Below are positions 1-64,000 of a DNA stretch of 64,000 bases, piece by piece. The position numbers and the translations under genes were made by a program. Numbering within the stretch: the stretch's first letter is position 1; every line of letters begins with the position of its first letter. The DNA lies in assembly GCF_009917525.1 (NCBI RefSeq), contig NZ_QZDU01000002.1:434001-498000 (forward strand), in the 5' to 3' direction. This DNA is from Acutalibacter sp. 1XD8-36 (GTDB taxonomy: Bacteria > Bacillota > Clostridia > Oscillospirales > Acutalibacteraceae). The notes under the pieces are model-generated. The model did not search any database and was not told the origin of the DNA. It saw nothing but the letters and a program-made list of their open reading frames with translations.

Positions 1-408
<408 letters not shown>

Positions 409-413
409 TCAGC

Positions 414-1730
414 TCAGTCCAGGAAGCCCTTATAGTGGCGCATCATCATCTGGCTCTCCATCTGCTTGACGGTCTCCAGCGCCACGCCCACAATGATTAT
501 CACCGAGGTACCGCCCAGGGACAGGCCCTGCATGTTGGTAAGGTTGGTGAAGATGATGGGTATCAGCGCCACAAAAGCCAGGAACATCGCGCCTATGAGG
601 GTAACCTTGGAGAGTATCTTGGCGATGAACTCCGCAGTGGGCCGCCCCGGACGGAGGCCGGGCACGGTGCCGTTGTTCTGGCGCAGGTTATTCGCCATCT
701 CCAAAGGATTGTACTGCACGGACATATAGAAGTATGCGAACATAATTATCAGCAGGAAGTAAATCACCGTATATAGCCATCCGGTCTGGGAGAAGGCGTC
801 TATAAACGCTTTTCCAAAGCCCTCGGTGGGGTTCCAGAAAACCTGGATGAACTGGGGAATGCCCAGTATGGCGCTGGCAAATATCACGGGCATAACGCCG
901 CTCATTGCCACCTTCACAGGCATATAGGTGCTCTGGCCGCCGTACATCTTGCGGCCTACCACCTTTTTGGCGTACTGCACCGGGATACGGCGCTCCGCCT
1001 CGTTCATAAATACGATGACCCAGATTACCACCAGGAACAAGACGATGAACAGGGGCGCCAGTATTAGATACTGGCCGCTGGTGGAGGGGCTGGTAAGTCC
1101 CAGGTTGAAGAACTGCCACACGCCGCCGAAGGTCACTGGCAGTCTTGCGACTATTCCGGCAAACAGGATAATGGATATGCCGTTGCCGATGCCCTTTTCG
1201 TTTATCTGCTCGCCCATCCACATGATAAGGGCCGTGCCCGCCGTAAAGGTCAGCACGATGACAATGCCCACAAGGACCCCGGCAAAGCCGCTGGTCACCT
1301 TCACGATACCAGCGTTGGAGCGCAGGTAGAAATAGTAGGCAATGCCCTGGATAAGCCCCAGGCCCACAGTCACATAGCGGGTGATGGTGGCAATCTTCTT
1401 GCGGCCGCTCTCGCCCTCCTTCTGGAGGCGCTCAAGGGCCGGTATTGCTATAGTCAGCAGCTGCATGATAATCGAGCTGTTGATATAGGGCGTAATGCCC
1501 ATGGCGAACAGTGATGCGTATGAGAACGCGCCGCCGGTGAGCATATTGATATAACCCAGCGCCGCATTGCCGTCGCTGGCAGCGTCCATCAGCGTGGACA
1601 GGGCCGAAGCGTCCAGGAAGGGCACCGGTATCACCGAGCCGAAGCGGAACACCACGATGATGAACAGGGTATAGAGCATTTTCTTACGCAGGTCCGGGAT
1701 GCGCCAGGCATTCTTGATGGTGTTCAGCAA
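414..1730 (-). CDS. secY: Preprotein translocase subunit SecY
   Basis: SecY is the channel subunit of the SecYEG translocon in the cytoplasmic membrane. The 438-residue protein has the family length and ten hydrophobic segments. The N-terminus has the usual amphipathic start (LNTIKNAWRIPDLRKK) before TM1. The cytoplasmic loop RRIPVQYAKKVVGRKMYGGQ and the LRPGRPT motif before TM9 are typical. It starts one base after the rplO stop, so translation is probably coupled in the spc operon. Nothing unusual is seen. Confidence 0.98.
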   Translation of the reverse strand: MLNTIKNAWRIPDLRKKMLYTLFIIVVFRFGSVIPVPFLDASALSTLMDAASDGNAALGYINMLTGGAFSYASLFAMGITPYINSSIIMQLLTIAIPALERLQKEGESGRKKIATITRYVTVGLGLIQGIAYYFYLRSNAGIVKVTSGFAGVLVGIVIVLTFTAGTALIMWMGEQINEKGIGNGISIILFAGIVARLPVTFGGVWQFFNLGLTSPSTSGQYLILAPLFIVLFLVVIWVIVFMNEAERRIPVQYAKKVVGRKMYGGQSTYMPVKVAMSGVMPVIFASAILGIPQFIQVFWNPTEGFGKAFIDAFSQTGWLYTVIYFLLIIMFAYFYMSVQYNPLEMANNLRQNNGTVPGLRPGRPTAEFIAKILSKVTLIGAMFLAFVALIPIIFTNLTNMQGLSLGGTSVIIIVGVALETVKQMESQMMMRHYKGFLD

Positions 1731-1731
1731 C

Positions 1732-2172
1732 TCAGACCACCTCGGCTTTCCCGCCTGCGGCCTCTATCTTGGCCTTTGCCGCTTCGGAAAAAGCGTTTGC
1801 CCTGACCGTCAGCTTTTTCGTGAGCTCGCCGTTAGCCAGAATCTTCAAAGCGTCGCCGCTCTTCTTGAGCACGCCGGCCTCCATAAGAGTGTTCACGGTG
1901 ACCTCAGAGCCGTCCTCAAAGCAGTTGAGACTGCCGATGTTTACAGAGACGACCTCCTTGGCGAAGATATTGTTGAAGCCGCGCTTGGGTATACGCCTCT
2001 GCAGGGGCATCTGGCCGCCCTCAAAGCCGGGACGCATTCCGTGGCCGGCCCTGGCCTTCTGGCCCTTATGGCCCTTGCCGGCGGTCTTGCCGTTGCCGGA
2101 GCCGTGGCCGCGGCCGATGCGCTTAGCGTCCTTTGTGGCGCCGGGCACAGCTGTAAGCTGATTTAGCTTCAT
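1732..2172 (-). CDS. rplO: Large-subunit ribosomal protein uL15
   Basis: uL15 binds 23S rRNA late in 50S assembly. The 146-residue product opens with a long Gly/Lys/Arg-rich unstructured arm (residues 12-55, including [19 protein letters not shown]), which threads into rRNA. The globular C-terminal half follows. Its place between rpmD and secY is canonical. The 21-base gap from rpmD carries an AGGAGGT-type ribosome-binding site. Confidence 0.98.
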
Positions 2173-2193
2173 TTTAACGCACCTCCTTCAAGC

Positions 2194-2361
2194 TTATTCA
2201 CTAACCTCTACCAGATGACAAATCTTTTTGACCTTGCCCTTGGTCTGGTCGTTGTCGGGCTGCTCCCTGCAGTCGCCGACCTTGAAAAGTCCCAAGGCAT
2301 GGGCTGTGGCTATCTGGTCCTTCTTGCTGCCGATAAGGCTCTTTATAAGGGTTACTTTCAT
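2194..2361 (-). CDS. rpmD: Large-subunit ribosomal protein uL30
   Basis: This 55-codon gene lies between rpsE and rplO, exactly where L30 belongs in the spc operon. It reads MKVTLIKSLIGSKKDQ, then TAHALGLFKVGD, and ends in VEVSE. This is the L30 pattern (K-x-SxIG at the start, then a LGL/KVG-like helix-strand). It starts at ATG 2359-2361 and stops at TAA 2194-2196. It is slightly shorter than the 59-60 residues common in the family. Confidence 0.95.
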   Translation of the reverse strand: MKVTLIKSLIGSKKDQIATAHALGLFKVGDCREQPDNDQTKGKVKKICHLVEVSE

Positions 2362-2376
2362 CTTTTTGAGCCCTCC

Positions 2377-2883
2377 TTACAGTATTTCCTTGACCTGCTT
2401 GCCCCGGATTGCAGCCACCTCTTGGGCGGTACGCAGCTGGGTCAGGCCGGCCAAAGTGGCCCGCACCACATTGCACGGGTTATTGGAACGCAGGGCCTTG
2501 GTACGGATGTCCTTAATGCCCGCGCTCTCTACAACAGCGCGCACCGGGCCGCCGGCAATAACGCCTGTACCGGGGGCGGCGGGCTTCAGTATAACCTTGC
2601 CCGCGCCGAACTCGCCCACAATCTCGTGGGGGATGGTGCTGCCTCTGAGGGCCACATGGTACAGGTTCTTCTTGGCGTCCTCAATGCCCTTGCGGATGGC
2701 GTCGGGCACCTCGGCGGCCTTGCCGATGCCAAAGCCCACCGTGCCGTTGCCGTCGCCAACTACCACCAGGGCGGAGAACTTCATAACACGACCGCCCTTA
2801 ACGGTCTTTGATACGCGGTTTATGGCGACGACGCGCTCCTGCATCTCTACGCCGTTGGGGTCAAAATTCCTCTCACTAGCCAA
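2377..2883 (-). CDS. rpsE: Small-subunit ribosomal protein uS5
   Basis: uS5 sits at the mRNA entry side of the 30S subunit and affects decoding fidelity. The 168-residue protein has the N-terminal double-stranded RNA-binding fold (about residues 10-75, with [17 protein letters not shown]) and the C-terminal S5 fold with [10 protein letters not shown] and the [10 protein letters not shown] loop. Length and order are normal for the family. It lies between rplR and rpmD. Confidence 0.98.
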
Positions 2884-2900
2884 ACTCTATTCCTCCTCGC

Positions 2901-3260
2901 TCAGAATTTCAGGCCGCCCTCACGGGCGCCCTCGGCCAGCTCCTGCACGCGGCCGTGGAAGATATAGCCGCCGCGGTCAAAGACCACGGTGCTGATACCC
3001 TTTTGGGCAGCGCGCTCGGCGATGAGCTTGCCCACCTTGCGGGCAGCCTCCTTGTTGCCGCCGTTGCCCTCGAAGCCCTTCTCCACGGTGGACGCGGCGC
3101 AAAGGGTCACGCCTGCCACGTCGTCAATCACCTGGGCATAGATATGGGCAGAGGAGCGGAACACGTTCAGGCGGGGCCTCTCGGCAGTGCCGGAGATTTT
3201 GCCCCGAACCCTTCTGTGCCGGCGCAGGCGCGCCTTATTGGTATCCGGTTTGTTTACCAT
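2901..3260 (-). CDS. rplR: Large-subunit ribosomal protein uL18
   Basis: uL18 binds 5S rRNA with L5 in the central protuberance. The 119-residue protein has the basic N-terminal arm ([22 protein letters not shown]), then [15 protein letters not shown] and the C-terminal [14 protein letters not shown] segment, all hallmarks of L18. It follows rplF and precedes rpsE, with a short spacer carrying its ribosome-binding site. Confidence 0.98.
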
Positions 3261-3308
3261 AGATTTTACCTTCTTTCATTCAACGCTTGTATACGTTTTT
3301 AGGCGGCC

Positions 3309-3857
3309 TTAGCCCTTGGCACCTTTACCGGCCTTGCCTTCCTTATGGCGAACATACTCGCCCTGATAGCGGATGCCCTTGCCCTTATAGGGCTCCGGCG
3401 GACGCTTCTCACGCACCTCGGCGGCAAACTGGCCCACCTTCTGCTTGTCAATGCCGGAGATGATAATGGTATTGGCGTTGGGAGCCTCTATCTTAATATC
3501 CTCGTTCTCGCTCACCACTACCTGATGGGAATAGCCCAGGTTCATGACCAGGTCCTTCCCCTGCTTCTGCACACGGTAGCCCACGCCCTGGACCTCGAGG
3601 GTCTTGGAGAAGCCCTCGGTCACGCCAACCACCATATTGCTGATAAGCGTGCGGGTCAGGCCATGCAGAGACCTGTTCTCCTTCTGGTCGTCAGGACGGG
3701 TGACTAATATCTCCGCGCCCTCCTGTGCGATAGCCATATTGGGGCTGAAGCTCTGGGTGAGAGTGCCCTTGGGCCCCTTTACTGTAACTGCGCTGCCGTC
3801 GATTTTAACCTCGACGCCTGCGGGAATATTTATGGGTTTTCTTCCAATTCTCGACAT
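3309..3857 (-). CDS. rplF: Large-subunit ribosomal protein uL6
   Basis: uL6 lies near the GTPase-associated region of the 50S subunit. The 182-residue product has the start [17 protein letters not shown], two tandem L6 folds, and the C-terminal [13 protein letters not shown] signature. The last residues form a basic GKAGKGAKG tail. It sits between rpsH and rplR in canonical order. Confidence 0.98.
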
Positions 3858-3876
3858 ACTCGACGCACCCCCTTCC

Positions 3877-4275
3877 TTACCAAATGAACGCCAGCACTTC
3901 GCCGCCGACGTTTTCCTGCCTTGCGGCCCTGTCGGTCATGATGCCCTTGGAGGTGGAGACTATCGCCACGCCCAGGCCCTTCATAACCTTCGGCAGCTCA
4001 GCCGCACCGGAGTAAATGCGCAGGCCGGGCTTTGAGACCCTCTTAAGGCCCTTGATGACCGGCTGGCGCCCCTCGGCATACTTCAGGGAAATGGTAATCA
4101 TCCCCTGCTTGCCGTCCTCCTTGACGGAATAGTGCCGCACATAGCCCTCGTCCACCAGTATCTGGCAGATGGCCTTCTTCATATTGCTGGCGGGCACTTC
4201 CACTGTATCATGCTTCGCGGCCTGCGCATTGCGGATGCGTGTGAGCAGGTCTGCGATGGTATCGGTAACTTGCAT
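3877..4275 (-). CDS. rpsH: Small-subunit ribosomal protein uS8
   Basis: uS8 is a primary 16S rRNA-binding protein of the platform. In enterobacteria it is the translational repressor of the spc operon. The 132-residue protein begins [18 protein letters not shown] and ends with the conserved [10 protein letters not shown] and GGEVLAFIW motifs. Order and length are normal. Whether it autoregulates here cannot be seen. Confidence 0.98.
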
Positions 4276-4296
4276 GAATTTTTCCTCCTTCCTGTA

Positions 4297-4482
4297 TTAC
4301 CAGCTTGCCTTCTTCACTCCGGGAATCTCGCCCTTATAGGCAAGCTCCCTGAAGCAGATGCGGCAGATGCCGTACTTGCGAAGGTAAGCATGGGGCCGGC
4401 CGCATATCTTGCACCGGTTATACTGGCGGGTGGAAAACTTCGCGGGCCTTTGCTGCTTGAGCTTCATAGATGTCTTTGCCAC
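4297..4482 (-). CDS. rpsN: Small-subunit ribosomal protein uS14, zinc-binding type
   Basis: The 61-residue protein is the short type-Z S14 used by most Gram-positive bacteria. Four cysteines (C24, C27, C40, C43) form the zinc ribbon in CKICGRPH and CRICF. It contributes to 30S head assembly. Its place between rplE and rpsH is standard. A zinc-independent paralogue, if one exists, is outside the window. Confidence 0.98.
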
Positions 4483-4497
4483 AAAATGTCCCTCCCT

Positions 4498-5040
4498 TTA
4501 TCTTGTGAACGGGGCGCCCATGAGGGAAAGGAACTCCCGGGCTTCCTCGTCGGTGTGTGCTGTGGTCACGAAGCAGATGTCCATACCCCGGACCTTGTCT
4601 ATCTTATCATAGTCTATCTCGGGGAAAATCAGCTGCTCGCGGATACCCATATTGTAGTTGCCCCTGCCGTCGAACGAGTTGGGGTTGATTCCCCTGAAGT
4701 CGCGCACACGGGGGAGGGCCACGTTAAAGAGCCTATCCAGGAACTCGTACATGCGCTCGCCGCGAAGGGTGACCTTCACGCCGATGGGCATTCCCTCGCG
4801 CAGCTTAAAGTTCGCGACGCTCTTCTTGGCCTTGCACACAACGGGCTTCTGGCCGGTTATCTTCATCAGGTCTCCGGAAATGGCGTCTATGGCCTTGGCG
4901 TTCTCCTTGGCCTCGCCCGCACCCACGTTGATGACTATCTTGTCGAGCTTCGGTATCTGCATAACCGACTTATAGCCGAACTTCTTCATCAGCTGGGGGG
5001 CAATCTCCGCCTTATATATCTCTTTCAGTCTAGCTGCCAT
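4498..5040 (-). CDS. rplE: Large-subunit ribosomal protein uL5
   Basis: uL5 binds 5S rRNA and contacts S13 across the subunit bridge. The 180-residue product has the usual start ([23 protein letters not shown]), the [15 protein letters not shown] segment, [15 protein letters not shown] and the C-terminal MDICFVTTA. It lies downstream of rplX in the spc operon. Confidence 0.98.
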
Positions 5041-5058
5041 ATTCTTCGTCTTCCTCCC

Positions 5059-5376
5059 TTACAGCGACTCGCCGCATTTTTTGCAAATGCGCTCTTTGGT
5101 GCCGTCCGCGAGGACCTTATGGCCTACGCGGGTAGGCTTGCCGCAGCGGGGGCAGACCACCTGTACCTTGCAGGCGTAAATGGCGCTCTCCGCCTTGATG
5201 ATACCGCCAGGCTCGCCCATCCTGCGGGGCTTCACGTGCTTCTGCACGAAGTTGGCGTTCTCAACTATTACCTTGCCCTCCTTGGGGCTCACCTGCATAA
5301 CCTTGCCCTTCTTGCCACGGTCGCGTCCGCTGATTATCATAACGGTGTCGCCGGTCTTTACGTGTACTTTATTCAT
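5059..5376 (-). CDS. rplX: Large-subunit ribosomal protein uL24
   Basis: uL24 is an assembly initiator protein of the 50S subunit. The KOW motif lies near the N-terminus (KTGDTVMIISGRDRGKKGKV). The 105-residue protein ends in two CxxC pairs (C75/C78 and C98/C101), giving a zinc-ribbon tail seen in a subset of bacterial L24 proteins. It follows rplN directly. Confidence 0.98.
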   Translation of the reverse strand: MNKVHVKTGDTVMIISGRDRGKKGKVMQVSPKEGKVIVENANFVQKHVKPRRMGEPGGIIKAESAIYACKVQVVCPRCGKPTRVGHKVLADGTKERICKKCGESL

Positions 5377-5391
5377 CTCGGTACACCTCCA

Positions 5392-5760
5392 TCAAAGCAC
5401 TTCCGGGGCCAGCGACAGGATTTTCATATACTCCTTGTCGCGCAGCTCGCGGGCCACAGGCCCGAAGATGCGGGTACCCCTGGGGTTTTTGTCCTCACGG
5501 ATGATGACAGCGGCGTTCTCATCGAAGCGGATATATGTGCCGTCGTCCCGGCGCACGCCCGAGGCGGACCGGACGATAACAGCTTTCACCACATCGCCCT
5601 TCTTCACCACGCCGCCGGGTGCCGCCTTCTTTACAGAGGCCACCACCACGTCGCCGATATTGGCATACCTCCTGCCGGTGCCGCCAAGCACCCGGATGCA
5701 CATAAGCTCTTTAGCACCCGTGTTGTCGGCAACCTTGAGGTAAGACTGCTGTTGAATCAC
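5392..5760 (-). CDS. rplN: Large-subunit ribosomal protein uL14
   Basis: uL14 is at the subunit interface and binds the silencing factor RsfS in many bacteria. The 122-residue protein has [27 protein letters not shown] at its start in the family pattern, then [15 protein letters not shown] and ends [18 protein letters not shown]. It opens the spc half of the cluster, 55 bases after rpsQ. Confidence 0.98.
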
Positions 5761-5815
5761 AGTTTGTTCCTCCTTTTACTTGACTAATAAGCCAGAGAGC
5801 CAATAATGCCCCGGC

Positions 5816-6073
5816 TCATTTAGCCTTCTCGATGATCTCCACCAGCCGCCATCTCTTGTCCTTGGAAATGGGCCTGGTCTCCATGATGCGCACGCGGTCG
5901 CCCACACTGCAGGCATTCTCCTCGTCGTGGGCCTTGCGCTTCACGGTACGCTTGATTATCTTGCCGTACATGGGGTGCTTCACGCTGTCCTGGATAGCAA
6001 CCACCACTGTCTTATCCATCTTATTGCTTACCACGCGGCCTACCGCGGTCTTTCTCATGCTTCTTTCGCTCAC
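5816..6073 (-). CDS. rpsQ: Small-subunit ribosomal protein uS17
   Basis: uS17 is a primary 16S rRNA-binding protein with an OB fold. The 85-residue protein carries the [19 protein letters not shown] start and the [20 protein letters not shown] signature. It closes the S10 part of the superoperon. The 55-base gap to rplN holds no promoter I can support, so transcription probably reads through. Confidence 0.98.
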
Positions 6074-6093
6074 TTCGTTATCCTCCCTTCCCG

Positions 6094-6297
6094 TTAAGCG
6101 TTCCCGGCGTGCAGCTCATTCTCGCGTATGACGGTCTTCACGCGGGCGATGTCCTTCTTCACTGCCTGGATGCGCATGGGGTTATCGAGCTGATTGATAG
6201 CGAGCTGGAAACGCAGGTTGAAAAGCTCCGCCTTCAGGTCGGAAAGCTTAGTGTTCAGCTCGTCGGCCGTCAATTCTCTGATATCTGAAGCCTTCAT
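6094..6297 (-). CDS. rpmC: Large-subunit ribosomal protein uL29
   Basis: This 67-residue protein is a two-helix hairpin near the polypeptide exit tunnel. I place the start at the ATG whose product reads [20 protein letters not shown], matching the family. Its ATG (6295-6297) overlaps the rplP stop (6294-6296) in an ATGA junction, which suggests translational coupling. An upstream in-frame ATG at 6333 would add 12 residues inside rplP and is less likely. Confidence 0.96.
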
Positions 6298-6716
6298 GAC
6301 TGCGCCTCCGTTTCTTTCATTACGAATTTGCACTTGATGGGGAGCTTGGCGGCTGCAAGCCTCAGGGCCTCCCTTGCGGTAGCCTCGGGCACCTCGCCCA
6401 GCTCGAACATCACCCTGCCGGGTTTCACAACGGCTACCCAGTATTCGGGCGAGCCCTTACCGGAGCCCATTCGGGTCTCAGCGGGCTTCTGGGTCACCGG
6501 CTTGTCGGGGAATATCTTTATCCAGACCTTACCGAAACGCTTGCAGTAACGGGTCATGGCCACACGGGCGGCCTCTATCTGGTTTGAGGTAATCCAGGCC
6601 GGCTCCAGGGCCTGCAGGCCGAACTGGCCGTAGGTCACCTTATTGCCGCGCATGGCCTTACCCTTCATGCGGCCTCTCTGCACTCTGCGGTATTTCACGC
6701 GCTTGGGCATCAGCAT
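6294..6716 (-). CDS. rplP: Large-subunit ribosomal protein uL16
   Basis: uL16 helps position the A-site tRNA and is needed for peptidyl-transferase centre maturation. The 140-residue product has [39 protein letters not shown] and the [19 protein letters not shown] loop. Its ATG directly abuts the rpsC TAA, and its stop overlaps rpmC by four bases. MLMPKR is the usual N-terminus in this group. Confidence 0.98.
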
Positions 6717-7481
6717 TTACCTGCGCCCCCCTTCCCTGTTGTCTCTTCTGGGCCCGCGGTCGTTACGGTCGCCGCGGGGCCTGCGGTCGTCCCTGCGGGG
6801 ACGGTCGCTGCGGTCGCCCCTGGGGGCGCGCTCCGAACGGCTGTCGCGGTTATCGTTCAGGACCTCGCCCTTATACAGCCACACCTTGACGCCAATGCGC
6901 CCATAGGTAGTGGCGGCCTCGGCAAAGCCGTAGTCAATGTCGGCTCTCAGGGTCTGCAGCGGTATGGTGCCGTCATGGTACTCCTCGCTGCGGGCTATCT
7001 CAGCGCCGCCCAGACGCCCGGACACCTTGGTCTTAATGCCCTTGGCCCCAAGCCTCATGCTCCTGCCAATGCAGCCCTTCATTGCCCGGCGGAAGCTGAT
7101 ACGGCGCTCCAGCTGGGAGGCAATATTTTCGGCTACCAGCTGTGCGTTCAGGTCGGGCTGGCGCACCTCCACGATGTTTATCACCACGGGCTTATGGAGC
7201 ATTGCCTCACACTGCTGGCGAAGCTTCTCTATCTCCGTGCCGCCCTTGCCTATTACCATGCCGGGCTTTGCGCAGTGGATATGAATGCGCACCTTTGAGG
7301 CGTCGCGCTCAATCTCAATCTTCGGAATGCCCGCCTGATACAGCTGCTTTTTCAGGGTCTTCCTCAGGTTATAGTCCTCCACAAGAGTGTCGCCGAAGAC
7401 ATTGTCCTTTGCGAACCACCGGGAGTCCCAGTCCTTTATCACACCCACGCGAAGACCGTGGGGATTGACTTTCTGTCCCAT
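6717..7481 (-). CDS. rpsC: Small-subunit ribosomal protein uS3 with long basic tail
   Basis: uS3 shapes the mRNA entry channel. The start at ATG 7479-7481 gives [20 protein letters not shown]. The KH domain contains [15 protein letters not shown]. The C-terminal S3 domain includes [26 protein letters not shown], shown here only to mark its end near residue 213. The last 35 or so residues are an Arg/Asp/Gly-rich low-complexity tail with repeated RGDR- and RRDD-like units. Total length is 254 residues, longer than the usual 210-235. A longer frame reaching 7610 lies inside rplV and is rejected. Confidence 0.97.
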
Positions 7482-7492
7482 AATGTCCCTCC

Positions 7493-7828
7493 TTACTCTT
7501 TCTCGGCCACAACTATGGTGATGTGGCTGGTCCGCTTGAGGATTCTGTGCGCCCTGCCGTGGTCCTTGGGGCGGATTCTCTTGAGAATCGGCCCGGGGGT
7601 CACAAAGCATTTTGACACGTACAGACTCCCCTTGTCCATCTGGAAATTGTTCTCCGCGTTGGAAACAGCGGACTTCAAGAGCTTCCCGAGATCCTCACAG
7701 GCGGCCTTGGGGGTATTCTCCAAAATAGCCGCGGCCAGGTCTACGGGCTTATTGCGTATAAGGTCCAGCACCAGGCCCACCTTGCGGGGAGAGATGCGGG
7801 TATAGTTCAGCGTTGCTTTCGCTTCCAT
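7493..7828 (-). CDS. rplV: Large-subunit ribosomal protein uL22
   Basis: uL22 lines the exit tunnel and is a site of macrolide-resistance changes. The 111-residue protein reads [23 protein letters not shown] and ends with the basic [18 protein letters not shown] beta-hairpin. I chose ATG 7826-7828 because AAGGAG lies about 10 bases upstream. The alternative GTG at 7837 overlaps that ribosome-binding site too closely. Confidence 0.97.
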
Positions 7829-7848
7829 TTTTAGCACTCTCCTTTCGC

Positions 7849-8121
7849 TTATTTACCGGTCTTTGAGCCGGTGTGGCCCTTAAAGGTCCTGGTGGGGGCG
7901 AACTCGCCCAGCTTGTGTCCGACCATGTCCTCGGTAACGTATACCGGCACATGCTTGCGGCCGTCGTGCACCGCAATGGTGTGGCCGACGAAATCCGGGA
8001 ATATCATTGAAGCCCTGCTCCAGGTCTTCACTATCTTCTTCTCCCCGGCCTCGTTCATAGCCTGGATCCTTTTCAGCAGCACGGGCTGTACAAAAGGTCC
8101 CTTTTTAAGACTTCTGCTCAT
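7849..8121 (-). CDS. rpsS: Small-subunit ribosomal protein uS19
   Basis: uS19 is a 30S head protein that contacts S13 and the A-site. The 90-residue product begins [19 protein letters not shown] and ends with [18 protein letters not shown], the family signature. It lies between rplB and rplV in canonical order. Confidence 0.98.
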
Positions 8122-8145
8122 TCTCGTTATGCTCCTTTCCCGTGC

Positions 8146-8979
8146 TTACTTGCCGTTGCGGCGCCGGACGATAAACTTATCGCTGCTCTTATGATGCTTG
8201 CGGGTCTTATAACCCAGCGCCGGCTTGCCCCAGGGGGTGACAGGTCCGGGACGGCCCACAGGGCTCTTGCCCTCGCCGCCGCCGTGGGGGTGGTCGTTGG
8301 GGTTCATGACCGAGCCGCGCACGGTGGGACGCCAGCCCATATGGCGCTTGCGTCCGGCCTTGCCTATCTTCACGTTCTCATGGTCGATATTACTGACCTG
8401 GCCGATAGACGCCATGCAGGTCTCGGGCACGTTGCGAAGCTCGCCTGAAGGGAGCCTCAAAAGCGCCATGCCGTTCTCCTTTGCCATCAGCTGGGCCATA
8501 ATGCCCGCGGCCCTTGCCAGCTGGGCCCCCTTGCCGGGATACAGCTCCACGTTGTGGATAAAGGTGCCGGTGGGGATGTTCTTCAGGGGCAGAGCGTTGC
8601 CGGGCTTGATATCGGCCTCAGCCCCGGAGACTATCTTGTCCCCTGCCTTGATGCCGTTGGGGGCTATTATATAGCTCTTCTCCCCGTCCTCATACTGGAT
8701 GAGGGCGATGAAGGCGGAGCGGTTGGGGTCATACTCGATAGTCTGCACCACAGCATTCATGTCGTGCTTCTGGCGCTTGAAATCGATTATACGGTACTTC
8801 TTGCGGTTTGCGCCGCCGCGATGGCGGACGGTTATCCTGCCGTAGCTGTTGCGGCCGGACTTGTTCCCAAGAGGAGCCAGCAGGCTCTTCTCCGGGCCGC
8901 CCTTAGAGAGGACGGTATAGTCCGTAACGGACATGTTCCGGCGCGCCGCGGTAGTCGGCTTATAATTCTTTATTGCCAT
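8146..8979 (-). CDS. rplB: Large-subunit ribosomal protein uL2
   Basis: uL2 is essential for subunit association and peptidyl-transferase activity. The 277-residue protein has the N-terminal [18 protein letters not shown], the OB-type RNA-binding region with [17 protein letters not shown], and the C-terminal [19 protein letters not shown] loop, where the catalytically important histidine resides. Length is normal. Confidence 0.98.
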
Positions 8980-9025
8980 GTCTTCTGTTCACTCTCCTAG
9001 TCGTTGAGATACTCTGTGCCCGGCC

Positions 9026-9316
9026 TTAGACCATGCTCTCGAAGAACTCGATGGTCCTGCTCTCCTCTGTGAGGGTCACCACAGCCTTCTTCCAGCTCCT
9101 GGTATAGCCCTCATAGCGCCCCTGGCGGCGGAGCCTGCCGCGCACGTGGAGGGTGTTGACCTTGCTGACCTTCACTCCGAAGGCGGCCTCCACGGCCCTC
9201 TTCACGTCTATCTTGGTAGCGTCCTTCGCAACCTCGAAGGTGTATTTCTTCTGGGTGTTGCCGTCCATGGTCTTCTCAGTGATGATGGGTCGGATTATGA
9301 TGTCATGGGCCTCCAT
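9026..9316 (-). CDS. rplW: Large-subunit ribosomal protein uL23
   Basis: uL23 sits at the exit tunnel and is the docking site for trigger factor and SRP. The 96-residue product has IIIRPIITEKTM near its start and KTLHVRGR-like basic loop residues in VNTLHVRGRLRRQGRYEG. Its ATG shares one base with the rplD stop codon (TAATG), which suggests translational coupling. Confidence 0.98.
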   Translation of the reverse strand: MEAHDIIIRPIITEKTMDGNTQKKYTFEVAKDATKIDVKRAVEAAFGVKVSKVNTLHVRGRLRRQGRYEGYTRSWKKAVVTLTEESRTIEFFESMV

Positions 9317-9939
9317 TACGCGTACACCTCCTCGATCTTCTGCACGGCTCCCTGCACGACAATGAACTTGTCTGCGTTAAGGATGTCGTACACATTCAGG
9401 GTATTTACCTGGGCGGTCTTCACGCCGGGGATATTCCCAGCGCTCTTTATGACCTTCTCATCCACGCTGTCCAGCACTATGAGCGCCTTCCTCTCGCTGC
9501 CCACTGCCTTGAGCATGGCGGCGATTTCCTTGGTCTTAAAGCCTTCCAGGGCTATCTTGTCAATGACTATCATCTCGCCGTCCTGCACCTTGGAGGAGAG
9601 GGCGGACTTCATTGCCAGGCGCCGCACCTTCTTATTTAAGGTGTAGCTGTAATCCCTGGGCTTTGGGGCGAACACTATGCCGCCGTGGGTCCACTGGGGA
9701 GAGCGTGTGCTTCCCTGGCGGGCGCGGCCTGTGCCCTTCTGCCTCCAGGGCTTCCTGCCGCCGCCGGAGACTTCGCTCCTTGTCAGCGCAGACTGGGTGC
9801 CCTGGCGCTGGTTTGCCAGATAGTTCTTTACCATATCGTTCATCACAGGGACGTTGGGCTCAATGCCAAACACGGAGTCAGAGAGCTCCTGCCTGCCGAC
9901 TTCCCGGCCCTGCATGTTCAAAACTGCTACTTCAGCCAT
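9316..9939 (-). CDS. rplD: Large-subunit ribosomal protein uL4
   Basis: uL4 lines the exit tunnel through a long loop (here about residues 42-95, with GGGRKPWRQKGTGRARQGS). In gamma-proteobacteria it also represses the S10 operon through its leader, but that mechanism is not established in Firmicutes. The 207-residue length is normal. The gene is the third of the S10 operon. Confidence 0.98.
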   Translation of the reverse strand: MAEVAVLNMQGREVGRQELSDSVFGIEPNVPVMNDMVKNYLANQRQGTQSALTRSEVSGGGRKPWRQKGTGRARQGSTRSPQWTHGGIVFAPKPRDYSYTLNKKVRRLAMKSALSSKVQDGEMIVIDKIALEGFKTKEIAAMLKAVGSERKALIVLDSVDEKVIKSAGNIPGVKTAQVNTLNVYDILNADKFIVVQGAVQKIEEVYA

Positions 9940-9956
9940 TCTTCTTCCTCCTCCCC

Positions 9957-10589
9957 TTACGCTTTCACGCTGTCGCGCACGATGACTACGCCGCCGTTGG
10001 GACCGGGTATGGCGCCCTTGATGGCTATGAGATTGTTCTCCGCGTCCACCTTTGCAACAGTCAGGTTCTGCACCGTGACGGTCTCAGCGCCCAGGTGGCC
10101 CGCCATCTTCAGGCCCTTCCAGACTCTGGAGGGGCTGGAGCACGCGCCGTTGGAGCCGCCGTGACGTGCAACGGGGCCGGAGCCGTGGCTCTCCTTCAGG
10201 CGGTGGAAGTTCCAGCGCTTGATGACGCCCGCGTAGCCCTTGCCCTTGCTGGTGCCGGTGACGTCCACCCGCTCGCCGGCCTCAAAGGTGTCGGCCTTGA
10301 TAAGGTCGCCCACATTCAGCGCGCTGATGTCTTCAAGCCTCAGCTCCTTCAGGGTCTTCTTGGGGGCGACGTCGCCCTTCTTGAAGTGGCCAGAAAGGGG
10401 CTTATTCACCCGCTGGGGCTTCTGGTCGCCGAAGCCCAGCTGCACCGCGTCGTAGCCGTCGGTCTCCACTGTCTTCTTCTGGGTCACAACACAGGGGCCG
10501 GCCTCCACAACGGTTACCGGGATGACCTTGCCCTTGTCGTCGAAGATTTGCGTCATGCCAATCTTCTTTCCGATGATCCCTTTTTTCAT
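9957..10589 (-). CDS. rplC: Large-subunit ribosomal protein uL3
   Basis: uL3 reaches the peptidyl-transferase centre with a long loop and helps initiate 50S assembly. The 210-residue product starts [20 protein letters not shown] and contains [14 protein letters not shown] and the loop [12 protein letters not shown]. It is the second gene of the S10 operon, about 110 bases after rpsJ. Confidence 0.98.
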
Positions 10590-10702
10590 GTTCTGCTTCC
10601 TTTCTACTCCTGGGATAATTCCTATCCCCTTAGGTTATTGGTCGATAAGCGGGAACGCCTATCGACATGACCCTCCGTCTCGGTAGGTCAGGACTGAGCT
10701 TT

Positions 10703-11014
10703 TTACAGCTTTATCTCAATCTCGACGCCGGCGGGGAGCTCCAGGCCCATCATTGCCTCAACAGTCTTGTTGCTGGGCCGGAGAATGTCGACCAGTCTCT
10801 TATGGGTACGCATTTCAAACTGCTCGCGGCTGTCCTTGTACTTGTGGACGGCCCTGAGGATGGTGACAATCTGCTTCTCCGTGGGCAGCGGCACCGGTCC
10901 GGAGACCCTGGCGCCCGTGCGCTTCGCGGTAGCGACTATCTTCTCTGCGGACTGGTCCACCAGCTGGTGGTCGTACCCCTTGATTCTGATCCTGATTTTT
11001 TCCTTGACTGCCAT
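10703..11014 (-). CDS. rpsJ: Small-subunit ribosomal protein uS10
   Basis: uS10 is a 30S head protein that also partners NusB in antitermination. It is the first gene of the S10 operon. The 103-residue product contains [20 protein letters not shown] and the [10 protein letters not shown] signature. An AGGAGGCGG ribosome-binding site lies just upstream. It is preceded by an untranslated leader of about 340 bases. Confidence 0.98.
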
Positions 11015-11355
11015 TTCTATAACCGCCTCCTAAATCGTTCTTGGGCGTCTTGCTTTTTCCAACACTGTCCCGGGTGTTTCACCGTCCGGCATAGAAAAAC
11101 CGGCAGTCCGCACCAGCGCAAAAAGCGCGGCAGACCCCGGGGACAGAGCCGAAACTCACAGTTTCCTCCAAGGAGCGCACACACGGCCTGCCGGGGGCTG
11201 CCCGGCGGTTCCTGCACCCATCAGATTCCTTCGCCCGGTTTAAAATCGGACATACTCCACGGAAATAACCGGCTGAGTCCACACCGTGAACTCATAGGCC
11301 GCAACCTCCCGCTTCAACGCATATCAGGGCATTAAATACCCATTTGGCAATCGTA
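11015..11355 (-). promoter_or_regulatory. Long untranslated leader of the S10-spc operon
   Basis: No gene is supported between rpsJ and its promoter. The transcribed leader is about 340 nt. It contains GC-rich complementary segments, including CCGCCGGGCAG / CCCCCGGCAGG and CTGCCGG / GCCGG pairs near the rpsJ end. Two overlapping minus-strand frames of 66-67 codons have ribosomal-unlike, Arg/Cys-rich translations and no good ribosome-binding sites, so I treat them as non-coding. A long structured leader is consistent with autogenous control or processing, which is inference. Confidence 0.5.
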
Positions 11356-11362
11356 CCTGCTT

Positions 11363-11391
11363 ATATTACCACAAGACCTTGTATTTTGCAA
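11363..11391 (-). promoter_or_regulatory. SigA-type promoter of the S10-spc operon
   Basis: On the minus strand TTGCAA (11386-11391) and TAATAT (11363-11368) are separated by 17 bases. It is the only good promoter upstream of rpsJ and would begin transcription near 11355. Confidence 0.75.
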
Positions 11392-11430
11392 GTGCTTTTT
11401 CAAAAAAATTTTACAAATTTCCCGCCGCCA

Positions 11431-11490
11431 TCCCCCGAAGGGGGATTGCCGATATCCCCTAAAGGGGAAGCCCCCGGTTTCCCGGGGGCT
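11431..11490 (-). terminator. Tandem hairpins downstream of spoIIE
   Basis: Three GC-rich hairpins follow spoIIE in a row: AGCCCCCGG/CCGGGGGCT (11469-11490), CCCC-TAAA-GGGG (about 11456-11467), and ATCCCCC/GGGGGAT around a GAA loop (about 11430-11446). A T-rich stretch follows on the minus strand (11401-11425). Together they probably end spoIIE transcription just before the S10 promoter. Confidence 0.6.
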
Positions 11491-11501
11491 GTATACCGCC
11501 C

Positions 11502-13850
11502 CTACTGCACCACCAGCACCAGCGCAGTAACATCGTCCTCGTGCCCGTCGCTCCTGCGCCTGCGGGCCTCGTCGGTTATCCTCTGTGCCAAAAGATTCGG
11601 GTTTTCCTCCTCGTCCCAGGCCATCACAAGGTCAATCAGCCACTCGCTTCCAGCGGCTACAACGCCATCGGAGACCATTACAACTATATCCCCCACGTCC
11701 ACCTCTCTCTCCGCTTCGGCAAACTCCACCCCCGGCATAATCCCCACCGGAACGCTCGAGGCCTCTATGAGCTCGCTGTGCCTGCCCCTTCTCAGCACGG
11801 TACAGGCCGCCCCGGCCTTAAAAAATTCGGCTTTCCCCGAAAACAAGTCTATACAGGCCACGTCCATAGTAGCCAGGGACTCGTCCCCGGACTTTGCAAT
11901 CAGCGCGGAATTCACCGTCTCAAGCATACTGTCGAAGCCTATTCCCGCCTTTAACAGGCTCTCCGCCATAGCCGAGGTCATGGCACCGTCAACAGCTGCA
12001 CGCCCGCCTGTGCCCATTCCGTCGCTGAGCACGGCTATCAGCCTTCCGCAGCCGTCATAGAACACATTGGTGCTGTCCCCACAGAAGGCTCCGCCCCCGG
12101 CGCAGTATTGAGAGAACCCCCGGCCTATCTGGAGCTGTGGCCGCTGGCACATCTGTATCCTGCACCTGTCCTCTGCGCTGCTGACGCAGGGCGGTGCGAA
12201 TACCCTGCCGCAGGCCTCAGAGACCTCCCTTGTGAACGCGGCCCTGTTCAGCCGCTTCTGCCGCTCCCTGCTTATCTCCGCTTCAACTGTCATGCGCCCA
12301 AACCTATCCACCCGGCAGCAGACCTCCAGGGGCGTCACCCCGCTTTCCCTGAGAATAGCGGCGACCCTTCCCGCCGCCTCCTCGTCGAAGCGCTGGTACA
12401 TGGAGAACTCCCCGGCCATCTCCTCCAGAATCCCGGCGGTGGTATGGAAATGCCCCTCAACCACCTCCCGCACCTGGGCGGCCCTCAGCTCCGCCGCCTC
12501 CTTCATAAGATAGCGGGCGTAGTTTTTATTTACCTCGTCCCGCATCTCGCCTACCCGGCAGCAGCGCCCGGAGAACTCCTTTGTAAAATCGCTGGTCTCA
12601 AGACGCTCCTTTTCCTTCAGCGGCCTGTAGAGCTGGGCGAAGTTGTCCAGGGTCTCATCCTTATACTTTCTCCAGCACACCCCGCTCATGCCGCAGCCGG
12701 CGCATATTGTCTCGGTGGACTTATTATAGACCCCCTGTAAATTGGGCGCGCATACCACGCTGAGCTTTTTTGATATCTCGTCCACAGAGTCAGAAACGCT
12801 CAAAAGAGCCTGGGCCGCGTATCTCAGCCGCATGACTATATTGCCCCTAAGCGCCCCGCCCGAGAGGGTGTCCGGCCTCACCCCGAACAGTTCCCCCAGC
12901 CGTCTGCTCCTGGGTATGAGCATATAAGATACAGTAGCTGCCGCCACCTCTATTGACCCTGTAAATATCTGTGTACCTCCGGCCCCTACCTGCAGCGAGG
13001 CCACTCCGTGGGAGATTATAAACGCCGCCGCGGCAGCCACGGCGCCCATAGGCGCAAATACCCCCGCCATCAGTCCCCCGAGCCCATAGGCTCCTGAGAG
13101 GTAGGAGAGCCCCGCCGTAGCCAGGCCCTGTATGGCCCCGGCAGCCACTCCCGCCACAGCGCCCCCTGCTATGCCCCCTGCCCGGGCACAGCAGAGCACC
13201 AAAAGCACCAGCAGTATCCGCCCGACGGACACGCCCATAATGCTCACGTCCGAAAAGGCCAGCAGTATAATTCCCAGGCTCACCGACACCGCCGCTATAT
13301 CCCCGGTGTCAAACACAGTCCTGCTCCTGGGCCCCTCCAGGCCCTCACCGGTCAGCCCCATTATAATGTTTGCCGTCCTTTTAAGGAAGAACGCGCTCCC
13401 CGCCCCCAGAAAGGACTCCGCAACATACAGCGCCGCCGTATAGCTCACCGAGCCGTTTAAAAACACCATAGTCATGCCCGTAAGCAGCAGGGGCAGGAAT
13501 GCCGCCGCCGGTGCAAACAGCTGGTGGGAGTTCACTGTCTTCAACTCCGAGAGCGCCCAACGTATGGCTGTAACCGCCACTAAAGCCGCCGCGTATCTTG
13601 CGGGCACATATACCGGCGAGGGCAGCAGATACCCTAAAAACGCACCCATGGCCCCGGCCCAGAGCCCGCCCCTGGGCGCCGCCGCCACCGCCGCTATGCC
13701 GAACGGGGCGTACTTGCCGAACATGAGCCCCCTTGAACATATAAGCCCCAGAAGAAAGCTCCCCGCGGCAGTAAGGGCCTTTCTCATATGTTCAGTATGC
13801 AGCTGCTCCCCTATTGTCTCAATCCACGCTCTTACCTTTACACGTTCCAT
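11502..13850 (-). CDS. spoIIE: Stage II sporulation protein E (SpoIIE phosphatase)
   Basis: SpoIIE dephosphorylates SpoIIAA in the forespore, releasing sigma F, and takes part in polar septation. The N-terminal third has about ten hydrophobic segments. A middle region follows, and the C-terminal PP2C phosphatase domain (roughly the last 220 residues) has GDSTNVFYDGCGR, LSDGMGTG and VSDGV, which carry the metal-binding aspartates. I place the start at ATG 13848-13850 (about 782 residues) because GAGGTG lies seven bases upstream. An in-frame ATG at 13883 adds 11 residues. Its presence shows the organism belongs to an endospore-forming lineage. Confidence 0.96.
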   Translation of the reverse strand: MERVKVRAWIETIGEQLHTEHMRKALTAAGSFLLGLICSRGLMFGKYAPFGIAAVAAAPRGGLWAGAMGAFLGYLLPSPVYVPARYAAALVAVTAIRWALSELKTVNSHQLFAPAAAFLPLLLTGMTMVFLNGSVSYTAALYVAESFLGAGSAFFLKRTANIIMGLTGEGLEGPRSRTVFDTGDIAAVSVSLGIILLAFSDVSIMGVSVGRILLVLLVLCCARAGGIAGGAVAGVAAGAIQGLATAGLSYLSGAYGLGGLMAGVFAPMGAVAAAAAFIISHGVASLQVGAGGTQIFTGSIEVAAATVSYMLIPRSRRLGELFGVRPDTLSGGALRGNIVMRLRYAAQALLSVSDSVDEISKKLSVVCAPNLQGVYNKSTETICAGCGMSGVCWRKYKDETLDNFAQLYRPLKEKERLETSDFTKEFSGRCCRVGEMRDEVNKNYARYLMKEAAELRAAQVREVVEGHFHTTAGILEEMAGEFSMYQRFDEEAAGRVAAILRESGVTPLEVCCRVDRFGRMTVEAEISRERQKRLNRAAFTREVSEACGRVFAPPCVSSAEDRCRIQMCQRPQLQIGRGFSQYCAGGGAFCGDSTNVFYDGCGRLIAVLSDGMGTGGRAAVDGAMTSAMAESLLKAGIGFDSMLETVNSALIAKSGDESLATMDVACIDLFSGKAEFFKAGAACTVLRRGRHSELIEASSVPVGIMPGVEFAEAEREVDVGDIVVMVSDGVVAAGSEWLIDLVMAWDEEENPNLLAQRITDEARRRRSDGHEDDVTALVLVVQ

Positions 13851-13902
13851 CATTTTACACCTCATCCGACTTTTTACACACATATATTATGTATAGTGAT
13901 TA

Positions 13903-13966
13903 TGTCGACCCTTTCATATGGGCCGTGCAAATATAATAGCGCATTTAAAGGAAAATATCTGTCGCA
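13903..13966 (-). promoter_or_regulatory. Candidate Spo0A-controlled promoter of spoIIE
   Basis: A minus-strand TATTAT -10 element lies at 13933-13938, but no good -35 sits at 17 bases. Instead an 0A-box-like sequence, TGTCGCA on the plus strand (13960-13966), overlaps the -35 position. A second, TGTCGAC, is at 13903-13909. Each matches TGTCGAA at six of seven positions. This fits the known Spo0A~P activation of spoIIE, but the boxes are imperfect. Confidence 0.45.
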
Positions 13967-14035
13967 ACCACAACAGGGGTTTCTGGTATTTTATTGAGTA
14001 TTATGTCAAGCACAGTTTCTCCCTGTCCCTCACCG

Positions 14036-14064
14036 TTGACTTTTCACATATATTAGAATATAAT
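14036..14064 (+). promoter_or_regulatory. SigA-type promoter for the aminotransferase-trpS operon
   Basis: TTGACT (14036-14041) and TATAAT (14059-14064) are 17 bases apart, 41 bases before the aminotransferase ATG. Confidence 0.8.
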
Positions 14065-14104
14065 TAAGAAAAAACTTTACAAGAGAAAAGCGAGGTCAAA
14101 AGCC

Positions 14105-15295
14105 ATGGAATACCAATTCTCCGACCGGGTGAAGTCCCTAAAGCCCTCGGCCATAAGGGAGATACTGAAAAACTCCTCGGCCCCGGGCATAATCCCCCTC
14201 TCGGCGGGCAACCCCGCCCCGGACGCGTTCCCCTATGAGGACATCAGGAAGATATCCGGGGCGCTCCTGGAGGACACCCCCATTGAGGCCCTGCAGTACA
14301 GCGTCACCGAGGGCTATATTCCCCTTCGCCAGCACCTTATGAATTATATGGGCGAAAAGCATAATGTCGGCTCCGGCGACGACGATATACTCATAACCAG
14401 CGGCGCCCAGCAGGTGATGGACCTGCTCACCAAGACCCTTTTAAACGAAGGCGACACCGTCCTCTGCGAGGCCCCCAGCTTCATCGGCTCCCTGAACACA
14501 TTCCGCTCATACCGGGCGAAGCTCTGCGGCATACCCATGGAGCCTGACGGCATTAGTATTGAGGGGCTTGAGAAAGCGCTTGATACGGAAAAGAATATCA
14601 AGTATCTATATACTATACCAAACTTCCAGAACCCATCGGGTATCACCATGAGCTATGAAAAGCGCAAAAGGGTCTACGAGCTCTGCCGGGACCATAACGT
14701 GCTTGTCTTAGAGGACAACCCCTACGGCGACCTGCGCTTTGAGGGTGAAAACATCCCCAGCATTAAGTCCCTCGACCGGGCGGGCATTGTGATGTACGCG
14801 GGCTCCTTCTCCAAGGTGGTCTCCCCCGGCATGAGGGTCGGCTACGCCATAGGCCCGAAGCCTGTTATACAGAAGATGGTGGTCTGCAAGCAGGGCGAGG
14901 ACGTCCATTCCAATATATGGGCACAGATAGTCTGCCACCGCTTCATGACCGAGACCAACTACGAGGCCCACCTGGAGCGGCTTCGCGGCATATACCGCCG
15001 CAAATCCTCTGTGCTTTTAAAGGCCATGGAAGAGCACTTTGCCCCTCTCATCACCTGGAGCCCCTTTGAGGGCGGCCTGTTCGCCTGGTGCACCCTGCCG
15101 GACGGTATAGATATGCTGGACTTTGTAAAGCGCGGCACAGAGCGCAAGGTCTGCGTAGTCCCCGGCACAGCCTTCCTCACCGACGAGAGTGAGAGCTGCC
15201 AGAGCTTCCGTATCAATTTCTCAACGCCTACTGACGAACAGCTCAGTGAAGGCGTGAGGATTTTAGGGGAGATAGGGCGAGAGATGAAAGGGTAA
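14105..15295 (+). CDS. PLP-dependent aminotransferase, LysN/2-aminoadipate-aminotransferase-like
   Basis: A fold-type I, class I/II aminotransferase of 396 residues. The cofactor lysine is K237 in SFSKVVSPGMRVGY. The PNFQNPSG motif (172-179) and the EDNPYGDLR segment (203-211) hold the PLP ring and phosphate contacts. The closest known groups are LysN-type 2-aminoadipate aminotransferases and MocR-like enzymes without the DNA-binding domain. They act on 2-aminoadipate, branched-chain or aromatic keto acids. Substrate cannot be fixed from sequence. It is followed by trpS 38 bases downstream. Confidence 0.9.
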   Translation: MEYQFSDRVKSLKPSAIREILKNSSAPGIIPLSAGNPAPDAFPYEDIRKISGALLEDTPIEALQYSVTEGYIPLRQHLMNYMGEKHNVGSGDDDILITSGAQQVMDLLTKTLLNEGDTVLCEAPSFIGSLNTFRSYRAKLCGIPMEPDGISIEGLEKALDTEKNIKYLYTIPNFQNPSGITMSYEKRKRVYELCRDHNVLVLEDNPYGDLRFEGENIPSIKSLDRAGIVMYAGSFSKVVSPGMRVGYAIGPKPVIQKMVVCKQGEDVHSNIWAQIVCHRFMTETNYEAHLERLRGIYRRKSSVLLKAMEEHFAPLITWSPFEGGLFAWCTLPDGIDMLDFVKRGTERKVCVVPGTAFLTDESESCQSFRINFSTPTDEQLSEGVRILGEIGREMKG

Positions 15296-15333
15296 CCCCT
15301 TCGAAAAACTTATAGAGCAAGGAGATACAGCAA

Positions 15334-16335
15334 ATGGAAAATCAAGACAAAAAGCGCATACTGAGCATGTACCAGTGTACCGGCACCTTCACCCTGGGCA
15401 ACTACCTGGGGGCGCTCCGCAACCATATCAAGCTTCAGGACGAGGGCTACCAGTGTGTGTACGCCCTGGCTGACCTGCACGCCCTTACTGTGCGCCAGGT
15501 GCCCGCAGAGCTCAGGAAATATACCAAGGAGGCCTACGCCTGGCTGTTAGCCATGGGTCTGGACACTGAGAAGACCGTTTTCTTCATCCAGAGCCAGGTT
15601 CCCCAGCACTCACAGCTGGCGTGGCTTTTAAACTGCTACACCCAGTTTGGCGAGCTCTCAAGGATGACCCAGTTTAAGGATAAGTCCGCAAAGCACGCCG
15701 ACAATATCAACGCCGGGCTCTTCACCTACCCCTGCCTTATGGCAGCCGACATACTGTTATATCAGGCGGACTTCGTGCCGGTGGGAGCCGACCAGAAACA
15801 GCATGTTGAAATAGCCAGGGACATAGCCGAGCGCTTCAACGGAATTTACGGCGACACCTTCACCGTCCCCGAGCCACTGATACCAAAGCACGGCGCAAGG
15901 GTCATGTCCCTGCAAAATCCCCAGAGCAAGATGTCAAAGTCCGATGAAAACCAGAACGGCAATATCTCCGTTCTCGACGACCCTGATACTATAATGCGCA
16001 AGTTCAAGCGCGCCAAGACCGACAGCGGCTCTGAGGTCCGCTTTGCCGAGGGCAAGGACGGTGTCAACAACCTGATGAACATTTACGCCGCCGTCACCGG
16101 CAAGACCATGGAGGAGATTGAGCGGGAGTTCGAGGGCAAGGGCTACGGAGACTTCAAGCCCGCCGTGGCAGAGGCCGTGATAGCCGAGCTGCGCCCAATT
16201 CAGGAGCGCTATCATGAGCTCATAGCCGACAAGGAGTTTTTGGAGAAGACCTACAGGGAGCAGGCCCCCAAAGCCGCAGCCATCGCCCAGCGCACCCTCT
16301 CCAAGGTCATGAAGAAAGTCGGGCTGGTGAGCTGA
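15334..16335 (+). CDS. trpS: Tryptophanyl-tRNA synthetase
   Basis: A class I aminoacyl-tRNA synthetase that charges tRNA-Trp. The HIGH-equivalent is TGTFTLGNY (16-24), with Thr in place of the first His. KMSKS is exact at 199-203. The AADILLYQADFVPVGADQKQH tryptophan-site region is conserved in kind (about 138-157). At 333 residues it has the usual bacterial length. No T-box or trp-responsive leader is visible in the 38-base gap upstream. One base separates it from the next ORF. Confidence 0.97.
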   Translation: MENQDKKRILSMYQCTGTFTLGNYLGALRNHIKLQDEGYQCVYALADLHALTVRQVPAELRKYTKEAYAWLLAMGLDTEKTVFFIQSQVPQHSQLAWLLNCYTQFGELSRMTQFKDKSAKHADNINAGLFTYPCLMAADILLYQADFVPVGADQKQHVEIARDIAERFNGIYGDTFTVPEPLIPKHGARVMSLQNPQSKMSKSDENQNGNISVLDDPDTIMRKFKRAKTDSGSEVRFAEGKDGVNNLMNIYAAVTGKTMEEIEREFEGKGYGDFKPAVAEAVIAELRPIQERYHELIADKEFLEKTYREQAPKAAAIAQRTLSKVMKKVGLVS

Positions 16336-16336
16336 T

Positions 16337-17095
16337 ATGCCCAGGCGCAGGCTGGAGCTTACAGAGGAACCAGAATTCCAGCTAATATGCGGAGACCAGG
16401 GGGACGGCGTGTACTCCATACGCCTGAGCCGTCCCGGCCACCCGGACTGGCGCATGGCGGCGGGGGATTTCCTCAGTTTTCATGAAGCTATGGATATCCC
16501 CTATAATCTGGAAATAAATGAGAGGGACAAAACCGATATGTGGGAGTATTATGCCGGGTTCAGCAATGATAAACCCAAGCATAGCTATAACGACCCATAC
16601 CTTCGACTCGGGGAACCCGCTGTGCTGGTGCACAGCACGACTACAGAAAACTGGGACTCTATCCGCGGAGAGGGTCGTCTTGAGAGCTGGAACACCCTTA
16701 AATCCCGTGTAGCCCTCCGGGAACATGAGCCCATCGGCGCGGCCCTGGGGGACCCGGAGGATTTCAGGGACTATATTATGTTCGGCAGCGGAACCACCGG
16801 CGAACTTATTGTCAGCTCAAAGCAGAAGGGGCGCATATGCACGGACCCTCATATAGACTATCTCACCGGGGCAAGGCTCTATTTCGATGCAGCCCTCATG
16901 GCTCGGGACGGCCTGCTGCTGCGTGACGGCTGCCATATGAAAGTCCGGGACAGGCTTCTTTTGGAGCCGTATCTCATATGGGCCGCGGACTGGAAAGCGG
17001 CGGGGCTGAGTTCGCCAGACTCACAGCCGGAAACCTTCGCCAATCTTGCCGACAGGGAGTTCTCCCGCCGGTTCAAAGAATACACTTTGCTATAG
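16337..17095 (+). CDS. Uncharacterised protein with Tpt1/KptA-like (ART-fold) features
   Basis: This 252-residue protein is not in a family I recognise with certainty. Residues 95-215 show the layout of the RNA 2'-phosphotransferase Tpt1/KptA and related ADP-ribosyltransferase folds. That layout is an H-S/G-T motif (LVHSTT, 97-102), a following WDSIRGEGRL helix-loop, then YFDAALMARDG (182-192) and DRLLLEPYLI (205-214), resembling the VDA-M-DG and VP-YL elements of KptA. The N-terminal 90 residues have no recognisable domain. Its ATG begins one base after the trpS stop, so it is translationally coupled to trpS. If the fold is right, NAD-dependent RNA or nucleotide modification is possible; this is inference. 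Confidence 0.6.
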   Translation: MPRRRLELTEEPEFQLICGDQGDGVYSIRLSRPGHPDWRMAAGDFLSFHEAMDIPYNLEINERDKTDMWEYYAGFSNDKPKHSYNDPYLRLGEPAVLVHSTTTENWDSIRGEGRLESWNTLKSRVALREHEPIGAALGDPEDFRDYIMFGSGTTGELIVSSKQKGRICTDPHIDYLTGARLYFDAALMARDGLLLRDGCHMKVRDRLLLEPYLIWAADWKAAGLSSPDSQPETFANLADREFSRRFKEYTLL

Positions 17096-17106
17096 GAGAG
17101 AAGCGT

Positions 17107-18336
17107 ATGGAATCTTTAAAGGAACTATACAGAATAGGCCGGGGCCCCTCCAGCTCCCACACCATGGGCCCGAGTTTTGCCGCCGAGCGCTTTCGTTCGG
17201 ACTTTCCCAAAGCCGACAGCTTCCAGGTGACCCTCTTCGGCTCCCTTGCCAAAACCGGCCGGGGGCACCTTACGGACGTCGCCATCCGTGAGGCGCTGGA
17301 GCCCCTGCCCACAGTGATAACCTTCGACACCACCACCGAGGACCTTCCCCACCCCAACACCATGACCCTGGAGGCCTTTCAAAATGGCGTGAGCCTGGGC
17401 TCCTGGCGGGTCATGAGCGTTGGCGGCGGCAAGATAGCCGTCGAGGACCTTGTCCTTGGGGACTCCGCCCCCGGTGCCGGGCCCTCTGCGGACCCTCCCA
17501 GGGTATATCCCCTCAGCACCTTCACAGACATAAAAAATTACTGCCGGGATAGGGATATCTACCTCTGGCAGTATGTGGAGCAGTGCGAGGGACCGGGAAT
17601 TTGGGACTACCTCTCAAACGTCTGGGAGACAATGAAGGAGGCCGTCTACCGGGGCATACGCCGGGACGGTGAGCTCTCCGGGGGCCTTGGCGTTCAGCGC
17701 AAGGCCATGTACCTCAACCGCCAGCGCCATATGGACGAGAGCAAGGAGACAAGGGAAAACCGCAAGGTCTGTGCCTATGCCTTTGCCGTCAGCGAAGAAA
17801 ATGCCGGCGGCGGCACAATCGTCACCGCCCCCACCTGCGGGGCCTGCGGCGTGCTCCCTGCCGTTATGCTCTATAAGCAGGAGCAGCAGGGCTTCTCCGA
17901 CAGGGACATGCTCAAGGGGCTTGCCGTGGCGGGGCTTGTGGGCAATGTTATCAAGACCAATGCCTCTATCTCAGGCGCGGAGTGCGGCTGTCAGGCCGAG
18001 ATTGGCAGCGCCTGCTCCATGGCCGCGGCGGGGCTTGCGGAGATATACCATATGGATATGGACCAAATCGAGTATGCGGCAGAGGTAGCCATGGAGCACC
18101 ATCTAGGGCTCACCTGCGACCCCATTGGGGGACTTGTTCAGATACCCTGTATCGAGCGCAACGCTGTGGCGGGGATGAGGGCCATAAATGCCTTGAGTCT
18201 GGCGAATTTTCTTACCTATACCAGGAAGATAAGCTTTGATATGGTAGTCAGGACCATGTATGAGACCGGGCGGGATTTATTCAGCAAGTACCGCGAGACC
18301 AGCGAGGGCGGGCTGGCTAAGGTTTATACGGAGTAG
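17107..18336 (+). CDS. sdaA: L-serine dehydratase, iron-sulfur dependent, single-chain
   Basis: L-serine is deaminated to pyruvate and ammonia by this 4Fe-4S enzyme. The 409-residue protein fuses the beta domain (GRGPSSSHTMGP near residue 11; about 1-150) to the alpha domain. The alpha domain carries TAPTCGACGVLPAV, AECGCQAEIGSACSM and QIPCIERNAVAG, which hold the cluster cysteines. Many Firmicutes encode the halves separately as SdaAB and SdaAA. The ATG at 17107 has GGAGAG upstream. It lies 11 bases after the preceding ORF. An in-frame extension to 16978 overlaps that gene and is rejected. Confidence 0.95.
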   Translation: MESLKELYRIGRGPSSSHTMGPSFAAERFRSDFPKADSFQVTLFGSLAKTGRGHLTDVAIREALEPLPTVITFDTTTEDLPHPNTMTLEAFQNGVSLGSWRVMSVGGGKIAVEDLVLGDSAPGAGPSADPPRVYPLSTFTDIKNYCRDRDIYLWQYVEQCEGPGIWDYLSNVWETMKEAVYRGIRRDGELSGGLGVQRKAMYLNRQRHMDESKETRENRKVCAYAFAVSEENAGGGTIVTAPTCGACGVLPAVMLYKQEQQGFSDRDMLKGLAVAGLVGNVIKTNASISGAECGCQAEIGSACSMAAAGLAEIYHMDMDQIEYAAEVAMEHHLGLTCDPIGGLVQIPCIERNAVAGMRAINALSLANFLTYTRKISFDMVVRTMYETGRDLFSKYRETSEGGLAKVYTE

Positions 18337-18354
18337 GGTGATGGATTTTTGCTG

Positions 18355-18375
18355 CAAAAGCGTTTTGCGCTTTTG
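18355..18375 (+). terminator. Hairpin after sdaA
   Basis: CAAAAGCG (18355-18362) and CGCTTTTG (18368-18375) form a perfect 8-bp stem with a 5-base loop, 18 bases after the sdaA stop. There is no long T-run, so termination is plausible but not certain. Confidence 0.4.
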
Positions 18376-18432
18376 TAGTAGGCCGGGGCTCTGCCCCGGG
18401 CCCCGCAGCCTTGAAAGGCTGGCGAACTTTTT
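18376..18432 (-). repeat. Dispersed palindromic repeat, copy A
   Basis: This intergenic unit contains two hairpins: CCGGGGC-TCT-GCCCCGG (18383-18399) and CAGCCTT-GA-AAGGCTG (18406-18421), then GGCGAACTTTTTT. Related units are at 42056-42112 and 56221-56262. Stem sequences differ between copies but pairing is kept. Strand is given so that the AAAAGTT-type edge comes first, as in the other copies. Confidence 0.75.
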
Positions 18433-18518
18433 TCCCGCTTCGCGCAATATTTTTTCACGGCAGGCTTACCTTTTGCCCGCCGCTTCAGTCTAATGGTTAA
18501 AATGGGGGTGATGGATAC

Positions 18519-19043
18519 ATGGACCGGCTGGTGCGCAAAGCCCAATCCGGCGATAAGGCCGCTTTCGTCCGTCTCATTGAGGACAACCAGCTCTCCATGT
18601 ACCGCGCCGCAAAAGCCATCCTTCACCAGGAGGCCGATGTTGAGGACGCTGTGCAGGAGGCAATCTGCCGCACCTTCGACAAGCTCTACACCCTCCGGCA
18701 GCCCAAGTTCTTTAAAACCTGGCTGACGCGCATTGTCATTAACTGCTGCTATGATATCCTTCGCCAGCAGAAGGGGCTCTATCCCCTGGATGTCCTCCCC
18801 GAGGAGCCCCGGGAGGAGGATATGGACACCCCCCTTGACATACAGGCGGCCCTGAAGAGCTTGAGCGAGAACGACCGGCTGATACTTACACTTTACTATC
18901 TGAATGATTTGCCGGTGAAGGAGATTGCAAAGCTTCTGTCCATCAGTGAGGGTGCGGCAAAAATGCGGCTCTCCACCGGGCGTAAGCATTTCAGGGAGAA
19001 ACTTGAGCTAAGAGAGGAGGCGGGTTCCCAATGGCAGAGATGA
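18519..19043 (+). CDS. ECF-type RNA polymerase sigma factor
   Basis: A 174-residue extracytoplasmic-function sigma factor. Region 2 (about 8-75) includes DVEDAVQEAICRTFDKLYTLR and TWLTRIVINCCYD, for core binding and -10 recognition. Region 4 (about 110-165) has the helix-turn-helix LPVKEIAKLLSISEGAAKMR for the -35. Its last four codons overlap the next gene, a membrane protein that looks like its anti-sigma factor. The ATG at 18519 is preceded by GGGGGTG at eight bases. No autoregulated promoter could be identified because the recognition sequence is unknown. Confidence 0.93.
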   Translation: MDRLVRKAQSGDKAAFVRLIEDNQLSMYRAAKAILHQEADVEDAVQEAICRTFDKLYTLRQPKFFKTWLTRIVINCCYDILRQQKGLYPLDVLPEEPREEDMDTPLDIQAALKSLSENDRLILTLYYLNDLPVKEIAKLLSISEGAAKMRLSTGRKHFREKLELREEAGSQWQR

Positions 19044-20947
19044 AGCACGCAAAGAAGCCGGAGAGAAGGGCGCCTGAACGAAGGCCGCGCGAGCCCAAAA
19101 GGCCCCGGCAGAGCGCCCCCCGGGAGCCCCGCCCCGCTATAGGCCGGAGCCGGGTCTTCAAGGCCGCCCTCGCCAGGGAGTACGGCGTAACTGAGTTGCC
19201 CGAGAGTCTGAAGCTTCGCACAGAAAAGACCCTCAGCACCCTTCCGGATGTAATGCCCAGCAAGCCGCGGCCTATACTCAGGCTGTTCAGGGGCATGGCT
19301 ACGGCAGCGGCGGCGCTGGCGGTGACCTCTGTGATACTTTTGGGGCTCAACTCTACAAACCCCCAGCTCACCGAATCCATGCCCGGGCTGGGCCCCATGT
19401 TCGCCGCCATGAATGAGAGACCCACGCCCCAGCCCACCGCCGGGCCTACTCCCCAGCCGGAATTCAATCCGGTAACAGTCCTCAGCAAGGGGGACTTTGA
19501 CGGCGTACTAATTATAGACGACGCCTGGAGTGACGGCAAGTCCCTGCTTTTAGACATGTCCATCTCCCCGGGGGACAGCTTCTACAACGTCTGTGATAAG
19601 TTCGGGCTTGGCGCCGCCCCGTCCCTGTCTTTAGGCACCATGCTGCAAAACGAGTATGGTGAGAACTACAAAGAGAATAACGCCTCCCTGCTGGTGGATT
19701 ACGGGGACGGGTATATCGAGCTTGGCCCCGACGCCTTTGCGCCCGTCTTCAAAACCGACAGCAGCGGCAGGCTTACAGCACGCTGGCAGGCGGAGCTGGG
19801 CAAAGATATTGAAGCCGGTGACGAGCTCACAGTGACCCTCAGCGTACCGGACCTTACCACCATTGCCGAGTTCGACAGCTTCCCCATATATAGCTGGGTC
19901 TCAGGCTTCGAGACCACCTTCACCCTGCCGGTCTCCACAAACAAAAACAGGGTGTTCAGCCTCCAGGCTTCCGACGGCCCCGTAAGGCTCCACTCTGTGG
20001 ACTATACCCCCACCAAAGTTACCCTGGATGTAAGCCTCCCTTACCTTGGAATGGTAGGCGACCTAATACCTGACCGCGGCGAATCCAGCGGCTGGCCCCT
20101 TGGCTTCTATGCCCAGCTCTCCTGCACCAACTCCGACGGAGAAAAATTTATCTACAGCCCCAGCGCAGACTACATGTCCAGCAGGAACAGCTCTGACCCC
20201 GGCCTCTCCGAGTTGTCCGAAATGAGCTACACCTTCACAACCATAGACGAAGCGGCGGACCCCCGGGAGCTGCGCAGCCCTCTTGTGCTCACCTTCTACG
20301 AGTTCCCCCTCGAGCCTGAATATGGGCAGCCCTTAGGCCGGGTAACCGCCGAGTTTACCATCGACCTTTATACCGGCATGGCATATCCCAGCGAAAACTA
20401 TCTTGAGAATGGCTTCGAGAAGAGTGACGCCTCCAAAACCACTGTAGACCGTCTTGAAGAGGCAAGCTATAACGGCCTGCTGCTAATGCCAATGGGCAAC
20501 TGGCCTGAGGCAATAAACAGCGGATATGACCCGCTCGCCACATTTACACTAAGCGCCCCGGCAGAGGCAAGCGGTCGTGAGCTTGCTGTACAATGCTACT
20601 TTAACGGTGCCGTTGTCCACAGCTTCATATTTGTCCTGGGCGAAAACAACGAGTGGGAGGACGGCACGGTTTATACCAATTACTTCACTCTCCCCGGCGC
20701 CGGCCTGGAATATCTTCAGGCCAATGTCAATATCTTCTATCCCGATGAGCTTGCGAACACCTACGGCTATGTTTTATTCGACCGCCTGGAGCTCATAGAC
20801 CCATTCTCCGGCGAGGTGATTATCCCGGACCTTAAAGCCGCCTGGGAGGACATCTATATAAAGCTCCTTGGGGCAAAGCCCTACTCCAGCGGGATTGCCG
20901 CAAACGACAGCGAGAATGACGTTAGCTCCTCCTCTCCACCGCTATAG
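19031..20947 (+). CDS. Large membrane anti-sigma factor (RsiV/DUF4179-like)
   Basis: This 638-residue protein starts within the sigma gene, 13 bases before the sigma stop. It has an Arg/Pro-rich cytoplasmic N-terminus (1-40), a short helical region, one transmembrane segment (about 89-106, MATAAAALAVTSVILLGL) and an extracytoplasmic domain of more than 500 residues. The NSTNPQL and PGLGPMFA residues after the membrane helix are typical of DUF4179-type anti-sigma factors. A Pro/Thr linker (PTPQPTAGPTPQP, about 131-143) follows. It probably holds the sigma factor inactive until an envelope signal arrives. Its 3' end overlaps recG by six bases, tail to tail. Confidence 0.8.
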   Translation: MAEMKHAKKPERRAPERRPREPKRPRQSAPREPRPAIGRSRVFKAALAREYGVTELPESLKLRTEKTLSTLPDVMPSKPRPILRLFRGMATAAAALAVTSVILLGLNSTNPQLTESMPGLGPMFAAMNERPTPQPTAGPTPQPEFNPVTVLSKGDFDGVLIIDDAWSDGKSLLLDMSISPGDSFYNVCDKFGLGAAPSLSLGTMLQNEYGENYKENNASLLVDYGDGYIELGPDAFAPVFKTDSSGRLTARWQAELGKDIEAGDELTVTLSVPDLTTIAEFDSFPIYSWVSGFETTFTLPVSTNKNRVFSLQASDGPVRLHSVDYTPTKVTLDVSLPYLGMVGDLIPDRGESSGWPLGFYAQLSCTNSDGEKFIYSPSADYMSSRNSSDPGLSELSEMSYTFTTIDEAADPRELRSPLVLTFYEFPLEPEYGQPLGRVTAEFTIDLYTGMAYPSENYLENGFEKSDASKTTVDRLEEASYNGLLLMPMGNWPEAINSGYDPLATFTLSAPAEASGRELAVQCYFNGAVVHSFIFVLGENNEWEDGTVYTNYFTLPGAGLEYLQANVNIFYPDELANTYGYVLFDRLELIDPFSGEVIIPDLKAAWEDIYIKLLGAKPYSSGIAANDSENDVSSSSPPL

Positions 20948-22978
20948 GGCAAGCCTTCCTCCCCCGGTCTTCTCAAAGAGCCTCCTTATTTCCCCTCTTA
21001 AAAGCCTATAATCGCAACCCTCTAATGCGCCCGAGCGGTATATCCGCCGGGCGCATTTCTGCGCCTCCTTCAGCAGCTCCATATCCATGGACATACTTGC
21101 TATTTTCAGCTGAGGCAGGCCGTGTTGCCGCTGTCCGAAGAAATCCCCCGGCCCCCTGAGCTTTAGGTCCGCGTCGGCTATGGCAAAGCCGTCGTTGGTG
21201 CTTTTGAACACCTTCAGCCTCTCCACGCTCTCCGAGTTCCTGGCGTCGCTTATGAGTATGCAGGCCGACTGGAATTTTCCCCGCCCGATACGCCCCCTAA
21301 GCTGGTGGAGCTGGGAGAGGCCGTATCTCTCGGCGTTTTCTATAAGCATTATAGCGGCGTTTGGCACGTCCATGCCCACTTCAACTACTGTAGTTGCCAC
21401 TAAGAGCCGCGTGTTCCCCTTGGCAAACCCCGCCATGACCTGCTCCTTTTCAGCAGGCTTCATGCGCCCGTGTAGGGCGGCTACCTCAACTTCCGGGAAC
21501 GCCTCCCGGACCCTTGGCAGGTACTCCTCAAGGCTCATCATCCCGCTCTCATCCCCCTCGATAAGCGGGCAGACAAGGTAGCCCTGCCGCCCCTCGTCCA
21601 GAAATTTCCGCACATAGCCAAAGGCCCTGCCGCGCTTATCCGGGCCGATAAGATAAGTTGCTATCTCCTGCCTGCCCGGGGGCAGCTCGTCCAGCACGGA
21701 AACGTCCAAATCGCCGTAGGCCATCAGTGCCAGAGTCCGCGGTATAGGCGTTGCGCTCATTACTAGCATATGGGGCGAGGCCCCCTTCTGGGCCAGCGCC
21801 ATGCGCTGCTTTACGCCGAAGCGGTGCTGTTCGTCGGTTATCACAAGGCCCAGCTCGTGAAACTCCACCTTTTCGCTTATAAGGGCGTGGGTGCCGATGG
21901 CAAGCTCTATCTCCCCGGACCTTATCCCCTCCCGGACCCGCTTATGCTCTGTCCCCGCGCCCCCGGTCAAAAGCCCGCAGCGTACACCGGCGGGCTCCAG
22001 CAGTCCCGATAGGGATTTATAGTGCTGGGCGGCTAAAATCTCCGTGGGGGCCATAAGGGCCGCCTGCTGGCCCGTCTTTATCACAGGCCAGCATAGAGCC
22101 GCCGCCACAGCAGTCTTGCCCGAGCCCACATCCCCCTGCACCAGCCTGTTCATGGTAGAGGGCCCGGACATGTCCTTCACCCCCTCTGTGACCGCCCGCT
22201 GCTGGGCCCCGGTGAGCTTAAAGGGAAGGAGCCTTGTGAACTCCTCGGGGAAGCCGCTCGGTATTGGGTGCAGGTTTTCCTGCCTCGAGCCGCTTTTTAT
22301 CTCCATCAGCCCAAGCTGCAAAACCAGGAACTCCTCAAAGACCAGCCTGCGCCTTGCAATCTCCAGGTCCTCCATAGTCTTCGGGAAGTGTACATTCTCC
22401 AGGGCATAGCCCAGATAGCAGAGCTTATACTGCTCCCGTATCTCCCCGGGCAGCGGGTCCTCCAGGGTATCAGGCAGCAGGTCCATGGCGCTTCTCACAG
22501 CCTGGGCGACGCTCCGGGAGGTGAGTCCCTGGGTAGCCGGATATATTGGCACAATCTCCGCGCTCCTGTCCGCCGGAGCAAACTCAGGGGAGACCATGGA
22601 AGCAGTCCTGCCGGAAGTCCCTATCCTCCCCCTAAACAGGTAGTTTTCCCCCTCTTTTAATAAGCTGGGGATATACCTGTTGTTGAAGAAGGTGAGCTTC
22701 ATATCGGACTCGCCGTCGGTAACTGTACAGCGGTGCATGAGCTTTCCCCCACGTATGCGCTGCTCTGTGGGCGGGCTTGCCACCTCTCCCCTCACAACAC
22801 AGACCTCGTCTATGCCCGCCTCAGAGATAGGTGTCACCTCCGACCAGTCCTGGTAATCCCTGGGGTACAGCCGCAAAAGGTCTCCCACTGTCGGCGCCCC
22901 CAGCTTTGCAAACAAGGCCGCCCGCTTTTCCCCCACGCCCTTCAGCTTTCGTATATCCGTTTCAAACAGTGACGGCAA
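20942..22978 (-). CDS. recG: ATP-dependent DNA helicase RecG
   Basis: RecG regresses stalled replication forks and processes Holliday junctions. The 678-residue protein has the N-terminal wedge (OB) domain, Walker A in QGDVGSGKTAVAAAL, the DEQHRFG motif II, MSATPIPRTLALMAYGDLD for motif III, and motif VI QLRGRIGRG. The C-terminal PGDFFGQRQHGLP (TRG-type) motif is present. It follows fakA, as in Bacillus, where recG and the fakA homologue are also close. Confidence 0.97.
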   Translation of the reverse strand: MPSLFETDIRKLKGVGEKRAALFAKLGAPTVGDLLRLYPRDYQDWSEVTPISEAGIDEVCVVRGEVASPPTEQRIRGGKLMHRCTVTDGESDMKLTFFNNRYIPSLLKEGENYLFRGRIGTSGRTASMVSPEFAPADRSAEIVPIYPATQGLTSRSVAQAVRSAMDLLPDTLEDPLPGEIREQYKLCYLGYALENVHFPKTMEDLEIARRRLVFEEFLVLQLGLMEIKSGSRQENLHPIPSGFPEEFTRLLPFKLTGAQQRAVTEGVKDMSGPSTMNRLVQGDVGSGKTAVAAALCWPVIKTGQQAALMAPTEILAAQHYKSLSGLLEPAGVRCGLLTGGAGTEHKRVREGIRSGEIELAIGTHALISEKVEFHELGLVITDEQHRFGVKQRMALAQKGASPHMLVMSATPIPRTLALMAYGDLDVSVLDELPPGRQEIATYLIGPDKRGRAFGYVRKFLDEGRQGYLVCPLIEGDESGMMSLEEYLPRVREAFPEVEVAALHGRMKPAEKEQVMAGFAKGNTRLLVATTVVEVGMDVPNAAIMLIENAERYGLSQLHQLRGRIGRGKFQSACILISDARNSESVERLKVFKSTNDGFAIADADLKLRGPGDFFGQRQHGLPQLKIASMSMDMELLKEAQKCARRIYRSGALEGCDYRLLRGEIRRLFEKTGGGRLAL

Positions 22979-23001
22979 GCATATCCCTCCATAACCGCAA
23001 A

Positions 23002-23029
23002 GCAGGAGAGAGCCGGGGCCCTCTCCTGC
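23002..23029 (-). other. Hairpin between fakA and recG
   Basis: GCAGGAGAG (23002-23010) and CTCTCCTGC (23021-23029) form a perfect 9-bp stem. On the minus strand it lies between the fakA stop and the recG start, with no T-run downstream. It may be a weak terminator or a processing site. Confidence 0.45.
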
Positions 23030-23050
23030 CGGAAATTTTTCTAAGTCTGT

Positions 23051-24724
23051 TTATTCCACTGAGATTATAAAGTAGTACACCGGCTGGCCGCCGTCCACAA
23101 GGGTTATCTCCACATCAGAGTGGACCTTCCCCTGTAGCTGCCTTTTGGCCTCCCTGGCCTGCTCCTCAGTTATACCCTCTCCGTAGATAAGGGTTATAAA
23201 AGAGGTCTGCTTGCCGGTGAGGGACCTTGCCACCCTCACGCAGGTGGAGACCGGGTCCTTCTCAATATAGTCCAGCTTGCCGTTCTTGAGGCCCAGTATG
23301 TCGCCCTTGCGGATGGCCTCGCTGCCAAACTCCGAGTCCCTGGCGGCGAAGGTCACAAGGCCGGTGTCAACATTTCCCGCGGCCTCCAGCATGGCCTCCC
23401 TGTTCTCCTCCACCCCAGCGTCCGGGTCAAAGGCCAGCATAGCGGAGAGCCCCTGGGGGATGGTCTTTGTGGGCAGGACTATAACCTCCCTGTCCTCGGC
23501 AAGGGGGATGGTCTGCTGAGCGGCAAGAAGTATATTCTTGTTGTTCGGCAGCACAAATACCTTCTTTGCCGGAGTAGCCAGTACCGCGCTTAAAATATCC
23601 TCTGTGCTGGGGTTCATGGTCTGCCCGCCGCTTACCACCACGGCGCATCCCAGCTCCAGGAACAGGCTCTTTAAGCCCTCGCCCGCAGCAACTGAGATAA
23701 AGCCCAGCTCCTCAGTGGGCTCCCGGCGCTCCAGGACGGGAGCTGCCTCGGGCTCCGCCTTCTCAGCCTCCCTGGCCTCGCTGAGCTTCCTGTGCTGCTC
23801 GCGCATGTTCTCTATCTTCACCGACAGTATCTGTCCGAAGGTGAGTGCCTGCTGAAGGGCGTTTCCCGGCTCCTCAGTGTGCACATGCACCTTTATTATC
23901 TCCTCATCATCGGCTACCAGCACACAGTCGCCTATGCCCTCCAGGTACTTTCTCAGGGCCATCGGGTCCTTCTTCACCTGGGAGTCACGGCCTATAACAA
24001 ACTCCGTGCAGTAGGTGAAGGTTATCTCGCTGTCAAACTCAGCGGCGGCTGAGCGGAAAAACTCCTCAGTCTCCTGCTGCCGCTCCTCCTGGGTCAGCCC
24101 GGAGCCTATCATCTCCCCGCCCTGGAACACGCAGAGCATCCCCTCAAATATGAGGCAGAGCCCCTGGCCCCCGGCATCCACAACTCCGGCGCGCTTTAAG
24201 ACCGGCAGCAGCTCCGGGGTCTCCTCCAGCGCTTCGGCGGCGCCCTCACAGACAGCCTCCCATACGTTCACAGGCTCAGCGCCCTCAGTGAAGGCCTTTC
24301 TGCCCCTTTCCGCCGCCACCCTGGCAACTGTGAGTATCGTGCCCTCTGTAGGCCGGGTCACCGCCTTATACGCCGCCTCCACGCCCAAGTCAAGGGCCCT
24401 CAGGATATCCTCGCAGCCCGCCTCCTCAACGCCCTCGAGCCCCTTGGAGATACCCCTGAAGAGCAGGGAGAGAATTACCCCCGAGTTGCCCCTGGCCCCA
24501 CGGAGCATAGCAGCCGCAGCCTTCCCGGCAACCTCCCCGGCGGTAGCGGAGTCTGAGAGCTTCAAGAGCTCCGCGCAGGCCGAGCCGATTGTCATGGACA
24601 TATTGGACCCTGTATCGCCGTCCGGCACAGGGAAGATGTTCAGGTCGTTCACCTGCTTGCGGTATTTTGCGATATTGTTGGAGCCAGATATCATCGCGTC
24701 CCTTAACATAGCGCCTTGAATCAT
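23051..24724 (-). CDS. fakA: Fatty acid kinase catalytic subunit FakA (DAK2 domain)
   Basis: FakA phosphorylates fatty acids bound to a FakB/DegV carrier for phospholipid synthesis. The 557-residue protein has an N-terminal DAK2 kinase domain with the nucleotide-binding NIFPVPDGDTGSNMSMT (29-45) and RGARGNSGVILS. A middle domain and a C-terminal DegV-like EDD domain follow (with VVVSGGQTMNPSTEDIL and VLPNNKNILLAAQQT). FakB is not in the window. The Asp23-family and rpmB genes that often precede fakA in Firmicutes are absent here; a GNAT/SdpI pair lies upstream instead. Confidence 0.93.
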   Translation of the reverse strand: MIQGAMLRDAMISGSNNIAKYRKQVNDLNIFPVPDGDTGSNMSMTIGSACAELLKLSDSATAGEVAGKAAAAMLRGARGNSGVILSLLFRGISKGLEGVEEAGCEDILRALDLGVEAAYKAVTRPTEGTILTVARVAAERGRKAFTEGAEPVNVWEAVCEGAAEALEETPELLPVLKRAGVVDAGGQGLCLIFEGMLCVFQGGEMIGSGLTQEERQQETEEFFRSAAAEFDSEITFTYCTEFVIGRDSQVKKDPMALRKYLEGIGDCVLVADDEEIIKVHVHTEEPGNALQQALTFGQILSVKIENMREQHRKLSEAREAEKAEPEAAPVLERREPTEELGFISVAAGEGLKSLFLELGCAVVVSGGQTMNPSTEDILSAVLATPAKKVFVLPNNKNILLAAQQTIPLAEDREVIVLPTKTIPQGLSAMLAFDPDAGVEENREAMLEAAGNVDTGLVTFAARDSEFGSEAIRKGDILGLKNGKLDYIEKDPVSTCVRVARSLTGKQTSFITLIYGEGITEEQAREAKRQLQGKVHSDVEITLVDGGQPVYYFIISVE

Positions 24725-24821
24725 TTTGGTAACACATCCTTATCAGATAGATACGCCGCCCGGCCCGGTGAGCTCTCGGGGCGCGAAAAACCATTTTAGA
24801 ATATTGTAACACAGAAATCTC

Positions 24822-24854
24822 AAAAAAACAAGGGCGGCAGGGAAACTCTGCCCT
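24822..24854 (-). terminator. Terminator of the GNAT/SdpI pair
   Basis: AGGGCGGCAG (24831-24840) and CTGCCCT (24848-24854) form a bulged stem. An A-run at 24822-24828 reads as a T-run on the minus strand. It lies 46 bases after the GNAT stop. Confidence 0.65.
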
Positions 24855-24899
24855 TTATCCTCAAAGAAACCCGCAAATTTCATGTATCGTTATAACTCC

Positions 24900-25358
24900 C
24901 TAGCGAAGCTTCTTTGCAAAAGCTGCATTTTTCTCCAGCTGATAAAAGCCCAGCTTTTTATAGAAGCCGAAAGCGGGCACGTCGCTCTCCGTCATCAGGA
25001 ATATATAAGCCAGCCCCAGCCCTATACACGCCTTTTCTATCTCCTCCACCAGTACAGTTCCCAGGCCCTGCCCCTGGCAGCCGGTGCGCACGCAGAGTTC
25101 ATCCACGCAGTATTCCGTGCCCTCATACCAGTGCTTCACCCGGCCCATGGAGACTCCCACCAGCTCCTTGCCCTGATACAGCCCAAAAGTAAGGGAGTTT
25201 CCCTGTCCTGTTAAATCGTGTATATAGAGCCTGAGCTGCTCCCGGTCTGACCAGTCGTCGTTCCAGGGCTCCCGGGTAAACACGTCCGTAAACAGCTCCG
25301 CTATCTCCTCAGCACAGCTCTCATCCAGCCTCCTGAAAGTATACTCAGCCCCGTCCAT
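24900..25358 (-). CDS. GNAT-family N-acetyltransferase
   Basis: A 152-residue acetyl-CoA-dependent acetyltransferase. The acetyl-CoA site is the motif A segment RTGCQGQGLGTVLVEEIE (about 100-117), preceded by the VDELCVR strand. The C-terminal FGFYKKLGFYQ is typical motif B. The N-terminal region (PWNDDWS) resembles aminoglycoside 6'-N-acetyltransferase-like members, but substrate cannot be deduced. Its start overlaps the end of the SdpI-family gene by 14 bases, so the two are co-translated. Confidence 0.85.
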   Translation of the reverse strand: MDGAEYTFRRLDESCAEEIAELFTDVFTREPWNDDWSDREQLRLYIHDLTGQGNSLTFGLYQGKELVGVSMGRVKHWYEGTEYCVDELCVRTGCQGQGLGTVLVEEIEKACIGLGLAYIFLMTESDVPAFGFYKKLGFYQLEKNAAFAKKLR

Positions 25359-25737
25359 CCCTTCGCCTGTTGCCCTCCTTATCGAAATTCTTCCTCAGCG
25401 CCCGCTCTGTAGGGAATATAGACCCTATCAGCACCGCCAGCTGCACTCCGCAGACTATCCCGCCCACAGTGCCAACAATCCCCTCGTCCCCGTCAATCAC
25501 AAACAGCATGGGTACAACCGTCACCGGCAGCAGAATAAGCCCGCAGATTTTCCAAATGCGTCCGCTATGCCTGTGGGCAAACTCCCAGGTGTCCTGGTTT
25601 TTCATGGACATAGCCGTTCTGTAGCCTAATACAGGGTTTATCTTCTTTGGCGCCCGCCCTGAAAAATACCAGCCGAAGCCGGTCATTATAAGCGGGATGA
25701 GCAAATCCATCGCGAGCATATATATCCAAAAACCCAT
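25345..25737 (-). CDS. SdpI-family small membrane protein
   Basis: A 130-residue membrane protein with about three hydrophobic segments (residues 4-25, 62-83, 88-107). The LGYRTAMSMKNQDTWEFAHR stretch (37-56) is the SdpI/YhfL-family signature. In Bacillus subtilis, SdpI gives immunity to the SdpC toxin, but most family members are of unknown role. No SdpC-like toxin is nearby. It pairs with the downstream GNAT gene. Confidence 0.8.
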   Translation of the reverse strand: MGFWIYMLAMDLLIPLIMTGFGWYFSGRAPKKINPVLGYRTAMSMKNQDTWEFAHRHSGRIWKICGLILLPVTVVPMLFVIDGDEGIVGTVGGIVCGVQLAVLIGSIFPTERALRKNFDKEGNRRRDGRG

Positions 25738-25758
25738 TTGCCTATGCCTCCCACAACC

Positions 25759-26532
25759 TCAGGTCAGGCTCAGCCTCTCGACCCCTGTGCAGAGCCCCGT
25801 GGCCTCGTCAGCCGTAAATATTACGCAGTCCATCCGGCATGGACCGCTTGCCAAATCAAATCGTGCGGGCATTTTAGTGATGTAGCGGCGTATGATTATC
25901 TCCGGCTTCACCCCCAGCACCGAGTCAATGGTGCCGGTCATACCCGCGTCGGTTATATATCCTGTGCCCTTTGGCAGCACGCACTCGTCCGCGGTGGGCA
26001 CATGGGTATGGGTGCCAAACATGGCTGTAAGCCTTCCGTCGGCGTAAAAGCCCAGGGCCCGCTTCTCCCCGGTGGCCTCGGCGTGAAAATCCAGCACGCA
26101 TATCTTCGGCAGGTCCGGCTCCCTTAAAATGCGGTCCAGCTTTTCAAAGGGTGACTCAAGGCTCTCCAGGTACATGGTGCCCATAAGGTTTATCACCCCA
26201 ACCTGCACCCTCCCCAGGTCCACCACACAGAAGCCCTTCCCCGGAGCCGCCGGCGGGTAATTTGCCGGGCGCAGAAGGGTCTCCCAGGTGTCGTACATCT
26301 GGAAACTCTCCTTCCTTCTGAAGCTGTGGTTCCCGGTTGTTATCACGTCAGCACCGCTGTCCAGCAGGTGTGTGGCCGAGTTATGGGTTATGCCGTTGCC
26401 GTCGGCGGAGTTCTCCCCGTTTACTATACACAGGTCTATCCCCTTCAGCTTCTTCAGCGCCGGAAGCCGTTCTCTCAGAAACTCGCACCCGGAGCTGCCC
26501 ACCACATCCCCCACGCAGAGTATATTCACCAT
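25759..26532 (-). CDS. ymdB: YmdB-type metallophosphoesterase (TIGR00282)
   Basis: The 257-residue protein is a dinuclear-metal phosphoesterase. Its motifs are CVGDVVGSSG (5-14), NGENSADGNG, TTGNHSFRRKE and GTHTHVPTADE. In Bacillus subtilis YmdB hydrolyses 2',3'-cyclic nucleotides and affects biofilm and motility decisions, with ties to RNase Y. It lies next to rny here, as in many Firmicutes, but rny ends with its own hairpin 80 bases upstream. Confidence 0.93.
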   Translation of the reverse strand: MVNILCVGDVVGSSGCEFLRERLPALKKLKGIDLCIVNGENSADGNGITHNSATHLLDSGADVITTGNHSFRRKESFQMYDTWETLLRPANYPPAAPGKGFCVVDLGRVQVGVINLMGTMYLESLESPFEKLDRILREPDLPKICVLDFHAEATGEKRALGFYADGRLTAMFGTHTHVPTADECVLPKGTGYITDAGMTGTIDSVLGVKPEIIIRRYITKMPARFDLASGPCRMDCVIFTADEATGLCTGVERLSLT

Positions 26533-26612
26533 ATCTTCGTCTCCGTTTCCATCTGGTAAATTGAGCTGAAAAGCCCTTTTTATACTATATCATGCCCGGA
26601 AAATGCCAAGAA

Positions 26613-26636
26613 AGGCGCGCCGAATACAGCGCGCCT
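26613..26636 (-). terminator. Hairpin after rny
   Basis: AGGCGCGC (26613-26620) and GCGCGCCT (26629-26636) form a perfect 8-bp stem just after the rny stop. TTTCTT follows on the minus strand. It is likely a partial terminator before ymdB. Confidence 0.6.
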
Positions 26637-26643
26637 CCAAAGC

Positions 26644-28206
26644 TTATTTCGCGTAGTCCACAGCCCTACTCTCCCTTATCATGTTCACCTTTATCTGTCC
26701 GGGATAGTCCAGGTCCGCCTCTATCTTCTTGCATATCTCCCTTGCCAAAAGGGTCATTTCCTCGTCGCTCACAATGTCAGGCTTCACAAGTATCCTGACC
26801 TCGCGTCCGGCCTGTATGGCATAGCAGCTATCCACACCGTCGAAGGACGAGGCCAGCTCCTCCAGCTTCTCCAGCCGCTTGATGTAGTTCTCCAGGTTCT
26901 CCCTGCGCGCCCCGGGCCTGGCGGCTGAGATAGCGTCCGCAGCCTGTACTATGCAGGCCACTATCGTCTTTGCCTCCACGTCCCCGTGGTGTGCGGCGAT
27001 GGCGTGTACAACGGCCTCGTTCTCCCTGTACTTCTTCGCCACCTCCACGCCTATCTGCACATGGGAGCCCTCCATCTCATGGTCCAGCGCCTTGCCTATG
27101 TCATGCAGGAGCCCGGCTCTCTTGGCAACAGTGGGGTTAAGCCCCAGCTCAGAGGCAATCATGCCCGAGAGGTAAGCCACCTCCAACGAGTGGTTGAGCA
27201 CATTCTGCCCATAGCTCGTGCGGTAGCGCAGCCTGCCCAGGAGCTTCACCAGCTCATGGTGCACGCCGTTTACGCCCACCTCCAGAACGGCCCTCTCGCC
27301 CTCCTGCTTGATGGCGGTCTCCACCTCGCGGCGGGCCTTATCAACTGTCTCCTCAATCCTCGTGGGATGTATGCGCCCGTCGGAGATAAGCTTCTCCAGG
27401 GCGACCCTGGCAACCTCACGGCGCACAGGCTCAAAGCTTGACAGGGTTATGGCCTCGGGGGTATCGTCTATAATAAGGTCAACGCCGGTGAGGGTCTCTA
27501 TAGCCCTTATGTTCCTGCCCTCACGTCCGATTATCCGGCCCTTCATCTCGTCATTGGGCAGAGGCACAACGCTTATTGCCGCCTCGGACACATGGTCCGC
27601 CGCACAGCGCTGTATAGCTGTGGCGATTATCTCCCTGGCAGCGTTGTCGCTCTCCTCTTTCATCTGCTGCTCATACTCGCGTACCTTCACAGCCTTCTCA
27701 TGCACCAGCTCATTCTCCAGGTTATTCAGCAGATATTCCTTTGCCTGCTCCATGGAAAAGCTGGATATCTTCTCCAGCATGTCGAACTGGCTCTTTCTGA
27801 CGGCCTCGGCCTCCTTCAGGCGCTCCTCGGCCTTCTTGTTGCGCTGGTCTATCTGGTCTTCCTTGCGCTCCAGGGTCTCCAGCTTCTTCTCCAGGCTCTC
27901 CTCCTTCTGAAGGTTCCTGCGCTCCTGGTGCTGGATTTCCCTGCGCCTGTCGGATAGCTCCTTTTCGCTCTCGTTCCTAAGCTTGTGTATCTCGTCCTTA
28001 CCCTCCAGGATTATCTCCTTTTTCCTCGCCTCAGCCGTCTTTACAGCGTCACCGACGATACGCTTGGCCTCCTCCTCAGCCGAGCCGATAGCCGCCTCAG
28101 CCTTGGACTTGCGGTAGTTCACTCCCAGGAAAAACGCCGCCGCCCCAGCCAGTGCCGCCGTCAAAACGGCAATAAGGATACACAGCCATACTGGTATACT
28201 GCCCAA
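26644..28206 (-). CDS. rny: Ribonuclease Y
   Basis: RNase Y is the membrane-anchored endoribonuclease that starts mRNA decay in many Firmicutes. The 520-residue protein has an N-terminal membrane helix (about 4-26), a long coiled coil (30-190), a KH domain with [15 protein letters not shown], and an HD domain with [14 protein letters not shown] and AIAAHHGD. The start is a TTG (28204-28206) seven bases after AGGAGG. The upstream in-frame ATG at 28314 would add a 36-residue soluble extension before the membrane anchor and is rejected. Confidence 0.96.
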
Positions 28207-28447
28207 TCGGGCACCTCCTTTTTTGATTGATATTTTGATTATTTTAGAAAAGAAATATTTGGCCGCAGACGGATACCCGCCCGGCCTGTCCGGGTCGCCC
28301 CGGAAAATGCGCATGGCTGCTCTTATCGGACTATTTAATTTTTATATACAAAGCTCCGCGAGCTCAGTAATGTATAAAAAAATATATAAATCAAGCACTC
28401 CAGTGCATTCTACGTATAATTGTATAACTATGTAGGGGACTTGTCAA
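28207..28447 (-). promoter_or_regulatory. Promoter and 200-nt leader of rny
   Basis: The promoter is TTGACA (minus strand, 28442-28447), 17 bases, then TACAAT (28419-28424). The resulting untranslated leader is about 205 nt. It contains an AT-rich first half, an AGCTC-GCG-GAGCT hairpin near 28350 and a GC-rich second half. A long leader on the RNase Y gene is compatible with autoregulation by cleavage, which is inference. Confidence 0.7.
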
Positions 28448-28501
28448 GAAATATATGAATTTTTCTTGAATTAAATTTTTATCCCGGGGAAAACCACAGA
28501 G

Positions 28502-28527
28502 AAAAGCTCCCACAAAAAGGAGCTTTT
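28502..28527 (-). terminator. Terminator of the metal efflux operon
   Basis: AAAAGCTCC (28502-28510) and GGAGCTTTT (28519-28527) form a perfect 9-bp stem with an 8-base loop, 15 bases after the ATPase stop. The T/A ends make it potentially bidirectional. Confidence 0.8.
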
Positions 28528-28541
28528 ACCCTCTCTTCACT

Positions 28542-30395
28542 CTATCTTGCGCTAAGCGCCCTGGTAGCGTTGAGCACCGCCAGGACCATTACGCCCACAT
28601 CGGCAAACACTGCCAGCCACATGCCTGTAACCCCCAGAGCTGTCAGCAGCAGCACCAGCCCCTTTACCCCCAGGGCAAACCATATATTTTCCTTCACAAT
28701 GGCAATGGTCCTGCGGGATATGCGTATGGCCAGGCTCAGCTTTGACGGCTTGTCGTCCATAAGCACCACGTCGGCGGCCTCAATAGCCGCGTCCGAGCCC
28801 AGCGCTCCCATGGCTATCCCCACATCGGCCCGGGAGAGCACCGGCGCGTCGTTTATGCCGTCCCCCACAAAGGCCAGCCTGCCACGCCCGGTCCTTTCAC
28901 CCAGCAATTTCTCCACCATGCCCACCTTCCCGGCAGGCATCAGCTCCGTGTGTACCTGGTCTATACCCAGCTCCCTGGTGGCGGCCTCGCCGGCAGCTTT
29001 GCTGTCCCCGGTGAGCATTACAGTTTTTATGCCCCGCTCCCTGAGCTCCTTTACAGCGTCCTTAGAGTCGGCCTTCAGCTGGTCGGCTATGATTATATGT
29101 CCCGCATAGGCTCCGTCCACCGCCACATGCACCACCGTGCCGGCGGCGGTATTCTCAGGGCACCGGGCGCCTATCTCGTCCATAAGCCGCCTGTTTCCGG
29201 CGCAGACGGTCCTGCCGTCCACCTGCACCCGCACTCCCCTGCCGGAGAGCTCCTCAGCCTCGCCCACCCGGGAACGGTCCGGCTCACCGCCCCAGGCCTC
29301 TTTCAGGGAGCGGGATATGGGGTGGTCGGACCAGCTCTCAGCCAATGCCGCCAGCTCCAGCAGCTCCTTTTCAGACATACCCTCGGGATGTATCTCAGTT
29401 ACCTTAAACACACCCTGAGTCAATGTGCCCGTCTTGTCAAATACCACCATATCCGCGGCAGCCAGGGCCTCCATATAGTTGCCGCCCTTTATAAGTATGC
29501 CCTGCCTTGAAGCTCCGCCTATGCCGCCAAAGAAGCTCAAGGGCACAGATATCACCAGGGCGCAGGGGCAGGACACAACCAGGAAGGTGAGCGCGCGCTG
29601 TACCCACTGGCCCCAGCCGCCCATAAACAGCGGCGGTATCACTGCCAGCAGCACCGCGCCTATCACCACTGCCGGGGTGTAGTACCTGGCAAAGCGGGTT
29701 ATAAAATTCTCTGCCCTGGCCTTTTTGCTTGAGGCATTCTCCACCAGGTCCAGAATCTTCGCAACTGTAGACTCTCCGAACTCCTTCTCGACTCTTATCC
29801 TCAGTACCCCCGAAAGATTTACACAGCCGCTGGGCACGCTCTCCCCCGCGCCCACGCTGCGGGGCATACTCTCGCCGGTCAAAGCGGCGGTGTTCAGTGT
29901 GCTGCTGCCCTCTATCACAGTTCCGTCTAAGGGAATCTTCTCTCCCGGCTTCACAACTATGACCCCGCCCACAGGCACATCCTCCGGGTCGACCTGAGCC
30001 ACTTCGCCGTCAGTCTCCAAATTTGCATAGTCCGGCCGCAAATCCATCAGTGAGGATATGGAGCGCCTGGACTTGCCCACGGCATACCCCTGGAACAGCT
30101 CCCCCACCTGATAGAAAAGCATGACAAACACCGCCTCGGGGTACTCGCCCTCCCCAAAGAAGCCTGTGCAGAATGCCCCCATCGTCGCCAGGGCCATCAG
30201 GAAATTTTCATCGAACACCTGACCGTTGGCAATATTCCTCACCGCCCGCCAGAGCACGTCCCAGCCCACCGTGAAGTAGGCCGGCAGGAACAGGGCAAAC
30301 CGCCAGGGCCCTTCATATGGCACCAGCACCGCGGCTATCAGCAGCACGGCTCCTATTATAATGCGCAGGAGCATGGTCTTTTGTCTCTTAGTCAT
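28542..30395 (-). CDS. cadA: Zn2+/Cd2+/Pb2+-exporting P1B-type ATPase
   Basis: A 617-residue heavy-metal efflux ATPase of the cytoplasmic membrane. It has TGES, the membrane CPC motif in SCPCALV, the phosphorylated aspartate in DKTGTLT, the SDHPIS HP motif and GDGINDAP. The last helices carry a Lys (ALGVKGLVLLL) and an Asp (VFADVGVMVLAVLN), the pattern of the Zn/Cd/Pb subgroup. The usual N-terminal HMA domain is missing; it is supplied by the small gene directly upstream. It is the last gene of the ArsR-controlled operon. Confidence 0.94.
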   Translation of the reverse strand: MTKRQKTMLLRIIIGAVLLIAAVLVPYEGPWRFALFLPAYFTVGWDVLWRAVRNIANGQVFDENFLMALATMGAFCTGFFGEGEYPEAVFVMLFYQVGELFQGYAVGKSRRSISSLMDLRPDYANLETDGEVAQVDPEDVPVGGVIVVKPGEKIPLDGTVIEGSSTLNTAALTGESMPRSVGAGESVPSGCVNLSGVLRIRVEKEFGESTVAKILDLVENASSKKARAENFITRFARYYTPAVVIGAVLLAVIPPLFMGGWGQWVQRALTFLVVSCPCALVISVPLSFFGGIGGASRQGILIKGGNYMEALAAADMVVFDKTGTLTQGVFKVTEIHPEGMSEKELLELAALAESWSDHPISRSLKEAWGGEPDRSRVGEAEELSGRGVRVQVDGRTVCAGNRRLMDEIGARCPENTAAGTVVHVAVDGAYAGHIIIADQLKADSKDAVKELRERGIKTVMLTGDSKAAGEAATRELGIDQVHTELMPAGKVGMVEKLLGERTGRGRLAFVGDGINDAPVLSRADVGIAMGALGSDAAIEAADVVLMDDKPSKLSLAIRISRRTIAIVKENIWFALGVKGLVLLLTALGVTGMWLAVFADVGVMVLAVLNATRALSAR

Positions 30396-30407
30396 AGCTC
30401 ATACTCC

Positions 30408-30626
30408 TCACCGCACTATCCGGCAGTCCGGCTCCACCTTCTTGCAGGCCTTCTCAATCTGGTCCATTATCTCCTCAAACCTGCCCTCGTCGGCGGTAAC
30501 TGTCAGCTTCTGCATCATAAAACTCACCGCCGCGTCCTCCACGCCGTCCAGCTTTTTGATGGCAGTCTCCATTTTCGCGGCGCAGTTCGCGCAGTCCAGG
30601 TCGATGAGTTTGAAACGCTTTGTCAT
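30408..30626 (-). CDS. Heavy-metal-associated (HMA) domain protein
   Basis: A 72-residue ferredoxin-like HMA protein with metal-binding cysteines C12 and C15 in DLDCANCAAKME. The Asp before the first Cys is typical of Zn/Cd-type rather than copper-type HMA domains. It lies 12 bases before the ATPase start and stands in for the domain absent from that ATPase, so it probably delivers metal to it. Confidence 0.92.
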   Translation of the reverse strand: MTKRFKLIDLDCANCAAKMETAIKKLDGVEDAAVSFMMQKLTVTADEGRFEEIMDQIEKACKKVEPDCRIVR

Positions 30627-30663
30627 GTAAATTATCCTCTCATTCTAAAAATATTTATATGGT

Positions 30664-31116
30664 TTAATATAAGTGCTTTATATACACCGGGTCGCCGTTT
30701 TTGGCGGCAACGCCCGGGTCGTGCCTATAGCCCTGCTTAATGTAGAAACCGGGGGCGGTGTCCGTGGTCAGCGCTATAGAGGTAACTCCGTGCTCCATAA
30801 AGTACCCCTCCGCAATCCCCAGGAGCTCCGAGCCGCAGCCCCGCCCCCGGTACTCCGGGGCTATCCAGAACTCCCGGATAAAACCCAGGGTCTTTGTCAT
30901 GAACCATCCGGCGCACTCCATGGGGCAGAACTGTATGAACCCCACAGCCTTACCGCCGTCTGTTCGCAGATACGCCAGGTTCCCCCGGCCGTCCGTGTCC
31001 ATCTCCCGGAAAAGCCCCTCCCAGTCCCGGACCGTTATTCCCAGCTCCACGAAGTAGAGCATGAAGCTCTCCCTAAAGCTTTCATCGGTGAAACTGTCAA
31101 TAAGCCTTGTCTCCAT
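30664..31116 (-). CDS. GNAT-family N-acetyltransferase in the metal operon
   Basis: A 150-residue acetyltransferase. Motif A is EFWIAPEYRGRGCGSELLGIAE in spirit, with Q/R-x-x-G-x-G replaced by RGRGCG (about 95-100). A C-terminal FYIKQGY motif follows. Nothing in the sequence ties it to metals, but it sits between the ArsR sensor (9-base gap) and the HMA protein on the same strand, so it should be co-induced. The substrate is unknown. Confidence 0.85.
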   Translation of the reverse strand: METRLIDSFTDESFRESFMLYFVELGITVRDWEGLFREMDTDGRGNLAYLRTDGGKAVGFIQFCPMECAGWFMTKTLGFIREFWIAPEYRGRGCGSELLGIAEGYFMEHGVTSIALTTDTAPGFYIKQGYRHDPGVAAKNGDPVYIKHLY

Positions 31117-31125
31117 CCTATAACC

Positions 31126-31473
31126 TCACTCCTCTATATGCTCCATGCCCTGGTCAAGAATCGTGCGCACGTGGTCGTCCGACAGGGAGTAAAAAATCGT
31201 CTTTCCCTCCCTCCTGTACCGCACCAGCTTCGCTTTTTTCAATACCGCAAGCTGGTGGGAGATAGCCGACTGGGTCATCCCCAAGAGCTCCGCTATCCCG
31301 CACACGCACATGTCCGACTCAAAGAGCACATACAGTATCCTTATCCTCGTTGAGTCCCCGAAGACCTTGAAAAGCTCAGCCAGGTCAAAAAGCTCCTCCT
31401 CGCCGGGCATTATCTCGTTGACCCTCTGCACTGTCTCCTGGTGCACGTGGTTATAGGCCGGCTGTGGCTCCAT
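31126..31473 (-). CDS. ArsR/SmtB-family metal-responsive repressor
   Basis: A 115-residue winged-helix repressor. The recognition helix is MTQSAISHQLAVLKKAKLV (66-84). The alpha-5 zinc site of SmtB/CzrA is complete: D99, H101, H112 and E115 keep the D-x-H-x10-H-x2-E spacing. Residues C56 and C58 (DMCVC) plus N-terminal H9 and H11 could form the alpha-3N site as well. The start at ATG 31471-31473 has AAGGA eight bases upstream. Metal binding should release it from the operator at 31488-31509 and induce the efflux operon. Confidence 0.93.
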   Translation of the reverse strand: MEPQPAYNHVHQETVQRVNEIMPGEEELFDLAELFKVFGDSTRIRILYVLFESDMCVCGIAELLGMTQSAISHQLAVLKKAKLVRYRREGKTIFYSLSDDHVRTILDQGMEHIEE

Positions 31474-31487
31474 TTTCATCATCCTTT

Positions 31488-31539
31488 CATATGAGCAACT
31501 GTTCATATGTATTATATGCCTCTCCTTGGGAAATGTCAA
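31488..31539 (-). promoter_or_regulatory. Consensus promoter and palindromic operator of the metal operon
   Basis: On the minus strand TTGACA (31534-31539), 17 bases and TATAAT (31511-31516) form a perfect SigA promoter. Immediately downstream, CATATGA (31488-31494) and TCATATG (31503-31509) form an interrupted palindrome. It resembles ATATGAAC-type operators of SmtB/CzrA repressors and covers the predicted start of transcription and the sequence up to the repressor ribosome-binding site. Confidence 0.85.
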
Positions 31540-31567
31540 TAGGTAGGAGAAAAATTTCTCTATATGC

Positions 31568-31596
31568 TTTACATTTTTTGGTGGGTGTGGTATGAT
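31568..31596 (+). promoter_or_regulatory. SigA-type promoter of the SLH-protein transcript
   Basis: TTTACA (31568-31573) and TATGAT (31591-31596) are 17 bases apart. Transcription would begin near 31602-31603, exactly at the foot of the large stem that follows. Its -35 is only 28 bases from the -35 of the divergent metal-efflux promoter. Confidence 0.75.
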
Positions 31597-31601
31597 TAAT
31601 T

Positions 31602-31777
31602 TGCGACACAAGTTTAATATTTTTCTCAATCAGTTGTTTGCGTATTTGCTAATGGCAAATACACAGGCTTATTTTCGCATTCAACTGATTGAAGCAGTGA
31701 AAAACTTGTGTCGCAGCAAGAGCCATGTGTTTTGCAGGTGCGTGGCTCTCGGGCTGCGCACTTTTTTGTTTGCGCAG
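31602..31777 (+). ncRNA. Highly structured 5' leader RNA or small RNA, unassigned
   Basis: Nested inverted repeats fill this stretch. The 14-base arm TGCGACACAAGTTT (31602-31615) is perfectly complementary to 31702-31715. Inside it, 31626-31636 pairs with 31682-31692 (11 bp), and GTATTTGC (31642-31649) pairs with 31655-31662 (8 bp). Two more hairpins follow: AGAGCCA/TGGCTCT (31719-31725, 31743-31749) and CTGCGCA/TGCGCAG (31754-31760, 31771-31777). No T-run follows, so the RNA probably continues into the SLH gene 85 bases later. I do not recognise it as a known riboswitch class. Confidence 0.65.
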
Positions 31778-31862
31778 AAACAAAAATGCGAAGGGATGCG
31801 ATGCCGCAAAACATTAGCCTTAGGTAAAAAGACAAACAAAAAATTTATTAGGAGGGACAGAA

Positions 31863-33107
31863 ATGAAAAAGCGCATTTTGTCGCTTATGCTGGTGCTGTG
31901 CTTGGTTATTGGATTATGCCCTATATTTGCTTCTGCCGGGGGAAGAGAAGCTTACCTTGTGGATATGGACGGAACCGTACACCGCCTTGCACTTAGGGGG
32001 GACACTGGCGACGGAAAAACCTGGAGCTTTGATAGGCAAACTGAAACACTAACTTTAAATGGGTATCATGGAAGATGTGTATATGGAATTTTAGAAAATG
32101 TCGTTCTAGCCCATGGAAGCAAAAACAGTCTTGCCGGTATGTACTTGTCAAACCCCGCTATGGGGGATAATAAGGTTTCTATTACTGGCAGTGGTGAACT
32201 AACCTTGAAGCATGATGAATCTCTGTTAAAATTTGATGATTTCAAATGGGGAAGTATCAGTTATGACCCCGGAAGATATCCGAAATATAAATCAGCTTTC
32301 TTTCCGTGCGCGTTGGGTTATGAAGAATACGAAAACACCTCTCGCCCTGGACATTCGAGCATTTCTGTTGATGATAACCTTGCATTAACTGGTGGTACAA
32401 AAGAAGGGGATACTTTCACTCTGAATTTGGAAGGTAAAGAGCATTGTCCCGTTACTCTTTATGGAGGTGAGACCTCGTATTATTTCCTGCAAATGCCCAA
32501 AACCCCCTCAGGCGAAAATGCCAGCTATGTGCGTATAGCTCCCACAGGCTCCAAGCCTCCCAAGCCCACCGAGCCCACCGTTGGCGGCTTCTCCGACGTA
32601 AAGCAGAGCGCCTACTATGCCGACGCGGTACTCTGGGCCGTTGAAAACGGCATAACCAGCGGCATTGGCGGCGGCAAATTCGCCCCTGCCCAGACCTGCA
32701 AGCGCGAGCAGATAGTCACCTTCCTGTACCGCTCCAAGGGCAGCCCACAGGTGAGCATAACAGACCAGTTTACCGACATGCCAAAGTCCGAGGAGTTCCA
32801 GCGGGCCATAAGCTGGGCTGTTGAGAACAATATCACCATGGGCAACGGAAAGGGCCAGTTCAGCCCTGAGAAGGGGTGCACCCGCGCCGAGGCAATGACC
32901 TTTATCTGGCGCGCGGCGGGCAGGCCTGAGCCCAAGACGGAAGCCTCCTTCTCCGATATGCCGTCAAGCTCCGACTTCAGGAAAGCTATAAGCTGGGCCG
33001 TTGAGAACAATATTACCCAGGGTATTGGCAATAATAAGTTCGGGCCCAACAACCCCTGCAACCGTGGACATATCGTGACCTTCCTGTATAACGCAAAGGA
33101 TTTATAA
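31863..33107 (+). CDS. Secreted S-layer-homology (SLH) domain protein
   Basis: A 414-residue exported protein. A signal peptide (KKRILSLMLVLCLVIGLCPIFASA, about 2-25) leads into a region of about 210 residues with a WSFDRQTETLTLNGY motif of the kind found in beta-rich surface domains. A Pro/Lys/Thr linker (PPKPTEPT) comes next. Three SLH repeats (about 238-414) each carry a W-A-V-E-N-x-I-T helix and bind cell-wall polymer. The gene has AGGAGG seven bases before its ATG. The first 600 bases are visibly richer in A/T and use TTA, AAA and GAT codons more than the SLH part, suggesting a mosaic origin. Confidence 0.9.
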   Translation: MKKRILSLMLVLCLVIGLCPIFASAGGREAYLVDMDGTVHRLALRGDTGDGKTWSFDRQTETLTLNGYHGRCVYGILENVVLAHGSKNSLAGMYLSNPAMGDNKVSITGSGELTLKHDESLLKFDDFKWGSISYDPGRYPKYKSAFFPCALGYEEYENTSRPGHSSISVDDNLALTGGTKEGDTFTLNLEGKEHCPVTLYGGETSYYFLQMPKTPSGENASYVRIAPTGSKPPKPTEPTVGGFSDVKQSAYYADAVLWAVENGITSGIGGGKFAPAQTCKREQIVTFLYRSKGSPQVSITDQFTDMPKSEEFQRAISWAVENNITMGNGKGQFSPEKGCTRAEAMTFIWRAAGRPEPKTEASFSDMPSSSDFRKAISWAVENNITQGIGNNKFGPNNPCNRGHIVTFLYNAKDL

Positions 33108-33111
33108 GCGC

Positions 33112-33150
33112 AAAAAAGAGGGCCCTGGCTGTGCAGCCGGGGCTCTTTTA
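33112..33150 (+). terminator. Terminator of the SLH gene
   Basis: An A-run, then AGAGGGCCCTGGCTG pairing with CAGCCGGGGCTCT, then TTTTA, form a strong intrinsic terminator five bases after the SLH stop. The symmetrical ends allow it to serve the convergent gene too. Confidence 0.8.
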
Positions 33151-33669
33151 CTATGGCTTTTTCCCAACTAAAAAACCGCTTACCCTCTCCACCTGCGGAA
33201 GGCTGACCTTCAGCACCGCGCCGGTAAGCGCACCGGTCGCCAGCGACGCCAGTATGAGCACCGGCGCATAGCCCAGCACTGCCGGGCCCATCATCCAGAA
33301 GGCTACCAGCACCTGCCCGGCATTATGCGCCATGGCCCCGCATATCCCTGTAAGCGCGAAGCTGGCCCGGGTCTTTTTTAGCACCGCCCATGCACAGGCT
33401 GTGCTCAGAAGCCCTCCCGAAAGGCTCATGGCCCCTGCCGTCACCCCCCGGGTCAACAGGGCAAAGCCCCCCTTTATCACAGCCAGTGCCATGGCCCAGG
33501 GCAGCCCCAAACTCCCGGCGGCGTACATCATGACTACATTTGACAGCCCCAGCTTCGCCCCCGGCGGCATTCCCGGCAGGGGGGGCAGCATACCCTCCAG
33601 CATTGAGAAGGTCAGCACCAGCGCCGCCAGCAGTCCCGAAAGTGCCGCGAATCCAGCCTTTTTCCTCAC
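33151..33669 (-). CDS. Gx transporter-family membrane protein (heptaprenyl diphosphate synthase component I family)
   Basis: A 172-residue protein with about five membrane segments. It matches the Gx-transporter/Hpre_diP_synt_I family: PPLPGMPPGAKLGLSNVV followed by an ALLTRG-type segment. It resembles ECF-type S components in layout. The GTG start (33667-33669) has GGAGG five bases upstream; a longer frame to 33756 overlaps the NusG-II gene and is rejected. The family pairs with NusG-II proteins in flavin/quinone-linked electron-transfer loci, and the pair is adjacent here. Confidence 0.8.
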   Translation of the reverse strand: MRKKAGFAALSGLLAALVLTFSMLEGMLPPLPGMPPGAKLGLSNVVMMYAAGSLGLPWAMALAVIKGGFALLTRGVTAGAMSLSGGLLSTACAWAVLKKTRASFALTGICGAMAHNAGQVLVAFWMMGPAVLGYAPVLILASLATGALTGAVLKVSLPQVERVSGFLVGKKP

Positions 33670-33680
33670 TTTTTCCTCCA

Positions 33681-34070
33681 CTAATAGGTCTCCGCGTCCA
33701 ATTTCCGCCCTGTTTTCGGGCCCTCCAGCCGCAGCACTATCCTCCCCGGCAGGCACACGGCGCTCTCCCCCGCCCGGGCTATGAGCCCGGTACGCTGGCA
33801 GGTCCTGTCAGGGCAGTTCGTCTCTGAGACCCGCGCCCCCGCCTCCGAGAGCTCCACTCTCAGGGACACGCCGTTCTCCCCCTCTATCTCCACAGTCTCA
33901 GTGGCTTTCAACCCCCCCAGCTCCCGGCTCAGGACTATCTCTCCGCCCCGCTCGACTATGGCCCTGGTACCTCCTGGCCCGCTCCGGGAGAGCGCCAGCC
34001 ATATGACCGCCGCCAGCGCCACTACCAGCAGGACAGGCCATTCCCTGGGGTTAAAAAGCCGCCTCTCCAT
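33681..34070 (-). CDS. NusG domain II-containing membrane-anchored protein
   Basis: A 129-residue protein with one N-terminal membrane helix (about 13-28), then an extracytoplasmic NusG-II fold. Two cysteines (ETNCPDRTCQRTG, about 85-97) in the pattern CPDxxC are characteristic of this family, as is VCLPGRIV. Despite the name it is not a transcription factor. It starts inside the stop codon of apbE (TGATG), so expression is coupled. Confidence 0.82.
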   Translation of the reverse strand: MERRLFNPREWPVLLVVALAAVIWLALSRSGPGGTRAIVERGGEIVLSRELGGLKATETVEIEGENGVSLRVELSEAGARVSETNCPDRTCQRTGLIARAGESAVCLPGRIVLRLEGPKTGRKLDAETY

Positions 34071-35128
34071 CAGCCGCCCTCCCCCAGGGTAAACCGCCCC
34101 TCAAGGCCTTCGGTTATAGTGATATCGCCGCCTTCAGTAATAAATATCCCCTCCGCGCCGTAGCTCTCCAAAAGCTCCATGCCGTCCTCCAGCCCCAGCA
34201 CAAAGCAGGCCGTAGCCAGTCCGTCGCTCAGCGCCCCGGGATACTTCACATCCATTCCCGGCGGGCACCAGACTGTCACGGATACAAGCCCGCTCTCGGC
34301 GGGATAGCCGGTACGGGGGTCCAGGATGTGGTGGTACTTTTTGCCGTCCTGCTCAAAATACTTCTCATAGCTCCCGGAGGTGGACACGAATCCTCCCGGC
34401 AGGCTCAGCACTCCCAGGCTCCCGGAGCCCTCCGGGTCCCGGACTCCCACCTGCCAGTCACCGCCACCGTGCTTATGCCCATATAGCCCCACGCTGCCGC
34501 CCACGGCGATGACCGCGGCCTGCACTTGGCTGCGGCTGTATTCACCCAGCGCCATGTCACACGCCGCGCCCTTGCCTATAGCCCCCAAGTCAAGGGACAT
34601 ACCCTCCCTGCCGAGAGACAGGCTGTCCCCGGTAAGCTCCACCTCCTGCCAGCCCACAAGGGCCATCCTTTCAGCCAGCTCCCCCGCCTCCGGCAGACGG
34701 GGCTCATTGGCAAAGTCCCATAATCCCATCACGGGCCCAAGGGTTATATCCAGCGCCCCGCTGCTCCTCTCACAGAGCTCCATCATCTCCGCAAGCAGCT
34801 CACCCACGCTGTCACTGAGGGCCACCGGCTCCCCGCCGGCTTGGCTGTTGACGTGCGCAACGCCCCCGTCCCGCCGCCAGGATATCTCCCGCTCAAGCTC
34901 CTCTATCCCCTGCACAGCCTCAGCCGCAGCCGCCTCAGGCTCCGGCTCCCGGCCCCAGACAGTCTGCTGCACGTAGGAGCCCATGGCGAAGGCCGTCAGC
35001 TCATACTCCCGCTCCCTGCCCAAAAACTGCCATATAATCAGCCCCGCCAGCACCATCGCAAATACCAAGCCCAATAATATGGCCCGCTTACCCAGGGGCA
35101 GGCGGGCCTTGCGTTCATCTGTCATCAT
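34070..35128 (-). CDS. apbE: FAD:protein FMN transferase (ApbE)
   Basis: ApbE attaches FMN covalently to Thr/Ser of extracytoplasmic electron carriers. The 352-residue protein has an N-terminal membrane anchor (about 16-34), then the ApbE fold. Motifs include GALDITLGPVMGLWDF, SLDLGAIGKGAACD and the C-terminal HHILDPRTGYPAESGLVSVTV. Its own target (an FMN-binding domain with the S/T-G-A-T motif) is not encoded in the window. It is the first of three coupled genes with NusG-II and Gx-transporter proteins. Confidence 0.92.
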   Translation of the reverse strand: MMTDERKARLPLGKRAILLGLVFAMVLAGLIIWQFLGREREYELTAFAMGSYVQQTVWGREPEPEAAAAEAVQGIEELEREISWRRDGGVAHVNSQAGGEPVALSDSVGELLAEMMELCERSSGALDITLGPVMGLWDFANEPRLPEAGELAERMALVGWQEVELTGDSLSLGREGMSLDLGAIGKGAACDMALGEYSRSQVQAAVIAVGGSVGLYGHKHGGGDWQVGVRDPEGSGSLGVLSLPGGFVSTSGSYEKYFEQDGKKYHHILDPRTGYPAESGLVSVTVWCPPGMDVKYPGALSDGLATACFVLGLEDGMELLESYGAEGIFITEGGDITITEGLEGRFTLGEGG

Positions 35129-35131
35129 GGT

Positions 35132-35749
35132 TCAGCGGTCCAGCCGCTTTGCCGCGTCCATCAAAAGCTCCACGGCCTCGTCAACCGTAAACCTTGAGGT
35201 GTCGATGGTGATATCGTAGTTCTGCAAATCGTCCCAGCGCTTGTTTGAGTAGAAGTTATAATAGTTGGCCCGCTGCTTATCCTTCTTTGTGACAAAGTCA
35301 GAGGCCTTGCGCTCCTCGCAGTCCTTTTTAGCGACAGAGCGGCGCACCCTCTCCTCCTTGGAAGCGTGGACGAACACGTTCAGGCAGTTCTCGTGCTCCC
35401 TTAGTATATAGTCCGCGCATCGCCCGATTATCACACACGGGCCCTCAGCGGCGGCCTTCTTGATAATGTCGGACTGGATGATAAAGAGCTTGTCGTTAAT
35501 AGGCATTTCGTTAATGCCGGGAACTCTTGCGCCGAAGGAGTAGCTGCCCATTACCATGGAATAGAGCAGGCTGCTGGTGGCCTTCTCGTCGGCGTTGGCA
35601 AAGACCTCCTCGGAGAGGCCGCTCTGCTTTGCGGCCATGGCTATGAGGGCCTTGTCGTAAAAGGGGACATCCAGCTGGCGGGCAAGCTTCTCCCCCACCT
35701 CGTGGCCGCCGCTGCCGAACTGGCGGGAAATGGTGATAACTGGCAACAT
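35132..35749 (-). CDS. Cytidylate kinase-like family protein
   Basis: A 205-residue P-loop kinase of the cytidylate_kin2 family. The N-terminal ITISRQFGSGGHEVGEKLA (6-24) is the family P-loop, differing from true cytidylate kinase. Later segments are VIIGRCADYIL and the lid-like RRSVAKKDCEERKA. The physiological nucleotide is unknown. It ends three bases before apbE, and its promoter is upstream at 35837-35865, so it may lead the apbE operon. Confidence 0.85.
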   Translation of the reverse strand: MLPVITISRQFGSGGHEVGEKLARQLDVPFYDKALIAMAAKQSGLSEEVFANADEKATSSLLYSMVMGSYSFGARVPGINEMPINDKLFIIQSDIIKKAAAEGPCVIIGRCADYILREHENCLNVFVHASKEERVRRSVAKKDCEERKASDFVTKKDKQRANYYNFYSNKRWDDLQNYDITIDTSRFTVDEAVELLMDAAKRLDR

Positions 35750-35836
35750 ATAAATTCCTCCTTTTGCATTGATTTGTTGGTATGCTCCAGGAATCGACTA
35801 TATTTCAGTTGAAATCTGGATAGTTTCTCTATAAAT

Positions 35837-35865
35837 ATAATAGCGTATTTTAAGAGAAATGTCAA
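35837..35865 (-). promoter_or_regulatory. SigA-type promoter of the cytidylate-kinase-like/apbE operon
   Basis: Minus-strand TTGACA (35860-35865), 17 bases, and TATTAT (35837-35842). Confidence 0.75.
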
Positions 35866-35908
35866 TAGTTTTTGGGATTATGTTTATTGCCTTCAGGAAC
35901 GTCCCGGC

Positions 35909-38104
35909 TTATTCCGCCGTCAGGTGGACGGTAACGCTGGAGCCGTCCTCCTGCCCCGGCCAGGGCTGTGACAGGTCAAGGCCAGCCGCCATCAGCAGCG
36001 CGCCGGAGTATACCCTGCCGCTCTCCTCGTCCCTGTACATTTTCTCCGGGTCCAGCCCCCTGAGCCGCCTCATCTGATAGTAGTTTTCAGGCTTGCGCAT
36101 GACCACGCGGGTAAACAGTACCTCTCCCTTATCCCGGCTCACCATCTCCCAGTCGCAGAAGAAGGGGTCTGCCGCCGGGTCCGTCAGCCTGTACAGGTCG
36201 CCGTAATGGGTCAGGTCATAATATTTATGGTAGTCCGCCACCTGTTTTTTTGCCCACTCCTTCTCCTCCTCGGTCATCTTGCAGGGGTCCAGCTCAAAGC
36301 CGTGGGTACCCATAATAGCCACATTGCCCTTGGTCTCAAAGCCTGTGCGCGGGTTTGCGGACACATGAGCCCCCATGCAGGCCGGGGGATAGCAGAGGGA
36401 CGCGCCCATCTGGATTGTCAGCCGCTCGATTGGGTCTGTGTTGTCGCTGGTCCAAATCTGTGGGGAATAGTAGAGCATTCCGGGGTCGAAGCGTCCGCCG
36501 CCGCTGGAGCAGTTCTCCAAAAGTATATGGGGCCAGGTGCTGGTCACACGGTCCATCAGCTCATAGACCCCCAGCACATACCGGTGGAAGAACTCCCCCT
36601 GCCGCTCTCTTGGCAGCACGGCATTGCCGGCCTCTGATATATTGCGGTTGCAGTCCCATTTTATGTACTGTATATTGTTCTTGCCTACAACCTCTGAAAT
36701 CTGGCTGAAGATATTGTCCCTGACCTCCTTGCGGGTCATGTCCAGCACGCACTGATTCCTGCTCAGGCTGCCCTCGCGCCCCTGGGCCTTTATTATCCAG
36801 TCCGGGTGGGCACGGTATAAATCGCTGTTCGGATTCACCATCTCCGGCTCATACCATATGCCAAAGCTAAGCCCCTCGGCGTTCACCCGCTCGATAAGGC
36901 TGCCTATACCGCCCTTGAGCTTGTTCTCGTTCACCTGCCAGTCGCCCAGCGCCTGGGTATCGTCGCTCCTTGTGCCAAACCAGCCGTCGTCCATTACCAG
37001 CATGTCCACGCCCAGCTTCTTTGCCTCCCTGGCAAAGTCCACCAGAAGGTCGTCGTCAAAGTCAAACACCGCCGCCTCCCAGCTGTTGATAAGCAGAGGG
37101 CGCTTCTTATGGGTCCACTGGCTGCGCATAAGGTTGTCCATAAAGAGCCTGTGGAAGCTGCGGCTCATACCGCCAAGGCCCTCGGCGCTGAACACCATAA
37201 TAGCCTCGGGGGTCTGGAAAACCTCTCCCGGCTCCAGGTGCCAGCTAAAGCTGCTGGGGTCAATCCCCGCCAATACCCTCGGGCAGCCCAGGGTGTCGAC
37301 CTCAGTCTCAATAGAGAAGTTGCCGCTGTAAACCAGGCTCACGCCGATGGCCTCGCCCTGGTCCTCATCCGTACCCTTTCTTGCCAACGCCATGAAGGGG
37401 TTATGGTTCGGCCCGGTCATGCCCCTCTTGGAGCGTATGCCCTGTATGCCGTGCATGAGCGGGTGCCGTGTAACCGTGTTCTCCTTGGCCCAGCGCCCGT
37501 ACATATGCACCATATCATAGTCCATACCCGGCAGCTCCAGGCACATGCTGTATGCCCGCTCCAGCTCCAGGGCGCTGCTGCCGGTGTTCTCGACCCTCAT
37601 ACTCCGCGCCATAGCGCCGTTTTTGTTGAACACAGTGTAGCTTAGCCAGGCCTTAAGCCCGGTCAGGCTGTCGAGCATTTCTATCTCCAGGGTCTCGGCC
37701 TCGCCTTCACCGGCAAATGCAGCTGGCAGCTTCAGCCCCTCAACGGCATACAGCTCCGGCTTGCCCGGGTGGATTTTATAGCCTGCATAGCGCAAATCAG
37801 TTACAGAATCCCCCGCCGGAGCCACAGCCTCTATAGCCGAAATCCGGAAGTCCCCGGTGCTGTTCCCCGGAAGCTCCTGGGGGATGGAATCCAGTGAGAA
37901 GCGCTTATCCTGCACCTTGGGGTTGCGCGGGGACAGGGAGTCGTACCAGCCTCTGTACATCAGGTGGGATAAATCCGTGTCGGGCACCTTAGGCCCATAG
38001 TACAGGTGCACCAGATACCCCTGCTCATAGACCATGAACGCGTACGTGGACACATCCGTGTCCAGCTTGAAAATGTTTGTCTTCGGGTCAAATTTAATCG
38101 GCAT
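35909..38104 (-). CDS. Alpha-galactosidase, glycoside hydrolase family 36
   Basis: The enzyme removes terminal alpha-1,6-galactose from raffinose-family oligosaccharides. The 731-residue protein is full length: N-terminal beta-supersandwich (to about 320), catalytic barrel (330-640) and C-terminal beta domain. The nucleophile is D484 in IQYIKWDCNR, and the acid/base is D554 in IWTSDNTDP. VMDDGWFG and CSSGGGRFDPG are also present. There is no signal peptide, so it acts on imported sugars. No transporter or regulator is adjacent. Confidence 0.95.
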   Translation of the reverse strand: MPIKFDPKTNIFKLDTDVSTYAFMVYEQGYLVHLYYGPKVPDTDLSHLMYRGWYDSLSPRNPKVQDKRFSLDSIPQELPGNSTGDFRISAIEAVAPAGDSVTDLRYAGYKIHPGKPELYAVEGLKLPAAFAGEGEAETLEIEMLDSLTGLKAWLSYTVFNKNGAMARSMRVENTGSSALELERAYSMCLELPGMDYDMVHMYGRWAKENTVTRHPLMHGIQGIRSKRGMTGPNHNPFMALARKGTDEDQGEAIGVSLVYSGNFSIETEVDTLGCPRVLAGIDPSSFSWHLEPGEVFQTPEAIMVFSAEGLGGMSRSFHRLFMDNLMRSQWTHKKRPLLINSWEAAVFDFDDDLLVDFAREAKKLGVDMLVMDDGWFGTRSDDTQALGDWQVNENKLKGGIGSLIERVNAEGLSFGIWYEPEMVNPNSDLYRAHPDWIIKAQGREGSLSRNQCVLDMTRKEVRDNIFSQISEVVGKNNIQYIKWDCNRNISEAGNAVLPRERQGEFFHRYVLGVYELMDRVTSTWPHILLENCSSGGGRFDPGMLYYSPQIWTSDNTDPIERLTIQMGASLCYPPACMGAHVSANPRTGFETKGNVAIMGTHGFELDPCKMTEEEKEWAKKQVADYHKYYDLTHYGDLYRLTDPAADPFFCDWEMVSRDKGEVLFTRVVMRKPENYYQMRRLRGLDPEKMYRDEESGRVYSGALLMAAGLDLSQPWPGQEDGSSVTVHLTAE

Positions 38105-38125
38105 AGTTACACTCCTTCTAAGTTT

Positions 38126-38698
38126 TTAGCTCAAATATTCCCGGGCGAAATCCTTATCGCCGGTCAGGGCCGCCAGCAGAAGCTGGTATATGCCCTCAGG
38201 GTCCTTATAGAAATTCTCCTCGATAACCCTGGCCTGGGCGCGGTCGGGCACATATATCCCCAGCTCCATCAAATCGCCGCCTCCACCGACTGAAATGCGG
38301 CACCTCACCCTGCAGCCATTCTCCAGGTCCTCTGTCTCCACCCTGTTCTCCCTCTCGGCCCTGGCCCTCGCCAGCAACGACACCGCCGCCTCCAGCGCCT
38401 TATCCCTCACCGTCAGCGGCAGGCCTGTGTCAAGGCTCCTGGCTATCTCCCGGCCCGTCGGCTCTATCACATAGCCCTCTTGGGTGCTGCGGATATGTCC
38501 AAGCCCCTCAAGCCCCGCCAAGGCGTCGCCGGTTTCAAAATAGTTCGCCAAGGCTTTTCCCTGCAGTATGCCGGATATGTCCTCCCCTGAAAGGGGCGCG
38601 TCTACGCTTGAAAGGATATAGCAAATCAAAATCCGTATGTCATTTTTCGTCCAAAGCCCGCCGGGGTCCACACCGCCGGTAAATGCGTCTTTGTCCAT
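38126..38698 (-). CDS. DUF4364-family protein
   Basis: A 190-residue cytoplasmic protein. The N-terminal half looks like a winged-helix domain (NDIRILICYILSSVDAPLSGEDI, cut here to mark residues 19-41). The rest follows the DUF4364 pattern, a family of probable transcriptional regulators confined largely to Clostridia. It lies 21 bases upstream of the alpha-galactosidase start on the same strand. Function is unknown. Confidence 0.75.
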   Translation of the reverse strand: MDKDAFTGGVDPGGLWTKNDIRILICYILSSVDAPLSGEDISGILQGKALANYFETGDALAGLEGLGHIRSTQEGYVIEPTGREIARSLDTGLPLTVRDKALEAAVSLLARARAERENRVETEDLENGCRVRCRISVGGGGDLMELGIYVPDRAQARVIEENFYKDPEGIYQLLLAALTGDKDFAREYLS

Positions 38699-38716
38699 AT
38701 TCAGCTCCTTCTGTGT

Positions 38717-39145
38717 TTATGCGGAAGTCTTGTCCTCCAGTACAGACACGCGGGTCTCCAGCCTGTCCAGCTGTTCCTGGGTGCGCCTGATTATCCGCCT
38801 GTTTCTGTCAATATAGTCCTGGTTTGCCTCAAAGCCCTCTGCAAGCGCCGTTATCCTGATACCCACCGAGCTCTCCATGTATACCTTTAGCTGCCGCGCC
38901 ATATTTTCAAGGCGGTCGTCTATCTCAGCAGCCTTTTCGTCCAGGGTACCGTTCTGCTTATGGAACTCCTCAAGCATATCGCTCTTGAAATCTTCCATCT
39001 GCTGTTCCAAACCGTCCATCCTTCGGTCTAGGCCATCTATCCGCTGATTCACATTTTCAAGCCCATCCCCCATATCATTGCGCAGGCTATTAATAGACGC
39101 CTGCATTCCCTTCAGCTGCTCCAGAATCATCTCAGTGTCAGTCAT
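38717..39145 (-). CDS. Coiled-coil protein of unknown function
   Basis: A 142-residue protein made almost wholly of heptad repeats (INSLRNDMGDGLENVNQRID, then repeated RMDGLEQQM-like units). It has no membrane segment or catalytic motif. The pattern resembles short helical proteins often annotated as hypothetical or as phage-like scaffolds. It lies 18 bases upstream of the DUF4364 gene on the same strand. I do not recognise its function. Confidence 0.7.
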   Translation of the reverse strand: MTDTEMILEQLKGMQASINSLRNDMGDGLENVNQRIDGLDRRMDGLEQQMEDFKSDMLEEFHKQNGTLDEKAAEIDDRLENMARQLKVYMESSVGIRITALAEGFEANQDYIDRNRRIIRRTQEQLDRLETRVSVLEDKTSA

Positions 39146-39191
39146 ATCAGTCCCCTCCCTACATATGTTGTATTTAAAAATTTTGGTTCTC

Positions 39192-40937
39192 TCAGCATAC
39201 GCTCACCCTCCCGGTCTTAGCGTCCAGGGTAACTACCGCGCCGCCTGTCAGTATGCGCGTAGCGTGCTCGGCCCCGGTGATAACAGGCTTATCCATAGCA
39301 AGGCCCGCTATGGCGGCATGTGTATTCATACCCGGCTGCTCGGTAATGATACCCGAGGCCCGGCGCAGGTACTCCACAATGGTATTGTCCGTCTCAGGCA
39401 CAACTAAGATATCGCCGTCCCTAAAGCGTGCGGGTATGTCTTCAAGGTGCTTGCACACACAGAGCCTTGCCGACACTGATTTCTCCGTAACGCCTGTGCC
39501 TGTCAGCAGCACATGGCCCACTACGTGTACCTTCATCATATTGGTGGTGCCGGAGACTCCCAGGGGCATACCGGCGGTTATCACCACTATATCCCCGCTG
39601 TGGACCACCCCCGCCCTCTGGGCGGCGTCTACAGCGTGGTCGAACAGCGCGTCGGTGTCGTTCTCCTCGTCTATCAGCAGCGGAGTCACGCCCCAGGACA
39701 GGTTTAGCTGGCGGCAGACATGCTCCTCTGTGGTACATCCAACTATCGGGTATAGGGGCCTGAACTTGGAGAGCTGCCTTGCCGTCACGCCTGACTTTGT
39801 AACGGTGATAATAGCCCGGGCCCCCAGGTCATGGGCTGTGGTACAGGTGGCGTGGGAGATTGCGTTCGTCACATCAAATGCAATATCGCTGTTGTCCCGG
39901 GAATTAAACCTGTGGATATAGTCAATGCTCTCCTCGGCCTTCTCTGCAATGCGCACCATGGTCTCCAAAGCCTCCACCGGGTAGTCCCCGGCGGCGGTCT
40001 CGCCGGAGAGCATTATGCAGCTGGTGCCGTCGTATATGGCGTTGGCAACGTCCGTGGCCTCGGCCCTGGTTGGGCGGGGGTTTTTCATCATGGAGTCCAG
40101 CATCTGAGTCGCCGTCACCACCTGCTTTCCCGCAAGGTAGGATTTCTGTATCAGCTGCTTTTGCAGCACAGGCACGTCCTCAAAGGGTATCTCCACGCCC
40201 ATATCCCCCCTGGCCACCATTATACCGTCTGCCACCCGCAGGATATTGTCTATATTATTGACGCCCTCCATATTCTCAATCTTTGCAATAATATTTATCT
40301 TATGGCATTTATACTCTTTTAATATCTGGCGTATCTCCAGTATATCCTCTGCGGTGCGGGTAAAGGAGGCCGCGATAAAGTCAAAGCCGTTCTCGATTCC
40401 GAAGATTATATCCGCCCGGTCCCGCTCGCTGATAAACGGCATGGAGAGCTTTGTCCCGGGGACGTTTATCCCCTTGTGGTTTGAGACCTTTCCGCCGTTT
40501 ATCACTGTGCAGACTATATCCGTGTCGCTGACCTGCTGGGCCTTCATCTCCACCAGGCCGTCATCTATGAGCACCCTTGCGCCGGGGGCCAGGTCCTTTG
40601 GCAGGTCCTTATAGGTAATGGAGACTATATCTGAGGTGCCCTCCACTTCCCTTGTAGTAAGCGTGAATGTGTCCCCTGCGCGGAGCTGGATTGGGCCGTC
40701 CTTAAACGTGCCCACCCTTATCTCCGGGCCTTTGGTGTCAAGCAGCGTGGCGATGGGCAGCTTCAGCTCGTCCCTAAGGCGCTCCACCATGTCCAGCTTA
40801 GCCCTGGCGTCCTTATGGTCCAGGTGGGAAAAATTAAAGCGCGCGGCGTTCATGCCCGAGAGCATTAATTTGCGCAGTACCGATTCATCCTGGGTTGCGG
40901 GTCCGAGGGTGCAGATAATCTTGGTCTTTCTGGTCAT
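39192..40937 (-). CDS. pyk: Pyruvate kinase with C-terminal PEP-utilising domain
   Basis: Pyruvate kinase makes pyruvate and ATP from PEP and ADP, the last step of glycolysis. The 581-residue protein has MTRKTKIICTLGPA, the catalytic IIAKIENMEGVNNID lysine region, GVEIPFEDVP and MLSGETAAGDYPVEA. Residues about 490-581 form the extra PEP-utiliser-like domain (SGIITEQPGMNTHAAIAG) seen in Bacillus-type enzymes. The ATG at 40935-40937 has GAGGAG eight bases upstream; the longer frame to 41015 is rejected. Confidence 0.97.
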   Translation of the reverse strand: MTRKTKIICTLGPATQDESVLRKLMLSGMNAARFNFSHLDHKDARAKLDMVERLRDELKLPIATLLDTKGPEIRVGTFKDGPIQLRAGDTFTLTTREVEGTSDIVSITYKDLPKDLAPGARVLIDDGLVEMKAQQVSDTDIVCTVINGGKVSNHKGINVPGTKLSMPFISERDRADIIFGIENGFDFIAASFTRTAEDILEIRQILKEYKCHKINIIAKIENMEGVNNIDNILRVADGIMVARGDMGVEIPFEDVPVLQKQLIQKSYLAGKQVVTATQMLDSMMKNPRPTRAEATDVANAIYDGTSCIMLSGETAAGDYPVEALETMVRIAEKAEESIDYIHRFNSRDNSDIAFDVTNAISHATCTTAHDLGARAIITVTKSGVTARQLSKFRPLYPIVGCTTEEHVCRQLNLSWGVTPLLIDEENDTDALFDHAVDAAQRAGVVHSGDIVVITAGMPLGVSGTTNMMKVHVVGHVLLTGTGVTEKSVSARLCVCKHLEDIPARFRDGDILVVPETDNTIVEYLRRASGIITEQPGMNTHAAIAGLAMDKPVITGAEHATRILTGGAVVTLDAKTGRVSVC

Positions 40938-40974
40938 GTTGGGAGCTCCTCTCATACTTTTTTGTGTTTCCACC

Positions 40975-41003
40975 ATTATATCACAGTCCCGCTGAATTTT
41001 AAA
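40975..41003 (-). promoter_or_regulatory. SigA-type promoter of pyk
   Basis: Minus-strand TTTAAA (40998-41003), 17 bases, TATAAT (40975-40980), about 38 bases before the pyk ATG. Confidence 0.65.
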
Positions 41004-41064
41004 TCCCTCTTTCACTTAATTTATGGTTTCTTTTGCCGATTATAAAGTCAAAGGGGGTTATATT

Positions 41065-41712
41065 ATGGCAATGAAGATACCGTCCGCACCGGCCCCAAGG
41101 GGCACCGCCGTCCCGCAGGCCGCGTCAGAGTCCCAGCGCGCCGAGCCAGTAGCTAAGGCCGAGCGCCGCCAGCAGCAGAGGGAAGACCGGCTTGAGCTCT
41201 CAGAGGAGGCCCTTGCTGTTCTCCAGGGCAAGGAGCCCCCGAAAGCAGAGGAACAACAGCCCCAGGAGGAGATTACTGAACCCAAGGAGCTCTCTCCCGC
41301 CGACCAGAAGCTTAAAGACAAGCTCAGCGCCATGAAGTCAATGAAGCAGATGCTGTCGAGCCTTCGGGAGCAGAACGCTCAGATGGCCGAGCAGTCTGAG
41401 CAGCAGGCGAAGGCCATAAAGGAGGCCCTGGAGAAGATGAAGCGCTGTTCCAAAATAGCGAAGAACATCCAGAAGGGGCATAAGGTGCCTCCCAAAGACG
41501 AGAAGTACCTGCTTGAGAACGACCCAAAGCTTTACATGATGGCAATGGCTATGCGTATGCTTGAGGAGCCGGATAATAAGAAGGTTAAGTCTGAGCTCAA
41601 GGACGAGGAGCAGCAGCAAGAGAATCAGGCGGCCTCCGGTGTTGAGGGCGCTGACGGCGCTGTCCAGAGCGATATTTCTGTTGAGATGGGGATGGATGTT
41701 AGCATAGAGTAA
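41065..41712 (+). CDS. Glu/Gln/Lys-rich coiled-coil protein of unknown function
   Basis: A 215-residue cytoplasmic protein. The N-terminus is Ala/Pro-rich (IPSAPAPRGTAVPQAA). A charged region with QQQREDRLELSEEAL follows. A helical core (about 85-160) contains MKSMKQMLSSLREQ and KMKRCSKIAKNIQKGHKVPPKD, and the end is acidic. The start at ATG 41065 is preceded by GGGGG at seven bases. No known domain is recognised. It is transcribed divergently from pyk and followed by a small DUF2007-like gene. Confidence 0.75.
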   Translation: MAMKIPSAPAPRGTAVPQAASESQRAEPVAKAERRQQQREDRLELSEEALAVLQGKEPPKAEEQQPQEEITEPKELSPADQKLKDKLSAMKSMKQMLSSLREQNAQMAEQSEQQAKAIKEALEKMKRCSKIAKNIQKGHKVPPKDEKYLLENDPKLYMMAMAMRMLEEPDNKKVKSELKDEEQQQENQAASGVEGADGAVQSDISVEMGMDVSIE

Positions 41713-41744
41713 TCAGGGTGCTGTTCCTGTGAAAGGAGTTTACA

Positions 41745-41990
41745 GTGGAAAATACTAAGTCTTCTGAAGGCGGGTTTGAATTTCTTGTAGAGAAAGATGC
41801 TATGTGGGCACAGACGCTTATGCAGGCTTTAGAGGGAAATGGTATTCCCTGTACTGCGCTGCCTGTTCATGGGGCGGGATTGGTTATGAAAACCGGCATG
41901 AGGGAGCGGATGAAGGTTTATGTTGCTCCTGAGAAGAGGGCCCAGGCTGAAGAGATAGTGGAGGAGCTTTTTGCCGGTTCTGAGGATTGA
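41745..41990 (+). CDS. Small protein resembling DUF2007 signal-transducing proteins
   Basis: An 81-residue protein with a GTG start (41745) and AAAGGAG upstream. Residues 12-78 fit the short alpha/beta DUF2007-type pattern: an initial EFLVEKDAMWAQTLMQALEGNGIPC, shown only to mark 12-36, and a C-terminal KVYVAPEKRAQAEEIVEEL. Members often sit as small accessory proteins with no known activity. A strong terminator follows. Confidence 0.65.
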   Translation: MENTKSSEGGFEFLVEKDAMWAQTLMQALEGNGIPCTALPVHGAGLVMKTGMRERMKVYVAPEKRAQAEEIVEELFAGSED

Positions 41991-42011
41991 TTGATAGTGG
42001 GGAGAATATAA

Positions 42012-42037
42012 AAAGACAGGCTTTTCTGCCTGTCTTT
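42012..42037 (+). terminator. Intrinsic terminator
   Basis: AAAGACAGGC (42012-42021) and GCCTGTCTTT (42028-42037) form a perfect 10-bp stem, then CTTTTTG. It ends the 41065-41990 transcript. Confidence 0.88.
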
Positions 42038-42055
42038 CTTTTTGCCTTCGGCAAA

Positions 42056-42112
42056 GTATATGGGGCTCTGCCCCATGCCCCGCCACCTTTGTAAAGGTGG
42101 ACGAAACTTTTA
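42056..42112 (-). repeat. Dispersed palindromic repeat, copy B
   Basis: Hairpins ATGGGGC-TCT-GCCCCAT (42060-42076) and CCACCTTT-GT-AAAGGTGG (42083-42100) lie next to ACGAAACTTTTA. On the minus strand the unit begins TAAAAGTTTCGTC, and its first three bases are the stop codon of the Mrp gene. Copy C has the same 13 bases at the same place relative to its gene. Confidence 0.8.
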
Positions 42113-42949
42113 CTTTTGTCCCTCGACAGCGTCTGCGGCCCCTTCCAGCCACTCACCGTCGAACAGCTCGATTATCCCTCTGTCACATGCGCTGGCAAGT
42201 GCCGGGTCAATGGGCAGCTTCCCAAGCACCGGGAGGGCGTACTTGGCCGCAACCTCGTCAATATGGCTCTCTCCAAATACCTTTATCTCCTTCCCGCAGT
42301 CCGGGCACTTGAAATAGCTCATATTCTCCACCAGCCCCAGCACCGGCACCTCCATCAGCTTCGCCATCTCCACGGCCTTGGAAACTATCATCCCCACCAA
42401 CTCCTGTGGTGACGCCACGATGATTATCCCCTGAAGCGGCAGCGACTGGAACACCGTCAGCGGCACATCTCCTGTTCCGGGGGGCATGTCCACAAACATA
42501 TAGTCCACATCCCCCCAGACCACGTCCGTCCAGAACTGCTTTATGGCCCCGGCAATAACCGGCCCGCGCCACACCACCGGCGCGGTCTCCTCCTCCAGAA
42601 GCAGGTTAATGCTCATTACCTTTATCCCGGTCTTGGTAGAGATTGGGTACATGCCGCTCTCGTCCGCTGTGGCCCGGCCCTTCAGCCCGAAGCACTTGGG
42701 TATGCTGGGCCCGGTAATGTCCGCGTCCAGTATGCCCACCGAGCAGTCCCTGCGCCGAAGGGTAGTTGCCAGCATAGACGTCACCAGGGACTTGCCAACG
42801 CCGCCCTTGCCGCTCACAATGCCTATGACCTTCTTTACATTGCTAAGGGCATTCTGAGGCTCGATAAGGCTCTCCGGGTTCTGCCTTGAGGGGCAGTCGG
42901 CCCCGCAGGATGAGCAGTCATGGGTGCAGTTTTCAATATTCTCGCTCAT
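42110..42949 (-). CDS. Mrp/NBP35-family Fe-S cluster carrier ATPase
   Basis: A 279-residue P-loop NTPase that assembles or carries Fe-S clusters. A Cys-rich N-terminus (CTHDCSSCGADC, 8-19) precedes the deviant Walker A GKGGVGKS (48-55). DMPPGTGD is the switch motif. A C-terminal CPDCG pair (about 216-219) would bridge a 4Fe-4S cluster at the dimer interface. The TAA stop lies in the dispersed repeat copy B. Confidence 0.92.
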   Translation of the reverse strand: MSENIENCTHDCSSCGADCPSRQNPESLIEPQNALSNVKKVIGIVSGKGGVGKSLVTSMLATTLRRRDCSVGILDADITGPSIPKCFGLKGRATADESGMYPISTKTGIKVMSINLLLEEETAPVVWRGPVIAGAIKQFWTDVVWGDVDYMFVDMPPGTGDVPLTVFQSLPLQGIIIVASPQELVGMIVSKAVEMAKLMEVPVLGLVENMSYFKCPDCGKEIKVFGESHIDEVAAKYALPVLGKLPIDPALASACDRGIIELFDGEWLEGAADAVEGQK

Positions 42950-42986
42950 TTTGTGATTCTCCTTGATTTAAATTGTTATATGGTTC

Positions 42987-43400
42987 TTATAGTATTATGC
43001 CGTGGGTTTTCTTATATTCCGCTATCAGCTTATCCAGCACGCTCTGGGCGTATGACCGCGCGTTCTCCTGAATATTCTCCGTAAATACCTTTTCGCCCTT
43101 GCCCACGCCCTCAAGCTGAACAGCCATAGACTCAAAATAGGCTTTTGAGTATTTGCTGCCGTCCGGGTCCACAGTGGCGTTCCAGTTTATCTCAAGCGGG
43201 TGCTGGGCCTCCCATTTATCCATCCAGGCGGTTATCTCCTCTTTAGTAGTGCCCTGCAGCGCCCTCTCTATAGGAGACAGCCCCGCCTCAGGCTCTTTCT
43301 CCAAATCCCCGGGAGCCTCTGCGCCCTCATTCCCGGCCTTTGCCCAGGTCATAGTCTTCATGGGTGATATCCTGCTGACATTGTCCATATTTACAGCCAT
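42987..43400 (-). CDS. Hypothetical protein, 137 residues
   Basis: A cytoplasmic protein with an acidic, Pro/Glu-rich linker (EAPGDLEKEPEAG, 29-41) followed by a helical domain with EEITAWMDKWEAQHPLEIN and SYAQSVLDKLIAEYKKTHG. No cysteine, membrane segment or known motif is present. The start begins MAVNMDNVSRISPM. It sits between the Mrp and S66 genes on the same strand, with about 60 bases on the S66 side. I do not recognise its function. Confidence 0.65.
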   Translation of the reverse strand: MAVNMDNVSRISPMKTMTWAKAGNEGAEAPGDLEKEPEAGLSPIERALQGTTKEEITAWMDKWEAQHPLEINWNATVDPDGSKYSKAYFESMAVQLEGVGKGEKVFTENIQENARSYAQSVLDKLIAEYKKTHGIIL

Positions 43401-43460
43401 TTTAAATTGCCTCCCAAAAAAGTATTCTCATCTATAACCTCGGCAATATTCCAAAAAAGT

Positions 43461-44381
43461 TTATAGATACCTGAGCTCTCCCTTATCTCCGTCCAGCCGC
43501 GCCATCCTGCCAATGGGCAGCACCCCATGGTTCTCCCCATGTCCGAAGTCGTCGCAGTACACCACAGGGATACCCTGCCGCTCTCCCAGCACCCTGAGCC
43601 TTGCGTACAGCTCCGGACAGGAACTGTCCCGGAAGTTCCCGAAGATAAGGCCTCTGACGGACCGCATAAAATCGCTCTGCTCGATATACCCCAGCATAGC
43701 GCTCACATGGTCCGGCCCGCCGAACTTCTCGTGGTCCTCTAAAAACAATATATGCGGCTCATTATTGTCCACCGGGAAATACTTCGTCCCCAGCAGCAGC
43801 GCGAAGTTCATCGTATACCCTCCGCACAGCACACCCTCGGCGGCACTCCCAGTGCAGGTTACCCACTCCGAGTTCTTTTCGTGGACAGTCATGCTGTCAC
43901 TCAGGATATGCCCCTCAAAGTGCCGCCTATTATAGTCAGTCCATCCGGTGAAAACAGTGGGGTTCTGCCCATAGTAGGTCTCAAGGCCGGTATTGGCCCA
44001 TATGGCATTTAAAATGCTTGTGCCGTCGCTGTAGCTGCAAATGCGCTTGGGGTTCTCCCTGAACAGTTCAAAGTCCAGGTACGGCAGCACCTCCGGCGCG
44101 CCCTCTCCCCCGCCGAAGAGTATATACTCAACGCTCTTATTTGCAGCAAGCTGGTTAAAGTCAGCGCCCCGCTCTGTATCTGACGCAAGATAGCCCCAGG
44201 TATCCTTATACATATTATCTGCCTGCACCACGGAGAAGCCCTCGTTCTCCATCCCCGCGATTATATTCTTATACTCTCTGGACCATGGTATCTCCTGCCC
44301 GGGCGCGGCCTCATACAGCGGCACGTGGCTAGGTGAGCACATACCGATAACGCCGCCCCTGCTAAGTGGCTTTGCTCTCAT
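43461..44381 (-). CDS. S66-family serine peptidase (LD-carboxypeptidase/MccF-like)
   Basis: A 306-residue serine carboxypeptidase. S118 in ICSYSDGTSIL is the nucleophile. The Glu is in LFLEDHE and the His in FGHGENHGVLPIG, completing the Ser-Glu-His triad. LdcA members trim D-Ala from muropeptides, and MccF members cleave the antibiotic microcin C. No signal peptide is present, so it acts in the cytoplasm. Its start overlaps the histidine kinase stop (ATGA), placing it under the same two-component operon. Confidence 0.88.
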   Translation of the reverse strand: MRAKPLSRGGVIGMCSPSHVPLYEAAPGQEIPWSREYKNIIAGMENEGFSVVQADNMYKDTWGYLASDTERGADFNQLAANKSVEYILFGGGEGAPEVLPYLDFELFRENPKRICSYSDGTSILNAIWANTGLETYYGQNPTVFTGWTDYNRRHFEGHILSDSMTVHEKNSEWVTCTGSAAEGVLCGGYTMNFALLLGTKYFPVDNNEPHILFLEDHEKFGGPDHVSAMLGYIEQSDFMRSVRGLIFGNFRDSSCPELYARLRVLGERQGIPVVYCDDFGHGENHGVLPIGRMARLDGDKGELRYL

Positions 44382-45778
44382 TTATCATCATTCCTTTCTC
44401 CATCCATAGGCAGCTGGAACCAGAAGGTGCTGCCCTTCCCCAGCTCGCTTATGACCCCATAGCTGCCGCCGTGCAGGTCAAGCACGTTCTTCACTATTGA
44501 CAGCCCCAGCCCTGTGCCCACCTGGGCCCGCCTATGCTCCCGGTCCACCTTATAGTACCTGTCCCAAATGTCCTGGAGCTTATCGGCCGGAATGCCCTCG
44601 CCGGTATCCGTCACGGATATGCGCACGTTACCGTCCAGCACCTCCTGGGTGAGCGAGACGGTCTTGTCCTCCCCGGCATAGTTCACGGCGTTATTCACCA
44701 GGTTATACACCACCTGGGATATCTTCAGCTTGTCCGCCGTAATATATGCCTCTTCCTTCGGCTCAAAGGGGAACTTAAAATCCGCAAGCTTGTCATAGCG
44801 GGTGAGTATCTCCCTAATGCTCCCGGTGAGGTTAAAGCGCTCCTTCTGCAGCTCCAGCACCCCGGCCTCAAGCCTGGACAAATCCAGAAGGTCGTTTACA
44901 AGGTCGTTGAGCCTTCCTGCCTCGTCTATAATTATCTGCACGTTCTCAGGGGTGTTCTCCCCCGGCAGGTCCCGCATGACCTCGGCATAGCCTTTTATCA
45001 TGGTGAGTGGCGTGCGCAGGTCGTGGGAGACATTTGCCAGAAGCTCCCGCCTGAGGCCGTCGGTTTTTGACAGCTCGTCCGCGGCAAAGTTCAGGGTGTC
45101 CGCCAGGCCGCTCACCTCCCTGGAGCCCCTGCCCTCAAAGTGCACGGAATAGTCCCCGCCGCCCAACCGCTTCGCGGATTCGGTTATCTCCGTGATGGGC
45201 TTTGCTATACGCCGGGATATAACCACCGCAAGGGTTATGCCCAGCGGCAGCAGTATCAGCGTCAGGCACAAAAGCTGCACTGTAAGGGTCTCCACCGTAG
45301 AGGCCAGGGGGGTTATCTCCGTCTCGATAATCACAAGCCTGTGATTACCCGCCGGGGTACGGGCAGTCACGGCGTACAGCAATAGCCTCTCGCTGAATAT
45401 CCGGGTGTACTCCCCTCCAAGCAGGTTGACCTCCTCAAAAAGGGCGGCCCGCTCCATGCGGCTGAGCCCATAGGCCAGGCTCTCTGTGGTAAAGCCATAC
45501 TTATAGCCCACATACTCCCTGCCCAGCTCGTCGCTGACGAAAATGCTGGCCCCTGTACCGGCGCAGAGCTCATAGGCGGCGGACATCAGCTCGTCGCTGT
45601 CAAGCCTGCGCGCCACCTGCTCCGAGATTCGCTTGGCCTCTGTTGTCTTTATGGCCTGGTAAAAGGGCGTGAGCAGAAATATCTGGAACACCCACAGCAG
45701 CGCCACCGTCACCAGCGCGAATATGCCGAAGCCCACAGCCATCTGAAAACGCACCCCCGTGCGCCTTTTTGCTCTCAT
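44378..45778 (-). CDS. Sensor histidine kinase
   Basis: A 466-residue membrane histidine kinase. Two transmembrane helices (about 15-35 and 165-188) flank a 130-residue extracytoplasmic sensor. A HAMP region (190-240) follows. The phospho-accepting His is H252 in NVSHDLRTPLTM. N-box NLVNNAVNYA, G1 DTGEGI and G2 GTGLGLSIVK are intact. It overlaps the response-regulator gene by four bases and the S66 peptidase by four bases. The signal is unknown; linkage to an LD-carboxypeptidase-like enzyme hints at cell-wall status. Confidence 0.95.
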   Translation of the reverse strand: MRAKRRTGVRFQMAVGFGIFALVTVALLWVFQIFLLTPFYQAIKTTEAKRISEQVARRLDSDELMSAAYELCAGTGASIFVSDELGREYVGYKYGFTTESLAYGLSRMERAALFEEVNLLGGEYTRIFSERLLLYAVTARTPAGNHRLVIIETEITPLASTVETLTVQLLCLTLILLPLGITLAVVISRRIAKPITEITESAKRLGGGDYSVHFEGRGSREVSGLADTLNFAADELSKTDGLRRELLANVSHDLRTPLTMIKGYAEVMRDLPGENTPENVQIIIDEAGRLNDLVNDLLDLSRLEAGVLELQKERFNLTGSIREILTRYDKLADFKFPFEPKEEAYITADKLKISQVVYNLVNNAVNYAGEDKTVSLTQEVLDGNVRISVTDTGEGIPADKLQDIWDRYYKVDREHRRAQVGTGLGLSIVKNVLDLHGGSYGVISELGKGSTFWFQLPMDGERNDDK

Positions 45779-46461
45779 GGCTCCTGGGCCTCAAACCTGT
45801 ACCCCACGCCCCTGATGGTGACAATAAACCTGCTGTATGGCCCAAGCCTGCGCCGCAGGAGCTTTATATGGGTGTCCAAGGTGCGGTCGTCCCCATAGAA
45901 GTCATAGCCCCAGACATTTGTGAGCAGCTGCTCCCTGGTCAGCGCCAACCCCCGGTTTTTCATTAGGTAGGTGAGCAGGTCATACTCCTTGGGCGAGAGC
46001 TCCACCCGCTCGCCGTCCACCGCCACAGTTCTGGCCCCTAAATCCACCGTAAGCCCCTCAAAGCTCTCCGTCTGCCTGGGCTGGCTCACAGCGGGGCGCA
46101 CCCTGTTCATAATGGCATTCACCCTCATCATCAGCTCCTTGGGGGAGAACGGCTTCACAACATAGTCGTCCGCCCCCAGCTCAAAGCCGTGAATCTTGTC
46201 GTACTCCTCCCCCCGGGCCGAAAGCATAAGCACCGGCGCGGGGGAAATCTTCTTTATCTCGGCGGCGGCGGAAAATCCGTCCAGCTCCGGCATCATCACG
46301 TCCATAACTATTATGTCGAAGGCCCCCGGGTCCCGGCGGCAGAGCTCCACCGCCTGCATACCGTTTTCGGCCTCTGTGACCTTATGGCCCTCAAACTCCG
46401 CGTACTTGCGGATAAGTGTGCGTATTTTCTCCTCGTCGTCCACTACTAATATACGGTAGAT
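45775..46461 (-). CDS. OmpR-family response regulator with apparent AUC start
   Basis: A 228-residue regulator with receiver and winged-helix DNA-binding domains. The phosphorylated Asp is D54 in VMDVMMPELDG, and K103-equivalent is in VVKPFSPKEL. The DNA-binding domain carries TREQLLTNVWGYDFYGDDRT. Family members start MYRILVVDDE; here those codons are present, but the first is ATC (46459-46461), ten bases after GGAG, and no ATG/GTG/TTG lies in frame before the upstream stop. The in-frame GTG at 46441-46443 would remove the first beta-strand and has no ribosome-binding site. Confidence 0.88.
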   Translation of the reverse strand: MYRILVVDDEEKIRTLIRKYAEFEGHKVTEAENGMQAVELCRRDPGAFDIIVMDVMMPELDGFSAAAEIKKISPAPVLMLSARGEEYDKIHGFELGADDYVVKPFSPKELMMRVNAIMNRVRPAVSQPRQTESFEGLTVDLGARTVAVDGERVELSPKEYDLLTYLMKNRGLALTREQLLTNVWGYDFYGDDRTLDTHIKLLRRRLGPYSRFIVTIRGVGYRFEAQEP

Positions 46462-46468
46462 AGCGGTG

Positions 46469-47326
46469 TCACTCCTTTCCTGCCGTCTGCCTTTTTATTG
46501 TATATGAGCTTGTCCTGGGTGCAATCCCAACGCCGTTCCATATGCGTTCGCCCAGCTTCCCGTCCTCGGGCGTTTCCGTAATATACCCGCTCTCCATGCC
46601 TGAAATCCGCAGCTCCTGCCTGTCCATCTCCACACAGACGCTCAGGGCGTTTTTATAGCGGACTATGCTTTCGCACCACATATAGCTGGCTGAATTCACA
46701 AGATAATAGGGCACGCCCTCCGCTACCCGGAAGTCATCGCCATGGTCGTTGCCGTTCATACAGAGCAGCACGTCCCTGCCCCGGAACCTCTCCCGGACTC
46801 CGGCCTGCCCGCACACCCCGCGCCCCGGGAAATCATTTATCAGGCTGTGGTGTGAAAATATCACACAGCTTTTGCCGCAGTCCAGCTCCCCGCTCAGCCA
46901 GTCCAGTTCCTCCGGCGGGAGCACAGGGTAACGGACGGTGCTATCCCCGCGCTCCTTGTAGTTCCTGCCATAAAGCGGTATAAAATCCCCCTCCCTGTAT
47001 ATATAACAGGTGTTGAGTACAATAAACTTCACGCCGCCAAACTCAAATGAGTAATATGGCCTTTTGAGCCCCAGAAAATCCATCACCTCAGCTAACGTAT
47101 GCCTGTCAGTATCGTGGTTTCCAACCGTATGGTGCACCGGCACACCCACGCTCTCCAACTCCCTAAGTATCCAGCGGTTTTCCTCTACCGGCGGGCACAA
47201 ATCCCCCAGGGAGATTATGAAATCCGGCTTCTGCTCCCTGGCCCGGGCCGTCAGCTCTACTACGCGCCTGCCGTCGCTCTCCACCTCTCCGTGGTGCAGG
47301 TCGCTGAAGACGAAAAAGCGTATCAC
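46469..47326 (-). CDS. Calcineurin-like metallophosphoesterase
   Basis: A 285-residue dinuclear-metal phosphoesterase. The metal-binding motifs are FSDLHHGE, LGDLCPP, GNHDTDRHT, SHHSL and NGNDHGDD. I start at GTG 47324-47326, which overlaps the purC TGA in a GTGA junction; an earlier GTG at 47353 would add nine residues. No signal peptide is seen. It runs between purC and the response regulator, so it belongs to their operon. The substrate is unknown. Confidence 0.85.
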   Translation of the reverse strand: MIRFFVFSDLHHGEVESDGRRVVELTARAREQKPDFIISLGDLCPPVEENRWILRELESVGVPVHHTVGNHDTDRHTLAEVMDFLGLKRPYYSFEFGGVKFIVLNTCYIYREGDFIPLYGRNYKERGDSTVRYPVLPPEELDWLSGELDCGKSCVIFSHHSLINDFPGRGVCGQAGVRERFRGRDVLLCMNGNDHGDDFRVAEGVPYYLVNSASYMWCESIVRYKNALSVCVEMDRQELRISGMESGYITETPEDGKLGERIWNGVGIAPRTSSYTIKRQTAGKE

Positions 47327-48171
47327 TGTTTGCCTACCAGCCGCTCCCTGCACTCCAGATACTTCTCCCGGGTCCTTCTGACTACCTCCTCGGGCAGCTC
47401 CGGGGGCGGGGTCTTGCCGTCGAGCCCGTTCTCAGTCAGCCAGTCCCTGACGTACTGCTTGTCAAAGCTCTCGGGTGAAGTACCGGTTTTATAGGCATCC
47501 CTGCTCCAGAACCGGCTGCTGTCCGGGGTCAGGACCTCGTCGCCAACTACCAGCTCGCCGTTCTCGTCCAGGCCAAACTCGAACTTGGTGTCGGCAATTA
47601 TTATACCCCGCTCATAGGCGTAGTCATATGCCCGCTTATAGAGGGCCATTGCCGTGTCACAGACCTTTTTTGCCATGTCATGGCCCAGCTTCTCCTCCAT
47701 ATACTCGAAGGACACGTTCACGTCATGGCCCTCCTCAGCCTTAATGGAGGGGGTGAGGATGGGCTCGGGAAGCTTCTCCGCCTGCTGCATACCCTCCGGG
47801 AACTTCGTGCCGCAGAAGCCGCCGGTCTTCTGGTACTCCTTCCACATGGAGCCGAAGAGATATCCCCTGACAATAAACTCAAATGGGAGCATTTTAAGCT
47901 TCTTTACAAGTATCGTGCGCCCCTCAAACTCCGGGCCCTGCAGCTCCTCAGGCATATCCTTAAGGTCCTCAGAGACCATATGATTTTTCACGATATCCTT
48001 TGTGTAACCAAACCAGAACGAAGACAGGGAATTGAGCACCCTGCCCTTATCTGTGATAGGCGTGGGGAGTATCACGTCGAAGGCAGAAATACGGTCCGTG
48101 GTGACAATGGCAAGCCTGTCCTCTGAAACCTCATAGACCTCGCGTACCTTGCCGCTGATGATTTTTTTCAT
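47323..48171 (-). CDS. purC: SAICAR synthase (phosphoribosylaminoimidazole-succinocarboxamide synthase)
   Basis: PurC joins CAIR and aspartate with ATP in purine synthesis. The 282-residue protein is of the larger bacterial type. GKVREVYEV (7-15), TDRISAFDVILPT, FEFIVRGYLFGSMWKEYQ and IIIADTKFEFG are the ATP and substrate site motifs. The other pur genes are not adjacent. Instead it heads a run of overlapping genes: phosphoesterase, two-component system and S66 peptidase. Confidence 0.96.
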   Translation of the reverse strand: MKKIISGKVREVYEVSEDRLAIVTTDRISAFDVILPTPITDKGRVLNSLSSFWFGYTKDIVKNHMVSEDLKDMPEELQGPEFEGRTILVKKLKMLPFEFIVRGYLFGSMWKEYQKTGGFCGTKFPEGMQQAEKLPEPILTPSIKAEEGHDVNVSFEYMEEKLGHDMAKKVCDTAMALYKRAYDYAYERGIIIADTKFEFGLDENGELVVGDEVLTPDSSRFWSRDAYKTGTSPESFDKQYVRDWLTENGLDGKTPPPELPEEVVRRTREKYLECRERLVGKQ

Positions 48172-48199
48172 TTTGCAACCGTCCTTTCAGTTTTTTACC

Positions 48200-48228
48200 A
48201 GTATAGCGCAAATCCGCAAGATTTTCAA
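48200..48228 (-). promoter_or_regulatory. SigA-type promoter of the purC operon
   Basis: Minus-strand TTGAAA (48223-48228), 17 bases, TATACT (48200-48205). It lies about 30 bases before the purC ATG. No PurR-box-like sequence was recognised. Confidence 0.7.
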
Positions 48229-48248
48229 GTACCTCCGGCCAACGGCGG

Positions 48249-48965
48249 CTAGTGCCCGGAGGGCTTGCGGTCCAGCATATCACGCTCGGCCCCCAGGTCC
48301 GCCCGGATGAGCTTTACCAGTACAAAGCCCATTGGCAAAAGTATGGCCCATACCGCCCTCTCCTCCAAAAGCGGGCATAAGAAGGTCAGCACAGCTGCGC
48401 CGAAAAAGAAAGCAGATACCATCCCGGCGTGGATAAGCCCCCGGCGCATAGCCACGCCGTCCTTTTTGCCCACCGCCTTTGCCAAACCTACTCCAATCTG
48501 CCGGATATGGTTCGTGCAGAAGGTTGTCGCCATGGGAATACCCTCCGCCTGGCGGAAGGTGTTGTACTGCATTGACGCAATAAAATTGACAATGACCTGC
48601 ACTACCTGATGGGGCACTGACAAGGGGATAAAGCCTATAATAAGCAGGACCACAGTTTCAAAAATAATCAGGCAGGTATCAAAGCGCAGAAAGCCCAGCT
48701 TCCTCACCGGCGACGGCAGTATCTCCGACACAAAGGCGCCCAGAAGGTACGCCGATATAGGTATCAAAAAATAGAGTCCGCCCAGCCAGTCGCCCTTCCC
48801 GAAGCTTATTGCCATAACCACCACATTGGCTGTCTGGGCGTTACAGAACACGCCCCCGCGCAGGACATATGTATAGGTGCCCATCATACCGGCGCTTGCC
48901 ATAAGCAGGGCGTAAATCGTTTTCTGCTCACAAACAAGATAGTCCTTTTTTAAATCAGCTTTCAT
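48249..48965 (-). CDS. YoaK-family (DUF1275) membrane protein
   Basis: A 238-residue protein with about six membrane helices. Family features include TYVLRGGVFCNAQTANVVVMA (30-50) and the RQAEGIPMATTFCTNHIRQIG segment, cut here to its core around 138-158. DUF1275 proteins are widespread and uncharacterised, with suggested transport roles. It has its own promoter upstream and reads away from the small gene at 49170. Confidence 0.88.
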   Translation of the reverse strand: MKADLKKDYLVCEQKTIYALLMASAGMMGTYTYVLRGGVFCNAQTANVVVMAISFGKGDWLGGLYFLIPISAYLLGAFVSEILPSPVRKLGFLRFDTCLIIFETVVLLIIGFIPLSVPHQVVQVIVNFIASMQYNTFRQAEGIPMATTFCTNHIRQIGVGLAKAVGKKDGVAMRRGLIHAGMVSAFFFGAAVLTFLCPLLEERAVWAILLPMGFVLVKLIRADLGAERDMLDRKPSGH

Positions 48966-49014
48966 AATAAGTAAACACTCCCTACGGTCTAGTTTTTACA
49001 GGATTTACAGGATA

Positions 49015-49043
49015 AGTATAAAATGTTTACGCCAAAATTGCAA
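49015..49043 (-). promoter_or_regulatory. SigA-type promoter of the YoaK-family gene
   Basis: Minus-strand TTGCAA (49038-49043), 17 bases, TATACT (49015-49020). A direct repeat CTGTAAA follows the -10 on the minus strand. Confidence 0.65.
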
Positions 49044-49109
49044 GACAGGGCTGCAAAGCCGTAAATTTTCACTTTTTTACATTTATTTTGCTTTATTTCT
49101 CTTTCCCTA

Positions 49110-49138
49110 TTGAAAAACGGCAAAAGATAATGTAAAAT
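49110..49138 (+). promoter_or_regulatory. SigA-type promoter of the 83-residue ORF
   Basis: TTGAAA (49110-49115), 17 bases, TAAAAT (49133-49138), 31 bases before the ATG at 49170. Confidence 0.65.
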
Positions 49139-49169
49139 AAATTTACCGACATCTAGGGAGTGAAGCCTT

Positions 49170-49421
49170 ATGCCTATCAAAGCCATACCTGTTTATTTCA
49201 AAGAAAGCCAAAGCGAGCCCGTAAATTTCTGCCGCAAAATCCACCTGGATAACGGCGTCACCCTGCTTTTCGACAACCTCCGGGGCATAGCTGAGGGCAG
49301 CGACGGAAAGACCTACCACCCGGTCTGCCGCGAGCTGCCTGGACCTGAGGGGGATATCGAGGTCCTGGGCTGGAGCACCGAAGCTGATGGCGAGACCTTT
49401 TTGCGTGCAGAAACCACCTGA
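49170..49421 (+). CDS. Small hypothetical protein, 83 residues
   Basis: An orphan small protein with promoter, GGGAG ribosome-binding site and a perfect terminator, so it is probably expressed. It has no signal peptide or membrane segment and one interesting repeat-free beta-rich sequence (KAIPVYFKESQ at the start, then GVTLLFDNLRGIAEGSDGKT). Two cysteines (C21 and C53) are present. No family is recognised, and nothing in the neighbourhood suggests a function. Confidence 0.65.
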   Translation: MPIKAIPVYFKESQSEPVNFCRKIHLDNGVTLLFDNLRGIAEGSDGKTYHPVCRELPGPEGDIEVLGWSTEADGETFLRAETT

Positions 49422-49496
49422 GCCCGCCCCGATTCACCAGTCCGGCATAATGGGAAACTGCTGTCCACAGCCGTACTACCTGCAATTCTTTCGGGA

Positions 49497-49530
49497 AAAC
49501 CGCCGCCAGAGTAAACTCTGGCGGCGGTTT
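49497..49530 (+). terminator. Perfect 16-bp hairpin terminator
   Basis: AAACCGCCGCCAGAGT (49497-49512) and ACTCTGGCGGCGGTTT (49515-49530) are exactly complementary. TTTGGCTTATTTG follows. It terminates the 49170 gene and could also stop transcripts from the opposite strand. Confidence 0.85.
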
Positions 49531-49607
49531 GGCTTATTTGTTGATTGGCGAGGGTTGGGTATAGGGTGGTACTGAAAATTTTTGCTTGTAAATTATTGGC
49601 ATGTATA

Positions 49608-49674
49608 AAATTTGCGCACCCACTTTGTTGGGTGCGCAAATTTGTTGTCCACAAGAGTTGGCGGGGCCAACTCT
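49608..49674 (-). terminator. Two hairpins downstream of tRNA-Leu
   Basis: Reading from the tRNA, the first stem is AGAGTTGG/CCAACTCT (49654-49674). The second is a perfect 15-bp stem, AAATTTGCGCACCCA (49608-49622) with TGGGTGCGCAAATTT (49629-49643), then TTATAC. The second likely ends the tRNA transcript; the first could be a processing or partial terminator. Confidence 0.7.
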
Positions 49675-49683
49675 CACGCTGGA

Positions 49684-49766
49684 TGGTGCGGGCGACAGGA
49701 CTCGAACCTGCACAGTCTCCCACCAGAACCTAAATCTGGCGCGTCTGCCAATTCCGCCACGCCCGC
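49684..49766 (-). tRNA. tRNA-Leu (anticodon UAG)
   Basis: The minus strand folds as a class II tRNA with acceptor arm GCGGGCG (49760-49766) pairing with CGCCCGC (49688-49694), discriminator A and an encoded CCA (49684-49686). The anticodon arm reads CCAGA-TTTAGGT-TCTGG, giving UAG, so it decodes CUA/CUG leucine codons. A long variable arm and GGTTCGAGTCC T-loop are present. Confidence 0.95.
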
Positions 49767-49777
49767 ACGACTATTTT

Positions 49778-49806
49778 ATTATACCTCCTTTTCTCAAAAA
49801 GCGCAA
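49778..49806 (-). promoter_or_regulatory. Promoter of tRNA-Leu
   Basis: Minus-strand TTGCGC (49801-49806), 17 bases, TATAAT (49778-49783), 12 bases before the tRNA. Confidence 0.75.
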
Positions 49807-49882
49807 GGGGAAATTTCAGTCTAGCCCTTGCTTTTTTTTTCAAAATATCGTATCCTTATCCTTGCGGCCGGGCTTTGGCCGC

Positions 49883-49920
49883 GGTCAGTCGTGAAATCCT
49901 GACCTTAAACAAAACTAAGG
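49883..49920 (+). promoter_or_regulatory. preQ1 class I riboswitch
   Basis: Stem P1 is GGTCAG (49883-49888) with CTGACC (49899-49904). The loop TCGTGAAATC starts with the UCG(U/C) that holds the ligand-pairing cytosine. The A-rich tail TTAAACAAAACTAAGG (49905-49920) matches the class I tail that folds back on the loop as a pseudoknot. It lies 63 bases before queT, a predicted queuosine-precursor transporter, which is the expected target. The expression platform probably includes AAGGGGC and GCCTTTT downstream. Confidence 0.8.
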
Positions 49921-49982
49921 GGCCGGGGCCCACAGAGCCTTTTATGAAGGGGCGCCGGAACCGAAAATTTGGAGGAATGTTA

Positions 49983-50525
49983 ATGTCAAGCTCAAGGAAA
50001 GTTCGTTATATCGCTGTAAGCGCGGTCATCGCGGCTATGTACGCCGGGCTTACATATCTTGCGGCAGCCATGAATCTGGCCTACGGGCCGGTACAGTTCA
50101 GGTTCTCCGAGGCGCTTACAGTGCTGCCGGTGTTTACCCCTGCCGCTGTACCGGGCCTCATGCTGGGATGCCTTATCGCCAACCTCACAAGCCCCTTTGG
50201 GATAGTGGACTGGGTGTTCGGCACGCTCGCCTCCTTTGTGGCGGCAGTGGGTACCCTATCCCTCTCCAGGGTGCGCTATAAAGGGATTGCCTGGCTGGCT
50301 CCCCTGCCGCCGGTTATCGCAAACGCCGTGATAGTCGGATTTGAGCTCTGCTGCTTCTCTGAGGCCGGGGTGTTCAGCTGGGGCAACGCTTCACTGGCAG
50401 GCTTCCTGGCCGGGGCGGTCTCGGTTGGCATTGGCGAGCTGGTGGTCTGCTATGCTCTCGGGGTGCCTTTGATGATAGCCATTGAAAAGACAGGCCTTAA
50501 CAGGCTTATGGCCAGCGCCGGATAA
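49983..50525 (+). CDS. queT: QueT-family queuosine-precursor ECF transporter S component
   Basis: A 180-residue membrane protein with about six helices. It is the substrate-binding S component of an energy-coupling-factor transporter. The GPVQFRFSEALTVLPVFTP region (38-56) and GCLIANLTSPFGIVDWVFG (67-85) are QueT-family signatures. The ATG at 49983 is seven bases after GGAGG. The preQ1 riboswitch directly upstream supports queuosine-precursor uptake. The ECF ATPases and T component are not nearby, so a shared module is likely. Confidence 0.92.
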   Translation: MSSSRKVRYIAVSAVIAAMYAGLTYLAAAMNLAYGPVQFRFSEALTVLPVFTPAAVPGLMLGCLIANLTSPFGIVDWVFGTLASFVAAVGTLSLSRVRYKGIAWLAPLPPVIANAVIVGFELCCFSEAGVFSWGNASLAGFLAGAVSVGIGELVVCYALGVPLMIAIEKTGLNRLMASAG

Positions 50526-50561
50526 ATTATTTGATTTTGCTTTGAAAGGCGGGCGGGTGAA

Positions 50562-51944
50562 TTGACATATTTTACAAGGCGGACGCTTAATACGGTAAAA
50601 AAGAGCGCGGCCCCTGTGAGGGTGATAGTGGTGAGCTTTGTGCTGCTGATAACCGCCGGGACCCTGCTCCTGACACTGCCGGTGTCCTCGGCCGGCGGCA
50701 CCTTTACCAGCCCTCTGGACGCCCTGTTCACCGCGACTTCAGCCACCTGCGTGACCGGCCTCTCGGTTGTGGACACCACCGGATACTGGTCCCCCTTCGG
50801 GCAGGCGGTGGTCCTGCTGCTTATACAGCTGGGGGGCCTTGGCCTCTCGACCTTTGCCACGGCCTTTTCGCTTCTTGTGCACAGGCGGCTGGGCCTTCGT
50901 GAAATGCTTCTCACCGGCGAGGCCTCTGGCAGCGACATGCCGGACGCCGCCTCGCTTTTAAAGCTCATGCTGTTTTTCACCTTCGCCTGTGAGCTCTTAG
51001 GTGCAGGCCTTCTGATGCTGCGCTTCGTGCCAGAGTACGGCATAGGCGGGATATGGCCCTCTGTATTTGTGTCGGTCTCCGCATACTGTAACGCCGGTTT
51101 TGACATACTGGGCTTTGTGCCCGGAAACTCCAGCCTCACGGCCTTTACCGGCGACCCTTTAGTTTGCCTGACAATAGACGCGCTCATAGTTACCGGCGGG
51201 CTTGGGTTTGTGGTGGTGCGGGACATATACCAATGTAAGCTTGTCTCTCCCCTAAAGCACCAGGGCCGCAAGCGGCTGAATTTCCACTCCCAAGTATGCC
51301 TGCGGGCAACCTGTGCCCTTTTAATAGCTGGCACGCTGGGCTTCCTGCTGATGGAGTCCGGCGGGACCATGGCTGGCCTGAGCTTCCCGGCAAAGGTAAA
51401 TACGGCGCTGTTTCAGTCTGTAAACACCAGGACGGCAGGCTTTGCCTCTGTGGACATCGGCGCCCAGGGCAGCTTCACAAAGGTGCTCTCCATAGCGCTG
51501 ATGTTCATAGGCGGCTGTCCTGGCTCCACGGCAGGCGGCATGAAGACCACCACCCTTGTGGTGCTGCTGGTGACGGTAATCTCTACCCTTCGTGGCAGGA
51601 GCGAGGCCGTTGTCCTCAGGCACAGATTTGCCCCCGGGGTTGTATACAAGTCCTTAACCGTGATTCTCCTGGGGCTTGGCGTGGTGTTTGCGGACGCCTG
51701 CGCCTTTACGCTTTTGAACCCGCAGATACGGTTCATTGACCTTTTGTATGAGGCGGCCTCTGCCTTTGGTACGGCGGGCCTTAGCGCGGGGGTGACAGGT
51801 AAGCTTGAGCCCCTGTCCCGAATCATCCTATGCCTTACCATGTTCATCGGAAGGGTGGGCCCGGTGTCCTTCGGCCTGTCTATAATGATGAAGTCCAAAA
51901 GCGCACCGAGCATTTTGCCCGAGGGCCGGATGCTTATCGGATAA
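50562..51944 (+). CDS. ktrB: KtrB/TrkH-type potassium (or sodium-coupled K+) uptake channel subunit
   Basis: A 460-residue membrane protein with four pore-loop repeats. Selectivity-filter motifs are ATCVTGLS, YCNAGFD, NTRTAGF and FGTAGLS, each with the key Gly. The start is TTG (50562-50564) with GGGTG close upstream. The regulatory NAD-binding KtrA/TrkA partner is not in the window. A strong terminator follows at 51988. Confidence 0.93.
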   Translation: MTYFTRRTLNTVKKSAAPVRVIVVSFVLLITAGTLLLTLPVSSAGGTFTSPLDALFTATSATCVTGLSVVDTTGYWSPFGQAVVLLLIQLGGLGLSTFATAFSLLVHRRLGLREMLLTGEASGSDMPDAASLLKLMLFFTFACELLGAGLLMLRFVPEYGIGGIWPSVFVSVSAYCNAGFDILGFVPGNSSLTAFTGDPLVCLTIDALIVTGGLGFVVVRDIYQCKLVSPLKHQGRKRLNFHSQVCLRATCALLIAGTLGFLLMESGGTMAGLSFPAKVNTALFQSVNTRTAGFASVDIGAQGSFTKVLSIALMFIGGCPGSTAGGMKTTTLVVLLVTVISTLRGRSEAVVLRHRFAPGVVYKSLTVILLGLGVVFADACAFTLLNPQIRFIDLLYEAASAFGTAGLSAGVTGKLEPLSRIILCLTMFIGRVGPVSFGLSIMMKSKSAPSILPEGRMLIG

Positions 51945-51981
51945 AGCTGTGAAAGATAATAAGCCCAGTTTAAGTCAATAG

Positions 51982-52020
51982 AAAAAACACCGTGCGAAAG
52001 CCCCGCACGGTGCTTTTTTT
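51982..52020 (+). terminator. Intrinsic terminator after ktrB
   Basis: CACCGTGCG (51988-51996) and CGCACGGTG (52004-52012) form a 9-bp stem flanked by an A-run and a T-run. It works in both directions and also serves the convergent XRE gene. Confidence 0.88.
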
Positions 52021-52028
52021 ATTATACT

Positions 52029-52244
52029 TTATTCCCCGCCCTCAACATATTCCAGTATGTCCCCCGGCTGGCAGTGAAGGGCCTCGCAGATAGCCGCCAG
52101 GGTGGAGAAGCGTATGGCGCTGACGTGGTTGTTCTTGAGCTTTGAGAGGTTCACGTAGGTAATGCCCACTTGAGCGGCAAGGTCATTAAGGGATATCTTT
52201 TTCTCCACCATCAGGCGGTCCAGGCGCAGTATTATCTGTCCCAT
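52029..52244 (-). CDS. Small XRE/Cro-type DNA-binding regulator
   Basis: A 71-residue helix-turn-helix protein (MGQIILRLDRLMVEKK, then SLNDLAAQVGITYVNLSKLK). It is of the YozG/HTH_26 type. The start at 52244 lies four bases after the stop of the DUF2975 gene. This pair is a common arrangement, in which the regulator probably controls expression of its membrane partner. The frame extends to 52286 inside the upstream gene and is rejected. Confidence 0.88.
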   Translation of the reverse strand: MGQIILRLDRLMVEKKISLNDLAAQVGITYVNLSKLKNNHVSAIRFSTLAAICEALHCQPGDILEYVEGGE

Positions 52245-52248
52245 AGGC

Positions 52249-52809
52249 TTACACCAGGCCGTCCTGTTCCTCCTGCATCTGTACACCCTGGGCGAATATC
52301 TGGGCGACGCAGAGGACTATCACGCCGATTATTGCGTTGTCCAGCTTAATATTCACAGCGAATGTTATTACATCCCGGACGAATATCATGCCAAGCAGCG
52401 CAAGGAGAAACTGCAGAAGGACAGTTGAGAGAAAGAGAAAGCCAGCCCTGCGAAGCTTCTCCACATTCTCCCAGCGGAAAGGGGGCCGGGTCTTGGAGTA
52501 TTCCAGCACGGCGTATATCCTGTTAAATGCCGCCGCGCTTATTATGGCCTGGGCACAGCCATAGAGCAGATACAGCACCACGCCTGAGATACTCACCTTG
52601 CCCCCGACAGTGTATGCGGCAACATCGTTTACAGAGAAGCTGACGCCATAGAAATATATACTAATTGGCTTGCCGGAGACCGTGTCCGGGTTTATTATTA
52701 CATGGAATATAAGGACAAAGAAGACAAAGGCTGCAATGATAAATGAGGCCTGGAGAATCAGGGCTATAACTGTTGCGGCCTTTGTCCACGAAGCATTGCG
52801 GGCAGCCAT
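52249..52809 (-). CDS. DUF2975 membrane protein
   Basis: A 186-residue protein with four membrane segments (about 12-34, 62-85, 110-132, 145-170). The layout and linkage to a small XRE regulator match DUF2975 proteins, whose function is unknown. I start at ATG 52807-52809, with GGAGGTG six bases upstream; an upstream ATG at 52851 would add 14 residues. Confidence 0.82.
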   Translation of the reverse strand: MAARNASWTKAATVIALILQASFIIAAFVFFVLIFHVIINPDTVSGKPISIYFYGVSFSVNDVAAYTVGGKVSISGVVLYLLYGCAQAIISAAAFNRIYAVLEYSKTRPPFRWENVEKLRRAGFLFLSTVLLQFLLALLGMIFVRDVITFAVNIKLDNAIIGVIVLCVAQIFAQGVQMQEEQDGLV

Positions 52810-52875
52810 AAAAGACACCTCCACTGAGTTTATGGCTTCATTATAGCCCATACTATATTGCTTGTCAATATATAT

Positions 52876-53538
52876 TTATCGTTTATCGATAATATCTTCT
52901 AAGGCGGCAGCGTCACCAGCCAGGTACTTCGCCCCGTGCTCCAAAAGCTCCTCTTCTGTGCGGAAGCCCCAGAGCACCCCGCAGGAATCCATGCCGGCGT
53001 TTTTTGCCGTGTCCATGTCCACTCCGCTGTCACCGATATACAGCACGTCCCCGGGGGACACCCCCAGCTCCCGCGCCATAGCCAGGGCCGCGGTGGGGTC
53101 TGGCTTAGCCGGGACGCCCGGAAGCTGGCCGCGGACGGCTCCGGGAGTGTCCCCGTAGAGCTTTGAGACTATGGCCCGGGTCATATTGTCCGGCTTATTG
53201 GAGAGGACCCCCAGCCTAACGCCATTTGATTTAAGCCTTGAGAGCAGGCCCTGAAGGCCCGGATAGGCCGTCACAAGGTGCATGGGCCGGCTCTCATACC
53301 GGCGGTCGTACTCGGCGCGGAAATTTTTTATTTCAGCCTCGCTTAAACCGGCGCCAACCCGGGCCAGCATCCGGCGTATCAGCATGTCCGCGCCGTTGCC
53401 CACCAGAAGTTTGTATTCCTCCGGGTCGATGGAGGGATACCCAAAGGCGTTAAGCGTACCGTTGCCGAAACAGGCTATGGATTGGAGGGTGTCGGCAAGG
53501 GTGCCGTCCAAATCAAAAATGCAGGCTTTATATGGCAT
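52876..53538 (-). CDS. HAD-superfamily hydrolase, phosphoglycolate-phosphatase-like
   Basis: A 220-residue phosphatase. Motif I is FDLDGTLADT (7-16), with nucleophile D8 and acid/base D10. Motif II is LGVLSNKPD, motif III has the KPDPTAAL lysine, and motif IV is YIGDSGVDMDTAKNAG. The cap region follows motif I. The subfamily includes phosphoglycolate phosphatase, PpaX-like pyrophosphatases and related enzymes; substrate is unproven. It has its own promoter, divergent from the alpha/beta hydrolase. Confidence 0.88.
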   Translation of the reverse strand: MPYKACIFDLDGTLADTLQSIACFGNGTLNAFGYPSIDPEEYKLLVGNGADMLIRRMLARVGAGLSEAEIKNFRAEYDRRYESRPMHLVTAYPGLQGLLSRLKSNGVRLGVLSNKPDNMTRAIVSKLYGDTPGAVRGQLPGVPAKPDPTAALAMARELGVSPGDVLYIGDSGVDMDTAKNAGMDSCGVLWGFRTEEELLEHGAKYLAGDAAALEDIIDKR

Positions 53539-53571
53539 TTATATTACCTCGGTTCCTATTGTATTGACAAT

Positions 53572-53600
53572 ATTATAGCCCAGCCGGAGCCGAAAAGCAA
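53572..53600 (-). promoter_or_regulatory. SigA-type promoter of the HAD phosphatase
   Basis: Minus-strand TTGCTT (53595-53600), 17 bases, TATAAT (53572-53577). Confidence 0.6.
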
Positions 53601-53609
53601 TGGGGCGGC

Positions 53610-53638
53610 TTGAATCCGCTTGGAGCCCGTGGTATAAT
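53610..53638 (+). promoter_or_regulatory. SigA-type promoter of the alpha/beta hydrolase
   Basis: TTGAAT (53610-53615), 17 bases, TATAAT (53633-53638). Only 9 bases separate its -35 from the divergent HAD promoter -35. Confidence 0.75.
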
Positions 53639-53667
53639 CATGAGAAAAAGCGCAAGGAGATGTCCTC

Positions 53668-54300
53668 ATGACAAGAATATTCATACACGGCACCGGGCAT
53701 AAGGCGGCAAGCTGGAAGGAGACGCTCTCATATATGCAGGACTCCGTAGATACTCTCTGCCCGGACCTGGGCTCTATTCTAAACGGCAGGGATGTGGTCT
53801 ATGAAAACCTCTACTCCGCCTTTGCCGAATACTGCGCCGGGGCCGGGGAGCAGGTCCAGCTTTGCGGGCTGTCCCTGGGCGGAGTGCTGGCGCTGAACTA
53901 CACCCTGGATTTCCCGGAGAGGGTGGAGTCCCTGGTGCTTATCGGCACTCCCCACAAGGTGCCGAAGGCGGCGTTGGCCTTTCAAAGCGCTATCTTCCGC
54001 CTCATTCCCGGGCGGGCCTTTAAGGACATGGCCTTTGACAAGCGCGGCACCTTTTCCCTGACAAGCTCCCTGAAGGATATGGACTTCAGCTCCAGAACGG
54101 GGGAGGTACGGTGCCCCACGCTGATAATCTGCGGGGAGAAGGACAGGGCCAATATTGAGTCGGCGCGGTTCCTAGCCCGTGGCATTAAGGGTGCGGAGCT
54201 GAGGATTATCGAAGGTGCCGGGCACGTGGTGAGCGAGGAGAGGCCCGAGGCGCTGGCGGGGGTGCTGACGGACTTTTTCAGGAACGTCGAGAGGCATTAA
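53668..54300 (+). CDS. Alpha/beta-fold hydrolase
   Basis: A 210-residue serine hydrolase. The nucleophile elbow is CGLSLGGVLA (about 71-80). The Asp is in CGEKDRANIE and the His in GAGHVVSEERPE. HGTGHKAAS near the N-terminus forms the oxyanion region. There is no signal peptide. It is compact, lacking a large lid. The substrate is unknown. Confidence 0.85.
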   Translation: MTRIFIHGTGHKAASWKETLSYMQDSVDTLCPDLGSILNGRDVVYENLYSAFAEYCAGAGEQVQLCGLSLGGVLALNYTLDFPERVESLVLIGTPHKVPKAALAFQSAIFRLIPGRAFKDMAFDKRGTFSLTSSLKDMDFSSRTGEVRCPTLIICGEKDRANIESARFLARGIKGAELRIIEGAGHVVSEERPEALAGVLTDFFRNVERH

Positions 54301-54351
54301 ACATACCAAAACAAAATGTAATGTCAAACCATGTTTGTATAATCGACCTGG

Positions 54352-54380
54352 TTGATTTTAGCGGGGCAAAGTGATACAAT
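54352..54380 (+). promoter_or_regulatory. SigA-type promoter of the malic enzyme gene
   Basis: TTGATT (54352-54357), 17 bases, TACAAT (54375-54380), 34 bases before the ATG. Confidence 0.7.
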
Positions 54381-54414
54381 ATTTTTATTAGCCTAAAGAA
54401 AACGAGGGATATCC

Positions 54415-55587
54415 ATGGATTATAGCAAAAAAGCTTTGGAAATGCACGAAAAATGGCGTGGAAAGATACGCATTGAAACCCCCTGCCCCCTAGACGGCCG
54501 GGACGACCTGTCGGTGGCATATACCCCCGGGGTAGCCGCGCCGTGCCTTGAGATACAGAAGGACCCGGAGAAATCCTTCACCTATACCCGCCGGGGAAAC
54601 CTGGTGGCAGTTGTCACCGACGGCACGGCAGTGCTGGGCCTCGGGGATATCGGGCCCGAGGCGGGAATGCCCGTTATGGAGGGAAAATGCGCGCTGTTTA
54701 AGGCCTTTGCAGGGGTTGACGCCTTCCCTATCTGCATACGCTCCAAGGACGTGGACGAGCTGGTGCGCACTGTGGAGCTTATCGCCGGGTCCTTCGGCGG
54801 GATAAACCTGGAGGATATCGCCGCTCCCAGGTGCTTTGAGGTGGAGCGCCGTCTCAAGGAGCGGCTTGACATACCTGTCTTTCATGACGACCAGCACGGC
54901 ACCGCCGTAGTAACGGTGGCGGCGGTGATAAACGCCTTAAAGGTCGTGGGCAAGGAGACAGGCGGGGTCTCGGCGGTGGTAAACGGCGCGGGCGCGGCGG
55001 GGACGGCCTGCACAAGGCTGCTAATGGCCCTGGGCCTTAAAAACGTGGTGGTCTGCGACAGGCAGGGGGCTTTATGCCCGGGCGAGTCTTGGATGACCCC
55101 CGCCCAGGCTGAGCTGGCGGAGGACACCAACCCTCAGAGAAAGCGCGGTACCCTATCAGAGGTGATAAAGGGGGCCGATGTGTTTATGGGCTTCTCCGCG
55201 CCGGGGTGTGTCAGTAAGGAGATGGTGCAGTCCATGGCGAAGGACGCTATCGTGTTCGGGTGCGCCAACCCCACGCCGGAGATATTCCCCGACGAGGCGA
55301 AAGCGGCTGGGGCCAGGGTCGTGGGCTCCGGGCGGTCGGACTGTGTGAACCAGATAAATAATGTGCTCTGCTTCCCCGGCATTTTCAGGGGCGCTTTGGA
55401 TGTGCGGGCCAAAGAGATAAACGAGGAAATGAAGGTGGCGGCGGCAAGGGCGCTGGCGGGGATAATCCCGGACAGTGAGCTCAGCGAAGATAATATTATC
55501 CCCAGCGCCTTCAATAAGGAGGTCGCGCCCGCTATTGCGGGGGCCGTGGCTCAGGCCGCGAGAGAGACCGGTGCGGCGCGCACATAA
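54415..55587 (+). CDS. NAD(P)-dependent malic enzyme
   Basis: The enzyme decarboxylates malate to pyruvate. The 390-residue protein is the short bacterial type. SVAYTPGVAAPC (34-45), the catalytic Lys in VMEGKCALFK, HDDQHGTAVV and the Rossmann motif NGAGAAGTA are present. The region after the Rossmann strand has VVVCDRQGA, with an acidic Asp that favours NAD over NADP. The extra phosphotransacetylase domain of larger MaeB enzymes is absent. It is monocistronic with the ECF S component downstream. Confidence 0.94.
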   Translation: MDYSKKALEMHEKWRGKIRIETPCPLDGRDDLSVAYTPGVAAPCLEIQKDPEKSFTYTRRGNLVAVVTDGTAVLGLGDIGPEAGMPVMEGKCALFKAFAGVDAFPICIRSKDVDELVRTVELIAGSFGGINLEDIAAPRCFEVERRLKERLDIPVFHDDQHGTAVVTVAAVINALKVVGKETGGVSAVVNGAGAAGTACTRLLMALGLKNVVVCDRQGALCPGESWMTPAQAELAEDTNPQRKRGTLSEVIKGADVFMGFSAPGCVSKEMVQSMAKDAIVFGCANPTPEIFPDEAKAAGARVVGSGRSDCVNQINNVLCFPGIFRGALDVRAKEINEEMKVAAARALAGIIPDSELSEDNIIPSAFNKEVAPAIAGAVAQAARETGAART

Positions 55588-55655
55588 TCTTAGTGAATAT
55601 TCCCGACGGACAAGAGCCGGAAATATATATTTAAGTTATGAGAGGAATGGTTCGT

Positions 55656-56222
55656 ATGGAGAAGCAAACAAAAATCTATAAGATAGCCGCTGTAAGCGTG
55701 TTCGCGGCGCTGGTGTTCGTGTCGAACTACTTGAGCGTGCCCGTACCGGTGGCAATCGGGAGCGTGAGCCGCATACACCTGGGCAATATCTTCTGCCTGC
55801 TGTCCGGCTTTGTGCTGGGGCCGGTGGGAGGAGGGCTTGCCGCGGGCATTGGCTCGGGACTATATGACCTGACGAACCCGGCGTATATTACAAGCGCGCC
55901 ATTCACCTTTGCATTCAAGTTCCTGCTGGCGGCGGCATGCGGGCTGGTGGCTTATGCCAGGGGGGCCAGGGCAGAGAACCATGTGCAGAATATCGTTGCG
56001 GCTGTGGCGGGCAGTGCCACTTATATGGTGCTGTACTTGGGCAAGGCGTTTGTTGAAGGGATGATGCTTGGCAGCGAGATTGGCGCGGTGCTGACCGCTG
56101 TGGCGACGAAGGCGGTGACGTCCAGCATCAATGCGGCTATTGCAGTGGTGGTGTCGGTGCCGCTGTGCGCGGCAGTAAGGCTGGCGCTGAAGAAAAGCAG
56201 GCTGTTGGAGAAGATGGGGTAA
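55656..56222 (+). CDS. ECF transporter S component, substrate unknown
   Basis: A 188-residue membrane protein with about five to six helices. The IGSVSRIHLGNIFCLLSGFVLGP segment (around 34-56) and GGLAAGIGSGLYDL are the S-component family pattern. Family members import vitamins such as pantothenate, folate, niacin or coenzyme precursors; the substrate cannot be told here, and no riboswitch is seen in the 68-base gap. The start at ATG 55656 has GAGG 10 bases upstream. Its TAA stop is the first part of dispersed repeat copy C. Confidence 0.85.
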   Translation: MEKQTKIYKIAAVSVFAALVFVSNYLSVPVPVAIGSVSRIHLGNIFCLLSGFVLGPVGGGLAAGIGSGLYDLTNPAYITSAPFTFAFKFLLAAACGLVAYARGARAENHVQNIVAAVAGSATYMVLYLGKAFVEGMMLGSEIGAVLTAVATKAVTSSINAAIAVVVSVPLCAAVRLALKKSRLLEKMG

Positions 56223-56262
56223 AAGTTTCGTCAGCCTTTTCAAAGGTTGCAGGGTTTGGGGC
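56221..56262 (+). repeat. Dispersed palindromic repeat, copy C (partial)
   Basis: The sequence starts AAAAGTTTCGTC at the TAA stop of the ECF gene, then CAGCCTTTTCAAAGGTTG (one mismatch in the stem) and GCAGGGTTTGGGGC. It is a degenerate copy of the units at 18376 and 42056, oriented the same way relative to its gene as copy B. Confidence 0.75.
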
Positions 56263-56323
56263 CGTTGACATTCCCTGCGCGAAGCCGCCCCAAGGTCTTG
56301 GCTTTGAGCGAAGCGAAAAAATC

Positions 56324-56353
56324 TGCTCCCTTATCCAAACGGATAAGGGAGCA
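56324..56353 (+). terminator. Bidirectional terminator
   Basis: TGCTCCCTTATCC (56324-56336) and GGATAAGGGAGCA (56341-56353) form a perfect 13-bp stem with an AAAC loop. T-runs lie on both strands, ending the convergent ECF and XRE genes. Confidence 0.92.
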
Positions 56354-56359
56354 ATATTT

Positions 56360-56971
56360 TTATCTTTTACGCTTTAGCAAAATCACTGCCGCCACTGCTA
56401 TAGCCAGATACATCACCCCAAAAGCCACAAACTGCCGGATTTCCACCGGATAAGGCGACATCGGCCACTCAAGGAGCGAAGCCCCGCGGGTAAAAATCCC
56501 GGCCAGCATGGAACAGGGCATAAACGCAACTCCCATAATCATAAGCAGCTTTGTCCAGAAGCTGGGCCGCTGGTCCGACAGGACACGGCCGAAAAAGTAC
56601 CCGGCGATACCCACCGCCTGGATAATCATAGAGCTGAAGGCGTCGGCAAGATTCTGAGAGCTATACCAGCTTGAGCACCCGGCTATCACTCCGATAGCTA
56701 CCATGACCGGCGCTCCGACATAGAGCACCCGGCTGCCCAGGCGGGCATCGTCCTGGTCTTTTGCGGGAGCCGGCTCAATCCCCTTTAAGAGGAAGTCGGT
56801 AGTCACCTCAAATATCTCGCTCAAGGCTATCACCTTGTCAATGTCGGGCATAGACTGCTCGCTCTCCCACTTGCTGACTGCCTGGCGGGTGACGCCCACC
56901 CTGTCCGCCAGTTCCTCCTGGGACATGCCCCTAATCTTTCTCAGGGACTGGATACGGTCTGACAAGTTCAT
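56360..56971 (-). CDS. XRE-family regulator with membrane C-terminus
   Basis: A 203-residue protein. The N-terminal helix-turn-helix (about 5-60) has [23 protein letters not shown] linker and four hydrophobic segments follow (about 90-110, 118-140, 150-165, 180-200). Such hybrids are thought to sense the membrane or to be regulated by it. The gene is transcribed towards the ECF gene. The target is unknown. Confidence 0.85.
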
Positions 56972-57090
56972 GCTGCAACACTCCTTTGGATTTAGTATGG
57001 CTTAATATTACAGCATGAGCCGGTTGCGGGGCAAGAAAGCAGGGCGGGAAATGTGTCAACCGGGGGTTGCGGGGGGTCATTCCTCCGGAA

Positions 57091-57432
57091 TTAAAGGAGG
57101 AACAGTGATATTCCAACGGACACACCCATCAGCACAGCGCCGGGCGGAGGCGCATTTGTCGGCAGCTGAGCGTTTATGGGTATTGCAGAGACAATAGACG
57201 TAGTTCCGTCGGCGTAGGTGAGGAGAGCGGAACCGGACTGATTGGGTTCTATAGACACGATAGGATTATCCGGCTCGGAGAAGCGCTTGTAGTACAGCTG
57301 CTTCAGATACGCCGAATCTTCCGCAGGAGCGCCCCCTTTTGAGTCTGCCTGCGCGGGTACCGCCAGGGATGAAAATACCAATATAAGGGCTGATAATAAT
57401 GTAAACAGCTTCCGGACTGTCTGGGCTTCCAT
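57091..57432 (-). CDS. Small secreted or membrane-anchored hypothetical protein
   Basis: A 113-residue protein with a signal peptide (FTLLSALILVFSSLAVPAQA, about 10-29) and a hydrophobic C-terminal end (GAVLMGVSVGISLFLL). The middle has short polar beta-like stretches with IVSIEPNQSGSALLTY and TTSIVSAIP. It has GAGGTG seven bases before the ATG and a near-consensus promoter, so it is probably expressed. No homologous family is recognised. Confidence 0.7.
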   Translation of the reverse strand: MEAQTVRKLFTLLSALILVFSSLAVPAQADSKGGAPAEDSAYLKQLYYKRFSEPDNPIVSIEPNQSGSALLTYADGTTSIVSAIPINAQLPTNAPPPGAVLMGVSVGISLFLL

Positions 57433-57460
57433 TGACTGTCACCTCAATTCTTTAATATAA

Positions 57461-57489
57461 ATTATACAGTGACTTTTAGGTTTTGCCAA
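57461..57489 (-). promoter_or_regulatory. SigA-type promoter of the 113-residue ORF
   Basis: Minus-strand TTGGCA (57484-57489), 17 bases, TATAAT (57461-57466). It lies just after the ABC operon. Confidence 0.75.
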
Positions 57490-57507
57490 GACATAATTTT
57501 AATTTTT

Positions 57508-59277
57508 TCAATCCTCCAGCTGAGCCGTATAAAGATGGTAATACTTCCCCTTCTTCTCAATGAGCTCCTTATGGCTGCCCATCTCCGCAATACCCTTGTC
57601 GGAGATATAGAGTATGCGGTCGCAGTTTTTGATGGTGGAAAGGCGGTGGGCGATGATGAAGGAGGTGCGGCCCTTTAAGAGGGCGTTCAGTCCCTGCTGG
57701 ACCAGTCTCTCGGTTTTGGCGTCAATAGAGGAGGTCGCCTCGTCCAGTACCAGAATCTTCGGGTCGCTGAGTAGGGTTCTCGCAAAGGCCACCAGCTGAC
57801 GCTGGCCCTGGCTGAGCCTGGAGCCCCGCTCGTTCACCTGGGTGTAATAGCCGCCCTCCATTTGGCTTATGAACTCATGGGCACAGACGGTCTTCGCGGC
57901 CTCTATGACCTCCTCGTCGGTGGCGTCCAGCCTGCCATAGCGGATATTGTCCATAATGGTGCCGGAGAATATAAAGCTGTCCTGAAGCATTATACCCATC
58001 TGGGAGCGCAGGGAGTGCAGGGTCACATTCGCAATATCATGGCCGTCCAGAAGCACCTGCCCGCCGGTGAGGTTATAGAAGCGGGACAGCAGGTTTACAA
58101 CCGTAGTCTTACCCGCGCCCGTGGGGCCCACCAATGCTACGGACTCGCCGGGGTTCACGTTCAGATTAAAGTTTTCAAGGACATTCACTGTGCCGTCGTA
58201 GGAGAATATAACGTCCTTAAAGGTGACCTGCCCCTTAATTGGCGGCAGCTCAGCGGCATTCGGTGCGTCGTCCACAGTTATGGGCTCATCCATCATCTCG
58301 AAGATACGCTCAAGATAGGCCACGGCGTTTATGAAGGTGTTATAGAGGTTTGACAGGTTTAAAAGGGGCTGCCAGAAGCGCCAGGCGTATGAGGACAGGG
58401 CGATTATGGTGCCTATCTGCATGGTGGGGCCGAGTACCGTAAGGCCCACGATATACATTGCCCCCACGACCCAAACGGAGATATTGTCCACAGACACCCA
58501 GATAAGGTTAGAGGTGTACTGCGCCTTCATCCAGGTGCGGTAACAGTTCTTATTGAGCCGGTCATAAATTTCGGCGTTCTCCTCCTCCCTGGTAAAAGCC
58601 TGGGTTATTTTCATGCCGTCCAGGCTCTCGTGAAGGTAGGCGTTAAGGTTGGAGCTCTTGTTGGATACATCCTGCCAGGCCCTGCGCTGGGCGGGCTTTA
58701 TTATCATAACCACTACCAGCAGCAGCGGCACGCCTGCCATAACCACCAGGGACAGACGCACATCACAGATGAGCATAAAGACGGCGATAAGCACCAGGTT
58801 AAATATCTCTAAAACAAAGTTTATAATGCCGTTTGAGAGCGCGTCGGAGACGCTGTTGATATAGTTTATAACCCTTGTAAGTATCTTTCCATGGGGCCTG
58901 TCGTCATAGAACTGGAATGGAAGCTTCTGCAAATGTGCAAAGAGGTCCTTGCGGATATCGTAGACAATGTCCTGGCCCACGGATATCATGTACTTGCTTC
59001 TTGCCCTGCCGAACATGATGGAGGTGATAATAGCCGCCAGCATACAGACGCTGAGCAGTACAAGCTCCTTCCAGTCCTTATTGGGCACGGACACATTTAT
59101 GCCCCTCTGTACCAATAATGGGCCTACCAGGGCCGCCGCGGCCGAGACCGCGGAATAGAACAGGGACAGCACCATCTTTTTCTTGTGCCTGCCGATATAT
59201 GTACCGGCCCTCAAAAGGTGTTTTATATTAAACGGGGTTTCCAGGTTCTCGTCAACGTCAAATCGGTTGCGCGCCAT
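57508..59277 (-). CDS. ABC exporter half-transporter, catalytic-site subunit
   Basis: A 589-residue type IV ABC protein: six membrane helices (to about 320), then an ATPase domain. Walker A is GPTGAGKTT, the signature is SRLSQGQRQ, Walker B is ILVLDEATSS with the catalytic Glu present, and the H-loop His is in IIAHRLST. It begins directly after the stop of the next gene upstream (TGAATG). The pair is expected to form a heterodimeric multidrug or lipid exporter of the BmrCD/TM287-288 type. Its Glu Walker B suggests it provides the active half-site. Confidence 0.93.
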   Translation of the reverse strand: MARNRFDVDENLETPFNIKHLLRAGTYIGRHKKKMVLSLFYSAVSAAAALVGPLLVQRGINVSVPNKDWKELVLLSVCMLAAIITSIMFGRARSKYMISVGQDIVYDIRKDLFAHLQKLPFQFYDDRPHGKILTRVINYINSVSDALSNGIINFVLEIFNLVLIAVFMLICDVRLSLVVMAGVPLLLVVVMIIKPAQRRAWQDVSNKSSNLNAYLHESLDGMKITQAFTREEENAEIYDRLNKNCYRTWMKAQYTSNLIWVSVDNISVWVVGAMYIVGLTVLGPTMQIGTIIALSSYAWRFWQPLLNLSNLYNTFINAVAYLERIFEMMDEPITVDDAPNAAELPPIKGQVTFKDVIFSYDGTVNVLENFNLNVNPGESVALVGPTGAGKTTVVNLLSRFYNLTGGQVLLDGHDIANVTLHSLRSQMGIMLQDSFIFSGTIMDNIRYGRLDATDEEVIEAAKTVCAHEFISQMEGGYYTQVNERGSRLSQGQRQLVAFARTLLSDPKILVLDEATSSIDAKTERLVQQGLNALLKGRTSFIIAHRLSTIKNCDRILYISDKGIAEMGSHKELIEKKGKYYHLYTAQLED

Positions 59278-61047
59278 TCAGCCCACCTCCTTCTCAGCTT
59301 CATCCTGTCCGTTCTGTAAGAGGAATACCTCCCTATAGTACCCGGGCTTCTGGGACAGCTCCTGGTGGGTGCCAATGTCCGTGATACGCCCGTTCTCAAT
59401 AACAACTACCTTGTCTGCCCGCTTGGTGGTGGATATACGCTGGGCGACGATTATCTTTGTGCAGGGGAAGTCCAGGCCTGCAAGCTGTCCCTGTATGTAC
59501 TTCTCGGTCTCCAGGTCAACGGCGCTGGTGGTGTCGTCCAGTATCAGTATGCTCGGCCGCACAGCCAGGGCTCTTGCCAGGGCTATTCTCTGCTTCTGCC
59601 CCCCTGAAAGGCCGGTGCCGCGCTCCCCTATCACCGTATCGAAGCCCTCGGTCAGCTTTTCGGCAAAGTCCACATCCGCCATCTTTGCATAGCGCTTCAC
59701 CTCGTCCTCAGGCATGGAGCTGTCGCCGTAGGCTATATTTCCGTCCACCGAGTCTGAGAACAGGAACACATCCTGGGTGGCAATGCCTATAGCCGAGCGC
59801 AGGGACTGTAAATCATACCGTCTTACCGGCACTCCGTCTATGGACACCTCCCCGTTCGTCACGTCCGCAAAGCGGGGTATAAGGCTTATAAGGGACGTCT
59901 TGCCGGCGCCTGTGGGGCCCATGATGGCCACGGTCTCCCCGGGGTTCACCGTGAGGTCGATGTCCCTGAGCACCTCGTTTCCGTGTAGCCTAAGGCCCGC
60001 GGACTTAAACTTTATCTCCCCCTTAATGCGCCCCTCAGGCTTTACTGCATCAGGCCTTGACACCACGGTGGACTTGGCGTAGTACAGCTCGATTATCTTG
60101 CTGCAGCTGGCGAAGAAGCGCTGAAGGTCGTTAAGGTGCATGCCCAGCATACGCATGGGGTCAGAGAGTGTCCAGGTCAGGCCGTTGAACATTGTAAAGG
60201 TGCCTATGGTTATCCTACCGTTAATAAGGAAAATGCCCCCCACTAACAGCACAGCTATAGACAGCGACTGGCTCAGGGTCTCTATATATGGGCTGAACTT
60301 CAGCCAGAGCAGGGAGGAGGTCTTGTTGGCCTCCCTATAGGCCTGGTTTTTTTCATCGAAGCGGGCTATCTCGTAGTCCTCCCTTGCGAAGGCCTTTACT
60401 ACCCTGTTGCCCGATATGTTCTCCTGGGCGGCGGTGTTGAGCTCCGAGAGCTTCTCCCTCACGTCTACATACAGAGGGCGCACGCGCTTTGAGAACATAT
60501 AGGTGAGGAAGAAGATAAACGGGGTCACAGCCAGCATAGTGAGGGCAAACTGCCAGTCGGTGACCAAAAAGGTGATGCCTGTGGTGAGGAACAGCACAAT
60601 GCCGCTTATAAGCTGGCGTATCACCCAGCAGACCGCGTGGCGTATCATGTCCATGTCGCCTGTGAGCCGGGTCATCAGGTCGCCGGTGCGGTAGGTCCCG
60701 TAGAAGGCCTGGTCCTGCTCCTGCATGTTCTTGTACAGGTCCCGGCGCAGCTCGTAAATAAGCTTCTGGGAGCAGGTCTCATACATCATTATCTGCAGAT
60801 ACCCGTACCCCGTGCGGAACAGCACAAAGCCCACCAGTATAGCTACAAGCACGGCAAGCTCGTGCATAACCTCTGGGGTCACTACGCCCGATTCCTGTAA
60901 GGGGTTGAACACTGTGTCCATTATCCTGGCGGTTATCACGGAGTTGCCCAGGGCCAGGACAGCCAGGGCGGCGGTGGAAAACAGGGCGAACACATACCGG
61001 CGGTGGCTGCCCGCCATGCGTGCCCATACCCATCTCAGCTGGAACAT
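59278..61047 (-). CDS. ABC exporter half-transporter, degenerate-site subunit
   Basis: Also 589 residues with six membrane helices and an ATPase domain. Walker A is GPTGAGKTS and the signature is LSGGQKQR. Walker B reads ILILDDTTSA, so Asp replaces the catalytic Glu, and the H-loop His is Gln (IIVAQRISTT). These changes mark the non-hydrolytic half of heterodimeric exporters. It forms the upstream half of the two-gene operon with the partner at 57508. Substrate is not known. Confidence 0.93.
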   Translation of the reverse strand: MFQLRWVWARMAGSHRRYVFALFSTAALAVLALGNSVITARIMDTVFNPLQESGVVTPEVMHELAVLVAILVGFVLFRTGYGYLQIMMYETCSQKLIYELRRDLYKNMQEQDQAFYGTYRTGDLMTRLTGDMDMIRHAVCWVIRQLISGIVLFLTTGITFLVTDWQFALTMLAVTPFIFFLTYMFSKRVRPLYVDVREKLSELNTAAQENISGNRVVKAFAREDYEIARFDEKNQAYREANKTSSLLWLKFSPYIETLSQSLSIAVLLVGGIFLINGRITIGTFTMFNGLTWTLSDPMRMLGMHLNDLQRFFASCSKIIELYYAKSTVVSRPDAVKPEGRIKGEIKFKSAGLRLHGNEVLRDIDLTVNPGETVAIMGPTGAGKTSLISLIPRFADVTNGEVSIDGVPVRRYDLQSLRSAIGIATQDVFLFSDSVDGNIAYGDSSMPEDEVKRYAKMADVDFAEKLTEGFDTVIGERGTGLSGGQKQRIALARALAVRPSILILDDTTSAVDLETEKYIQGQLAGLDFPCTKIIVAQRISTTKRADKVVVIENGRITDIGTHQELSQKPGYYREVFLLQNGQDEAEKEVG

Positions 61048-61108
61048 TCTAAAATCCCTCCTCTGCTTTTAGCAGGGCCCCTTCCGAGGCGTTTATAAAA
61101 CTTCAACC

Positions 61109-61136
61109 ATTTTAGCTAAAGTAGAAAAAAATGCAA
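61109..61136 (-). promoter_or_regulatory. Candidate promoter of the ABC exporter operon
   Basis: Minus-strand TTGCAT (61131-61136), 16 bases, TAAAAT (61109-61114), about 60 bases before the ATG. GAGGAGGG lies eight bases before the start codon. Confidence 0.5.
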
Positions 61137-61215
61137 GAGGTTTTGCAAAAAAATTCATTTTTCAGCAGGTTGGCAAGTTTTTGCCCACTAAAGCATTTTC
61201 TTATGGGCATAATTG

Positions 61216-61250
61216 AATCCCCGCCCTCCATCTATAGGAAAGCGGGGATT
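61216..61250 (-). terminator. Hairpin after thrS
   Basis: AATCCCCGC (61216-61224) and GCGGGGATT (61242-61250) form a 9-bp stem, 20 bases past the thrS stop. The T-run is weak, so it may be leaky. Confidence 0.55.
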
Positions 61251-61270
61251 TTCACTTAATCAAGCAGAGA

Positions 61271-63175
61271 TTACTTTAACTCTCTCGTCTCTATCTCCTT
61301 CCGGGCCATGTCAATAAACGCCTGTGCGTCCATAAGCCCCAGGTCGCCCTCCCTGCGGTGGCGCACGGAAATCCCTGCGGACTCAATCTCCTTGTCGCCA
61401 GCCACCAGCATGTATGGGGTCTGCTGCACCTGGGCCTCCCGAATCTTGTAGCCTATCTTCTCGCTCCTAAGGTCGCACTCTACTCTCAGCCCGGCCTCCT
61501 CAAGCTTCGAGGTCAGGGCCCTGGCATAGCCATGGTGCTTCTCTGAAATGGGCAGCACCACCGCCTGCACGGGGCTGAGCCAGAGGGGGAACCTTCCGGC
61601 TAAATGCTCGGTGATAACGCCGATAAAGCGCTCGATGGAGCCAAGCACCACCCGGTGTATCATCACGGGCCTGTGCTTCTGTCCGTCCTCCCCGGTGTAC
61701 TCCAGCTGGAAGCGCTCGGGGAGCTGGCTGTCAAGCTGGATGGTGCCGCATTGCCAGGTGCGTCCCAGGAAGTCAGCCAGGTGGAAGTCAAGCTTCGGCC
61801 CGTAGAAGGCGCCGTCCCCCTCGTTAATCACGAAGTCCTTGCCCATCTGGGTGATGGCCTGCTTTAAGATGTCCTGGTTTTTCTCCCACTCCTCCACGGT
61901 GCCGATATGGTCCTCGGGCATGGTGGAGAGCTCGATGGTGTACTTGAGCCCGAAGGTGGAGTACACCTCGTCAAATAGCCGCACGGTCTCCTGGATAACG
62001 TCCAGCATCTGGTCCGGGGTCATGAAGATATGGGCGTCGTCCTGGGTAAAGCAGCGCACACGGAACAGGCCGTGGAGGGTCCCGGAGAGCTCGTGGCGGT
62101 GCACAAGGCCCAGTTCCCCCACCCGCATGGGCAGCTCCCTGTAGGAATGGGGCTCGTTAGCGTAGACAAGCATACCGCCGGGGCAGTTCATGGGCTTTAT
62201 GCCGAAATTTGTCTCGTCGATAACTGTGGTGTACATATTGTCCTTATAGTGGTCCCAGTGGCCGCTGCGCTCCCAAAGCTGGCGGTTCAGCATGATGGGG
62301 GTGCTTATCTCCATATAGCCGTACTTCTTATGGACCTCCCGCCAGTATTCTATCAGCTGGTTCTTCAGCACCATGCCCTTCGGCAGGAAGAAGGGGAAGC
62401 CCGGGCCCTCGTCTCGGAGCATAAAGAGGCCCTGCTCCCGGCCTATTCTGCGGTGGTCCCGCTTCTTGGCCTCCTCCAGCATCTGTAAATGCTCCTCAAG
62501 CTGGCTGGCCTTAGGGAAGGAGATGCCGTAAATTCTGGTGAGCATTTTCTTTGTGGAGTCCCCCCGCCAGTAGGCCCCGGTGATGGAGGTGAGCTTCACG
62601 GCCTTCACCCCGCCTGTGCTCATAAGGTGGGGCCCGGCGCACAGGTCACAGAAGTCCCCCTGCTCATAGAAGCTTATATTCTCGCCGTTCCCGCTGTGCT
62701 CCTCAATGAGCTCCTGCTTGTACTCCTGCCCGGACATCCTCTCAAGGGCGGCGGCAGGCTCCAGCTCAAAGCGGGTGAGTTCAGTATTCTCCTTGATTAT
62801 CTTTTTAATCTCGTCCTCAATCCTGGGCAGGTCGTCCGGGGAGATGGACGCGGGCAGGTCAAAATCATAGTAGAAGCCGTTGTCAATAGCCGGGCCGATG
62901 GCAAACTTCGTGCCTGGATACAGGCGGCCCACTGCCTGGGCCAAAATATGGGAGGTGGTGTGCCAGTAGGCCTTTTTGCCGTCCTTATCGTCGAAGGTGA
63001 GTATCTCCAGCCTGCAGTCCTCGGTAATGGGCGTGCGCAGGTCGCATACTACGTCGTCAACTCTCGCGGCGCAGGCAGACTTATACAGCCCCATGCCGAT
63101 GGACTTTGCCACCTCAGCGGGAGTCACCCCCCTCTCAAACTCCTTTGGCTGGCCCTTTAGGTCAATGGTAATCAT
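61271..63175 (-). CDS. thrS: Threonyl-tRNA synthetase
   Basis: A class II synthetase of 634 residues that charges tRNA-Thr. It has the N-terminal TGS domain (about 1-62), the editing/SAD domain with the HTTSHILAQ zinc-like motif, the catalytic core with MNCPGG and TLHGLFRVRCFTQDD, and the anticodon-binding C-terminus. The start at ATG 63173-63175 gives MITIDLKGQPKEFERG; the longer frame to 63262 is inside the T-box and is rejected. Expression is set by the T-box riboswitch upstream. Confidence 0.97.
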   Translation of the reverse strand: MITIDLKGQPKEFERGVTPAEVAKSIGMGLYKSACAARVDDVVCDLRTPITEDCRLEILTFDDKDGKKAYWHTTSHILAQAVGRLYPGTKFAIGPAIDNGFYYDFDLPASISPDDLPRIEDEIKKIIKENTELTRFELEPAAALERMSGQEYKQELIEEHSGNGENISFYEQGDFCDLCAGPHLMSTGGVKAVKLTSITGAYWRGDSTKKMLTRIYGISFPKASQLEEHLQMLEEAKKRDHRRIGREQGLFMLRDEGPGFPFFLPKGMVLKNQLIEYWREVHKKYGYMEISTPIMLNRQLWERSGHWDHYKDNMYTTVIDETNFGIKPMNCPGGMLVYANEPHSYRELPMRVGELGLVHRHELSGTLHGLFRVRCFTQDDAHIFMTPDQMLDVIQETVRLFDEVYSTFGLKYTIELSTMPEDHIGTVEEWEKNQDILKQAITQMGKDFVINEGDGAFYGPKLDFHLADFLGRTWQCGTIQLDSQLPERFQLEYTGEDGQKHRPVMIHRVVLGSIERFIGVITEHLAGRFPLWLSPVQAVVLPISEKHHGYARALTSKLEEAGLRVECDLRSEKIGYKIREAQVQQTPYMLVAGDKEIESAGISVRHRREGDLGLMDAQAFIDMARKEIETRELK

Positions 63176-63202
63176 AGCTTTTCTCCTTTCTGCCGGGACA
63201 GT

Positions 63203-63482
63203 AAAAAGCCGCCCCAGCGTAAGAGCCCGCATAAAGCAGGGCCCTCCCCTGGGGCGACGCAAGCCTTCACTGTGAAAAATTTAAGGCGCACCGCGGTTCC
63301 ACCCGGATTCAAGACTTTACCGGCGCAAAGTCTCCTCTAAGGCCTGTAACGGGGCCGTCCGTCTGTCCTTTCGGCAGCTGCTCCAAGGCGGTACCGTGAC
63401 CCTCCCCGCTGCCCGCGCTCCCAGCCCTTGGCGCGTGCTCTCTGGCGCGGTGAGAAATAGTTCCGGCGTCCTCTTCACTGCA
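63203..63482 (-). promoter_or_regulatory. Threonine T-box riboswitch
   Basis: The hallmark T-box sequence GGGTGGAACCGCGG lies at 63291-63304 on the minus strand. A terminator follows it: CTGGGGCG (63249-63256) pairs with CGCCCCAG (63210-63217), then TTTTT (63203-63207). Stem I is upstream, with the AGAGAG element and a GGTACC at 63390-63395, whose ACC is the probable threonine specifier codon. Uncharged tRNA-Thr would form the antiterminator and permit thrS transcription. Confidence 0.92.
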
Positions 63483-63497
63483 TTTTTATTACCTAAG

Positions 63498-63526
63498 ATT
63501 ATAGCGTTGCCGGCGGAAAATGTCAA
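63498..63526 (-). promoter_or_regulatory. Consensus SigA promoter of thrS
   Basis: Minus-strand TTGACA (63521-63526), 17 bases, TATAAT (63498-63503). The -35 overlaps the stop codon of the methyltransferase gene. Confidence 0.88.
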
Positions 63527-64000
63527 GAGTTTTTGCGCTTTGGCAGAAGATAGTATCTGACGGAGAATCCCCGGCTGTCGTCAAAGGTCTCAAGCTTTAC
63601 CTTGAATCCCGCCTCCTCAAAAAGATACCCGGACACCGGGTGGTTATACACCGCCCAGATATCCCTGTTCCTCCTCTCCTGGCTCTCCAGCATAAATTCT
63701 ATTACCTTCTCAAATACCGGCGGGCCGAAGGGGTTAAAAAAGTAAAACAGGTCATAGTCGTCGTAGTCGCTGTACTCCATGGCGTTGCCATAGATGACCT
63801 GGGCGTTGAGCTTCAGCTTTTCCATGTTCCTGCGGCCTATTTTCAGCAGGTCCTGGTCCAATTCCAGGCCCGCTACTTTTTTATATCCCATCTGGGCGGC
63901 ACATTTCAGGCACATGCCCTTGCCGCAGCCCAGGTCGATAAAGCCGGTCTTCGCCGGTTCCAGGGGAACAGTGCCCAAAATCCGGCGCATTTCCTTCTCG
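63523..64000 (-). CDS. Class I SAM-dependent methyltransferase, partial (runs off right edge)
   Basis: At least 159 residues are present; the start is beyond 64000. The SAM-binding motif is IDLGCGKGMCLKCA, followed by the acidic VAGLELD at strand beta-2 and NAMEYSDYDDYDLFYFFNPFG for the next conserved segment. The FFNPFGPP stretch replaces the usual post-III motif of the family. The substrate is unknown. Its stop codon lies in the thrS -35 box. Confidence 0.85.
   Translation of the reverse strand, partial: EKEMRRILGTVPLEPAKTGFIDLGCGKGMCLKCAAQMGYKKVAGLELDQDLLKIGRRNMEKLKLNAQVIYGNAMEYSDYDDYDLFYFFNPFGPPVFEKVIEFMLESQERRNRDIWAVYNHPVSGYLFEEAGFKVKLETFDDSRGFSVRYYLLPKRKNS

Follow-up and report, generated by a model that had tools for sequence, protein, structure and literature searches.

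Riboswitches that use a pseudoknot to control transcription termination combine a promoter, a folded domain, mutually exclusive antiterminator and terminator helices, and a long-range pseudoknot. Other leaders are regulated differently: rli53 is an antibiotic-responsive attenuator, and the cwpV-type leader of Clostridioides difficile is an invertible element with flanking inverted repeats in front of a surface protein. The SLH motif, a riboswitch candidate, has been described with 80 examples from Synergistaceae, Clostridia, and Negativicutes, about 60% of them upstream of genes encoding SLH domains (Stav et al. 2019, PMC6429828).

In the window, by which we mean the whole 64,000-nucleotide stretch of DNA analysed, there is a locus that resembles cwpV in having a surface-protein leader situated between inverted repeats, but unlike those of cwpV its repeats are covarying RNA helices. 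Judging from sequence, we estimate a probability of about 0.84 that this region acts as a riboswitch-like leader for transcription attenuation, belonging to a family with many carriers across the Clostridia. No description identifiable with this leader RNA was found in the open full-text literature, a coverage that leaves out most subscription papers and all preprints, nor was one identified in passages of PMC11109978 and PMC8632094 or by a term search of PMC2965389. The features of the locus are the following:

31568-31596, + strand: promoter, with TTTACA at 31568-31573, a 17-nt spacer, and TATGAT at 31591-31596
31602-31615, + strand: 5' arm of helix P1 and predicted 5' end of the transcript (repeat search, fold, both partners changed at 11 of 12 pairs)
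31626-31636, + strand: 5' arm of helix P2, which varies in sequence and keeps its pairing (repeat search, fold, permutation z of -51)
31642-31650, + strand: 5' strand of hairpin P3, rival of the antiterminator for the P3 3' strand (fold, permutation z of -15)
31654-31670, + strand: P3 3' strand and the start of the conserved 3' bulge, together strand A of the pairing PX (GGCAAATACACAGGCTT)
31682-31692, + strand: 3' arm of P2 (repeat search, fold)
31702-31715, + strand: 3' arm of P1 (repeat search, fold)
31719-31735, + strand: strand B of PX (AGAGCCATGTGTTTTGC), whose first 7 nt (31719-31725) are also the 5' arm of the antiterminator
31738-31767, + strand: intrinsic terminator, a hairpin at 31738-31761 and T6 at 31762-31767, of which 31743-31749 is also the 3' arm of the antiterminator
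31850-31855, + strand: Shine-Dalgarno sequence AGGAGG of the downstream gene
31863-33107, + strand: controlled gene, encoding a 414-aa protein with three S-layer homology (SLH) repeats and, by eye, a signal-peptide-like start

The nested inverted repeats reported in the initial annotation (an outer, a middle, and an inner stem, followed by two 7-bp hairpins) are all found where it had placed them. P1 joins 31602-31615 to 31702-31715 over 14 nt with 100% complementarity, P2 (31626-31636 with 31682-31692) is embedded in a 17-nt pair of strands that are 88% complementary, and the two 7-nt hairpins are formed by 31719-31725 with 31743-31749 and by 31754-31760 with 31771-31777. RNA folding had been proposed as a check, and it showed that the leader folds far beyond chance, with -73.9 kcal/mol for 31600-31780 compared with -47.9 +/- 3.9 kcal/mol for 200 dinucleotide shuffles (z = -6.6). 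The statement that the structure ends without a T-run was wrong, since TTTTTT at 31762-31767 stands behind a 9-bp hairpin at 31738-31761, with arms GTGCGTGGC-TCTCGG-GCTGCGCAC, which adjacent pairs extend to 11 bp. An arm of this terminator is shared in part with the second small hairpin (31754-31777), whose 7-nt version occurs in 4 of the 178 elements that we parsed, the one in the window included, and which is not a feature of the family.

The other small hairpin, 31719-31725/31743-31749, excludes the terminator and is therefore an antiterminator (AT). In the consensus, the AT 5' half, GGAGC-UA-UGCGUUUUU, is complementary to the terminator 5' arm, and this same half is also complementary to the P3 3' strand and bulge (AAAAAUGCA-n-GCUCU), a pairing that we name PX. 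In the window PX is long-range and connects 31654-31670 with 31719-31735. Because these strands are shared, the window RNA has two possible states, either P3 with the antiterminator (read-through) or the pseudoknot with the terminator (stop). Mutual exclusion of the antiterminator and terminator helices is evident by sequence, AT is conserved, and P3 is linked to the antiterminator through PX. Few of the unpaired positions are conserved, namely an AAUA after P1 and the U-rich bulge.

Rfam 15 gave no match at gathering score over the window element or in 18 related loci. A permissive Rfam search over the element returned sub-threshold matches to miRNA precursors, the best being MIR2593 at 31 bits (E 0.0015, gathering score 96.2), which we take as chance matches of a long hairpin, and Mahella-1 at 12.2 bits versus a gathering score of 70.7. 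Elsewhere in the window, an S10-Clostridia ribosomal protein leader (RF03136, 42.8 bits) is found at 11231-11326 on the minus strand. A blastn search with the leader covered 250 genomes from the taxonomic family of the window; apart from the window's own genome, 31 of 249 had matches at E < 1e-5, and the loci that were parsed have in common P1, P2, P3, the conserved bulge, the antiterminator, and the terminator. Leader blastn matches also occur in two contigs deposited as uncultured human-faecal "phage", MT835845.1 (2060-2244) and MT837627.1 (2222-2346); the one inspected is unannotated, and both may be bacterial DNA.

A covariance model of 163 positions (R1) matched 12 of 29 genomes in the genus (E <= 0.01) and 99 of 391 genomes in the class Clostridia (E <= 0.001; 69 of 318 good-quality genomes and 57 of 223 genera), while in a phylum-wide sample of 398 genomes it matched the window's own genome alone (E <= 1e-4). 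Since the class and phylum searches scored 7 candidates per genome, copy numbers from them are lower bounds and weak members may be missed. Seventeen matches occur in a single relative (G268). The genome of the window contains two leader matches in all (E <= 0.01), the second being a divergent copy at C2:25736-25910 with 63.7 bits. A further copy on the same strand lies at most 450 nt downstream in 19 of 178 elements, and in the arrays L013 and L015, inspected by eye, the second copy comes with a separate promoter-like box. Also by eye, a variant subclass was recognised that is without the U-rich P3 5' strand and has a GGUAAAAA-like hairpin loop, and in which PX retains its complementarity to the antiterminator; its members are L051, L083 (third copy), L092, L094 (second), L159, L160, L163 (second), L173, and L176 (second).

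The usual order of the module is an extended -10 element ending where P1 begins, then P1-P2-P3, the antiterminator, and the intrinsic terminator, in most cases followed by a ribosome-binding site and a gene. The TTTACA-17-TATGAT promoter of the window lies exactly where it had been annotated (31568-31573 and 31591-31596), and its -10 is of the extended kind (TGgTATGAT, 31588-31596). A TATAAT-like hexamer with 5 or 6 of 6 positions matching is found upstream of 160 of 178 elements, compared with 40 of 178 for a control window farther upstream, and in 121 of those 160 the hexamer starts at -11 from the first P1 base. Upstream of the 178 elements, the base composition has TTG at positions -34 to -32 and TGnTATAAT between -14 and -6. 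From this promoter position, the leader RNA is expected to start with the first base of P1 or close to it. At the other end, a T-run of at least 5 stands behind the hairpin in 177 of the 178 elements, which were parsed by a hairpin plus T4. Divergent to the leader, window positions 28542-31476 on the minus strand encode an ArsR-type regulator, a GNAT acetyltransferase, and a P-type ATPase.

Conservation and covariation in related genomes, on which the initial annotation had made its reading depend, are both present (107 alignment rows; 120 elements). In 120 non-redundant elements, the cognate PX duplex has a mean of -17.2 kcal/mol versus -13.9 kcal/mol for non-cognate duplexes, a value reached in 0 of 20000 permutations; PX is at -12 kcal/mol or lower in 119 of the 120, and the cognate duplex beats the median non-cognate one in 88%. 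The same elements gave permutation z values of -10.9 for AT, -51 for P2, and -15 for P3, the P2 and P3 strands being delimited by the PX strand. The values for P1 (-36) and for the terminator helix T (-26) are circular because both helices were parsed by complementarity. These elements come from related genomes, in some cases several from one, and four pairs of control regions taken from them gave z of -0.7 to -1.6, so relatedness alone is not the source of the pairing signal. A candidate pairing of the P1 3' arm with the terminator 3' arm was unsupported (z of -1.6).

A second set of measures came from an alignment of 107 rows (A5) fitted to R1, a model with P1 and T and without PX or AT. For PX, 94.6% of cells are paired versus 91.2 +/- 0.3 after shuffling, and 79 cells are doubly changed versus 16.6 +/- 5.5, both values being reached by 0 of 500 shuffles. 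Two of the five PX measures are unremarkable, namely pairs changed on both sides (32/500) and further pair types (60/500), and PX pair 151-242 is broken in 25 of 105 rows and pair 147-246 in 14 of 105. AT behaves similarly, with 91.3% paired versus 88.2 +/- 0.4 and 53 doubly changed cells versus 16.0 +/- 4.7 (0 of 500 shuffles for each), and with the same two measures unremarkable (70/500 and 16/500, respectively). In this alignment, which was fitted to both helices and thus provides a partly circular test of them, both-side changes occur at 11 of 12 pairs of P1 and 7 of 9 pairs of T, and 100% of the T cells are paired in the 107 rows. P1, PX, and T combined are 97.4% paired. PX is also kept in the second copy from the window's own genome (L093) and in a relative (L044), whose strands are very different (-18.4 and -16.8 kcal/mol).

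The leader RNA is a real and apparently unrecognised family laid out like a riboswitch that terminates transcription, with an orphan effector. The earlier interpretation is supported in part. Its idea of a structured leader with a regulatory role and outside the known classes holds, given the lack of an Rfam gathering match, the predicted transcript start at P1, and the covariation; it had overlooked the terminator, the alternative pairings, and the family itself.

We counted a downstream start codon where it had a Shine-Dalgarno sequence, opened at least 40 codons, and lay within 260 nt of the terminator hairpin. By this count 129 of 159 non-tandem elements have a gene start downstream, at a median of 27 nt from the hairpin, and the scripted search found no qualifying start codon within 260 nt for the remaining 30. 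Among the 25 commonest Pfam families per scan, matches in 126 downstream proteins, several of which come from one genome, include BspA-type LRR_5 (28), XRE-type HTH (9, the nine being like proteins that all come from G268), SLH (7), copper amine oxidase N-terminal domains (7), ABC transporter ATPases (5), and MazE antitoxin-like domains (5). Of the 126, 29 are truncated where the retrieved DNA ends, which makes the counts of C-terminal domains, SLH among them, too low; the upper bound for SLH is 36 of 126. The gene context of these 126 proteins revealed no common pathway and no ligand candidate, and such a mixture of downstream genes may point to a general signal rather than to one pathway. 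We expect that the leader probably decides between read-through and early stop for the gene behind it, which is often one for a secreted or surface protein. A regulator specific to SLH genes was rejected, as the window's own genome has 65 SLH matches in many open reading frames and two leader matches; the leader at C2:25736-25910 precedes a protein that we take as one of two DUF4230 members. The same genome contains SLH-domain stretches with an in-frame TGA at G000:C63:83081-83212 and C1:39560-39679.

Relatives of the window gene occur with different leaders. The L032 protein has an SLH half 95% identical to that of the window protein and a different start, and the L102 gene is, by eye, another relative; the leaders of both have P2 sequences quite unlike the window's, and the PX strands of L102 differ too and are still paired. 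At L102 (572-928) an intact leader is followed by a gene whose first codons and ribosome-binding site are missing and whose reading frame stops after 119 codons; this may be a broken copy. Upstream of a further relative of the window SLH gene, at L033 (2170-2270), a promoter and a short P1-like stem are left by eye, and R1 finds no leader there. In G268, loci L083-L090 and L092 each have a near-identical 68- to 70-aa XRE-type HTH gene behind the leader, some of them with tandem leaders, which looks like a spreading cassette of leader plus regulator.

Several other explanations of this element have to be weighed. A stable small RNA of about 166 nt, ending at the T-run and leaving gene expression to incidental read-through, would have its own promoter and a strong terminator as seen here, and 30 of 159 elements are without a nearby start codon found. 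We consider this unlikely, since the other 129 non-tandem elements are upstream of a Shine-Dalgarno start at a median of 27 nt, and since a plain small RNA has no need for the competing antiterminator that compensatory change has kept. The idea of a mere 5' stabiliser, which had also been raised, is disfavoured on similar grounds, as stabilisation does not need mutually exclusive antiterminator and terminator helices. These helices would suit ribosome-mediated attenuation through a small leader peptide, and member L020 is faintly like rli53 (21.7 bits versus a gathering score of 70; E 0.021 with the stretch searched alone). However, a Shine-Dalgarno start lies within the leader in 6 of 120 elements compared with 12 of 120 after one shuffle, and the frames that begin at an AUG-like triplet of the antiterminator, seen in 83 of 120, vary widely in length. 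On the count of Shine-Dalgarno starts we reject a ribosome-mediated attenuator as very improbable.

A mobile repeat that carries a promoter and has no regulatory RNA function would account for the many copies per genome (17 in G268), the tandem copies (19 of 178), and the dispersed leader and XRE cassettes of G268. Copying alone does not explain helices that are kept despite sequence change, though, and the element keeps a largely constant position with respect to promoter and start codon; IMG/VR gave 0 matches to two exact patterns and blastn of one member gave no plasmid, results on which a virus or plasmid origin was rejected as well. This reading is distinctly improbable as a replacement for regulation, and spreading and regulation by the leader are not mutually exclusive. 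The perfect 14-bp inverted repeats around 86 bp upstream of a surface gene had also suggested an invertible DNA switch, for which the genome's integrase (22) and resolvase (29) matches elsewhere could act in trans. We reject it, with a chance that is close to negligible, because the helices are compensated and nested and pair with sequence outside the repeats: the arms vary between copies and stay complementary, P2 and P3 are nested within them, and P3 and the bulge find their partner beyond them (120 elements). In addition, the 64-kb window (C21:434001-498000) has no match to PF00589 (phage integrase) or PF00239 (resolvase).

For the attenuation leader that we favour, fold energies indicate how the two states might be balanced. 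The nested minimum-energy fold contains the antiterminator in 84 of 120 elements and the terminator in 36 of 120, and before any pseudoknot penalty PX together with T has a median advantage of 6.6 kcal/mol over the best nested fold. From these energies the two states plausibly have similar stability, as one would expect of a switch. We infer that termination takes place in vivo, which of the states is ON, and that an effector exists. RNA polymerase would start at P1, and P1, P2, and P3 would fold first. With P3 closed, the AT 5' half would pair with the terminator 5' arm and the gene would be transcribed; were the P3 3' strand and bulge handed to the AT 5' half to form PX, the terminator would form and transcription would stop at about 31767. 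The choice would probably be set by an effector acting on P2/P3 or the pseudoknot region. Because the P1-P2 stem is long, PX needs a bend, which we would place at the P1/P2 internal loop, the site of the conserved AAUA.

About one-quarter of the sampled class genomes (99 of 391) carry the leader, some in many copies, without an Rfam 15 match at the curated thresholds. If it works as proposed, it would bring to light a clostridial regulon made up of surface, secreted, and small regulatory proteins, and it would be a clean and testable strand-swap switch with an orphan effector. A broader proposal, which we offer tentatively and at somewhat less than even odds, is that these RNAs constitute a new class of riboswitch that many Clostridia carry. 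In this proposal the P3/PX strand swap sets termination, a general signal is sensed, and a portable module of promoter plus switch, spreading within genomes, sets the expression of surface proteins and small regulators.

Among described leaders, rli53 of Listeria (RF01481) has a local likeness to the antiterminator/terminator stretch of L020, but L020 is far below the gathering score (21.7 versus 70 bits) and the family is without a leader peptide. The SLH motif is the closest published lead; as far as its description goes, it is like this family a structured leader of Clostridia that often precedes SLH genes and has an orphan effector. Compared by description only, about 60% of SLH-motif examples are upstream of SLH genes versus 7 of 126, or at most 36 of 126, for this family, and the motif also occurs in Synergistaceae and Negativicutes, whereas the phylum sample yielded this leader in the window's own genome alone. 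The gene associations of the two thus seem to differ, and the published SLH-motif set may be a subset of related RNAs. Pseudoknot riboswitches are similar to this family in their promoter, folded domain, exclusive antiterminator and terminator, and long-range pseudoknot. The family differs from them in having no known ligand, no common pathway among its downstream genes, and few conserved unpaired positions, and in that its pseudoknot strand is itself the anti-antiterminator.
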